Below are positions 1 to 38,100 of a DNA stretch of 38,100 bases, piece by piece. The stretch spans positions 1 through 38,100 of the forward strand of contig CAMZLD010000091.1 in NCBI GenBank assembly GCA_947311635.1, in the 5' to 3' direction. The first letter of the stretch is position 1, and every line of letters begins with the position of its first letter. The stretch is from an uncultured Flavobacteriaceae bacterium (GTDB lineage Bacteria > Bacteroidota > Bacteroidia > Flavobacteriales > Flavobacteriaceae). A model generated the notes under the pieces. The model made no database searches. It was given only the letters and a program-made list of their open reading frames with translations, and was not told the origin of the DNA. A program made the position numbers and the translations under genes.

Positions 1-1
1 A

Positions 2-397
2 GGAAAAAACTATCAAACAGGAGAAAAATCGATTCTTTTAAGACTTTTTGAAAAAAAATACATGGGAGATTTTATCGATTTTATGGAAGATTACAACGAT
101 ATCAATCTCGCAAAAAAATTCAAGCAATTACCTAAAGAAACCCAAGAAGATGTTAATTTGATCAACGCAATGCGCCATTATGATCATACCGTAAATGTAA
201 AATGGGTAATGGCACATTATAATGCAGCCAATAAATATTTAGGCGATAGTGATATTGAAGCCACAGGAGGAAGTAATTGGCAAAAATACATGCATCCAAA
301 ATACCAACGAAGAATATTTTTCCCTTTTCTTTGGAACGAAGATGAACTTAAAAACTGGGGAATTACCAATTTAGAAGGGTATAAAACAATTTCTTAG
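2..397 (+). CDS. Tryptophan 2,3-dioxygenase family protein, C-terminal part (cut by window edge)
   Basis: The frame is open from base 2, so the gene begins outside the window and the ATG at 62 is probably internal. The visible part is about 131 residues. It contains a run of helices with HYNAANKYLGD, followed by ATGGSNWQKYM and QRRIFFPFLW. The (T)GGS(x)W motif just after a helix matches the substrate/haem-side loop of the tryptophan 2,3-dioxygenase family (haem enzymes that open the indole ring of tryptophan to N-formylkynurenine). The flavobacterial members are divergent, so substrate is an inference. From memory, this gene is often followed in Flavobacteriaceae by DUF3108 and M23 genes, as here. 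The family is called from motif memory only, and without the N-terminal half the haem histidine cannot be assigned. Confidence 0.7.
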   Translation, partial: GKNYQTGEKSILLRLFEKKYMGDFIDFMEDYNDINLAKKFKQLPKETQEDVNLINAMRHYDHTVNVKWVMAHYNAANKYLGDSDIEATGGSNWQKYMHPKYQRRIFFPFLWNEDELKNWGITNLEGYKTIS

Positions 398-485
398 AAA
401 ACACTTAAAGTTTCCAAAAAAAGAATTGTTATTTTTTTGGAACAGTAATTGTAATGTGATAAGTACAATACAAACTCAAATTAAA

Positions 486-1259
486 ATGATAAAAAGATTA
501 TTATATATTTTCATACTACTAATTAGTGTTAGTGCTTTTTCGCAAGCAAATAAAAATGCTTTTAAGCAAGGAGAATGGCTTAAATTCGACCTTAGTTATA
601 GTGGGTTTTTAAAAGCAGGAGAAGCTACTCTCTCTGTAAACGAAACCACAAACCAAGGAAAAGCAGCATATCATGTTATAGGAAAAGGGAAGACTACCGG
701 AATGATTAAATGGTTTTTTGCAGTAAAAGATAATTATCAAACCTATTTTTATAAAGAAAACTTGAAGCCTTATAAATTTATTAGAAAAATAGATGAAGGA
801 GGTTATAAGAAAAATAAAGAAATTCATTTTGATCATGAATCAAAAACAGCTTTAGTTATAGATCACAAGAATAATACAAAAAAGTCTTATAAAATAAAAG
901 ATATCCAAGATATGTTGTCGTCATTATATTATTTAAGAGGGCAAGATTTTAGTAACTACAAAAACGGTGATGCTGTTAAAATGAAACTTTTTTTTGATGG
1001 AGAAATGTTTGACTTTAAACTAAAACTTTTAGGGAGAGAGACGATAAAAACCAAGTTCGGAAAAGTAAAAACTTTAAGATTTAGACCTTATGTACAAGCA
1101 GGTAGAGTTTTTAAAGAACAAGAAAGTTTAACAGTTTGGGTGTCTGATGATGAAAATAAAATACCTTTAAAAATTAAAGCTTCTCTAGCAGTAGGCTCTT
1201 TAAATGCAAAACTTGTAGGCTATAAAGGATTAGCAAACCCTTTTAACATAATTTATTAA
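486..1259 (+). CDS. DUF3108 domain-containing exported protein
   Basis: The protein is 257 residues from the ATG at 486. A longer frame opens at 426 but would put 20 polar residues before a clear signal peptide (MIKRLL, hydrophobic core, cleavage near SAFSQA), so 486 is preferred. The mature part starts with a GEWLKFDLSYSGFLKAGEA segment and runs as a series of beta-strands to the end, the pattern of DUF3108, a periplasmic beta-barrel-like domain of unknown function in Bacteroidota and Proteobacteria. No catalytic residues are evident. It lies 88 bases after the dioxygenase-like gene and 56 bases before the M23 peptidase; the pairing with an M23 peptidase suggests an envelope role, but this is inference. 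Confidence 0.8.
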   Translation: MIKRLLYIFILLISVSAFSQANKNAFKQGEWLKFDLSYSGFLKAGEATLSVNETTNQGKAAYHVIGKGKTTGMIKWFFAVKDNYQTYFYKENLKPYKFIRKIDEGGYKKNKEIHFDHESKTALVIDHKNNTKKSYKIKDIQDMLSSLYYLRGQDFSNYKNGDAVKMKLFFDGEMFDFKLKLLGRETIKTKFGKVKTLRFRPYVQAGRVFKEQESLTVWVSDDENKIPLKIKASLAVGSLNAKLVGYKGLANPFNIIY

Positions 1260-1315
1260 AATTAAATTGTAATTTTACATTTCGAAATAATTTACACTAT
1301 TAAAGAAATGTAATC

Positions 1316-2578
1316 TTGAAAAGAATAATCCCCTTTTTTCTACTATTAATTACCCTATCTTGTAAAGAAGAAAAAAAACCCATTATACCAGATAGTTTTC
1401 TTCCGAAAAAAACAAATACAGAATTTGGTTATTTGTTAGATGATTTTAATGTCATAAAAGACACAATTAGATCTGGCGAAAACTTTGGAGAGATTTTAGA
1501 CAGAAATCATGTAAGCTATGCGCAAATAAACAAGATTGTTACAGCTATTAAAGACACTTTTGATGTAAGAAGACTAAGAGCAGGAAAACCCTACACCATT
1601 CTTGCAAGTAAAGATTCTTTACAAAAAGCACAAGTATTTATTTATCAAAAAAACATTATTGATTTTGTAGTCATAGATTTTAAAGATACTATAGTACAAG
1701 CGTCTGTCAATAAAAAAGAAGTACAGACAGTTGTTAAAACAGCTTCTGGTGTTATTCAGACGTCACTTTCAGAAGCCATAGACAAACAAGGGCTTAATTA
1801 TATATTAGCACATGAGCTGTCAGATATATACGCATGGACCATTGATTTTTTTCATTTACAAAAGCAAGACAAGTTTAAAATCATTTACGAACAGCGTTAT
1901 ATTAACGATACTCTTCCCGCAGGGATTGGAGAGATAAAAGCCGTTTATTTTGAGCACAATAAAGAGCCATTTTACGCCTTTAATTACATTGCAGATTCTA
2001 TAAAAGGTATTCCAGATTATTTTGATGATCATGCAAAAACACTTCGGAAAAAGTTTTTAAAAGCACCCTTAAAATTTAGTAGAATTTCTTCAAGATACAA
2101 CCCAAACAGAAGAATAAAATATTATGGATATAAAAAACGACCACATCTAGGAACCGACTTTGCAGCTCCATTAGGCACGCCCATACTTGCAACAGCAAAT
2201 GGTACTGTAGTTGAATCAACACGTAGAGGCGGTAATGGGAAGTTTGTAAAAATTAAACATAACGGTACTTATACAACCCAATACTTGCACATGAAAAAGC
2301 AAGCTGTAAAAAAAGGTGATTTTGTGAAACAAGGAGATGTTATTGGATGGATAGGAATGACAGGTAATTCTGGTGGTCCACATGTGTGCTATCGTTTTTG
2401 GAAAAATGGCAAGCAAGTAGATCCTTTTAAAGAAAAATTACCAGAAGCAAAACCTTTAAATGATAGTATAAAAAAGCAATATTTAGAATATATCAAGCCA
2501 GTTAAAAAGGCAATAGACGCTATTACTTACCCACTAGAAGAAGTTCCTTTTCAAGAAGATAACAATTTACCTATCTAA
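1316..2578 (+). CDS. M23 family metallopeptidase lipoprotein (peptidoglycan hydrolase-like)
   Basis: The protein is 420 residues and starts with TTG at 1316; the nearby ATG at 1308 is out of frame and stops at once. The N-terminus is a lipoprotein signal with lipobox LSC (Cys16), so it should be anchored to a periplasmic or outer-membrane face. Residues about 50-130 form a LysM/OapA-like module seen in M23 peptidases, and the LytM/M23 domain runs from about 275 to 372. The zinc motif HxxxD is present (H277, D281), as is the conserved H325. The final HxH motif instead reads H356-V-C358. In LytM-type enzymes the second His of HxH binds zinc, so here Cys358 would have to replace it. My recollection is that this H-x-C form occurs in other Bacteroidota, so it may be a lineage variant. 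A cell-wall endopeptidase or a scaffold role are both possible. Confidence 0.88.
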   Translation: MKRIIPFFLLLITLSCKEEKKPIIPDSFLPKKTNTEFGYLLDDFNVIKDTIRSGENFGEILDRNHVSYAQINKIVTAIKDTFDVRRLRAGKPYTILASKDSLQKAQVFIYQKNIIDFVVIDFKDTIVQASVNKKEVQTVVKTASGVIQTSLSEAIDKQGLNYILAHELSDIYAWTIDFFHLQKQDKFKIIYEQRYINDTLPAGIGEIKAVYFEHNKEPFYAFNYIADSIKGIPDYFDDHAKTLRKKFLKAPLKFSRISSRYNPNRRIKYYGYKKRPHLGTDFAAPLGTPILATANGTVVESTRRGGNGKFVKIKHNGTYTTQYLHMKKQAVKKGDFVKQGDVIGWIGMTGNSGGPHVCYRFWKNGKQVDPFKEKLPEAKPLNDSIKKQYLEYIKPVKKAIDAITYPLEEVPFQEDNNLPI

Positions 2579-2606
2579 ATAGACAAAACAGCATTTTTGT
2601 TAATAA

Positions 2607-2696
2607 TATGTTAACATATAATAAGTTAACAGCGTTTTAGGATTGCCCCTTTTTATTATTTTTGAATATTCTTAATATTATGTTAACTCTTAACAT
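2607..2696. promoter_or_regulatory. Two TTAACAT dyads upstream of the TonB-dependent receptor operon
   Basis: A 12-base perfect palindrome, TATGTTAACATA, lies at 2607-2618. A second inverted repeat, ATGTTAA-CTC-TTAACAT, lies at 2680-2696, and a further GTTAAC is at 2625-2630. They bracket the candidate -7 box at 2657-2664, so one dyad would sit upstream of the promoter and the other just downstream of the start of transcription. This arrangement suits an operator for the receptor-lipoprotein operon. The region is very AT-rich, so chance is not excluded, and the cognate regulator is unknown. Confidence 0.35.
2657..2664 (+). promoter_or_regulatory. Candidate -7 promoter element (TATTTTTG) for the TonB-dependent receptor operon
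   Basis: The box matches the Bacteroidota consensus TAnnTTTG and lies 100 bases before the receptor ATG in a 186-base gap. No TTG is seen at the expected distance upstream, so the call rests on the -7 box alone. Confidence 0.35.
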
Positions 2697-2764
2697 TAAA
2701 TTAAACTAAGAATAAAATTTTAATAGCATTTTTGCAAAATATTTATAAACTTTAATTTTTAATA

Positions 2765-5335
2765 ATGAAACACTTAAAAAATTTATTTTTGGTAGCCATG
2801 TTTATCGTAACATCTGCCATGTTTTCACAAGGAACAATTACAGGTACTGTAATGGATGTTGATGGTCCGTTGCCAGGTGCAGATGTTATTGTAATGGGAA
2901 CAACCAAAGGAGCGTCAACAGATTTTGATGGTAACTTTTCTGTAGACGTACCAAGTAATACAGGTAATTTACAAGTTTCTTTTGTAGGTTATACAAAAAA
3001 AACAATTCCGTTTACACTTAAAAACGGACAATTAAACATTGGTTCTATTTTGTTAGATGCTGATGGTGAAGCAATAAGTGATATTGTTTTAACTGCTACA
3101 TCTTTTGCGATTGACAGAAAAACACCTGTAGCTGTTTCCACAGTAAAAGCTGCTGTGATAGAAGATAAATTAGGAACGCAAGAATTTCCTGAAATATTAA
3201 AATCAACTCCTGGAGTTTATGCAACAAAATCTGGTGGAGGTTTTGGTGATGGAAGATTAAACTTAAGAGGGTTTAATTCAGAAAATGTTGCTGTAATGAT
3301 AAATGGAGTTCCCGTAAATGATATGGAGAACGGACGTGTATATTGGTCTAACTGGGCTGGATTGTCAGATGTAACCTCTGCAATGCAAGTACAAAGAGGT
3401 TTAGGGGCATCTAAAGTGGCTGTACCGTCAATTGGTGGAACAATCAACATTTTGTCTAAAACAACAGATGTTAATAAAGGCGGAAGTGTAAGAGCTACTG
3501 TAGGAACCGATGGTTATTTAAAATACGGAGCAACTTTGTCAACAGGGTTACTAGATAATGGTTTTGCTGTAACTGTTTCTGCTGCAAAAACACAAGGAGA
3601 CGGTTATGTTGATGGAACACAGTTTGTAGGGTATAATTATTTTATAAACATATCAAATCAAATTAATGACGCTCATAAATTATCTATAACTTCATTTGGA
3701 GCACCACAAAGACACGGGCAAAGACAAAACAGAAGTTTAATATCTACTTATAGAAATTCTGAAAGTGGAATAAGATTTAATCCTGATTGGGGTTATAAAA
3801 ATGGTCAAGTTGTTCATGTAGAAGATAACTTTTATCATAAATCTCAGACTTCATTAAATCACGAATGGACAATTTCGGACAAATCTTTATTGTCTACTGC
3901 ACTTTATGTATCTTGGGGTACTGGTGGAGGTGGCGGTACAGCTGGCTCTAACAGAGGTTTGTTTAATAATAGAATTGGTGGTTTTGACCAACCAATAGAT
4001 TTAGATAATATTGTTTCAATAAATAGAGCTAATGGAGCTTTAGGTTCAGAAGCTATTCTAAGAGCATCAAGGAATGATCATAATTGGTATGGTGCTTTAT
4101 CAACTTATAAAACAGCGTTAACAGAAAATGTTGATTTTTTAGCGGGTCTTGATTTAAGATCATATACAGGCTCTCACTTTAGAGAAGTAACAGATTTGTT
4201 AGGAGGAGATTATTTCTTAGATAATAGTGACGTAAACAACCCTAATGTTGCTTTAAATGTTGGTGATAAATTTGCTTATAATAATGATGGCAATGTAGGT
4301 TGGCAAGGATTTTTTATGCAAGCAGAATATGACAAAGAAAAATTAGCAGCCTTTATTTCTGCCTCATTCTCTAACACTTCTTACCAAAGAGTAGATTATT
4401 TTAATTATTTAGATAGTGACCCAATACAAACCACAGATAAATATAATTTTATTGGTTACGGTACTAAAGGTGGTGCAAATTATAACTTGAGTGATATTCA
4501 TAATGTTTTTGTTAATGTTGGTTATTTTGAAAAAGCCCCAGAATTTGGAGCAGTTTTTCAAAGATTTGATAATGAACATATAAATGATCAAGCAGAAAAT
4601 CAAAAAATATTTAGTACAGAGATTGGTTATGGGTTAAGAGGAGAAAAATTAGCAGCAAACATTAACTTATACAGAACAACATGGAAAGATAGAACATTTA
4701 CTAGAGGCTTAAGAGATGCAGATGGAAATGATTTTACGGCAAATATTTTAGGAGTAAATGCTTTGCATCAAGGTGTAGAATTTGATTTTACATTCAAAGC
4801 TTCTGATAAACTAAAGTTTAACGGAATGCTTTCCGTTGGAGATTGGTCTTGGGATAATGACATTACTGGTACAAAAATATTTGACAATGCTCAAAATGAA
4901 ATTGCAACAATAGATTTGTTAATCAAAGGTTTAAAAGTTTCAGATGCAGCTCAAACAACTGCAGCTTTAGGGATGAATTATAAATTTTTAGAAAAATCTA
5001 GTTTTTCTATTGATTATAATTACTACGATAACTTATATGCAGATTTTGATATTTTAGGAAGTGCAAATATTGTATTTACAGGAGACCCTGCTGTTACGCC
5101 AACAAGACCTAGTGATACTTGGAAAGCTCCAAGTTATGGCTTATTCGATGTAAGTTTAAAACATGGTTTTAAAATAGGAAGTTTAGATGCTTCTGTTACA
5201 GGTAGGTTAAATAATGTTTTTGATACTGAGTATGTTTCTGATGCCTTAAACGGAACAGGCTCTAATGCAGCTACTGCATTAGTTTGGTTTGGTAGAGGAA
5301 GATCATTTAATGTTTCAACAAAAATTAAATTTTAA
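2765..5335 (+). CDS. TonB-dependent outer-membrane receptor with carboxypeptidase-regulatory-like N-terminal domain
   Basis: The protein is 856 residues with a signal peptide ending near AMFSQG. A carboxypeptidase-regulatory-like (CarboxypepD_reg) domain follows at about residues 24-100 (GTITGTVMDVDGPLPGADV). The plug domain is at about 115-235, with RGFNSENVAVMINGVPVND, and a beta-barrel fills the rest, ending in aromatic-rich GRGRSFNVSTKIKF, a typical C-terminal barrel strand. It imports a ligand using energy from TonB. No SusD-type gene follows; instead a repeat-containing lipoprotein starts 18 bases downstream and probably serves as the surface partner. The substrate is not evident. The sequence lacks the double-plug signature I would expect of a SusC glycan porin, so a metal, haem, peptide or other small ligand is equally possible. 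Confidence 0.92.
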   Translation: MKHLKNLFLVAMFIVTSAMFSQGTITGTVMDVDGPLPGADVIVMGTTKGASTDFDGNFSVDVPSNTGNLQVSFVGYTKKTIPFTLKNGQLNIGSILLDADGEAISDIVLTATSFAIDRKTPVAVSTVKAAVIEDKLGTQEFPEILKSTPGVYATKSGGGFGDGRLNLRGFNSENVAVMINGVPVNDMENGRVYWSNWAGLSDVTSAMQVQRGLGASKVAVPSIGGTINILSKTTDVNKGGSVRATVGTDGYLKYGATLSTGLLDNGFAVTVSAAKTQGDGYVDGTQFVGYNYFINISNQINDAHKLSITSFGAPQRHGQRQNRSLISTYRNSESGIRFNPDWGYKNGQVVHVEDNFYHKSQTSLNHEWTISDKSLLSTALYVSWGTGGGGGTAGSNRGLFNNRIGGFDQPIDLDNIVSINRANGALGSEAILRASRNDHNWYGALSTYKTALTENVDFLAGLDLRSYTGSHFREVTDLLGGDYFLDNSDVNNPNVALNVGDKFAYNNDGNVGWQGFFMQAEYDKEKLAAFISASFSNTSYQRVDYFNYLDSDPIQTTDKYNFIGYGTKGGANYNLSDIHNVFVNVGYFEKAPEFGAVFQRFDNEHINDQAENQKIFSTEIGYGLRGEKLAANINLYRTTWKDRTFTRGLRDADGNDFTANILGVNALHQGVEFDFTFKASDKLKFNGMLSVGDWSWDNDITGTKIFDNAQNEIATIDLLIKGLKVSDAAQTTAALGMNYKFLEKSSFSIDYNYYDNLYADFDILGSANIVFTGDPAVTPTRPSDTWKAPSYGLFDVSLKHGFKIGSLDASVTGRLNNVFDTEYVSDALNGTGSNAATALVWFGRGRSFNVSTKIKF

Positions 5336-5353
5336 TAATAAACACAAAGTAAG

Positions 5354-6436
5354 ATGAAAAAAGTATTTTATTTATTAACCGTTATAGCTTTAGTATTTAC
5401 TAGCTGTAACCCAATGGAAGAGATCTATACAGAAATAGACGCTCAAGAAGAAGCTATTATTGGTGACATTGTTTTTACAATGGAAACTGCCGACTACGAA
5501 AGAACAGGTGATGCAGATGTAGAAACGAACGAAGCCTTTATGTCTTATGCACAAGCAGAAATGTTAATTCCAGCTGTTTTAGCAGACAAATACCCAGTTT
5601 GGGGTAAAGGATCATCTGCTATTGTAACCTTTGCTTACGATAGACTTAATTCTGTAATTAATGAAGTTGCTTACGAAGTAACAAACGATGATTATACTGT
5701 TTTATTAGGAAATTCATTTCCAAATTTTGGAAGAAATCATACAGAAGAAGCCAAAGCATTTTTAAAGATTAAGTATCCTGATGCAGTACGTGGAGATTTG
5801 GTTGAATTAACTTACAAATACTATAATGGTGGTATTAATAATGTTGTAGCAAAATTTGTATATACAGATGAATGGTTAGCACCACAAGAATTAGTTAGTG
5901 CAGATTATACAGCAATGGGACAGAGATACCCTAATTTTAGTAATTTTGATGATGCAGCGTTTAAAATTGGTGTATATCTAGGTACATTACCAGAAAACAC
6001 CTATGCTCAAGCAGGAGATATTAAGAATATTCTTTACACTTATACCTATATAGACGCAGCTATGCTTAGACAATTTGAAGACGTAATAACTTCTTACACA
6101 TATGATGGAGCTCAATGGAATACAATACCAAACACAATCAAATTTGGTCATAATGGTACTGTTTGGGAAAAAGACAATACCATTAAGTATACTTTAACAA
6201 ATGATGATTATGCTTTGATTGGAAATGATAGGTATAATAATTTTGATGTAAGAGTAGGTAGTGATGATGAAACTGTTGAAGCTCGTTTAGCTAAAATAAA
6301 CACAATTTTGTTAAATAACTTCCCAGCAGATGCAGAAGGACAAAAGTATATTGTATCTTATAATATATATAATGGATCTAGTGCAGTTTGGACTATGGAT
6401 GTAATAAAAGTAGGGTCAGAATACGTTTTGCAATAG
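5354..6436 (+). CDS. Hypothetical lipoprotein with four internal repeats, partner of the upstream receptor
   Basis: The protein is 360 residues with a lipoprotein signal (lipobox TSC, Cys18). The mature part is built from four related units of roughly 65-95 residues. Each opens with a strand, then a Asp-Tyr pair (residues 47-48, 113-114, 184-185, 285-286). Units 2 to 4 then read as a G-N/Q-x-x-(F/Y)-x-N-F turn, a helix ending at a FP/YP/LP step, and a strand with YxxYNG or YTYTY. Unit 1 is the most diverged. The spacing to the receptor gene is 18 bases, and a rho-independent terminator follows, so the two form an operon. I do not recognise the family. By position it could be a surface ligand-binding lipoprotein of the receptor, which is inference from context only. 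Confidence 0.85.
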   Translation: MKKVFYLLTVIALVFTSCNPMEEIYTEIDAQEEAIIGDIVFTMETADYERTGDADVETNEAFMSYAQAEMLIPAVLADKYPVWGKGSSAIVTFAYDRLNSVINEVAYEVTNDDYTVLLGNSFPNFGRNHTEEAKAFLKIKYPDAVRGDLVELTYKYYNGGINNVVAKFVYTDEWLAPQELVSADYTAMGQRYPNFSNFDDAAFKIGVYLGTLPENTYAQAGDIKNILYTYTYIDAAMLRQFEDVITSYTYDGAQWNTIPNTIKFGHNGTVWEKDNTIKYTLTNDDYALIGNDRYNNFDVRVGSDDETVEARLAKINTILLNNFPADAEGQKYIVSYNIYNGSSAVWTMDVIKVGSEYVLQ

Positions 6437-6461
6437 CAACTAAAATTTTTGATAAATTTCT

Positions 6462-6490
6462 AAAACCCCGCAATTTTGCGGGGTTTTTTT
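6462..6490 (+). terminator. Rho-independent terminator after the receptor-lipoprotein operon
   Basis: A 12-base-pair stem with a GC core (CCCCGC/GCGGGG) and a 2-base loop is followed by a run of T ending at 6490. It lies 25 bases after the lipoprotein stop. The A-tract on the left arm gives partial symmetry. Confidence 0.9.
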
Positions 6491-6504
6491 GGTTAAAAAA
6501 TCAC

Positions 6505-6512
6505 TACATTTG
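6505..6512 (+). promoter_or_regulatory. Candidate -7 promoter element (TACATTTG) for the small membrane protein gene
   Basis: The box matches TAnnTTTG and lies 23 bases before the ATG at 6536, just after the terminator of the previous operon. No TTG is found at the best distance upstream. Confidence 0.45.
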
Positions 6513-6535
6513 TCAACAATCTAAAACAACAACTT

Positions 6536-6973
6536 ATGGAGATATTTAAAACCATACATTCGTATTGGGCATATATTGTATTAGCAATTGTGATTTTTGC
6601 AGTTGTAAACGCATTAAAAGGAATGTTAACAAAAAAAGACTTTCAAGAAACAGACTTAAGAATTTCATTATTCGCACTCATAGTTTCACATTTACAGTTA
6701 TTAATTGGCTTAGCGTGGTATTTTATGAGCCCAGTTTATAAAAGTATGAAAGCTTCCGGAATGGGAGAAGCCATGAAAAACGCAGACGTTAGACTACTTT
6801 CTGTAGAACATCCTTTAACAATGATTTTTGCAATTATATTAATAACGATAGGCTTTTCTAGACATAAGAAAAAAACAACCAGCAAAGAAAAATTCAATAC
6901 AATATTCCTTTTCTACGGAATAGCACTCATACTAATACTCGTAAAAATACCTTGGACCAACTGGTTTTCGTAA
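6536..6973 (+). CDS. Four-helix integral membrane protein of unknown function
   Basis: The protein is 145 residues with four predicted transmembrane segments at about 11-29, 43-63, 91-108 and 120-137. Histidines sit near or inside the helices: H8 in IHSYWAY, H52 in VSHLQLL and H92 in VEHPLTM. The conserved-looking HLQLLIGLAWYF and EHPLTMIFAI segments resemble small cytochrome b-like or CopD-like bundles, so haem or metal binding is possible, but I cannot assign a family. It has its own candidate promoter and lies 102 bases upstream of rplU; the intervening promoter suggests that rplU is transcribed separately. Confidence 0.75.
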   Translation: MEIFKTIHSYWAYIVLAIVIFAVVNALKGMLTKKDFQETDLRISLFALIVSHLQLLIGLAWYFMSPVYKSMKASGMGEAMKNADVRLLSVEHPLTMIFAIILITIGFSRHKKKTTSKEKFNTIFLFYGIALILILVKIPWTNWFS

Positions 6974-7009
6974 AAAGCAATTCTTTTTTAAGGAAAGCGG
7001 TCAAGAATA

Positions 7010-7039
7010 TTGTTTTTAGTAAAAAAAACAATATATTTG
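7010..7039 (+). promoter_or_regulatory. Near-consensus flavobacterial promoter for rplU-rpmA
   Basis: TTG at 7010-7012 is followed after 19 bases by TATATTTG at 7032-7039, which fits the Bacteroidota pattern (TTG at -33, TAnnTTTG at -7). It lies 36 bases upstream of the rplU ATG. This is the best complete promoter match in the window, as expected for ribosomal protein genes. Confidence 0.65.
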
Positions 7040-7075
7040 CACTCATTTTTAATTAAGCGAAAAACAATAAACATT

Positions 7076-7798
7076 ATGTACGCAATTGTAGAGATAGCAG
7101 GGCAGCAGTTTAAAGTAGCAAAAGATCAAAAGGTATTTGTTCATCGTTTACAACAAGAAGAAGGGTCAAAAGTAACATTTGACAAAGTTCTTCTTTTGGA
7201 CGACGGAAAAGTAACTATTGGCGCCCCAGCTATAAAAGGAGCAGCAGTGACTGCCAAAATTTTAAGTCACCTAAAAGGTGATAAAGTAATCGTTTTCAAG
7301 AAAAAACGAAGAAAAGGATATCGTGTAAAAAACGGACACCGTCAGTCGTTTACCCAAATCCAAATAGAGAGTGTTGTAGCAACAGGAGCAAAAACTTCTA
7401 CGAAAGCAGCACCAAAAGCAAAAGAAGCTCCTAAAAAGGAAGCTCCTAAAGCGGAAGTTGAAAAAACAGCAACAAAAAAGAAAGAAGCTAATAAAGTAGA
7501 AAAAGTAGTCGCTAAGAAAACAGCAACTAAAAAAACTACACCAAAAGCAGATGATCTAAAGAAAGTAGAAGGAATTGGACCTAAAATTGCAGAACACTTT
7601 AACAATGCAGGTATTTTTACTTTTGAAGAGTTAGCAAATACAGAAGTTAGCAAATTACAAGAAATTTTAACGGCTGCCGGACCAAGATATAAAATGCACA
7701 ACCCAGGTTCATGGCCTAAACAAGCAAAAATGGCTGCTGATGGAAAATGGGATGAATTAAAAGAGTGGCAAGACGCTCACGATAAAGGATTAGAATAA
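7076..7798 (+). CDS. rplU: 50S ribosomal protein L21 with C-terminal Lys/Ala linker and HhH domain
   Basis: The protein is 240 residues from the ATG at 7076; a longer TTG-started frame from 7010 runs through the promoter and is rejected. Residues 1-103 are a complete L21 ([14 protein letters not shown] at the start, [17 protein letters not shown] in the rRNA-binding end). Ordinary bacterial L21 is about 100 residues and stops here. Residues 104-157 are a Lys/Ala/Pro-rich linker. Residues 158-240 begin with [17 protein letters not shown], a helix-hairpin-helix motif, followed by [16 protein letters not shown] and a W-rich tail. The HhH module normally binds nucleic acid without sequence specificity. 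This extension is familiar to me from other Flavobacteriia. It is cotranscribed with rpmA 21 bases downstream. What the extension does on the ribosome is unknown. Confidence 0.96.
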
Positions 7799-7819
7799 TA
7801 ATATTAAAACTATAAAATT

Positions 7820-8080
7820 ATGGCACATAAAAAAGGTGTTGGTAGTTCGAAAAATGGTAGAGAATCAGAATCGAAACGTTTAGGAGTTAAAATTTTTGGT
7901 GGACAAGCTGCAATAGCAGGAAACATTATCATCCGTCAAAGAGGAACAACACATTACCCAGGAACCAACGTTTACATGGGGAAAGACCATACTTTACATG
8001 CTAAAGTAGATGGAATTGTAAAATTTCAAAAGAAAAGAGATAACAGATCATACGTTTCTATTGAGCCATTTGAAGCTTAA
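7820..8080 (+). CDS. rpmA: 50S ribosomal protein L27
   Basis: The protein is 86 residues, the usual length for L27. The N-terminus [24 protein letters not shown] is the classical flexible tail that reaches the peptidyl-transferase centre, and the [20 protein letters not shown] segment is diagnostic. The N-terminus shows no cleavable extension of the Firmicutes type. It follows rplU in the standard rplU-rpmA order and is closed by a strong terminator 20 bases downstream. Confidence 0.98.
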
Positions 8081-8100
8081 GAAATCAAGATTTATAATAA

Positions 8101-8132
8101 AAACTCCCAAACAAAAGTTTGGGAGTTTTTTT
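8101..8132 (+). terminator. Rho-independent terminator after rplU-rpmA
   Basis: An 11-base-pair stem (8102-8112 with 8117-8127) with AAAA loop and CUCCC/GGGAG core is followed by seven T residues. It is placed 20 bases after the rpmA stop. Confidence 0.92.
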
Positions 8133-8144
8133 GTGTTGTTTTGT

Positions 8145-8152
8145 TACCTTTG
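8145..8152 (+). promoter_or_regulatory. Candidate -7 promoter element (TACCTTTG) for waaA
   Basis: The box matches TAnnTTTG and ends only 6 bases before the waaA ATG at 8159. A TTG at 8119-8121, inside the terminator stem, is 23 bases upstream. If used, the transcript would have almost no leader. Confidence 0.45.
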
Positions 8153-8158
8153 TAATTC

Positions 8159-9403
8159 ATGAATTTTTTATACAACATATTAACTATTCTTGCACAAGTA
8201 TTTCTTAAAGTAATTGCGCTGTTTAATAAGAAGATACAATTATTTGTAACCGGAAGAAAATCAACCTTTCAAACACTTTCAGATAATATCTCAAAAAAAG
8301 ATAAAACCATTTGGATACATTGCGCTTCGCTAGGAGAGTTTGAGCAAGGAAGACCAATTATCGAAAAACTAAAAGCAATCTATAAAAACCATAAAATTGT
8401 ATTAACATTTTTCTCTCCTTCAGGTTATGAAGTTCGAAAAAACTATATAGTTGCCGATGTTGTTTGCTATTTACCTTTAGATACCAAATCAAATGCTAAA
8501 AAATTCATAGAATTAGTACATCCAGAAATGGCAATTTTTGTGAAGTATGAGTTTTGGCCAAACTTTTTAAAAGAATTAAATCGAAATAATATCGAAACCA
8601 TTTTAGTTTCAGGAATTTTTAGAAAAGACCAACAGTTTTTCAAACCCTTCGGAAAATGGATGCGAAAATCACTACAAACATTTTCACACTTTTTTGTTCA
8701 AGATACAAATTCTAAAAAACTTTTGCAAGCTATTGATTTTAAAAACATTACCATTAGTGGAGACACCCGTTTTGATCGCGTTTTTGAAATAACAAACCAA
8801 AATAATTCTCTTGATTTTATTGAAGAATTTAAACAAAACCAACCAACTTTAGTTGCAGGAAGTACTTGGAAAGAAGATGAAAAATACTTAGTAGATTATA
8901 TTAATTCTAAAATGTCAACAGCAGAAAAAATAATTATTGCACCTCATAATATTCATCCGAAAGCAGTAAAAGCACTACAACAATCTATAAATAAAAAAAC
9001 TGTCTTGTTTTCAGAAAAAGAAAAACAAGACATACAAGATGCTCAAGTTTTTATTATTGATAGTATTGGTATTTTAACCAAAATATATAGTTATGCTAAT
9101 ATTGCTTATGTTGGTGGCGGTTTTGAAACAGGATTGCACAATGTATTAGAACCTGCAACTTTTGGAGTTCCTATTTTAATAGGACCAAAACATGATAAAT
9201 TTAAAGAAGCCGTAGATTTGGTAAACCTTGGTGGATGTATAGTTATAAAATCTCAAAAAGAGTTTGATAATCAATTACAAAATTTGTTTTTTGATGTCAA
9301 TTATCGCCAAGAAAAAGGAAAAATAACGAAAACATATATAACTCAAAATATTGGTGCTACAACTAAAATTTTGGAATATATTGCAACTAAAATCTCAAAT
9401 TAG
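8159..9403 (+). CDS. waaA: 3-deoxy-D-manno-octulosonic acid (Kdo) transferase
   Basis: The protein is 414 residues, typical of WaaA/KdtA (GT30). It transfers Kdo from CMP-Kdo to lipid A precursor at the inner face of the cytoplasmic membrane. A hydrophobic N-terminal anchor covers residues 1-22. The GT-B N-domain signature reads HCASLGEFEQGRPIIEKL, followed by VKYEFWPNFLKEL, and the C-domain has YVGGGFETGLHNVLEPATFGVPILIGP, the nucleotide-sugar binding loop. Its stop overlaps the GTG start of moaA by one base (TAGTG), so moaA may be translationally coupled to it even though the functions are unrelated. The start directly after a -7 box suggests a very short leader. Confidence 0.95.
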   Translation: MNFLYNILTILAQVFLKVIALFNKKIQLFVTGRKSTFQTLSDNISKKDKTIWIHCASLGEFEQGRPIIEKLKAIYKNHKIVLTFFSPSGYEVRKNYIVADVVCYLPLDTKSNAKKFIELVHPEMAIFVKYEFWPNFLKELNRNNIETILVSGIFRKDQQFFKPFGKWMRKSLQTFSHFFVQDTNSKKLLQAIDFKNITISGDTRFDRVFEITNQNNSLDFIEEFKQNQPTLVAGSTWKEDEKYLVDYINSKMSTAEKIIIAPHNIHPKAVKALQQSINKKTVLFSEKEKQDIQDAQVFIIDSIGILTKIYSYANIAYVGGGFETGLHNVLEPATFGVPILIGPKHDKFKEAVDLVNLGGCIVIKSQKEFDNQLQNLFFDVNYRQEKGKITKTYITQNIGATTKILEYIATKISN

Positions 9404-10395
9404 TGGAACAACAATTAATAGACAGTTTTGGACGCCAAATTTCTTATTTGCGATTGGCAGTAACAGACCGTTGTAATCTGCGTTGCCAATACTGTATGCC
9501 AGCACATGGTATTGATATTGTTGACCGTAAAGAGTTGTTGACCTTTAAAGAAATGTACAGAATTACACGCGTTTTGAGTGAACTAGGTGTCAATAAAGTA
9601 CGCTTAACAGGAGGTGAACCTTTTGTAAGAAAAGGCTTTATTGACTTTTTAGAAATGTTAGATTTTAATGATTTGCTAGACGAGATTAACATTACAACCA
9701 ACGGAGCGTTAATTAGTAACCACATCCATAAAATTGAGCAACTAAAAGTAAAAGCAATTAATTTAAGTATTGATAGTTTAGACAAGCAAAAATTCGCAGA
9801 AATTACACGCAGAGATGTTTTTGATGAGGTTTATAAAACCTTAGAAACTTTAGAAAAAAGTGCTATCAATTTAAAACTAAACATTGTTGTGCAATCTGGT
9901 ATAAATACAAACGAAATTATTGATTTTGTTACCTTGACAAAACACAAAAATATAGCCGTTCGGTTTATAGAAGAGATGCCCTTTAATGGCGTGGGGCAAA
10001 AAGCGGTGAAAGAAGTGTGGAATTACAACAGAATAATTAAAGAGATTAATGATAATTTTAAAAATGTTGAAAAATTAATCGATAAAAAGTCATCAACATC
10101 GCGTAATTTTAAAATTGCAAATTATGTTGGTACCTTCGGAATCATTCCTGCATTTACACGTACCATTTGTGGTGATTGTAACCGTATTAGAATCACCGCA
10201 ACAGGGCTATTTAAAAACTGTTTGTTTGATGATGGCGTTTTTAATATCCGTGATTTTATAAGAAACGGTGCAAGTAATGATGATTTAAAAGCATTATTTT
10301 TATCGCTTGTAGCAAAGAAACCGAAAGACGGATTTGTAGCCGAAAAACAACGAAATTCTGATGTGTCTGAAAGCATGTCAACCATTGGAGGATAA
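9403..10395 (+). CDS. moaA: GTP 3',8-cyclase MoaA (molybdenum cofactor)
   Basis: The protein is 330 residues and starts with GTG overlapping the waaA stop. It is a radical SAM enzyme that, with MoaC, converts GTP to cyclic pyranopterin monophosphate. The SAM cluster motif CxxxCxxC is seen as CNLRCQYC at about residues 24-31, followed by the SAM-binding LTGGEP. The C-terminal second [4Fe-4S] motif is seen as CGDCNRIRITATGLFKNC. The protein ends in Gly-Gly (SMSTIGG), the conserved tail needed for activity. It is the first gene of the Moco region, followed by moeA after a short repeat-bearing gap. Confidence 0.97.
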   Translation: MEQQLIDSFGRQISYLRLAVTDRCNLRCQYCMPAHGIDIVDRKELLTFKEMYRITRVLSELGVNKVRLTGGEPFVRKGFIDFLEMLDFNDLLDEINITTNGALISNHIHKIEQLKVKAINLSIDSLDKQKFAEITRRDVFDEVYKTLETLEKSAINLKLNIVVQSGINTNEIIDFVTLTKHKNIAVRFIEEMPFNGVGQKAVKEVWNYNRIIKEINDNFKNVEKLIDKKSSTSRNFKIANYVGTFGIIPAFTRTICGDCNRIRITATGLFKNCLFDDGVFNIRDFIRNGASNDDLKALFLSLVAKKPKDGFVAEKQRNSDVSESMSTIGG

Positions 10396-10408
10396 ATTTT
10401 ATTAATAA

Positions 10409-10434
10409 TGTCAGTTCGAGCGTAGTCGAGAACT
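10409..10434. repeat. Short intergenic repeat (GTTCGAG...CGAGAAC type)
   Basis: The 26-base element between moaA and moeA is an imperfect hairpin: AGTTC at 10413-10417 pairs with GAACT at 10430-10434 and TCGA occurs on both sides. It is GC-richer than the surroundings and interrupts no gene. From memory, this core is scattered between genes in many Flavobacteriaceae genomes. Only one copy is in this window, so the repeat nature rests on that recollection. Confidence 0.45.
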
Positions 10435-10449
10435 ATTTTTTAACTATAA

Positions 10450-11708
10450 ATGCAAAAAACATCAAACTAACAACCACACATAAAGCCTTAGAAACAATCC
10501 TAAATCAAACTCTTGATTTTGGTATTGAAACCATAGATTTTAAAGAATCATTAGGAAGAATATTAAAAGAAGCTATTTTTTCAGATAGAGATTTTCCGCC
10601 ATTTAATCGTGTTTCTATGGACGGAATAGCAGTTTCTTATAACGCTTTTAAAAACGGACAACGAACATTTAATATAGAAGGTATACAAGCAGCAGGAAGC
10701 ACACAATTAACACTTCAAAATACAGCACATTGTATTGAAACAATGACAGGCGCAATGCTTCCTATCAATACAGATGTTGTGATTCCGTATGAAGAAGTTA
10801 CGATGAATGATGACAAAGCAACGGTTAACATAAACGAAACCACGCATTTTAAAAATATTCATAAAAAAGGAAAAGACAGAAAAAAAGGCGATTTGATTAT
10901 CGCAAAAAACAATGTTATTTCTGCTGCCGAAATTGGTGTGTTGGCAACCGTAGGCAAAGCCAAAGTACAAGTTGCCAAAAACCCAAAAGTGATGATTGTC
11001 TCTACAGGTGATGAATTGGTGGCAGTAAACCAAACACCAAAAGATTATCAAATACGTAGAAGCAATGTACATACATTGGTTTCGCTATTACAAAGGATAA
11101 ACATTAATGCCGAAACAGCACATATTACAGATAATAAAAACATTTTAAAACAAAAGATAGAAGGGTTTTTAAAAACGTATGATGTCTTGCTTTTTAGTGG
11201 CGCAGTAAGTAAAGGAAAGTATGATTTTATTCCAGAAGTTCTAGATGAATTGGGCGTTAAAAAATGCTTTCATCGTGTGGCACAAAGACCCGGAAAACCA
11301 TTTTGGTTTGGGCAAATTGAGTCTTTAGGTGTGAGTGAGCAAAATGTAAATCAAAATAAAGAGAATAATACTGTTGTATTCGCATTTCCAGGCAATCCAA
11401 TATCTACATTTGTAAGTTGTTTAAAATATTTTTATCCTTGGTATCAAAAATCGGTTGGATTAGATTACACAAATAAAAATGTTGCGGTTCTTGCTAAAGA
11501 CGTTACCTTTAAACCAGATTTAGTTTATTTTTTACATTCAAAATTAGAAAATAAAAACGGCGTTTTATACGCACATCCAATTGGCGGTAATGGCTCTGGA
11601 GATTTGGCAAGTTTGGTAGATGCCGATGTTTTTTTAGAATTACCAATGGGCAGAAATACATTTAAAAAAGGCGAAATTTTCCCGATTATAACCTATCGGA
11701 GTTTTTAA
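10450..11708 (+). CDS. moeA: Molybdopterin molybdotransferase MoeA (start region one base out of frame)
   Basis: MoeA inserts molybdate into adenylylated molybdopterin. The frame reads through PFNRVSMDGIAV (start of the family's PFDRSAMDG motif, at 10600-10630), IVSTGDEL, SGAVSKGKYDF, FAFPGNPIS and a C-terminal domain IV. The first ATG in this frame is at 10617, which would cut about 55 residues, including the domain I helix ALETILNQ and strand. Those residues are encoded upstream in the same frame (10461-10616) but have no ATG, GTG or TTG. The ATG at 10450 would start the expected protein (MQKNIKLTTH) only if the run of six A at 10454-10459 had seven. So either one base is missing or the gene is mildly broken. 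With it restored the protein is about 419 residues, normal for MoeA. Confidence 0.88.
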
Positions 11709-11747
11709 TTTTGAATGTTTAGTTTTGTAAGTTAAAGTATAATGATT

Positions 11748-11775
11748 TGTCATTCCGACTTCGCAGGAATCTTGA
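11748..11775. repeat. Short intergenic repeat (ATTCC...GGAAT type)
   Basis: This element lies between moeA and moaC. ATTCC at 11752-11756 pairs with GGAAT at 11766-11770 around a GACTTCGCA loop. The core resembles a common short repeat I recall between genes of Flavobacteriaceae. It differs in sequence from the one at 10409. No second copy is seen in this window. Confidence 0.45.
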
Positions 11776-11800
11776 AGAAAATAATTAAAAACTAAATAAC

Positions 11801-12277
11801 GTGAGTAACTTTTCACACATAAATAAAAAGAACCAACCAAAAGTGGTGAATGTTGGTGATAAAAAAATCACCAAACGTAAAGCAACAGCTGTTGCAACTA
11901 TGTTTTTGGGTGCCGAAATCATTTCGCATTTTAAAAATGACGAACTAACAACCAAAAAAGGACCTGTTTTTCAAATAGCTATTATTGCTGGTATTCAAGC
12001 GGTAAAAAAAACTTCGGAATTGATACCAATGTGTCATCCGTTAATGATAAATGGTGTTGATATTGATATTAAAATCATCAATAAAGAAGAAATAGAAATT
12101 TTTTGTTCGGTAGAAATAGAAGGAAAAACGGGTGTAGAAATGGAAGCACTAACAGGAGCAACTGTTACTGCATTGACAGTTTATGATATGTGCAAGAGCA
12201 TTTCTCAAAAAATGATTATTAAAGAAGTTAAATTGATTAAAAAAACAGGTGGAAAATCTGATATAAAAGTGAATTGA
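11801..12277 (+). CDS. moaC: Cyclic pyranopterin monophosphate synthase MoaC
   Basis: The protein is 158 residues and starts with GTG (MSNFSHINKKNQPKVVNVG). MoaC completes the conversion begun by MoaA, giving cPMP. The active-site stretch PMCHPLMINGVDIDI and the diagnostic KTGVEMEALTGATVTALTVYDMCK are present, as is the C-terminal KTGGKSD motif with the catalytic-type lysine. Length is normal. It ends one base before the proC ATG, so the two are likely one transcript, although proC is not a Moco gene. Confidence 0.97.
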   Translation: MSNFSHINKKNQPKVVNVGDKKITKRKATAVATMFLGAEIISHFKNDELTTKKGPVFQIAIIAGIQAVKKTSELIPMCHPLMINGVDIDIKIINKEEIEIFCSVEIEGKTGVEMEALTGATVTALTVYDMCKSISQKMIIKEVKLIKKTGGKSDIKVN

Positions 12278-12278
12278 T

Positions 12279-13064
12279 ATGAAGAAAATTACAATTATTG
12301 GCGGTGGAAATCTAGGTAGCGCAATAGCAAACGGCTTAATAGAATCTGGTTTACCTCCAGAACAATTAACCATTACAAGACGTTCTATATCTGCTTTAGA
12401 AAAATTTAAAAATATTGGTGTACATATTACAAATAACAATAAAGAAGCTGTTGCCAAAAGTGAGATTATATTACTATGTGTAAAACCTCATAAAACAGAA
12501 ATAATTTTAAATGAAATAGTTTCTAAAATAAATAATCAAATTATAATTTCGACTGTAACAGGAATTAATATTGAGACCTTACAATCGTTTTTTCCTAAAA
12601 ACAAAAATATTTTTAGAGCAATGCCAAATACAGCTGTTGCAATAAAAGAATCTATGACCTGTATATCTACTAACAGTACAGATAATTTGGCAATTAATTA
12701 TGTAAAAAAAATGTTTAAAAACCTAGGTGAAGTAATTATGATAGAAGATTCGTTAATGGCTTCTGCAACAGTACTTGCCGCAAGTGGAATCGCTTTTGCA
12801 CTTCGTTATACTCGTGCAGCAATGCAAGGAGGAATTGAAATAGGATTTAGTTCAGAAATTGCTCAAAAGATTTCTGCACAAACAATGAAAGGCGCTGCAT
12901 CTTTGGTGCTTATGGAAGGGAATCATCCCGAAAGTGAAATAGACAAAGTAACAACACCTCAAGGCATTACAATTACGGGATTGAATAAAATGGAACATGA
13001 AGGTTTGAGCTCAGCAATAGTACAAGGTATTCTTGCTTCACAAAAGAAAATTAAGAACTTGTAA
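12279..13064 (+). CDS. proC: Pyrroline-5-carboxylate reductase
   Basis: The protein is 261 residues, typical for ProC, which makes proline from pyrroline-5-carboxylate using NAD(P)H. The N-terminal Rossmann motif is ITIIGGGNLGSAIANGLIESG. The motif LCVKPHK and the AMPNTA loop follow, and the C-terminal catalytic helix region reads VTTPQGITITGLNKMEHEG, close to the ProC signature. It sits between moaC and the mobA-like gene with gaps of 1 and 0 bases, so it is an amino-acid gene embedded in a Moco operon. Confidence 0.95.
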   Translation: MKKITIIGGGNLGSAIANGLIESGLPPEQLTITRRSISALEKFKNIGVHITNNNKEAVAKSEIILLCVKPHKTEIILNEIVSKINNQIIISTVTGINIETLQSFFPKNKNIFRAMPNTAVAIKESMTCISTNSTDNLAINYVKKMFKNLGEVIMIEDSLMASATVLAASGIAFALRYTRAAMQGGIEIGFSSEIAQKISAQTMKGAASLVLMEGNHPESEIDKVTTPQGITITGLNKMEHEGLSSAIVQGILASQKKIKNL

Positions 13065-14171
13065 ATGGCTAAACATCAAAAACATACTGCATTAAGCCGT
13101 AGAAATAACGATTATTACGCTACGCAAGAAATTGCTATTTTAGGTGTAAAATGTGCAATTATTGCAGATTTATGTCACAAAATAGCAGAAAAGCATCATA
13201 AAACAGCAAAAATCGCCTATTTAGATGCAAGTCATTCTAATGTTGACACTTCATCATTTTTAGAAACCTATACCTTTCATCAATCAGGAAATGTTGAAAC
13301 TATAAAGCAATCCGTACTAAATCCGTACACATCTAAAATTACTTTTTCACCATACGATTTATTGCTTATAAACGGTAATCACTACCAAGGAGAACAGCAA
13401 ATTCTAGTACTAGATAATCAAAAAGAAGCTTCTGTTTTAAAAAGATTAGATCAATTGACCAATATTCAGTTTGTTATCAAGGCAAACAAAGATTCAAAAT
13501 ACTTTGATTTTTTGCTAGAAAAATTTCCGAAGCTTAAAGAAATTCCGTGTTATGCGTTAGAAGATATTCAGCAAATTGCAAATCATATTGGTAAAATAAT
13601 TCACCAAAATATTCCTAAAATAAATGGTTTGGTACTTGCAGGCGGAAAAAGTACACGCATGCAAAAAGACAAAACACAGTTGCATTACTTTGGAAAACCA
13701 CAAGTAAATTACGTACAAGAATTATTAGAGAAGCTAGGCTTAAAAACCTTTATTTCGGTTCAAACAAGCACTTCAGAAAAACATATTAGTGATACTTTTA
13801 TTGGTTTAGGGCCTTTTGGAGGTATCTGTTCTGCATTTCAAAAAAATCCAAATACAGCATGGTTGGTGCTAGCAACCGATTTGCCCTTTATAAATGAGTC
13901 CTTAATAAAACTGCTGCTAAGTCAAAGAGATCCTTCTAAAATAGCAACGGCAATCAAAGGAAAAGGTAAAAAATTCATGGAACCTTTAATTACCATTTAT
14001 GAGCCAAAAGCATATCCTGTTTTTTTACAATTTTTATCTCAAGGTTATGCATGCCCTAGAAAAGTACTCATCAATTCCGAAGTAAAAATTGTTGAAGTCG
14101 ATGATGCTTTTATTAGAAACGTCAATACGCCAGAAGAATATCGAGCTGCTCAAAAAGAAATTAATGGCTAA
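13065..14171 (+). CDS. MobA-like nucleotidyltransferase with an extra N-terminal domain
   Basis: The protein is 368 residues. Residues about 185-368 form a MobA-type molybdenum cofactor guanylyltransferase domain: LVLAGGKSTRMQKDKTQL is the nucleotide-binding signature, followed by GPFGGICSAF and LATDLPF. MobA alone is about 190 residues, so the first 180 residues are an addition. That part opens with KHTALSRRN...EIAILGVKCAIIADLC, where a MobB GTPase would show a GxxGSGKT P-loop; here the loop is not seen. It may be a degenerate MobB-like domain, which is a guess. It joins proC with no gap and overlaps the next gene by 8 bases. The transferred nucleotide (GMP or CMP) cannot be told from sequence. 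Confidence 0.8.
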   Translation: MAKHQKHTALSRRNNDYYATQEIAILGVKCAIIADLCHKIAEKHHKTAKIAYLDASHSNVDTSSFLETYTFHQSGNVETIKQSVLNPYTSKITFSPYDLLLINGNHYQGEQQILVLDNQKEASVLKRLDQLTNIQFVIKANKDSKYFDFLLEKFPKLKEIPCYALEDIQQIANHIGKIIHQNIPKINGLVLAGGKSTRMQKDKTQLHYFGKPQVNYVQELLEKLGLKTFISVQTSTSEKHISDTFIGLGPFGGICSAFQKNPNTAWLVLATDLPFINESLIKLLLSQRDPSKIATAIKGKGKKFMEPLITIYEPKAYPVFLQFLSQGYACPRKVLINSEVKIVEVDDAFIRNVNTPEEYRAAQKEING

Positions 14172-14946
14172 AGTTTTGCACATTTTAAATGGTGATAGTG
14201 CCGCTACTATTTTTTCTAAAACAACACTTCAAGGTGATGTGTTGGTTTTAAGAGAAATGTTTTGCGAAGGTCCTTTAGCAACAAAAGTAGCTTCAGATGA
14301 ATTTTGGAAAAAACGTTACGCTTTTTATGAATCTGAATTTAATGTTAACAAGTTAGATTATTTTGATAACACCATTAAAGAAGTAGTTCGCTTAGAAGAT
14401 GTTTATGCATATGATGAAATTGTTTTGTGGTTTGATCATAATTTACATAGCCAAGTCAATTTAATGGCAATTTGCAGCTTGTTGTTAGCACATTTTGTAA
14501 AAAAAATAAACTATTATTTAGTTTCTGTAGGAAAAGAAAAAGGAAGAAAAACATTGCAAATCTTGTCTGATTTTTCACCCAATGACTTTTTAGATTTGTA
14601 TGAAAACAAAATAAAAATTACCAAGCATGATTTTACATTTGTGACAGAATGTTGGCATGTTTTTGTTAGCAATAATAAAAAAGAAATAGCGGCATTCAAT
14701 TTTGGAAGAAGTCACAAGTTTAAGTATTTTTATAAAGCCATGCAACAGCAATTAAAACGCTATCCTTTAGAAAATGGTTTAAATGAAATAGAAAACAAAA
14801 TTAGAACATTACAAAACCAAGGAATCAAAGATGAGAAAGCATTGTTACAAACGCTTTTAATTTGGCAACAACAAGAAACCGTTTATGGTTTTAACAATCT
14901 TCAATACAAAATGTATATTAAAAAATTAAAAACAAACAAAAACTAA
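14164..14946 (+). CDS. DUF1835 domain-containing protein
   Basis: The protein is 260 residues from the ATG at 14164; an upstream ATG at 14089 lies inside the previous gene in another frame and is not used. The N-terminal MAKVLHILNGDSAATIF and VLREMFCEGPL are the DUF1835 signature. This domain is an uncharacterised alpha/beta fold of unknown function found in many bacteria. The C-terminal half is helical and Lys-rich, ending QYKMYIKKLKTNKN. It overlaps the MobA-like gene by 8 bases, which implies translational coupling, and it is followed 2 bases later by the tiny membrane protein gene. No role in Moco synthesis is known. Confidence 0.85.
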   Translation: MAKVLHILNGDSAATIFSKTTLQGDVLVLREMFCEGPLATKVASDEFWKKRYAFYESEFNVNKLDYFDNTIKEVVRLEDVYAYDEIVLWFDHNLHSQVNLMAICSLLLAHFVKKINYYLVSVGKEKGRKTLQILSDFSPNDFLDLYENKIKITKHDFTFVTECWHVFVSNNKKEIAAFNFGRSHKFKYFYKAMQQQLKRYPLENGLNEIENKIRTLQNQGIKDEKALLQTLLIWQQQETVYGFNNLQYKMYIKKLKTNKN

Positions 14947-14948
14947 TT

Positions 14949-15125
14949 ATGTTATCACTCAGTGTTATATGCTTTATTGTAGGCAGTGCCTTAGTTCTAT
15001 TTAATAGTGTTGATTTCGACTTTATTGCAAAAGGAACCGATGTAAAAGATAAAAAACAACTCACCATAGGTAAAGTATTGCTTGTATTAGCAGTTATTTT
15101 TCTGGCATTATACTTTAAACCTTAA
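14949..15125 (+). CDS. Small two-helix membrane protein (58 aa)
   Basis: The reading frame starts with ATG at 14949, 2 bases after the DUF1835 stop, and gives 58 residues. It has two hydrophobic segments, SLSVICFIVGSALVLF (about residues 3-18) and IGKVLLVLAVIFLALYF (about 40-56). The loop between them is charged, with KGTDVKDKKQ. A hairpin topology is expected. Its close fit between two genes and its clean two-helix pattern support it as a real gene, but I do not recognise a family. Its stop codon overlaps the candidate -7 box for moeB. Confidence 0.65.
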   Translation: MLSLSVICFIVGSALVLFNSVDFDFIAKGTDVKDKKQLTIGKVLLVLAVIFLALYFKP

Positions 15126-15130
15126 TTTTG
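15123..15130 (+). promoter_or_regulatory. Candidate -7 promoter element (TAATTTTG) for moeB
   Basis: The box matches TAnnTTTG and ends 10 bases before the moeB ATG at 15141. It overlaps the stop codon of the 58-residue gene. If it works, it splits the Moco region into at least two transcripts. Confidence 0.35.
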
Positions 15131-15140
15131 GGTACAATTA

Positions 15141-16247
15141 ATGGAAACAAAGCCAACATACCAAGCCTATTTTAAACGCCAACTTACCTTGCCAGAATTT
15201 GGTGAAGCAGCTCAGCAAAAATTAATGCAAGCAAGTGTGTTAATAGTTGGTTGTGGTGGACTAGGAAGTGCTGCAGCTGTTTATCTAGCAGCTAGCGGTG
15301 TTGGCACATTACATTTAGTAGATTTTGATATCGTAAATGAAAGTAACTTACACCGACAAGTTTTTTATACCATCAATGATTTAGAAAAACCAAAAGCCAT
15401 GGTTCTGGCAAAACATATACAGCAGTTAGCACCATTTACAAGTGTATCAACTACCAACAAAGCTGTTGCCAAAGAGACGGTGTTTGAGCTAATAGAAAAC
15501 GTAGATATTGTATTAGATTGTACCGATAGCTTGCCCATTAAATATTTATTAAATGACGCTTGTGTTTTGCAAGACAAGCCATTAGTTTATGGTTCTTTAT
15601 ACAAATTTGATGGTTATGTTGCTAGTTTTAATGTGGCTTTAGAACAAAGAAAAAGAAGTGCTAATCTACGAGATGTATTTCCAGAGATGGCAACCAACAT
15701 TCCTAATTGTGAAGCAGCAGGAACCCTAAATGCAATCGTAGGCATTATAGCCTTGATGCAAGCAAACGAAACCGTTAAAATTCTAACCAAAATAGGCAAA
15801 CCACTGTTAGATGAATTGCTTATTTACAATAGCCTAGAAAATTCTCAATTAAAGATAAAAATAAAATCAAAACACACAAAAAAACAAATTGCGCTCATCT
15901 TTGAAGAAGAAAATTATGATGACCTCACTTGCCAAGTTCAAGAAGCCACCCTTTTAATAACTTCGGAAGAATTACAATCATTAATGCAAACCAAAACCGA
16001 AAAACCTATTAGAATTATTTCAGTAATAGAAGACACACAAACAGTGTTGCCTTTTCAAGTTTCAGAAAAAGTTCCGTTTTCAAACTTTCAAGATTGGTTA
16101 GAGCAGTCACATATAGACGAAGAAGAAACGCTAGTTATAGTTTGTAATAAAGGAATTTCTAGCTATCAAGCAACCTTGTTAGCCAAAGAAAAATTTTTAA
16201 AAGCAACAATTCTAAGCCTTCAAAATGGCATTGAAAATTACCTATAA
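15141..16247 (+). CDS. moeB: MoeB/HesA/ThiF-type adenylyltransferase fused to a rhodanese-like domain
   Basis: The protein is 368 residues. Residues 1-230 are an E1-like domain: LIVGCGGLGSAAAVYL (ATP-binding, GCGGLGS at 37-43), VDFDIVNESNLHRQ, LDCTDS and the CEAAG...NAIVG segment. It should adenylate the C-terminal Gly-Gly of MoaD. Residues about 270-368 resemble rhodanese, with CNKGISS (Cys335) at the position of the sulfur-carrying loop, which suggests that one protein activates MoaD and supplies sulfur. The first zinc CxxC pair of E. coli MoeB (C172/C175) is absent, and only Cys264 lies near the second pair, so the zinc site is probably lost. It ends 6 bases before the MutS-like gene. ThiF-type activity on another carrier protein is the main alternative. 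Confidence 0.88.
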   Translation: METKPTYQAYFKRQLTLPEFGEAAQQKLMQASVLIVGCGGLGSAAAVYLAASGVGTLHLVDFDIVNESNLHRQVFYTINDLEKPKAMVLAKHIQQLAPFTSVSTTNKAVAKETVFELIENVDIVLDCTDSLPIKYLLNDACVLQDKPLVYGSLYKFDGYVASFNVALEQRKRSANLRDVFPEMATNIPNCEAAGTLNAIVGIIALMQANETVKILTKIGKPLLDELLIYNSLENSQLKIKIKSKHTKKQIALIFEEENYDDLTCQVQEATLLITSEELQSLMQTKTEKPIRIISVIEDTQTVLPFQVSEKVPFSNFQDWLEQSHIDEEETLVIVCNKGISSYQATLLAKEKFLKATILSLQNGIENYL

Positions 16248-16253
16248 AAAGAC

Positions 16254-18023
16254 ATGCAACAACCCATTACATTTTACCAAACACAAGCAAGTCAGTCAAA
16301 GCAAGCCATTGCTAATTTTCAAAAACAATTAAACCTGTCTAGTTTACTGCGGTTGATTGCTTTTTTGGCAATTCCGTTTGCCATTTATTTTTTCTTCGGA
16401 AACATAAAACTTGTACTTTTAACTGCTCTTAGTGCATTGGTGGTATTTTTGTTACTAGTTTCTAGGCACGAAAATTTACTTTATAAAAAAGCCAAAGCAA
16501 TCAAGTTGTTAAACATAAACCAACGAGAATTATTAGCGCTTCAAGGAGATGTTACAGCATTAAAAACAGGAAATCAATTTGTCAATCCTCAACATTATTA
16601 CAGTCATGATATTGATTTGTTTGGAAAAGGTTCTTTTTTTCAGTTTTTAAATAGAACTGCTACCCAAGCAGGAATGCATACTTTAGCAAAGCAATTACTT
16701 TCCAATCACATTCAAGACATTCCAAAAAAACAAGAAGCCATAAAAGCATTGACGCAAATACCCAAATGGCGCCAACAATACGAAGCCATTGCTAGCTTGT
16801 CTGCAGTAGAAACATCTGCAAACAGTATTGTTGATTGGATTAGCAACCATAAAGCATTTACCTCTAAAAGGATCGCTATTTTTGCCAATATTTTTTCCGT
16901 AGCATCTTTGGTTGTCTTTGCTTTGCTATTCTTCGGAAAAATAACTTTTTTTCAACTTCTTATTTGGCTCACTATTGGTTTGTTAATTACGGGTAGGCAT
17001 CTTACAAAAATTAATGATTTATATAAAGATGCAAATAAAGCCAAAGCTACTTTTAGGCAATATTATAAATTGTTAGAACAGATAGAAACCCAAAAATTTA
17101 CAGCTGCGTTCTTGATTGAAAAACAGCAAAATATAAAAACCGAAACCCAAAAAGCTTCACAAATCTTTAAGCAATTTTCTAAGTATTTAGATGCTCTTGA
17201 TCAACGTAACAATATGTTATTTGGTTTATTAGGCAATGGCTTCTTGTTGTGGGATATTCAGCAAAGCTATAAAATTGAAAAATGGATGTCTAATTATGCA
17301 ACGAAAGTTAAAAACTGGTTTGACGTGATTGCTTATTTTGATGCACAAAATTCGTTGGCTAATATGGCTTTTAATCAAGTAGATTTTAATTATCCTGAAA
17401 TCACAAACACTAAAAACATTTTAGAGGCAACAAATTTAGGACATCCGTTATTACATTCAGCAAAGCGCGTTGCAAATGATTTTTCGATTGAAAAAGAACA
17501 GTTTTTTATTATTACAGGTGCTAATATGGCAGGGAAAAGTACTTTTTTACGTACCATTTCTTTAAGTATTGTTATGGCAAATATGGGCTTGCCAATTTGT
17601 GCTTCTGCTTGTTTGTATTCGCCTACAAAGCTTATTACAAGCATGCGCACAACAGACTCTTTAAGTAATGACGAATCGTATTTCTTTTCAGAATTAAAAC
17701 GTTTAAAATTTATTGTAGACCAAATTAAAAGCGAAGATTATTTTATCATTTTAGATGAAATTTTAAAAGGAACCAATAGCACAGACAAAGCTATTGGCTC
17801 TAAAAAGTTTGTGCAAAAGTTAGTAGGATCACATTCTACAGGAATTATTGCAACCCACGATTTAAGTCTGTGTGAAATTTCAAAAGATTTAAACGAAGTA
17901 AAAAATTATTATTTTGATGCGCAAATTAAAAATGATGAATTGCTTTTTGATTATACCTTAAAAAAAGGAATATGTCAAAACATGAACGCATCTTTTTTGC
18001 TTAAAAAAATGCAGATTGTTTAA
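16254..18023 (+). CDS. Membrane-anchored MutS-family ATPase
   Basis: The protein is 589 residues, shorter than MutS (about 850), and lacks the N-terminal mismatch-binding domain. Four hydrophobic segments are present: two at about residues 31-68 (LLRLIAFLAIPFAIYFFF and LVLLTALSALVVFLLLV) and two at about 206-247. The C-terminal ATPase is clear: Walker A in GANMAGKSTFLR at about 422-430, Walker B in FIILDEILKGTNS at about 497-509, and ATHDLSL. It is a MutS-type ABC ATPase of a form I know from Bacteroidota; its target is unknown and a mismatch-repair role is doubtful because the DNA-recognition domain is missing. It sits 6 bases after moeB and is likely cotranscribed with it. Confidence 0.88.
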   Translation: MQQPITFYQTQASQSKQAIANFQKQLNLSSLLRLIAFLAIPFAIYFFFGNIKLVLLTALSALVVFLLLVSRHENLLYKKAKAIKLLNINQRELLALQGDVTALKTGNQFVNPQHYYSHDIDLFGKGSFFQFLNRTATQAGMHTLAKQLLSNHIQDIPKKQEAIKALTQIPKWRQQYEAIASLSAVETSANSIVDWISNHKAFTSKRIAIFANIFSVASLVVFALLFFGKITFFQLLIWLTIGLLITGRHLTKINDLYKDANKAKATFRQYYKLLEQIETQKFTAAFLIEKQQNIKTETQKASQIFKQFSKYLDALDQRNNMLFGLLGNGFLLWDIQQSYKIEKWMSNYATKVKNWFDVIAYFDAQNSLANMAFNQVDFNYPEITNTKNILEATNLGHPLLHSAKRVANDFSIEKEQFFIITGANMAGKSTFLRTISLSIVMANMGLPICASACLYSPTKLITSMRTTDSLSNDESYFFSELKRLKFIVDQIKSEDYFIILDEILKGTNSTDKAIGSKKFVQKLVGSHSTGIIATHDLSLCEISKDLNEVKNYYFDAQIKNDELLFDYTLKKGICQNMNASFLLKKMQIV

Positions 18024-18066
18024 GCAACTTTTTTACGAATAGCGCATCTATAAAAAAAGGTTTTGT

Positions 18067-18449
18067 ATGAAAAATTTCATGGTTTCCTGTTTTTTTATTT
18101 TGGCAATTTTTTCGTCTTGTAGTACGACAGATTTGCATGAAAGAGAAGATGCCTACAATGCTTTGAAAGCCAAAAAAGTTACTTTTGAAGAAATGCTTGT
18201 GGGTATTGACTGTATAGATGCTGCAGATTGGAATTTTGTCGCCTACGGTTCTAAAGCGTGTGTGGACCACAAGGATATATAGCCTATCCATCTACTATTG
18301 ATGTAGCAGCTTTTTTAGCCTTAGTAGCAGATTATACTGCAACGGAGCAAGCTTATAAAGAAACATGGGGCATTACCTCTGATTGTTCGGTTGTTGATCA
18401 GCCAACTTCTGTAACATGTGTTAATAACGAACCTGTTTTAGTGTATTGA
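18067..18449 (+). pseudogene. Small lipoprotein gene with a one-base frameshift
   Basis: Two frames belong to one protein. The first runs from the ATG at 18067 with a lipoprotein signal (lipobox SSC, Cys18) to the stop at 18280-18282. It reads GIDCIDAADWNFVAYGSKAC and then goes out of frame. The second frame, from 18264, continues as GPQGYIAYPSTIDVAAFLALV and ends TSVTCVNNEPVLVY at 18449. Restoring one base at about 18262-18263 (expected Gly between KAC and GP) joins them into about 127 residues with paired cysteines, a small flavobacterial lipoprotein of unknown function. This may be a real frameshift or a sequencing error. It abuts moaE, read from the other strand, with a gap of 1 base. Confidence 0.8.
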
Positions 18450-18450
18450 T

Positions 18451-18912
18451 CTAAGGTGTTGCATTGACCCAAACTTCACCGTCTGTAAAATGTTCTTTTT
18501 TCCAGATAGGCACCGTTTTTTTTAAAGTATCAATAGCAAATTGGCAGGCTTCAAAAGAAGCTTTTCTATGTGCAGAAGAAACGGCAATAATAACAGGCAG
18601 CTCACCAATTTGTAAAGCACCTTCTGCATGATGAATAGCTATTTTATAGATGTCAAATTTTTCTAAGGCAAGCAAAGCAATTTTTTCTATTTCTTTTAAA
18701 GCCATAGGCTTGTAGGTAGAAAAATCCAAAAGTTTTACATCTTTATGTTGCGTGTTGTTACGTACCGTTCCAATAAAAGTAGCAATAGCACCACAAGCGT
18801 CGTCAGATACAAAGTTAACACAACTTTGTAGGTCTAGTTTCTGATTAGAAATTAATATTGAAAAACACGATAACAAAATAGAAATAGATTTAGTGCTAAA
18901 ATAAGAAATCAT
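18451..18912 (-). CDS. moaE: Molybdopterin synthase catalytic subunit MoaE
   Basis: The protein is 153 residues. The region from VSDDACGAIATFIGTVRNNTQ onwards is a normal MoaE, with SSAHRKASFEACQFAIDTLKK and the active-site lysine helix KKTVPIWKKEHF. It uses the MoaD thiocarboxylate to add sulfur to cPMP. It lies on the - strand with moaD nearby, also - strand. The first 23 residues (YFSTKSISILLSCFSILIS) are extra and hydrophobic. The true start may therefore be an in-frame TTG near residue 13 or a site closer to NQKLDLQ. The ATG at 18912 is only 37 bases from the divergent DUF3817 gene. Confidence 0.93.
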   Translation of the reverse strand: MISYFSTKSISILLSCFSILISNQKLDLQSCVNFVSDDACGAIATFIGTVRNNTQHKDVKLLDFSTYKPMALKEIEKIALLALEKFDIYKIAIHHAEGALQIGELPVIIAVSSAHRKASFEACQFAIDTLKKTVPIWKKEHFTDGEVWVNATP

Positions 18913-18916
18913 ACGT

Positions 18917-18924
18917 TATCTTTG
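18917..18924 (+). promoter_or_regulatory. Candidate -7 promoter element (TATCTTTG) for the DUF3817 gene
   Basis: The box matches TAnnTTTG and lies 25 bases before the ATG at 18950, inside the 37-base divergent gap with moaE. No TTG is placed well upstream. Confidence 0.4.
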
Positions 18925-18949
18925 TAACTACAATCTAATAAATTATTTT

Positions 18950-19225
18950 ATGACTGTTATCTTTAAAATTGTTGCCTTTTTAGAAGGTATTTCTTATTTG
19001 CTATTATTATTTATTGCAACACCAATCAAACATTTTAAAGAAGATCCAACGTATGTGAAAATGTTAGGAATGCCTCATGGTCTTTTGTTTGTTCTTTATA
19101 TTATTCTGGCTTTTTTAATCAAGTCTGAGCAAAAATGGACGAAAAAAGAATTCTGGAGAGTTTTAGTAGCTTCTGTTATTCCTTTCGGAACTTTTGTTGC
19201 CGTTAAAAAATATGTAAAAGGGTAA
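18950..19225 (+). CDS. DUF3817 family small membrane protein
   Basis: The protein is 91 residues with three hydrophobic segments: about 3-24 (VIFKIVAFLEGISYLLLLFI), 43-59 and 70-85. The FLEGISYLLLLFIA...LGMPHGLLFVLYI pattern matches DUF3817, a widespread small membrane domain of unknown function, also noted at the end of some MFS transporters. It lies between moaE and moaD on the opposite strand; it is convergent with moaD with an 8-base gap and no evident terminator. There is no sign of a Moco role. Confidence 0.88.
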   Translation: MTVIFKIVAFLEGISYLLLLFIATPIKHFKEDPTYVKMLGMPHGLLFVLYIILAFLIKSEQKWTKKEFWRVLVASVIPFGTFVAVKKYVKG

Positions 19226-19233
19226 ATAGAGAC

Positions 19234-19476
19234 TTAACCGCCACTAACTGGCGGAATAATTGCCACCACATCATTCTCTTTTAAAATAGCAGTTTCTAAC
19301 GCGTAGCTTTCGTTTACAGCAATAGAAAATTGGGCGTATTTTTCTAGTTTCGGAAATGTTTTTAACAAAGCTACTTTTAGTTCCTTTACAGTGCTTTTAG
19401 GTGAAATGGTAAAATTAATGCTACTTTGTGCTACCAAGTCACGTGTAATTCCGAAGAAAAGAATTTTAATATTCAT
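19234..19476 (-). CDS. moaD: Molybdopterin synthase sulfur-carrier subunit MoaD
   Basis: The protein is 80 residues, normal for MoaD, a ubiquitin-like fold. It ends PPVSGG; the terminal Gly-Gly is the site where MoeB-type enzymes form the adenylate and then the thiocarboxylate. The core LFFGITRDLV...STVKELKVALLKTFP is family-typical. Moco partners are moaE (on the same strand about 320 bases away, separated by the opposing DUF3817 gene) and the MoeB-rhodanese protein at 15141. It diverges from queG with 52 bases between the starts. Confidence 0.95.
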   Translation of the reverse strand: MNIKILFFGITRDLVAQSSINFTISPKSTVKELKVALLKTFPKLEKYAQFSIAVNESYALETAILKENDVVAIIPPVSGG

Positions 19477-19512
19477 ACACTACAATAATACTATTTTTTA
19501 ATAGAATAGTCC

Positions 19513-19520
19513 TATTTTTG
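19513..19520 (+). promoter_or_regulatory. Candidate -7 promoter element (TATTTTTG) for queG
   Basis: The box matches TAnnTTTG and ends 8 bases before the queG ATG at 19529, inside the divergent gap with moaD. A very short leader would result. Confidence 0.4.
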
Positions 19521-19528
19521 AACAGAAA

Positions 19529-20455
19529 ATGGCAACAAAAGAACATTACAGCAAACTGATAAAAGAGCAGGCAAAACGCTTAGGTTTTTTAGATTGCGGT
19601 ATTTCGAAAGCAGGATTTTTAGAGTCAGAAGCTACCAATCTAGAACAATGGCTTGCAAATGGTTTTCATGGCAATATGCAGTACATGGAAAACTATTTTG
19701 ACAAGCGCCTAGACCCTACGCTGTTGGTTGATGGAGCTAAATCGGTTATTTCATTAAGTTATAATTATTACCCAGAAAAGCATCAAAATAAAGATACTTA
19801 TAAATTGGCAAAATATGCTTATGGCGAAGATTATCATTATGTAATTAAAGATAAATTAAAGCAATTATATCAATTTATAGAAACTACTATTGGCGAAATT
19901 AACGGACGTGTATTTGTAGATTCAGCGCCTGTTTTAGAACGTTCTTGGGCAAAAAAAGCAGGTTTAGGATGGACGGGCAAGCATTCCTTGTTGATTTCAA
20001 AACAAAAAGGATCTTTCTTTTTTTTGGCCGAATTAATTATAGATTTAGAACTTGCTTATGATCACGAATTTAAAACAGATCATTGCGGTACCTGTACCAA
20101 ATGCATAGATGCTTGTCCAACGCAAGCAATTTTGCCGAATAATACGGTAGATGGCAGTAAATGTATTTCGTATTTTACAATCGAATTAAAAGAAGCGCTT
20201 CCCAATTCGGTCAAAGGAAAATTTGAAGATTGGATGTTTGGTTGTGATATTTGTCAAGACGTTTGCCCTTGGAATCGTTTTTCAGAACCACATCAAGAAG
20301 TACGTTTTTTACCGCATCCAGATTTATTGGAAATGACAAAAAAAGACTGGCAAGAAATTACAACAGACGTTTTTAACAAAGTCTTTCAAAAATCAGCAGT
20401 TAAAAGAACCAAATTTCAAGGTTTGACTCGAAATATTCTATTTTTAGAAAAATAA
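19529..20455 (+). CDS. queG: Epoxyqueuosine reductase QueG
   Basis: The protein is 308 residues. QueG is a cobalamin-dependent iron-sulfur enzyme that reduces epoxyqueuosine to queuosine in tRNA. The two [4Fe-4S] ligand sets are clear: [13 protein letters not shown] (C186, C189, C192, C196) and, in [11 protein letters not shown]239, C242 and C246, with C212 completing a cluster. The catalytic Asp lies in [12 protein letters not shown] (D132). Bacteroidota QueG proteins are about this length, without the HEAT-repeat C-terminal extension of some other groups. It is read divergently from moaD. Confidence 0.96.
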
Positions 20456-20459
20456 TTTT

Positions 20460-20467
20460 TAACTTTG
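20460..20467 (+). promoter_or_regulatory. Candidate -7 promoter element (TAACTTTG) for the haloperoxidase-like gene
   Basis: The box matches TAnnTTTG and lies 17 bases before the ATG at 20485, immediately after the queG stop. Confidence 0.4.
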
Positions 20468-20484
20468 AAAAAAACCAGTCTTAT

Positions 20485-22689
20485 ATGATTCAAAAACTAT
20501 TCTCTGCAAAGTATTTTGGCATACTTTTTTTACTATTTCTTTCAATAAATTCACTTTCGGCACAACAATCTGTTGCTAGAGATTGGAATGAGCAATTGCT
20601 TAGTGCAATTCGTATTGATTATGCTAGACCAACCAATCATTCAAGAAATTTATTTCATGGTGCTGTTTTAATGTACGATGCTTGGGCCGTTTTTGATACT
20701 ACAGCATCAACTTATTTCTTAGGTAAAACAGTAGGTAATTATACTTGTAATTTTAATGGTATTGCAACACCAACAAATATTGATGCCGCTGTACATGAAG
20801 TGATGAGTTACGCAATGTTTCGTCTTTTAAGACATCGTTTTCAAAATTCACCCGGAGCAGCTACAACCTACCAATCTTTAAATGCATTATTTGCTTCGTA
20901 TGGTTATGATGCTAATTTTACATCAACAGATTATAGCACAGGATCTTATGCAGCTTTAGGAAATTATATGGCAAATGAAATGATATTGTTTGGTTATCAA
21001 GACGGATCTGAAGAATTAAATGGCTATCAAAACCAGTACTATACTCCAGTAAACCCACCATTAGTTTTAGGTTCTTATACCGATACCAATCCCATAGACC
21101 CAAATCATTGGCAGCCATTACAATTTGATTTGTTTATAGATCAAAGTGGAAATCCTACGCCTGGCTATACACCACCTTTTTTAGGACCAGAATGGGGAAA
21201 AGTAACTCCTTTTTGTTTAAAACCAGCAGATTTACAAATTATTAATAATGGTTTTGATTGGTATGTTTATAATGACCCAACAGATCCACCATATATTCAA
21301 AACTCTAATCAGAATGGAATAGATGATCCATATAAATGGTATTTTACCTTAGTAGCCTCTTGGTCATCACATTTAGACCCTGCAGACCCTACAATGATAG
21401 ATATTTCACCAAAATCTATAGGGAATATCGATATTCAAAATTTTCCGACAACTTTTGCAGAATTTAAAAACTTTTACGATTTCACCAATGGCGGTGATAT
21501 TGGAACAGGTTATGCCCTAAACCCATATACCAACGCTCCATATACAGAGCAAATTGTTAAAAGAGCCGATTATGCACGTGTCTTAGCAGAATTTTGGGCA
21601 GATGGACCCAATTCTGAAACACCCCCAGGGCATTGGTTTACCTTATTAAACTACATTAATGATAATCCGTTGTTAGTAAAGAAATTTGGAGGGCAAGGTC
21701 CTGTTTTGAGTGATTTAGAATGGGATGTAAAAGCCTATTTGGCCCTTGGTGGAGCCATGCATGATTCTGCAGTAGATACTTGGGGCGTAAAAGGGTATTA
21801 TGATTACGTGCGCCCAATTTCAGCACTTCATTATATGGCAGGTAAAGGACAAAGTAGTGATGCATCTTTGCCAAGTTATGATCCGCATGGATTACCTTTA
21901 ATTCCTGGACTGATAGAGCTTGTTACTGTAGGTGATCCATTGGCAGGTGCTTCAAATGAGTTTGTAAATATGCTGAAAGTTAAAGCTTGGAAAGGTCCAG
22001 ATTTTATTGCCGACCCCTTAGTAGATGTGGCAGGAGTAGATTGGATATTAATGTCGCATTGGTGGCCATATCAAAGACCAACATTTGTAACACCTCCATT
22101 TGCAGGATATGTTTCTGGACACTCTACATTTTCTAGAGCAGGTGCAGAAGTTTTAACTTTATTAACAGGTGATCCTTTTTTTCCTGGAGGAATGGGTACT
22201 TTTGCAGCTCCACAAAATGAATTTTTAGTTTTTGAAGAAGGACCATCACAAACCATAACACTACAATGGGCAACCTATAGAGATGCTTCAGATCAATGTA
22301 GTCTATCAAGAATTTGGGGTGGTATTCACCCTCCAATAGATGATATACCAGGGCGTATTATTGGCGAAAAAATAGGAATAGAAGCTTTTAATTTAGCAGC
22401 TTCTTATTTTGATGGCTCCATATTAAATATAGAAGATCAAAACATTTCAAAGTTAGCAACCGTATTTCCTGTTCCATTTAACAATACCTTAAATATTAAA
22501 CTTTCAGAGCCAAAGGCTATTGAAATTCAGCTTTATGATATCAATGGGGCATTGTTAATTCATAAAAAAAATACCGCAGAAAATAATGAGGTTTCACTTA
22601 ACACAGAAAGATTGGCTTCGGGAGTTTATTTTGTTAAACTAAAACAATCTAACCACACAATTTTAGTAAAAAAGGTTATTAAAAATTAG
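20485..22689 (+). CDS. Vanadium-dependent haloperoxidase/PAP2-like protein with T9SS sorting domain
   Basis: The protein is 734 residues with a signal peptide ending near SLSAQQ. The catalytic domain belongs to the vanadium haloperoxidase/acid phosphatase superfamily: KGYYDYVRPISALHYM (Lys and Arg of the vanadate/phosphate site), VSGHSTFSRAGAEVL at about residue 543 (acid-base His) and SRIWGGIHPPIDD at about 607 (Arg and the His that would bind vanadate). Residues about 655-734 form a type A T9SS sorting domain (FPVPFNNTLNIKLS, then LASGVYFVKLKQ and VKKVIKN), so it should cross the outer membrane through the Por/SprA machine encoded at 25648. It may oxidise halides or act as a phosphatase; sequence alone does not decide. 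Confidence 0.9.
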   Translation: MIQKLFSAKYFGILFLLFLSINSLSAQQSVARDWNEQLLSAIRIDYARPTNHSRNLFHGAVLMYDAWAVFDTTASTYFLGKTVGNYTCNFNGIATPTNIDAAVHEVMSYAMFRLLRHRFQNSPGAATTYQSLNALFASYGYDANFTSTDYSTGSYAALGNYMANEMILFGYQDGSEELNGYQNQYYTPVNPPLVLGSYTDTNPIDPNHWQPLQFDLFIDQSGNPTPGYTPPFLGPEWGKVTPFCLKPADLQIINNGFDWYVYNDPTDPPYIQNSNQNGIDDPYKWYFTLVASWSSHLDPADPTMIDISPKSIGNIDIQNFPTTFAEFKNFYDFTNGGDIGTGYALNPYTNAPYTEQIVKRADYARVLAEFWADGPNSETPPGHWFTLLNYINDNPLLVKKFGGQGPVLSDLEWDVKAYLALGGAMHDSAVDTWGVKGYYDYVRPISALHYMAGKGQSSDASLPSYDPHGLPLIPGLIELVTVGDPLAGASNEFVNMLKVKAWKGPDFIADPLVDVAGVDWILMSHWWPYQRPTFVTPPFAGYVSGHSTFSRAGAEVLTLLTGDPFFPGGMGTFAAPQNEFLVFEEGPSQTITLQWATYRDASDQCSLSRIWGGIHPPIDDIPGRIIGEKIGIEAFNLAASYFDGSILNIEDQNISKLATVFPVPFNNTLNIKLSEPKAIEIQLYDINGALLIHKKNTAENNEVSLNTERLASGVYFVKLKQSNHTILVKKVIKN

Positions 22690-22713
22690 CGGTATCTATT
22701 CTTGAGAATTCAG

Positions 22714-22721
22714 TACATTTG
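22714..22721 (+). promoter_or_regulatory. Candidate -7 promoter element (TACATTTG) for maeB
   Basis: The box matches TAnnTTTG and lies 23 bases before the ATG at 22745. A short palindrome (ATTCT-TG-AGAAT, 22698-22709) lies directly upstream and could be an operator, but it is too weak to call. Confidence 0.45.
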
Positions 22722-22744
22722 TTAGTTCAAAAAAGATAGAATAG

Positions 22745-25018
22745 ATGAGTCAGTCAAGAAAACGAAGAGAAGCATTAATGTACCACGCAAAGCCGAAGCC
22801 TGGTAAAATTGAAGTAGTTCCTACAAAAAAATATGCTACGCAACGAGATTTGTCTTTAGCATATTCTCCAGGCGTTGCAATACCTTGTTTGGCAATTGCA
22901 GAAAATAAAGAAGACGTTTATAAATACACTTCAAAAGGTAATTTAGTTGCTGTAATCACTAATGGGACTGCAGTTTTAGGTTTAGGTAATATAGGTCCAG
23001 AAGCCTCTAAGCCAGTTATGGAAGGGAAAGGTTTGTTGTTCAAGATTTTTGCAGGCATAGATGTTTTTGATATTGAAATTGACGCCACAGATGTAGATAA
23101 ATTTGTAGAAACGGTAAAAGCAATAGCACCAACATTTGGCGGTATTAACCTAGAAGATATTAAAGCTCCCGAGGCATTCGAAATTGAACGAAGATTAAAA
23201 GAAGAGCTAGACATCCCTGTAATGCATGATGACCAACACGGCACTGCTATTATCTCAGCAGCAGCTTTGTTAAATGCTTTAGAAATCGCAAATAAAAATA
23301 TAGCAGATGTTAATATTGTTGTTTCTGGTGCAGGAGCAGCTGCAATTTCATGTACACGTTTATATGTAGCATTAGGTGCTAACATTAAAAATATTGTTAT
23401 GTGCGACAGTAAAGGGGTGATAAGAAGTGACAGAACGACGTTAAATTCTCAAAAAAGAGAATTTGCAACTTCAAGAGATATTCATACGTTGTCAGAAGCA
23501 ATGAAAGATGCCGATGTGTTTATTGGTCTTTCTAAAGGAGGTATTGTCAAGGCAACAATGCTTAAAGACATGGCTAAAAACCCTATTGTTTTTGCCATGG
23601 CAAATCCAGATCCAGAGATTGAATATCAATTAGCTATAGATACACGTAATGATATTATTATGGCAACAGGAAGATCAGACCATCCAAATCAAGTAAACAA
23701 TGTGCTTGGTTTTCCGTTTATTTTTAGAGGTGCTTTAGATGTACGCGCTACAGAAATTAACGAAGCTATGAAAATGGCAGCAGTAAAGGCCATTGCTAAT
23801 TTGGCTAAAAAAAGCGTTCCAGAGCAAGTTAACATTGTGTATGATGAGGTGAGTATTGCCTTCGGAAAAGAATATATTATCCCAAAACCATTCGATCCAC
23901 GTTTAATTTATGAAATACCACCAGCCATTGCCAAAGCAGCAATGGAATCTGGCGTAGCTCAAAAACCTATAGAAAATTGGGATGTTTACCGTGACGAATT
24001 AATGGAGCGCCTTGGTAATGAAAGCAAAATAGTTAGAATGATTCATAACAAGGCAAAAAGCAATCCGAAACGTGTTGTTTTTGCAGAAGCAGATCATTTA
24101 GATGTATTAAAAGCAGCACAAATTGTTTATGATGAGCGTATCGGAAAACCAATTTTATTAGGAGATAAAGAAACCATATTAGAATTAAAAAAAGAGATTG
24201 GTTTTACTGCAGAAGTACCTATTATTGATCCAAAAGCATCAAAAGAAAAAGAAAGAAGATACCGCTTTGCAGATGTCTATTGGAAAGCAAGGCAACGAAA
24301 AGGAATAAAACTCTTAGAAGCAAGAAAGTGGATGCGAGAACGTAATTATTTTGCTGCCATGATGGTCAATGAAGGCGAAGCAGACGCTTTGATTACTGGG
24401 TATTCTAGAAACTACTCAACTGTTGTAAAACCAATATTAGAATTGGTTGGTATGGAAAAAGGAGTGTCAAGAATAGCCGCTACAAATTTAATGTTGACCA
24501 AAAGAGGGCCTATGTTTTTGGCAGACACCACAATTAATATAGATCCTACTGCTAAAGAACTAGCAAGAATATCACAATTAACTTCTTTGTTGGTAAAAAT
24601 GTTTGGTATGAAACCAAATATAGCCATGTTATCATTTTCAAATTTTGGGGCATCTAACTCAGAACATGCAAAAAAAGTAAGAGATGCCATTGCACATATT
24701 CATAAATATTACCCAAACGTCTCTATTGATGGAGAGATTCAAGCTGATTTTGCCTTAAATACAACCTTGTTAAAAAAAGAATTTCCGTTTTCTAAATTGG
24801 TAAACAAGAAAGTAAATGTACTTATTTTTCCAAGTTTAGATGCTGCCAATATTACTTACAAATTAATGAAAGAATTATACAATGCAGAGTCTATTGGACC
24901 AATTATGTTAGGGCTTAAAAAACCTGCGCATATTCTACAATTAGGGGCTAGTGTTGATGAAATTGTAAACATGACAGCTGTAGCAGTGATAGATGCACAA
25001 AATAAAAGTAAAAATTAA
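22745..25018 (+). CDS. maeB: NADP-dependent malic enzyme with phosphotransacetylase-like C-terminal domain
   Basis: The protein is 757 residues, the length of MaeB. It decarboxylates malate to pyruvate with NADP. The N-terminal malic enzyme half shows YSPGVAIPCLAI, LGLGNIGPEASKPVMEGK and MHDDQHGTAIISAAALLNAL, with a Rossmann GAGAAAIS. Residues about 430-757 resemble phosphate acetyltransferase and in MaeB serve a regulatory (acetyl-CoA sensing) role. Length and motifs look intact. It is followed after 44 bases by ruvA with its own candidate -7 box. Confidence 0.96.
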   Translation: MSQSRKRREALMYHAKPKPGKIEVVPTKKYATQRDLSLAYSPGVAIPCLAIAENKEDVYKYTSKGNLVAVITNGTAVLGLGNIGPEASKPVMEGKGLLFKIFAGIDVFDIEIDATDVDKFVETVKAIAPTFGGINLEDIKAPEAFEIERRLKEELDIPVMHDDQHGTAIISAAALLNALEIANKNIADVNIVVSGAGAAAISCTRLYVALGANIKNIVMCDSKGVIRSDRTTLNSQKREFATSRDIHTLSEAMKDADVFIGLSKGGIVKATMLKDMAKNPIVFAMANPDPEIEYQLAIDTRNDIIMATGRSDHPNQVNNVLGFPFIFRGALDVRATEINEAMKMAAVKAIANLAKKSVPEQVNIVYDEVSIAFGKEYIIPKPFDPRLIYEIPPAIAKAAMESGVAQKPIENWDVYRDELMERLGNESKIVRMIHNKAKSNPKRVVFAEADHLDVLKAAQIVYDERIGKPILLGDKETILELKKEIGFTAEVPIIDPKASKEKERRYRFADVYWKARQRKGIKLLEARKWMRERNYFAAMMVNEGEADALITGYSRNYSTVVKPILELVGMEKGVSRIAATNLMLTKRGPMFLADTTINIDPTAKELARISQLTSLLVKMFGMKPNIAMLSFSNFGASNSEHAKKVRDAIAHIHKYYPNVSIDGEIQADFALNTTLLKKEFPFSKLVNKKVNVLIFPSLDAANITYKLMKELYNAESIGPIMLGLKKPAHILQLGASVDEIVNMTAVAVIDAQNKSKN

Positions 25019-25030
25019 TCAAGAATTTAG

Positions 25031-25038
25031 TACATTTG
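25031..25038 (+). promoter_or_regulatory. Candidate -7 promoter element (TACATTTG) for ruvA-sprA
   Basis: The box matches TAnnTTTG and lies 24 bases before the ruvA ATG at 25063. It would drive ruvA and probably sprA, which follows after 3 bases. No TTG lies at the expected distance. Confidence 0.4.
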
Positions 25039-25062
25039 AAGTCTTAACAGTTTTGTTGTTAT

Positions 25063-25644
25063 ATGATTACACATATTAAGGGGAAATTTATTGAAAAAAA
25101 TCCAACACATGTCATTGTAGAAACCAATGGTATTGGGTACTGGATTCATATATCATTAACCACCTATAGCCAATTGCCAGTTTCAGAAGAAGCATTTCTG
25201 TACACGTATCTTTCTGTTAAAGAAGATTCGCAAACTTTATATGGTTTTATGTCTACACTAGAACGCGAAGTTTATAAACTGTTAATTTCAGTATCTGGAA
25301 TTGGAGTAAACACTGCTAGAACAATGCTATCAACAATGTCTACAGAAGAAATACAGCAAGCCATTGCTTCTGGCAATGTTGCAGCAGTACAATCTGTTAA
25401 AGGAATTGGAGCAAAAACAGCACAAAAAGTAATTATTGACCTGAAAGATAAAATCATTAAAACCTTTGGGTTAAGTGAAGAAACTGCAACCCTAAACAAT
25501 ACTAATAAAGATGAAGCGTTATCTGCTTTAGAGACATTAGGTTTTGCAAAAAGACAAGCAGAAAAAGTAGTAGATGGAATATTAAAAAGTGACAGAACCA
25601 TCCTCGTAGAAAAATTAATAAAACAAGCATTAAAACAACTATAA
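25063..25644 (+). CDS. ruvA: Holliday junction branch migration protein RuvA
   Basis: The protein is 193 residues, normal for RuvA. The N-terminal OB domain opens MITHIKGKFIEKNPTHVIVETNGIGYWIHI. Two helix-hairpin-helix motifs of domain II follow as VSGIGVNTARTML and VKGIGAKTAQKVIIDL, and domain III (EALSALETLGFAKRQAEKVV) binds RuvB. It forms the DNA-binding tetramer of the RuvABC resolvasome. sprA begins 3 bases after its stop, so the two are cotranscribed; from memory, this neighbour order (malic enzyme, ruvA, sprA, gcvH) is common in Flavobacteriia. Confidence 0.97.
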   Translation: MITHIKGKFIEKNPTHVIVETNGIGYWIHISLTTYSQLPVSEEAFLYTYLSVKEDSQTLYGFMSTLEREVYKLLISVSGIGVNTARTMLSTMSTEEIQQAIASGNVAAVQSVKGIGAKTAQKVIIDLKDKIIKTFGLSEETATLNNTNKDEALSALETLGFAKRQAEKVVDGILKSDRTILVEKLIKQALKQL

Positions 25645-25647
25645 ACT

Positions 25648-28600
25648 TTGAAAAAGTTAATTAGGATTATTTACATTGTATTTTCATTCTTTGCTTTGCA
25701 AAATTTGCAAGCACAAGAGCCCGCAAATACACCCACAGATTCGATACCTAATTTACCTTACACCTTCACCAATGATCAAACCGGAAGTTTGTTTTTAAAC
25801 AATCCTTCTGAAAAAGAAATATTTTTTGATGAAGAAACAGGTGAATATATTATTGTAGAAAAAATAGGCGATTATTATATTTCTAGACCCGTCTACATGA
25901 CGCCAGAACAATATAAAGCATACCGACTTAAAAAAGATATGCTAGAATACTATAAAGAAAAATTAAATGCAGTTGGTGGCAGAACACAAAGTAGTAAGAA
26001 TGCTCAAAAAAACTTATTACCCAAGTACTATATCAAATCTGGATTGTTTGAATCTATTTTTGGAGGAAATGAAATAGAAGTAGACGCACAAGGAGCCATT
26101 GATATTCGATTAGGAATGTTGTTTCAAAATGTAGACAATCCATTACTTTCAGAACAAAATAGAAGAAGTACTACTTTTGATTTTAATCAAGAAGTAAGCG
26201 CTAGTTTGGTAGCAAAAATAGGCACACGATTAAAAGTGACTACCAATTACGACACACAATCTACTTTTAATTTTCAGAATCTAATAAAGTTAGAATACAC
26301 ACCTACAGAAGATGATATCTTACAAAAAATAGAAGTAGGTAATGTAAGTATGCCAGTTAAAAACTCTTTAGTAACAGGTGCACAAAACTTATTTGGAGTA
26401 AAAACCCAATTACAATTTGGTAAAACTAAAGTAACAAGTGTTTTTTCTGAACAAAAATCTCAGACAAGATCTGTAGCAGCAGAAGGCGGTTCTACCATTA
26501 ATGAATTTGAATTAGTAGCAACAGATTACGATGCCAACAGGCACTTTTTTTTATCGGGAGCTTTTAGAGATAAATATGATAATGCACTTCAAAATTTTCC
26601 GTTAATAAATAGTGAAATTAACATTACAAAAATAGAAGTTTGGGTAACCAACAGAAATGCAAATACAACCTCTAATTTTAGAAGTATTGTGGCGCTTGCC
26701 GATTTAGCAGAAGGGAATCCAGTAAATATTGGACCAGCAGCTGTAACAGGAGCTAATGGAAGCCCTTTTCCTTCAAATAACGCCAATGATATAGGAAATC
26801 CTGCAAGTGCAAATAACATATTAATTAATGGCGGTCCGATACGAAGTGTAGCAACTGTAAATACAGTTTTAGGTGCTTTTGCAATGCAACAAGGGCGTGA
26901 TTATTCGGTGTTAGAAAACGCAAAACAATTACAACCAAATGAATATCGTTTACACCCACAATTAGGTTATATCTCTTTAAATAGAAGACTTTCAGATAGT
27001 GAAGTATTAGCGGTAGCTTATGAGTATACAGTAAGTGGGCAGCCAACGGTTTATAAAGTGGGAGAGCTTTCTAGTGATGGTGTATTAGCCCCAGACAACT
27101 TAGTAGTAAAATTATTACGTTCAGAAATTATAAACACCAATATTCCACTATGGGATTTGATGATGAAAAATATTTATGCTTTAGGTGCGTACCAAATGCA
27201 ACAAGACGGTTTTCGGTTTGAGATGCTGTATAAAGATGATACAACAGGCCAACCTGTAGATAGACTTCAAAATGCTGCAACGCCAAATATAGCAGATAGA
27301 ACGTTATTAAATATTTTAGATTTAGATAAATTAGACCAAAGTCAATTTGCAACTATAAACGGAGATGGTTTTTTTGATTATATTGAAGGCATTACCGTAA
27401 ATTCTGAAAAAGGATTGATTATCTTTCCTGTCGTAGAACCCTTTGGTTCTCACATAAGCACGATACTAACAAGCCCAGCAGATGCAATTTATATTTTTGA
27501 CGAACTCTATAGTCTTACACAAACACAAGCTAAGACAGAATTTCAAAACAAAGATAAATATTTAATTAAAGGGTATTATAGATCAGAAAATTCTAACGGT
27601 ATTTTTTTAGGACCTAATGTACCACAAGGTGCGGTTAAAGTTACTTCTGGAGGAAGACAACTAGTAGAAGGTGTAGATTTTGTAGTAAATTATCAAGTAG
27701 GTAGATTGCAAATCATTAACCCTAGTTTAATATCATCCAATGCGCCAATCAATATTTCTGTAGAGAGTAATTCATTATTTAATTTGCAAACAAGACGTTT
27801 TACAGGTGTAGATATTGAGCATCAATTTTCTGAAAACTTTGCCATAGGTGCCAGTCTATTAAATTTAAGAGAAAAGCCAATTACCCAAAAAGCTATTTTT
27901 GGTTCAGAACCATTAAACAATACCATTTTTGGCTTCAACACAACCTTTACAAGCCAAGTGCCCAAATTAACAAAATGGGTGAATCATTTACCTAATATAG
28001 ATACAGATGCAGTATCAAATTTTTCAATCCGAGGAGACTTTGCATATTTACTGCCCAATACACCAAAACAAATTGATCTAAACGGCAAAGCAACCTCTTA
28101 TATTGATGATTTTGAAGGTTCGCAAACACCAATAGATATTAAAGGGGTTGCGCAATGGTATTTGGCAAGTACACCCTTAAATCAAAGTTTAAGTTCTTCC
28201 GGTTTAAATTTCGGGAATGACAACGATCCAATTGCTTTAACCTATGGAGAAAAACGTTCTAAACTTGCTTGGTATACCATTGATCAATTATTCTACGGAA
28301 ATTCATCTCTAAAACCAGATAATGTTGATGATACTGAGTTGTCAAGAGCAGAAGTAAGGCGTGTAAATTTTGCAGAATTATTTCCAGAAATTGATTTAGA
28401 TGTAACCCAAACAAGTATTGTAAGAACGTTAGATTTAGCTTATTTTCCTTCAGAAAGAGGACCTTATAATAATAGTACTAGTTATGCTAACAATTCTAAC
28501 CTTCCTGAAGAAGGTTGGGCAGGAATTACAAGAGCATTAACAACAACAGACTTTCAACAAGCCAATGTAGAATATATACAGTTCTGGATTCAAGATCCAT

Positions 28601-31600
28601 ATCAAAATTATTCCATAACCAATGCAGAAGGATTACCTACAGGAATAGACCCAAATGATATTACAAATCAAGTAGGAAAATTGTATATCAATTTAGGAAA
28701 CATTTCTGAAGACGTTTTAAGAGATAATCGTAAAATGTATGAAAATGGATTGCCAGAAGATGGTATTAAAACCAGCTCAAATACGTATACATTACCAGAC
28801 ACGCCTTGGGGTTTTGTTCCTAAAAACCAATCGCTTTTATATGCCTTTGCAGATGATCAAGCGGCAAGAGCACATCAAGACGCAGGTTTAGATGGTGCAA
28901 ATGATGCAGAAGAAGCCACTATTTTTACACAGTTTGCTGCCAATCCAGATCCAGCAGGAGATAATTATGTACACTTTAGAGATGGTAGTTATGATACCAC
29001 AAATGGCTCTATTATTAGTAGGTATAAAGCATATAATAATACAGAAGGCAATACGCCAACAAACCCAGAATTTTCTGGCTCAAGTTATCCTGATGTAGAA
29101 GATATTAATAGAGATCAAACAATGAATAGTATTGAAAGTTACTATCAATATGAAATATCTTTAGATAAAGCAGATTTAGTTGTTGGTCAAAATTACATTG
29201 TAGATGAAAAAAATATAAATGTTCCGCTAGAAGACGGCGGAAATCAAACAGCTCATTGGTTACAATTTAGAGTTCCTATTGCTGTAGGAGAACCAATAAA
29301 TGGAATTTCAAGTTTTCAATCCATACGTTTTATGCGTATGTTTTTAACCAAGTTTAAAATGCCTGTTGTGTTACGTTTTGGAGAGTTACAATTGGTGCGA
29401 GGAGATTGGAGACGCTATACCCAAACATTGCCATTTTCTACATTAACAAACCCAAATCCTCTTCAAACACCATTAAATGTATCGCAATTAAGTGCTTTTG
29501 AAGTGGGTGTTGTAAACATTCAAGAGAACGAAATTAGAACACCTATTAATTATGTTTTACCACCAGGAGTTCAAAGAGAAGAGTTAAGAGGAAGTACAAC
29601 AACGCAGTTACAAAACGAGCAATCTGTTTCTATAAAACTAACCAAATTAGCACCACAAGAAACAAGAGCTATTTTTAAGAATGTAAGTGTTGATATGCGT
29701 ATGTTTAAAAACTTTGAAATGTTTACGCATGCAGAAAATTTTACAGGACTTACAGATTTAGTAGATGGTGATTTTAGTGCTATTGTAAGGTTAGGGAGCG
29801 ACTTAAATGACAATTATTACCAAATAGAAATTCCATTAAAAGTAACCCAAGGTGTTGGAAGACTATCTCCTTCAGAAGTTTGGCCAGATGAAAATCAATT
29901 TGAAGAATTACTAGAGCAAATGGCTAAATTAAAACTTGCCCGTTTTGAAGACCCTGCCTTTGCTGGTAATTTTAATGTATTGTATCCAGAATACAATCCA
30001 ATAGCACCTCCACAAAGAAGTGTGCGTGTAAAAGGAAGTCCGAATTTATCAAACATTAAAACCATCATGTTGGGAGTAAAAAACAATGCTGTGGTAGATA
30101 AAAGTGGTGAAGTTTGGTTTAATGAAATGCGTGTTTCAGATTTTGATAACGAAGGTGGTTGGGCAGCTGTAGTAACAGCAGATGCAAATTTTGCCGATTT
30201 TGCTAATTTTTCTGCAACAGGACGTATGGAGACTCCTGGTTTTGGAGGCATAGAACAAGGTGTTAATGAGCGCAGACAAGACGAAGCTAAATTGTATGAT
30301 ATTGTTGCAAGTGTAAATGCGGGGCAATTATTACCAAAAAAATGGGGTATTAAATTACCACTTAACTACAGTATCTCTGAAGAAATAAAAGATCCAAAAT
30401 ACGATCCACAATACCAAGACATTCAATTTGATCAAACAACCTTAAACAATAGTCCTAATAGAAACGAAGGGCAAGATTATACCAAAAGAAGAAGTATAAG
30501 TTTGTTAAATGTACGAAAAGAGCGTACCAATCAAGAAAAAAAGCAACGGTTTTATGATGTAGAAAACGTATCGGTTTCCTATGCATATAACGAAACCTAT
30601 CACAGAGATTATAATGTAAAAAAATACCATGATCAAAATGTGCGAGCATCAGCGGCATATAATTATGGATTTCAGCCAAAAGTAATAACGCCATTTAAAA
30701 ACGCAAAATTCTTAAAAGGGAAAGCATTTAAGTTTATTAAAGATTTTAATCTTAATTTAATGCCTTCAAATATAGGCATTAATACAAACGTTATAAGAAA
30801 TTACAATCAGCAACTCTCTAGAACCTTAGTTTCTGGGCTTTCAGATTTACCAACATTAAAGCAACGTAATTATTTGTTTGATTGGGATTATAATGTGGCT
30901 TATGACTTAACCAAGTCGCTTCAGTTTACTTTTAATGCAGCGAATAATAATAGATATGATGAGTTTAATGCAACAGAAGATGTAAGATTGCACGATAATT
31001 TCTTTAATATTGGTAGAAAAAGCCATTATCACCAAACCTTAAATGGAAGCTATAAGTTGCCAATAGATAAATTACCGCTATTAAATTTTGTAAAAGCTAA
31101 TTATACGTATACTGCTGATTTTGATTGGCAAGCAGGTCCTAGACAATTTAATAGCATTACCAGTAGTATAGAAAACCCTGTAGGTAATACCATTCAGAAT
31201 GCAAACACCCATAATTTTACTGCAGATTTAAGTCTTACAAAGTTTTATAAAAATATTGGCTTAGATAAATTATTGTTAGCTAAAAAGAAGAGAAAAACAA
31301 ATAAAAAATTACCAAAAGGAGCTAAAAAACCCAAACAAGCACCCATAAGACGTACTAAAAAAACTAAGAAAAAATTTAAATCCATCGTATATGATGTCAT
31401 AACATCAGTTAAAAAAGTACGTCTTGGTTATTCTGAAAACAACGGTACTTTATTACCAGGTTACATACCAGAAGTTGGCTTTTTAGGGCGCGATAATTTC
31501 TCTGGAAATTTAGCCCCATCTTTAGGGTTTGTTTTTGGAGGTCAGTACAATGATGTTTTAACAAATGCAGTTTCTAATAATTGGATTATTGGTAGGCCAA

Positions 31601-32721
31601 CAGCAGCAGATCCATATTATAATAAGACCTTTAGCAAAACACATTTAAACAAATTTGATTACAACGTATCTATCAAACCTTTTAAAAATTTAGATATAGA
31701 ACTCATAGGAAATAAACTGTACACGAAACAACTATCACAACAAATAGATGTTATAAGCGGTGTTTTAAACCAAGATTCGCCTATTTCTGAAGTTGGTAAT
31801 TTTAGTGTTACCTACGGAATGATAAAAACAGCTTTTGAAGATCAAGACGCCTTATTTCAAAAATTTAAAAATTACAGAACAGAAATCTCAAATAGATTAT
31901 TTACAAATTCTGGTTTAACAACTAATAATTTTGGTTTAACAAGTCAAGATGTAATGCTTCCTGCATTTTTAGCGGCATACTCAGGAAAAACAGCCAATAC
32001 AGTTAAACTGCAACCATTTAGAGACTTTCCAATCCCAAATTGGAAATTAACCTACCGAGGTTTGATGAAACGCAAATGGTTTAAAAAGAATTTCAGAAGT
32101 TTTAATATTTCTCATGGTTATAGATCAAGTTATGTCATAGCAGGCTTTAGTAACAACCTTCAGTATACAGAAAATATAGCAGGTGTGCCAGATACTGATA
32201 TATCTGGAAATTATTATACCAAAAGGCTTTTTACCAGTGCCAATTTAATAGAAGAATTTAACCCACTTGTAAAAGTAGATGTCAAATTAAAAAATTCGTT
32301 TTCTTTTAAAGGAGAGATACGTACAGATAGATCACTTAACTTAAACTTTAATAACAATACACTAACCCAAATTAGTGGTAAAGAATATAAAATAGGACTG
32401 GGATATCGTATTCGTGACCTTAAAATGAAAATGCGTTTTGGTGGAAAAAAGAACACCTTTAAAGGTGATTTAAATATAAGAGCAGACATTTCATTACGAG
32501 ATAATTTAACAGTCATAAGAGCTGTAGATACAGACAATGACCAAGTAACAGGCGGGCAAAGACTATTTTCAATAGACGTACAAGCAGATTATGCCATGAC
32601 CAAAAATTTAACAGCATCTTTTTATTTTAATCAGAATGCTTCGAGATACGCCATCTCTACCACTTTTCCTCGAAAATCAATTGCTTCGGGAATCAATATT
32701 AGATATCAATTCGGAAACTAA
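25648..32721 (+). CDS. sprA: T9SS outer-membrane translocon SprA (gliding and secretion)
   Basis: The protein is 2357 residues, the size of flavobacterial SprA (about 2400). It starts with TTG at 25648 and a signal peptide ending LQAQ. SprA (Sov in Porphyromonas) is the giant beta-barrel channel of the type IX secretion system. Supporting features are the early YYIKSGLFESIFGGNEIEVDAQG and VKTQLQFGKTKVTSVFSEQ, GSQTPIDIKGVAQWYL, PSERGPYN and a beta-rich end MNLRYQFGN-like (NIRYQFGN). Around residues 1876-1912 is a strongly basic stretch (KKKRKTNKKLPKGAKKPK and RRTKKTKKKFK). It sits after ruvA and before gcvH. It should export cargo such as the sorting-domain protein at 20485. Confidence 0.97.
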   Translation: MKKLIRIIYIVFSFFALQNLQAQEPANTPTDSIPNLPYTFTNDQTGSLFLNNPSEKEIFFDEETGEYIIVEKIGDYYISRPVYMTPEQYKAYRLKKDMLEYYKEKLNAVGGRTQSSKNAQKNLLPKYYIKSGLFESIFGGNEIEVDAQGAIDIRLGMLFQNVDNPLLSEQNRRSTTFDFNQEVSASLVAKIGTRLKVTTNYDTQSTFNFQNLIKLEYTPTEDDILQKIEVGNVSMPVKNSLVTGAQNLFGVKTQLQFGKTKVTSVFSEQKSQTRSVAAEGGSTINEFELVATDYDANRHFFLSGAFRDKYDNALQNFPLINSEINITKIEVWVTNRNANTTSNFRSIVALADLAEGNPVNIGPAAVTGANGSPFPSNNANDIGNPASANNILINGGPIRSVATVNTVLGAFAMQQGRDYSVLENAKQLQPNEYRLHPQLGYISLNRRLSDSEVLAVAYEYTVSGQPTVYKVGELSSDGVLAPDNLVVKLLRSEIINTNIPLWDLMMKNIYALGAYQMQQDGFRFEMLYKDDTTGQPVDRLQNAATPNIADRTLLNILDLDKLDQSQFATINGDGFFDYIEGITVNSEKGLIIFPVVEPFGSHISTILTSPADAIYIFDELYSLTQTQAKTEFQNKDKYLIKGYYRSENSNGIFLGPNVPQGAVKVTSGGRQLVEGVDFVVNYQVGRLQIINPSLISSNAPINISVESNSLFNLQTRRFTGVDIEHQFSENFAIGASLLNLREKPITQKAIFGSEPLNNTIFGFNTTFTSQVPKLTKWVNHLPNIDTDAVSNFSIRGDFAYLLPNTPKQIDLNGKATSYIDDFEGSQTPIDIKGVAQWYLASTPLNQSLSSSGLNFGNDNDPIALTYGEKRSKLAWYTIDQLFYGNSSLKPDNVDDTELSRAEVRRVNFAELFPEIDLDVTQTSIVRTLDLAYFPSERGPYNNSTSYANNSNLPEEGWAGITRALTTTDFQQANVEYIQFWIQDPYQNYSITNAEGLPTGIDPNDITNQVGKLYINLGNISEDVLRDNRKMYENGLPEDGIKTSSNTYTLPDTPWGFVPKNQSLLYAFADDQAARAHQDAGLDGANDAEEATIFTQFAANPDPAGDNYVHFRDGSYDTTNGSIISRYKAYNNTEGNTPTNPEFSGSSYPDVEDINRDQTMNSIESYYQYEISLDKADLVVGQNYIVDEKNINVPLEDGGNQTAHWLQFRVPIAVGEPINGISSFQSIRFMRMFLTKFKMPVVLRFGELQLVRGDWRRYTQTLPFSTLTNPNPLQTPLNVSQLSAFEVGVVNIQENEIRTPINYVLPPGVQREELRGSTTTQLQNEQSVSIKLTKLAPQETRAIFKNVSVDMRMFKNFEMFTHAENFTGLTDLVDGDFSAIVRLGSDLNDNYYQIEIPLKVTQGVGRLSPSEVWPDENQFEELLEQMAKLKLARFEDPAFAGNFNVLYPEYNPIAPPQRSVRVKGSPNLSNIKTIMLGVKNNAVVDKSGEVWFNEMRVSDFDNEGGWAAVVTADANFADFANFSATGRMETPGFGGIEQGVNERRQDEAKLYDIVASVNAGQLLPKKWGIKLPLNYSISEEIKDPKYDPQYQDIQFDQTTLNNSPNRNEGQDYTKRRSISLLNVRKERTNQEKKQRFYDVENVSVSYAYNETYHRDYNVKKYHDQNVRASAAYNYGFQPKVITPFKNAKFLKGKAFKFIKDFNLNLMPSNIGINTNVIRNYNQQLSRTLVSGLSDLPTLKQRNYLFDWDYNVAYDLTKSLQFTFNAANNNRYDEFNATEDVRLHDNFFNIGRKSHYHQTLNGSYKLPIDKLPLLNFVKANYTYTADFDWQAGPRQFNSITSSIENPVGNTIQNANTHNFTADLSLTKFYKNIGLDKLLLAKKKRKTNKKLPKGAKKPKQAPIRRTKKTKKKFKSIVYDVITSVKKVRLGYSENNGTLLPGYIPEVGFLGRDNFSGNLAPSLGFVFGGQYNDVLTNAVSNNWIIGRPTAADPYYNKTFSKTHLNKFDYNVSIKPFKNLDIELIGNKLYTKQLSQQIDVISGVLNQDSPISEVGNFSVTYGMIKTAFEDQDALFQKFKNYRTEISNRLFTNSGLTTNNFGLTSQDVMLPAFLAAYSGKTANTVKLQPFRDFPIPNWKLTYRGLMKRKWFKKNFRSFNISHGYRSSYVIAGFSNNLQYTENIAGVPDTDISGNYYTKRLFTSANLIEEFNPLVKVDVKLKNSFSFKGEIRTDRSLNLNFNNNTLTQISGKEYKIGLGYRIRDLKMKMRFGGKKNTFKGDLNIRADISLRDNLTVIRAVDTDNDQVTGGQRLFSIDVQADYAMTKNLTASFYFNQNASRYAISTTFPRKSIASGINIRYQFGN

Positions 32722-32736
32722 CATATAAATAATTAA

Positions 32737-33114
32737 ATGATACCAGAAAATTTAAAATACACTAAAGACCACGAATGGATTCGTTTAGAAGGCGATACCG
32801 CTACTTTAGGAATTACAGCATTTGCCCAAGGCGAATTAGGAGATATTGTTTATGTAGATGTAGATACCCTTGATGAAACTGTTGATCAAGGAGAAGTGTT
32901 TGGCTCTGTAGAAGCTGTTAAAACAGTATCAGATCTCTTTATGCCCGTAAACGGAGAAATTATAGCGTTTAATGAAGCATTAGAAGATGCCCCAGAATTA
33001 GTAAACAAAGACCCTTATGGAGAAGGTTGGATGATTAAAATAAAACTTTCAGACCCTTCTCAATTTGATGATTTATTAGATGCTAAGAGCTATCAAGAAC
33101 TTATTGGCGCATAA
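32737..33114 (+). CDS. gcvH: Glycine cleavage system H protein
   Basis: The protein is 125 residues, normal for GcvH, the lipoyl carrier of the glycine cleavage complex. Motifs are [27 protein letters not shown] and [20 protein letters not shown], where Lys62 is the lipoylated residue. The end overlaps the start of the VanZ-family gene by 35 bases. gcvT and gcvP are not in the window. Confidence 0.97.
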
Positions 33115-33469
33115 TATTTTAACCATAGCAATACTATTAACTATAGTCATTGCATTGTTAAGTTTATTGTCAATTTCTAATTACGTGCCAGACTTAAAAG
33201 TTTCATGGCAAGACAAAGCAGAGCATATAATAGCTTATTTTACCTTAGCAAGTAGTTGGCTGTTAGTGCACAAACACTATAAATTTGTAAAGCAATCAAA
33301 AATTATAATTGTAGTTTTAATACTAATTTATGGCATAATTCTTGAGGTTTTACAAGGTAGCTTAACTACTTATAGAACCTTTGAATATTATGATATGTTA
33401 GCCAATGCAATAGGCGTTGTAACTGCATTCTTATTTTATAAAACCATATATAAAATAATTCAAGAATAA
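33080..33469 (+). CDS. VanZ-family small membrane protein
   Basis: The protein is 129 residues starting at the ATG at 33080, inside gcvH. An in-frame TTG at 33104 would cut the overlap to 11 bases. Four hydrophobic segments (about 11-31, 44-61, 73-89 and 105-124) with [16 protein letters not shown] and a later [21 protein letters not shown] are the VanZ-like pattern. VanZ itself lowers susceptibility to teicoplanin, but most family members have no known role. A gcvH-VanZ pair is common in Flavobacteriia as I recall. Confidence 0.85.
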
Positions 33470-33527
33470 ATAATTTGGTTAAGTCAATTAAAATTTGCTA
33501 AATTAGCAACATATAAAATTTTGTACC

Positions 33528-34256
33528 ATGGAAGTAAAGAAAAGCCCGAAGGCAAACTTAGAAAATTACTCAAGAATTTTTATACAACTAGGTTTAGTGT
33601 TAGCACTACTTGTTAGTTATCTTGCATTAGAAAGTAAAACCTACGAAACAAAATATGGTGATGTAGTGTCTATTGCAAATCAACATGAAGACGAAGACGA
33701 TGTGCCAGAAATTATTGAACAAGAAATTGTACAGCCAGAACAAAAAGCACCACCGCCACCTACGCCAGACAAGATAGAAATTGTAGAAGATGAAAAAGAA
33801 GTAGAAGAGACTGTCATTGAAACTACAGAAACGGACGAAACCGAAAAGATTGAAGTAGAAGAAATTGAAGAAGTAGAAGAAGTAGAAGAAATTATAGAAG
33901 ATGTAGCTTTTAGAGTCATAGAAGATGTGCCAGTTTTTCCGGGATGTAAAGGTTCTAAAGCGCAGTTAAAAAAATGTTTTGAAGAGAAAGTAAGAAAACA
34001 TTTAGGTAGAAAATTTGATGCGGACATAGCAAATGAAATAGGTCTAGATTCTGGAAAAAAAGTGAGAATTAGATATCAATTTAAAATATCTAAGACAGGA
34101 GATATTTCAAATATTAGAATTGCAGCACCTCATAAGCGTCTTAAAAAAGAAGGTATGCGAGTAATAAGTTCTTTGCCGCACATGAAACCAGGAAAACAAC
34201 GTGGAAGACCTGTAAATGTACCTTATACTGGCTCTATTGTTTTACAAGTAGAATAA
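33528..34256 (+). CDS. TonB energy transducer, acidic-linker paralogue
   Basis: The protein is 242 residues. A single membrane anchor lies at about residues 16-35 (IFIQLGLVLALLVSYLALE). Residues about 50-125 are a periplasmic linker with a PPPPTP stretch and then a strongly acidic run (EEIEEVEEVEEIIED) in place of the Lys-Pro repeats of classical TonB. The C-terminal domain begins VPVFPGC (residues 134-140), with a second Cys at 150, and continues through IRYQFKISKTGDI to a proline-rich end. It should couple proton motive force from ExbBD to outer-membrane receptors. The gene is followed by a terminator and then a paralogue. Confidence 0.93.
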   Translation: MEVKKSPKANLENYSRIFIQLGLVLALLVSYLALESKTYETKYGDVVSIANQHEDEDDVPEIIEQEIVQPEQKAPPPPTPDKIEIVEDEKEVEETVIETTETDETEKIEVEEIEEVEEVEEIIEDVAFRVIEDVPVFPGCKGSKAQLKKCFEEKVRKHLGRKFDADIANEIGLDSGKKVRIRYQFKISKTGDISNIRIAAPHKRLKKEGMRVISSLPHMKPGKQRGRPVNVPYTGSIVLQVE

Positions 34257-34274
34257 AGATATTATAAGAATTTA

Positions 34275-34307
34275 AAAAAGCGCAACCATTTGGTTGCGCT
34301 TTTTTTG
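34275..34307 (+). terminator. Rho-independent terminator between the two tonB genes
   Basis: A 13-base-pair stem with GCGCAACC/GGTTGCGC core and ATTT loop (34288-34291) is flanked by A and T runs, so it may also work in reverse. It lies about 20 bases after the stop of the first tonB gene. Confidence 0.92.
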
Positions 34308-34323
34308 TGGCATACATCTTGTG

Positions 34324-34341
34324 TTAACATAACTTTAACAT
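34324..34341. promoter_or_regulatory. Two TTAACAT direct repeats one helical turn apart
   Basis: TTAACAT occurs at 34324-34330 and again at 34335-34341, an 11-base period, in the short gap before the second tonB gene. The same heptamer occurs in the dyad upstream of the receptor operon at 2680-2696. It is a candidate shared operator, but chance in AT-rich DNA is possible. Confidence 0.25.
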
Positions 34342-34355
34342 TTAAACTTTTAAAT

Positions 34356-35090
34356 ATGAAAACGCAAAAACACCAACAACAGTTAGATCAATTTTCTGCT
34401 ATTTTTCTGCAATTAGGATTTATTTTCGCTTTATTTATGACATATGTAATACTAGAACATAAAACAGTAAAAAAGTATAGTGTTTTTGTTAATTACCAAC
34501 ATACATCTAAAACCGATTTTTTTATTGAACCACCTACGAATTGGCGTTTTGTAAAAAAGGTAGTAAAACCTGTATCTAAGCCAAAAGTAAATGTTACACT
34601 TCCGCCAGTAGTAAAACCTCAACCGCATATAATAACTATTGTGCCTCCCAAAACACCGGTAGTACAAAGAATAAATAAAACGAAAACAACCAACCCCATT
34701 TTACCAATACCAACAAAGCCACAAAAACCTGTTGTAAAACACACCATGAAATCTATTGAAGATGTGCCTGTTTTCCCTGGTTGTAAAGGGTCTAACGAAG
34801 CTAAGAGAGCTTGTTTTGAAAGTAAAATTAGAAAATTTGTAGCAAGAAAGTACAATGCAGATATAGGCTATAACTTACATTCAAAAACAAAAAAAATAAA
34901 GGTTCGGGTCATTTTTAAAATATCCAAAACGGGCGATATAGAAATTTTAAAAATGTATAGTAGGTATAGTAAACTTAAAAAAGAAGCCATGAGGGTTGTA
35001 AATAAATTACCAAAAATGACTCCAGGGAAAGTGAAAGGAAAACCAGTAGCAGTTATTTACTCCTTACCCATTATTGTTAAAAGCGAATAA
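34356..35090 (+). CDS. TonB energy transducer, basic-linker paralogue
   Basis: The protein is 244 residues from the ATG at 34356; a longer frame from 34290 starts in the terminator and is rejected. A membrane anchor lies at about residues 15-33 (AIFLQLGFIFALFMTYVIL). The linker (about 60-130) is rich in Lys and Pro (KKVVKPVSKPKVNVTLPP, PKTPVV, KPQKPVVKH), like classical TonB. The C-terminal domain starts VPVFPGC (137-143) with a second Cys at 153, and KVRVIFKISKTGDIEI. It is clearly a duplicate of the preceding gene with the linker charge reversed. A terminator follows directly. Confidence 0.92.
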   Translation: MKTQKHQQQLDQFSAIFLQLGFIFALFMTYVILEHKTVKKYSVFVNYQHTSKTDFFIEPPTNWRFVKKVVKPVSKPKVNVTLPPVVKPQPHIITIVPPKTPVVQRINKTKTTNPILPIPTKPQKPVVKHTMKSIEDVPVFPGCKGSNEAKRACFESKIRKFVARKYNADIGYNLHSKTKKIKVRVIFKISKTGDIEILKMYSRYSKLKKEAMRVVNKLPKMTPGKVKGKPVAVIYSLPIIVKSE

Positions 35091-35100
35091 GTACTTTGTA

Positions 35101-35125
35101 AAACTCCCAATTTTGGGAGTTTTTT
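35101..35125 (+). terminator. Rho-independent terminator after the second tonB gene
   Basis: A 10-base-pair stem (AAACTCCCAA with TTGGGAGTTT) and a 2-base loop are followed by T residues. It lies 10 bases after the stop codon. Confidence 0.85.
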
Positions 35126-35191
35126 AATATAGAAAAAAGAAATCATGCATATCTTAATTTTTTAGTACTTTCGTAAAAATATAATATATAA

Positions 35192-35770
35192 ATGAAACCT
35201 TACTTTGCTCATGAAACAGCAGTAATAGACAAAGATTGTAGTATTGGCAATGGCACAAAAATATGGCATTTTAGCCATATCATGTCAAATGCAAAACTAG
35301 GAGAACAATGTAACATAGGGCAAAATGTAGTTGTATCACCCCATGTTATTTTAGGTAATAATGTAAAAGTGCAAAACAATGTCTCTATTTATACAGGAGT
35401 TATTTGTGAAGAAGATGTTTTTCTAGGACCTTCTATGGTATTTACCAATGTTATTAATCCTAGAAGTGCTGTTAATAGAAAAGACGAATACAAGACAACC
35501 TTGGTGAAAAAAGGCGCTACTATTGGTGCTAATGCTACCATTGTCTGTGGAAACCCTATTGGTGAATATGCATTCATAGGTGCCGGAGCTGTTGTTACCA
35601 AAGAAGTATTACCATACGCCTTAGTTGTAGGAAATCCTTCTAAGCAAATAGGTTGGGTTAGCGAATATGGGCATAGACTCCATTTTGATAATCAAGGTTT
35701 TGCAACCTGTGAAGAAAGTGGTCAAAAGTATAAGTTGACAGACCATCAAGTTAAGCAAATACAAGAATGA
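35192..35770 (+). CDS. Left-handed beta-helix N-acetyltransferase, WbpD/WlbB-like
   Basis: The protein is 192 residues of hexapeptide repeats (for example [34 protein letters not shown]) forming a left-handed beta-helix. The motif [22 protein letters not shown] and the C-terminal [21 protein letters not shown] match WbpD/WlbB. That enzyme acetylates UDP-2-acetamido-3-amino-2,3-dideoxy-glucuronate on the way to an O-antigen or exopolysaccharide sugar. The substrate here is inferred from family only. The remB ATG overlaps its stop by 4 bases, so the two are cotranscribed. Confidence 0.88.
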
Positions 35771-37842
35771 AAAAAATTTTATCAATCACCTTTTTTACAA
35801 TTTTAGTTTTCACTTCTTTAAATGCTCAGGTAGAAAAATATCCAGTATTTAAAGAATGTCAAGATCAAGATATAGAAACTTTAAAAAAATGTTTTCACAC
35901 ACAGGTTTATGAAAAAGTAATTCAAAAAATTACGGTACCAGAAGCAATGGTACAAGATGATTTTAAAGGCATTGTCAATGCAGTATTTTTAGTTTCAAAA
36001 AACGGAGATTTTAAAGTACTTTATGTCAATACACCCTATAAATCCTTTAAAAAAGAAGTTTCAAGTGCTTTTTCAGCATTAAAAAAAATACAACCTGCTA
36101 CTTTTAACAATCATGCTGTTGATATGCGTTTTGTGATGCCCATACCAATTCCGTTAGAGATGGAAATGCCTTCAGAAGCATTGGTAGAAACCATACCTAT
36201 TAAAAACACCAAAGAAATTGAAGATTTCGACCCAAATTTATCACTTTCAAGAGATGCTATTGCCAATCATTTTCCAGAGCATCAAAGCCAGTTAAACGTA
36301 CCTTTGGTGCATCAAAAATATGCATATTTAGATGGTTTTTACAATCAAAGAGCCAATTCGCATACCGCAGTAAAGCCTTATATTTATTCAGATGTTGAAG
36401 ATTATGTTGATTTAACTTCAGAAAAAAAAGCCTTGCTAAAAGAGACTACTACTTGGTTAGTAAAAAAATGGTGGAATGATCACATGATGCATGTACAGGG
36501 CAAAGACTATTGGTTTACTTTAAACCCTATGGTAGATTTACAAGTAGGCAAATCTGGATCAATAAACACTTACAATAACACAAGAGCCATTGCTATTAAT
36601 GGCGGATTGGGTGAAAAATTTAATTTTTCTGCTAGTATTTATGAAAGTCAGGGGCGTTTTGCAGATTACTTTAATAGTTATGCAGAGTCTATAAAACCTT
36701 CTGGCGGAAACCCTGCAGTAATACCAGGTAGAGGTATTGCAAAAGTATTTAAAACAGATTCTTATGATTATCCTGTTGCAGAGGCGTATTTGTCATATTC
36801 TCCAAACAAGCGATTTAATTTTCAGTTTGGACAAGGCAAAAATTTTATCGGTGATGGTTATCGTTCGTTATTTTTGAGTGATGTAGCATCACCTTATCCA
36901 CATTTTAAAATTAGCACCAATTTTTGGAAAATAAAATATACTAATTTATGGATGTGGCTTAGAGATCTGCGTCCAGAAGTAACGGTAGATGGTGTTTATA
37001 AGCAAAAATTTATGGCCATGCATTATCTTAGTTACAATGTAACGAAAAAATTAAATATTGGCTTGTTTGAATCTGTTATTTGGGACGATAGTAACAATCG
37101 TGGTTTTGATATTAATTACTTAAATCCCATCATTTTTTACAGAGCCATAGAATTTTCTACAGGTTCTAAAGGCGGAAATGCTTTGGTAGGTTTAAGCGCA
37201 AAATATAAATGGAATACCAAAGTTTCATTATACAGTCAATTTTTATTAGATGAATTAACGGTTTCTCAAATTACCAAAAAGAATGGTTATTGGGCAAATA
37301 AATTTGGTGTACAATTGGGTGTTAAATATTATGATGCCTTTCACATTAAAAATTTATTTCTGCAGGCAGAATACAATGTGGTAAGGCCCTATACGTATTC
37401 TCATAATAAGGTTGATTTAAATTACGGTCATGCCAACCAATCTATGGCACATTTATGGGGTTCTAATTTTAAAGAATTTTTAGCAATTGCCAGATATACG
37501 AAAGAGCGTTGGTATGGAAATGCAAAATTTACCTTCGGAAAAAAAGGTTTTGATTATGATACAAGCACCTCTAGTTATGGTGGAGATATTTACAATGATT
37601 ATTCCAATCGCATTCAAGACTTTGGAAACACCATAGGTCAAGGAAATACAGCAAATATATTTGTGGCTGATTTACAAGTTGGTTACCTAGTAAATCCAAC
37701 AACCAATTTAAAGTTTTTTGGAGGCATTACTTATAGAAATTTTAATATAGATACACCAACAATAACTTTTAATAGCGCCAATACAACGTGGTTCACTGTT
37801 GGTTTAAAAACAGATGTATTTAATTGGTATACAGATTTTTAG
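35767..37842 (+). CDS. remB: Gliding-motility outer-membrane protein RemB with TonB C-terminal-like N-domain
   Basis: The protein is 691 residues with a signal peptide ending SLNAQ. Residues about 23-135 mirror the C-terminal domains of the two upstream TonB proteins: YPVFKEC (25-31), KKCF (40-43), [10 protein letters not shown] and a final KKIQPATFN step, including the Cys pair (C31, C42). The rest, from about 230, is an outer-membrane beta-barrel of the Wzi-like/capsule-assembly type, with [40 protein letters not shown] and [11 protein letters not shown]. RemB is a known gliding protein in Flavobacterium johnsoniae, where remB also lies near sprA as I recall. It overlaps the acyltransferase gene by 4 bases, which may tie it to polysaccharide handling. 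Confidence 0.9.
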
Positions 37843-37901
37843 ATTCAAATTGTGGGCTTATTAACATAAACTCTGTATATTTACCCTTTAAAATTAAGGA
37901 T

Positions 37902-37999
37902 ATGAAACAATTTAAAGGTAAAATATACTAAACTTTGTAAAAGAACTACCATATGATGATGCATGTAAAGCATATTTAGCTAAATACAAAAAGACCGGC
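37902..37999 (+). pseudogene. N-terminal remnant of an IS1595-like transposase
   Basis: The ATG at 37902 reads MKQFKGK and stops after 9 codons. In a shifted frame the sequence continues NFVKELPYDDACKAYLAKYKK (37930-37992). The ELP(x)DDACKAYLAK segment resembles the N-terminus of IS1595-family transposases, just before the zinc-ribbon CxxC that is not present here. The reading is then lost at the boundary of the next element. It looks like a frameshifted fragment disrupted by a second insertion. The family call is from pattern memory. Confidence 0.45.
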
Positions 38000-38100
38000 A
38001 CTATCTCATAAAGTGTGTAAGTTTAAAAATCTCGGGATTAATTAGTCGCTCCTTAATTTCATTATAAGAACATGTCAATCAAGTTAATACGTCAAAAAAA
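37997..38100 (-). mobile_element. Possible end of a second insertion sequence with transposase C-terminus
   Basis: Reading the - strand, the 21 residues YNEIKERLINPEIFKLTHFMR end at a stop at 38001-38003. That frame meets a TGA at 38079-38081 upstream, so the visible part is only 26 codons and may be degenerate. The + strand edge GGCACTATCTCATAAAGTG, at the junction with the IS1595-like remnant, looks like a terminal inverted repeat that overlaps the transposase stop, as in several IS families. The other end and the body lie beyond the window, so the family is not assigned. Confidence 0.35.

Follow-up and report, generated by a model that had tools for sequence, protein, structure and literature searches.

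The lipoprotein encoded at positions 5354-6436 of the window (the whole stretch of 38,100 nucleotides of DNA that was analysed) belongs to a real family, undescribed so far, that is strictly tied to one clade of TonB-dependent receptors, and it very probably functions as the partner of the receptor encoded directly upstream. The source of the two genes is a marine flavobacterium. Both lie on the plus strand, where only 18 nt separate the receptor gene (2765-5335) from that of the lipoprotein, and an intrinsic terminator with an 11-pair stem, six G-C pairs and a T run is found just past the lipoprotein stop codon, on the same strand (6462-6487). The short gap and the position of the terminator indicate that receptor and lipoprotein are probably expressed from one transcription unit of two genes. 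The receptor (856 aa) is a TonB-dependent receptor with an N-terminal CarboxypepD_reg_2 domain (CarbopepD_reg_2 in Pfam, 1.8e-16) and a plug (1.5e-15). Against TIGR04056, the SusC/RagA model, it scores 84.8 bits for a cut-off of 368.25, and the match is confined to the first 165 positions. A conserved downstream neighbour on the plus strand (6536-6973) encodes a predicted membrane protein of 145 aa; it was considered as a member of the module and rejected, since it also follows receptors that have no lipoprotein beside them and thus probably lies outside the module.

The lipoprotein is 360 aa long and starts with a lipoprotein signal peptide (MKKVFYLLTVIALVFTSC; 5354-5407, plus strand) that extends to Cys18, a residue invariant in all 15 orthologues of the family alignment. 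The mature protein would begin C-N-P-M-E-E-I-Y, and the acidic pair at +5/+6 after the lipidated cysteine is mostly conserved among the orthologues. Signals for the export of surface lipoproteins have been described as K-(D/E)2 or Q-A-(D/E)2 in Capnocytophaga and as SDDFE in F. johnsoniae (PMC5080379). The acidic pair makes surface exposure plausible, although the C-N-P-M-E-E segment resembles the published minimal export motif without matching it.

Most of the mature chain consists of four repeat units encoded on the plus strand, namely a truncated unit 1 (residues 41-104; 5474-5665; unit HMM, 1e-11), unit 2 (residues 107-174; 5672-5875; 2e-17), unit 3, the longest, which ends in FGHNGTxWxxDN (residues 179-275; 5888-6178; 2e-23), and unit 4 (residues 278-359; 6185-6430; 1e-19). 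Their lengths are unequal, about 57-64, 68, 97 and 82 residues, respectively, and they share the pattern YTLTxxDYxxxGxxYxNF...I..L..xYPxAxxGDxVxVTYxxYxGS, with DY dipeptides at residues 47, 113, 184 and 285. In the lipoprotein alone the repeat is clear in units 2, 3 and 4 and weak in unit 1: pairwise shuffle tests on the single sequence gave p=0 (0/500) for units 2/3 and 2/4 and p=0.004 for units 3/4, while p was about 0.02 for units 1/2 and 1/4, and no signal was obtained for units 1/3. When the family alignment of 15 sequences was used with hhalign, all six unit pairs aligned in register, five of them with E values of 7.5e-12, 1.9e-11, 5.1e-9, 1.2e-10 and 5e-13 and units 3/4 with 1.2e-4. Applied to the 15 short orthologues, a unit HMM found four units in every one, neither more nor fewer. 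As this model was trained on those same units, independent support comes from the extra copies that it detects in longer homologues, with five units in L051 and six in L045, L048, L049 and L113. The original prediction, which had proposed four related units anchored by the DY pairs and had named self-alignment as one check, is thus borne out by the family alignment and the unit HMM, the units aligning well with one another.

The same prediction had recognised no known family in the lipoprotein, and none has come to light: a Pfam and NCBIfam scan of the window protein gave nothing above noise, scans of single units and of short homologues against the same collections returned no family match, and neither sequence nor profile searches of the PDB brought up a match. 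The pairing had also been described as one without SusD, and it is; no SusD domain was detected in the lipoprotein by Pfam or NCBIfam, even at E<=1, nor in any further gene of the window that was scanned on the two sides of the receptor, from 62 to 10395. Its identity as a DUF5689 transformation protein was considered and rejected, this domain being absent from the window lipoprotein and from the long homologues scanned, and the window protein has no choice-of-anchor-J/DUF5017 domain either. What marks it as a member of the family is Cys18, the four units with their DY/NF/L...YP/G..V.Y motifs, and a gene directly 3' of the receptor. Its nearest relative is L031, from an uncultured Polaribacter, with 55-56% identity.

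Structure prediction was informative for a single unit. A model of unit 4, for which the eight units of the window lipoprotein and of L031 served as input, reached a pLDDT of 90 and a pTM of 0.81, with the predicted order beta-alpha-alpha-beta-beta-beta. Compared with solved structures, it obtained nothing better than E 0.27 from Foldseek, and its best VIA-align Z score, 3.9 with a pyruvate kinase, is no higher than is usual between models that are unrelated. Given these weak matches, a new fold is neither proven nor excluded for the lipoprotein unit. The model looks unlike a propeller blade, a statement that applies to one unit only; the full-length model, for which two sequences were used, was of low quality (pLDDT 51), and the fold search made from it had no meaning.

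The partnership between the two proteins is strongly supported by their distribution. In a survey of 199 genomes of the family to which the window belongs, with a receptor threshold of at least 50% identity over the length, receptor and lipoprotein occurred in an identical set of 46 genomes, and their genes were adjacent at every locus read. In a tree of 36 receptors with a lipoprotein and 18 without, all 36 fell into one group that contained none of the 18. The usual genomic context of the pair is DUF3108-dioxygenase-M23-PGI, but the two genes have also been found together in unrelated surroundings, in L100 (another family of the class), L101, L102 (another class) and L107, and the fact that the pair is intact in such foreign settings argues that the two genes travel together. 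That the two proteins occur one to one, that their genes are always adjacent and that they relocate together all support the view, already advanced as a possibility in the original prediction, that the lipoprotein is the partner of the receptor, and the search for co-occurrence suggested there thus turned out in its favour.

Where the lipoprotein is lacking, the receptors are mostly only about 34-44% identical, and the neighbouring genes are usually retained, the next gene generally being that of the 145-aa membrane protein. Such a syntenic receptor without lipoprotein, followed by the membrane protein, was seen at L060, L061, L063-L067, L070-L072 and L075-L078, with one opposite-strand gene between the two at L067. 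The receptors with and without lipoprotein are most alike at residues 100 to 250. Distant relatives of the receptor are also present, without the lipoprotein, on viral contigs. On one of them, from IMG/VR (L053:3289-7068), a receptor 38% identical to that of the window is followed by an S1/P1 nuclease gene, and six further viral contigs carry similar receptors. Two local irregularities may be mentioned here. In most relatives a dioxygenase-like and a PGI-like gene stand on either side of the M23 peptidase gene, and both are missing at this place of the window (1259-2765); in one genome (G168; L042:7236-9824) a TAA codon interrupts the receptor gene that adjoins the lipoprotein.

The homologues differ in a variable slot at the junction of units 2 and 3 (5876-5887 of the window, plus strand). 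It is empty in 14 of the 46 genomes and holds one or two extra units in five (five units in all in G099, six in G124, G143, G172 and G174), while the remaining 27 have an insert of roughly 190 residues. Where Pfam and NCBIfam recognise this insert, in L047 and L107, it is a choice-of-anchor-J/DUF5017 domain, and we infer the same for most of the other long homologues from the length and position of their inserts and their BLAST similarity to L047. No such domain was found by Pfam in the long homologue of G060 (L106).

Nuclease genes are frequent neighbours of the pair. At least 21 of the 46 lipoprotein-positive genomes have an Endonuclease I gene as the immediate downstream neighbour, in the same orientation, and all five of these neighbours that were scanned were confirmed, four of them with Big_9/cadherin-like domains. 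Of the genomes without the lipoprotein, 67 have a receptor match at E <= 1e-100, and an adjacent Endonuclease I gene was found in one of these (G043), a difference with a Fisher p of 3e-9 in a test that ignores shared ancestry. Within the carriers, this neighbour is commoner where the slot has no long insert (15/19 vs 6/27, p=2e-4, kinship again ignored). An S1/P1 nuclease gene is found within a few kb of the relocated pairs L101 and L107, and at L106 a different, larger Endonuclease I gene is convergent with the pair. On the other hand, a same-strand adjacent Endonuclease I gene was not seen in 25 of the 46 carriers, and neither Endonuclease I nor S1/P1 nuclease was detected in the genome of the window, which is 80% complete.

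In many genomes a second system is encoded farther downstream, with an EEP nuclease, a second receptor about 22-27% identical to that of the window type, and a lipoprotein that combines DUF5689 with DUF5017. This system is also found 3' of receptors without lipoprotein, and its closeness is thus not specific to the four-unit lipoprotein. In R. anatipestifer, neither the receptor-like RA0C_RS04915 nor the adjacent RA0C_RS04920, with DUF5689 and DUF5017 domains, is dispensable for natural transformation (PMC8459023), a process that also needs tonBA, without a defect in iron uptake (PMC8383284). Judged by domain content, the second system shares its architecture with RA0C_RS04915/RA0C_RS04920. 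In the genome of the window, a second-type receptor gene, located on a short contig and cut by its end, is divergent from two tandem EEP nuclease genes (L120:1-4587); a ComEC gene is present as well, and DUF5689 gives only a weak match, elsewhere.

Taken together, the receptor and the lipoprotein may form a two-gene outer-membrane uptake module in which four small alpha/beta domains, arranged in a chain and tethered through the lipidated Cys18, would sit over or beside the TonB-dependent transporter. By analogy with SusD on SusC and BtuG on BtuB, the lipoprotein would cap the receptor, capture the substrate and present it. We infer surface exposure, physical association of the lipoprotein with the receptor, the binding of a substrate and its nature alike; no direct experiment on the four-unit family was found. 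The association of nuclease genes with the pair points to extracellular nucleic acid, the most likely substrate, though with odds that are only about even. It would be DNA, or pieces of it freed by the surface nucleases often encoded beside the module, and its uptake may serve nutrition (phosphorus, nitrogen or carbon) or genetic transformation. It is with more hesitation that the pair may be seen as a dedicated DNA-uptake system, with a TonB-powered receptor, a lid of repeated alpha/beta domains that handles nucleic acid and surface nucleases that feed it, in a role related to that of the pilus-free transformation machinery of Riemerella, which is itself unexplained.

Some observations speak against nucleic acid. 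With pI values of 4.05-4.24 and net charges between -28 and -72, the six lipoproteins tested are strongly acidic. A protein that binds DNA non-specifically is typically different, but the property is not decisive because the neighbouring Endonuclease I and DUF5689 proteins are about as acidic. In addition, about half of the carriers, the window genome included, have no adjacent nuclease gene. These data could also be accommodated if the partnership stands and the substrate is something else, for instance an organic phosphate, a metal chelate or peptides, the nucleases being close by for a different reason, such as phosphorus scavenging or clearing DNA from the cell surface. An acidic lipoprotein would fit a ligand that is cationic or contains a metal, and the syntenic receptor persists in lipoprotein-free genomes without either partner. 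Such a substrate has an appreciable, if lesser, probability, as it leaves unaccounted for that two unrelated nuclease families are found beside the pair, in three or more arrangements, two of which concern relocated pairs. That the lipoprotein is instead an adhesin or a structural surface protein co-transcribed with the receptor by chance appears improbable; the repeat architecture and the choice-of-anchor-J domain of some longer homologues would fit such a role, but an independent adhesin would not be expected to co-occur one to one with a single receptor clade, to be encoded always beside it and to relocate with it.

TonB uptake assisted by lipoproteins is at the heart of feeding in Bacteroidota, and many partners beyond SusD and BtuG are undescribed. 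The present family adds one that is defined by a repeated unit, tied to one receptor clade and endowed with a testable substrate. If that substrate is DNA, the module would help to explain how DNA passes the outer membrane in bacteria without transformation pili and in what way marine flavobacteria exploit DNA from outside the cell.

Among known systems, RA0C_RS04915/RA0C_RS04920 is similar in that the gene of an outer-membrane protein, which carries a carboxypeptidase-regulatory domain at its N-terminus, is followed by an adjacent partner gene; the choice-of-anchor-J/DUF5017 domain of RA0C_RS04920 recurs in some long homologues of the window lipoprotein, and a pair of this type with an EEP nuclease lies near the four-unit module in many genomes. 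The window lipoprotein, which has neither DUF5689 nor the anchor-J domain, is nevertheless set apart by its domain content, and the unit HMM found no copy of the repeat unit in the DUF5689 proteins of the loci read. BtuG is a beta-propeller that binds vitamin B12. The BtuB-BtuG system of Bacteroides likewise joins a TonB-dependent transporter to a non-SusD lipoprotein (PMC10404256), but the window lipoprotein is predicted from the unit model to consist of small alpha/beta units, and no link to B12 was found for the module. As in SusC-SusD, the receptor gene precedes that of the lipoprotein in what is probably a single transcription unit, whereas the window lipoprotein has no SusD domain and the receptor falls far under the SusC/RagA cut-off. 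Finally, phosphate depletion in Flavobacterium induces TonB receptors together with extracellular EndA nucleases (PMC8115612). The TonB receptors and nucleases of that low-phosphate response are the point of similarity with the module described here, and the PusCD complexes differ from it in their SusD-type partners.
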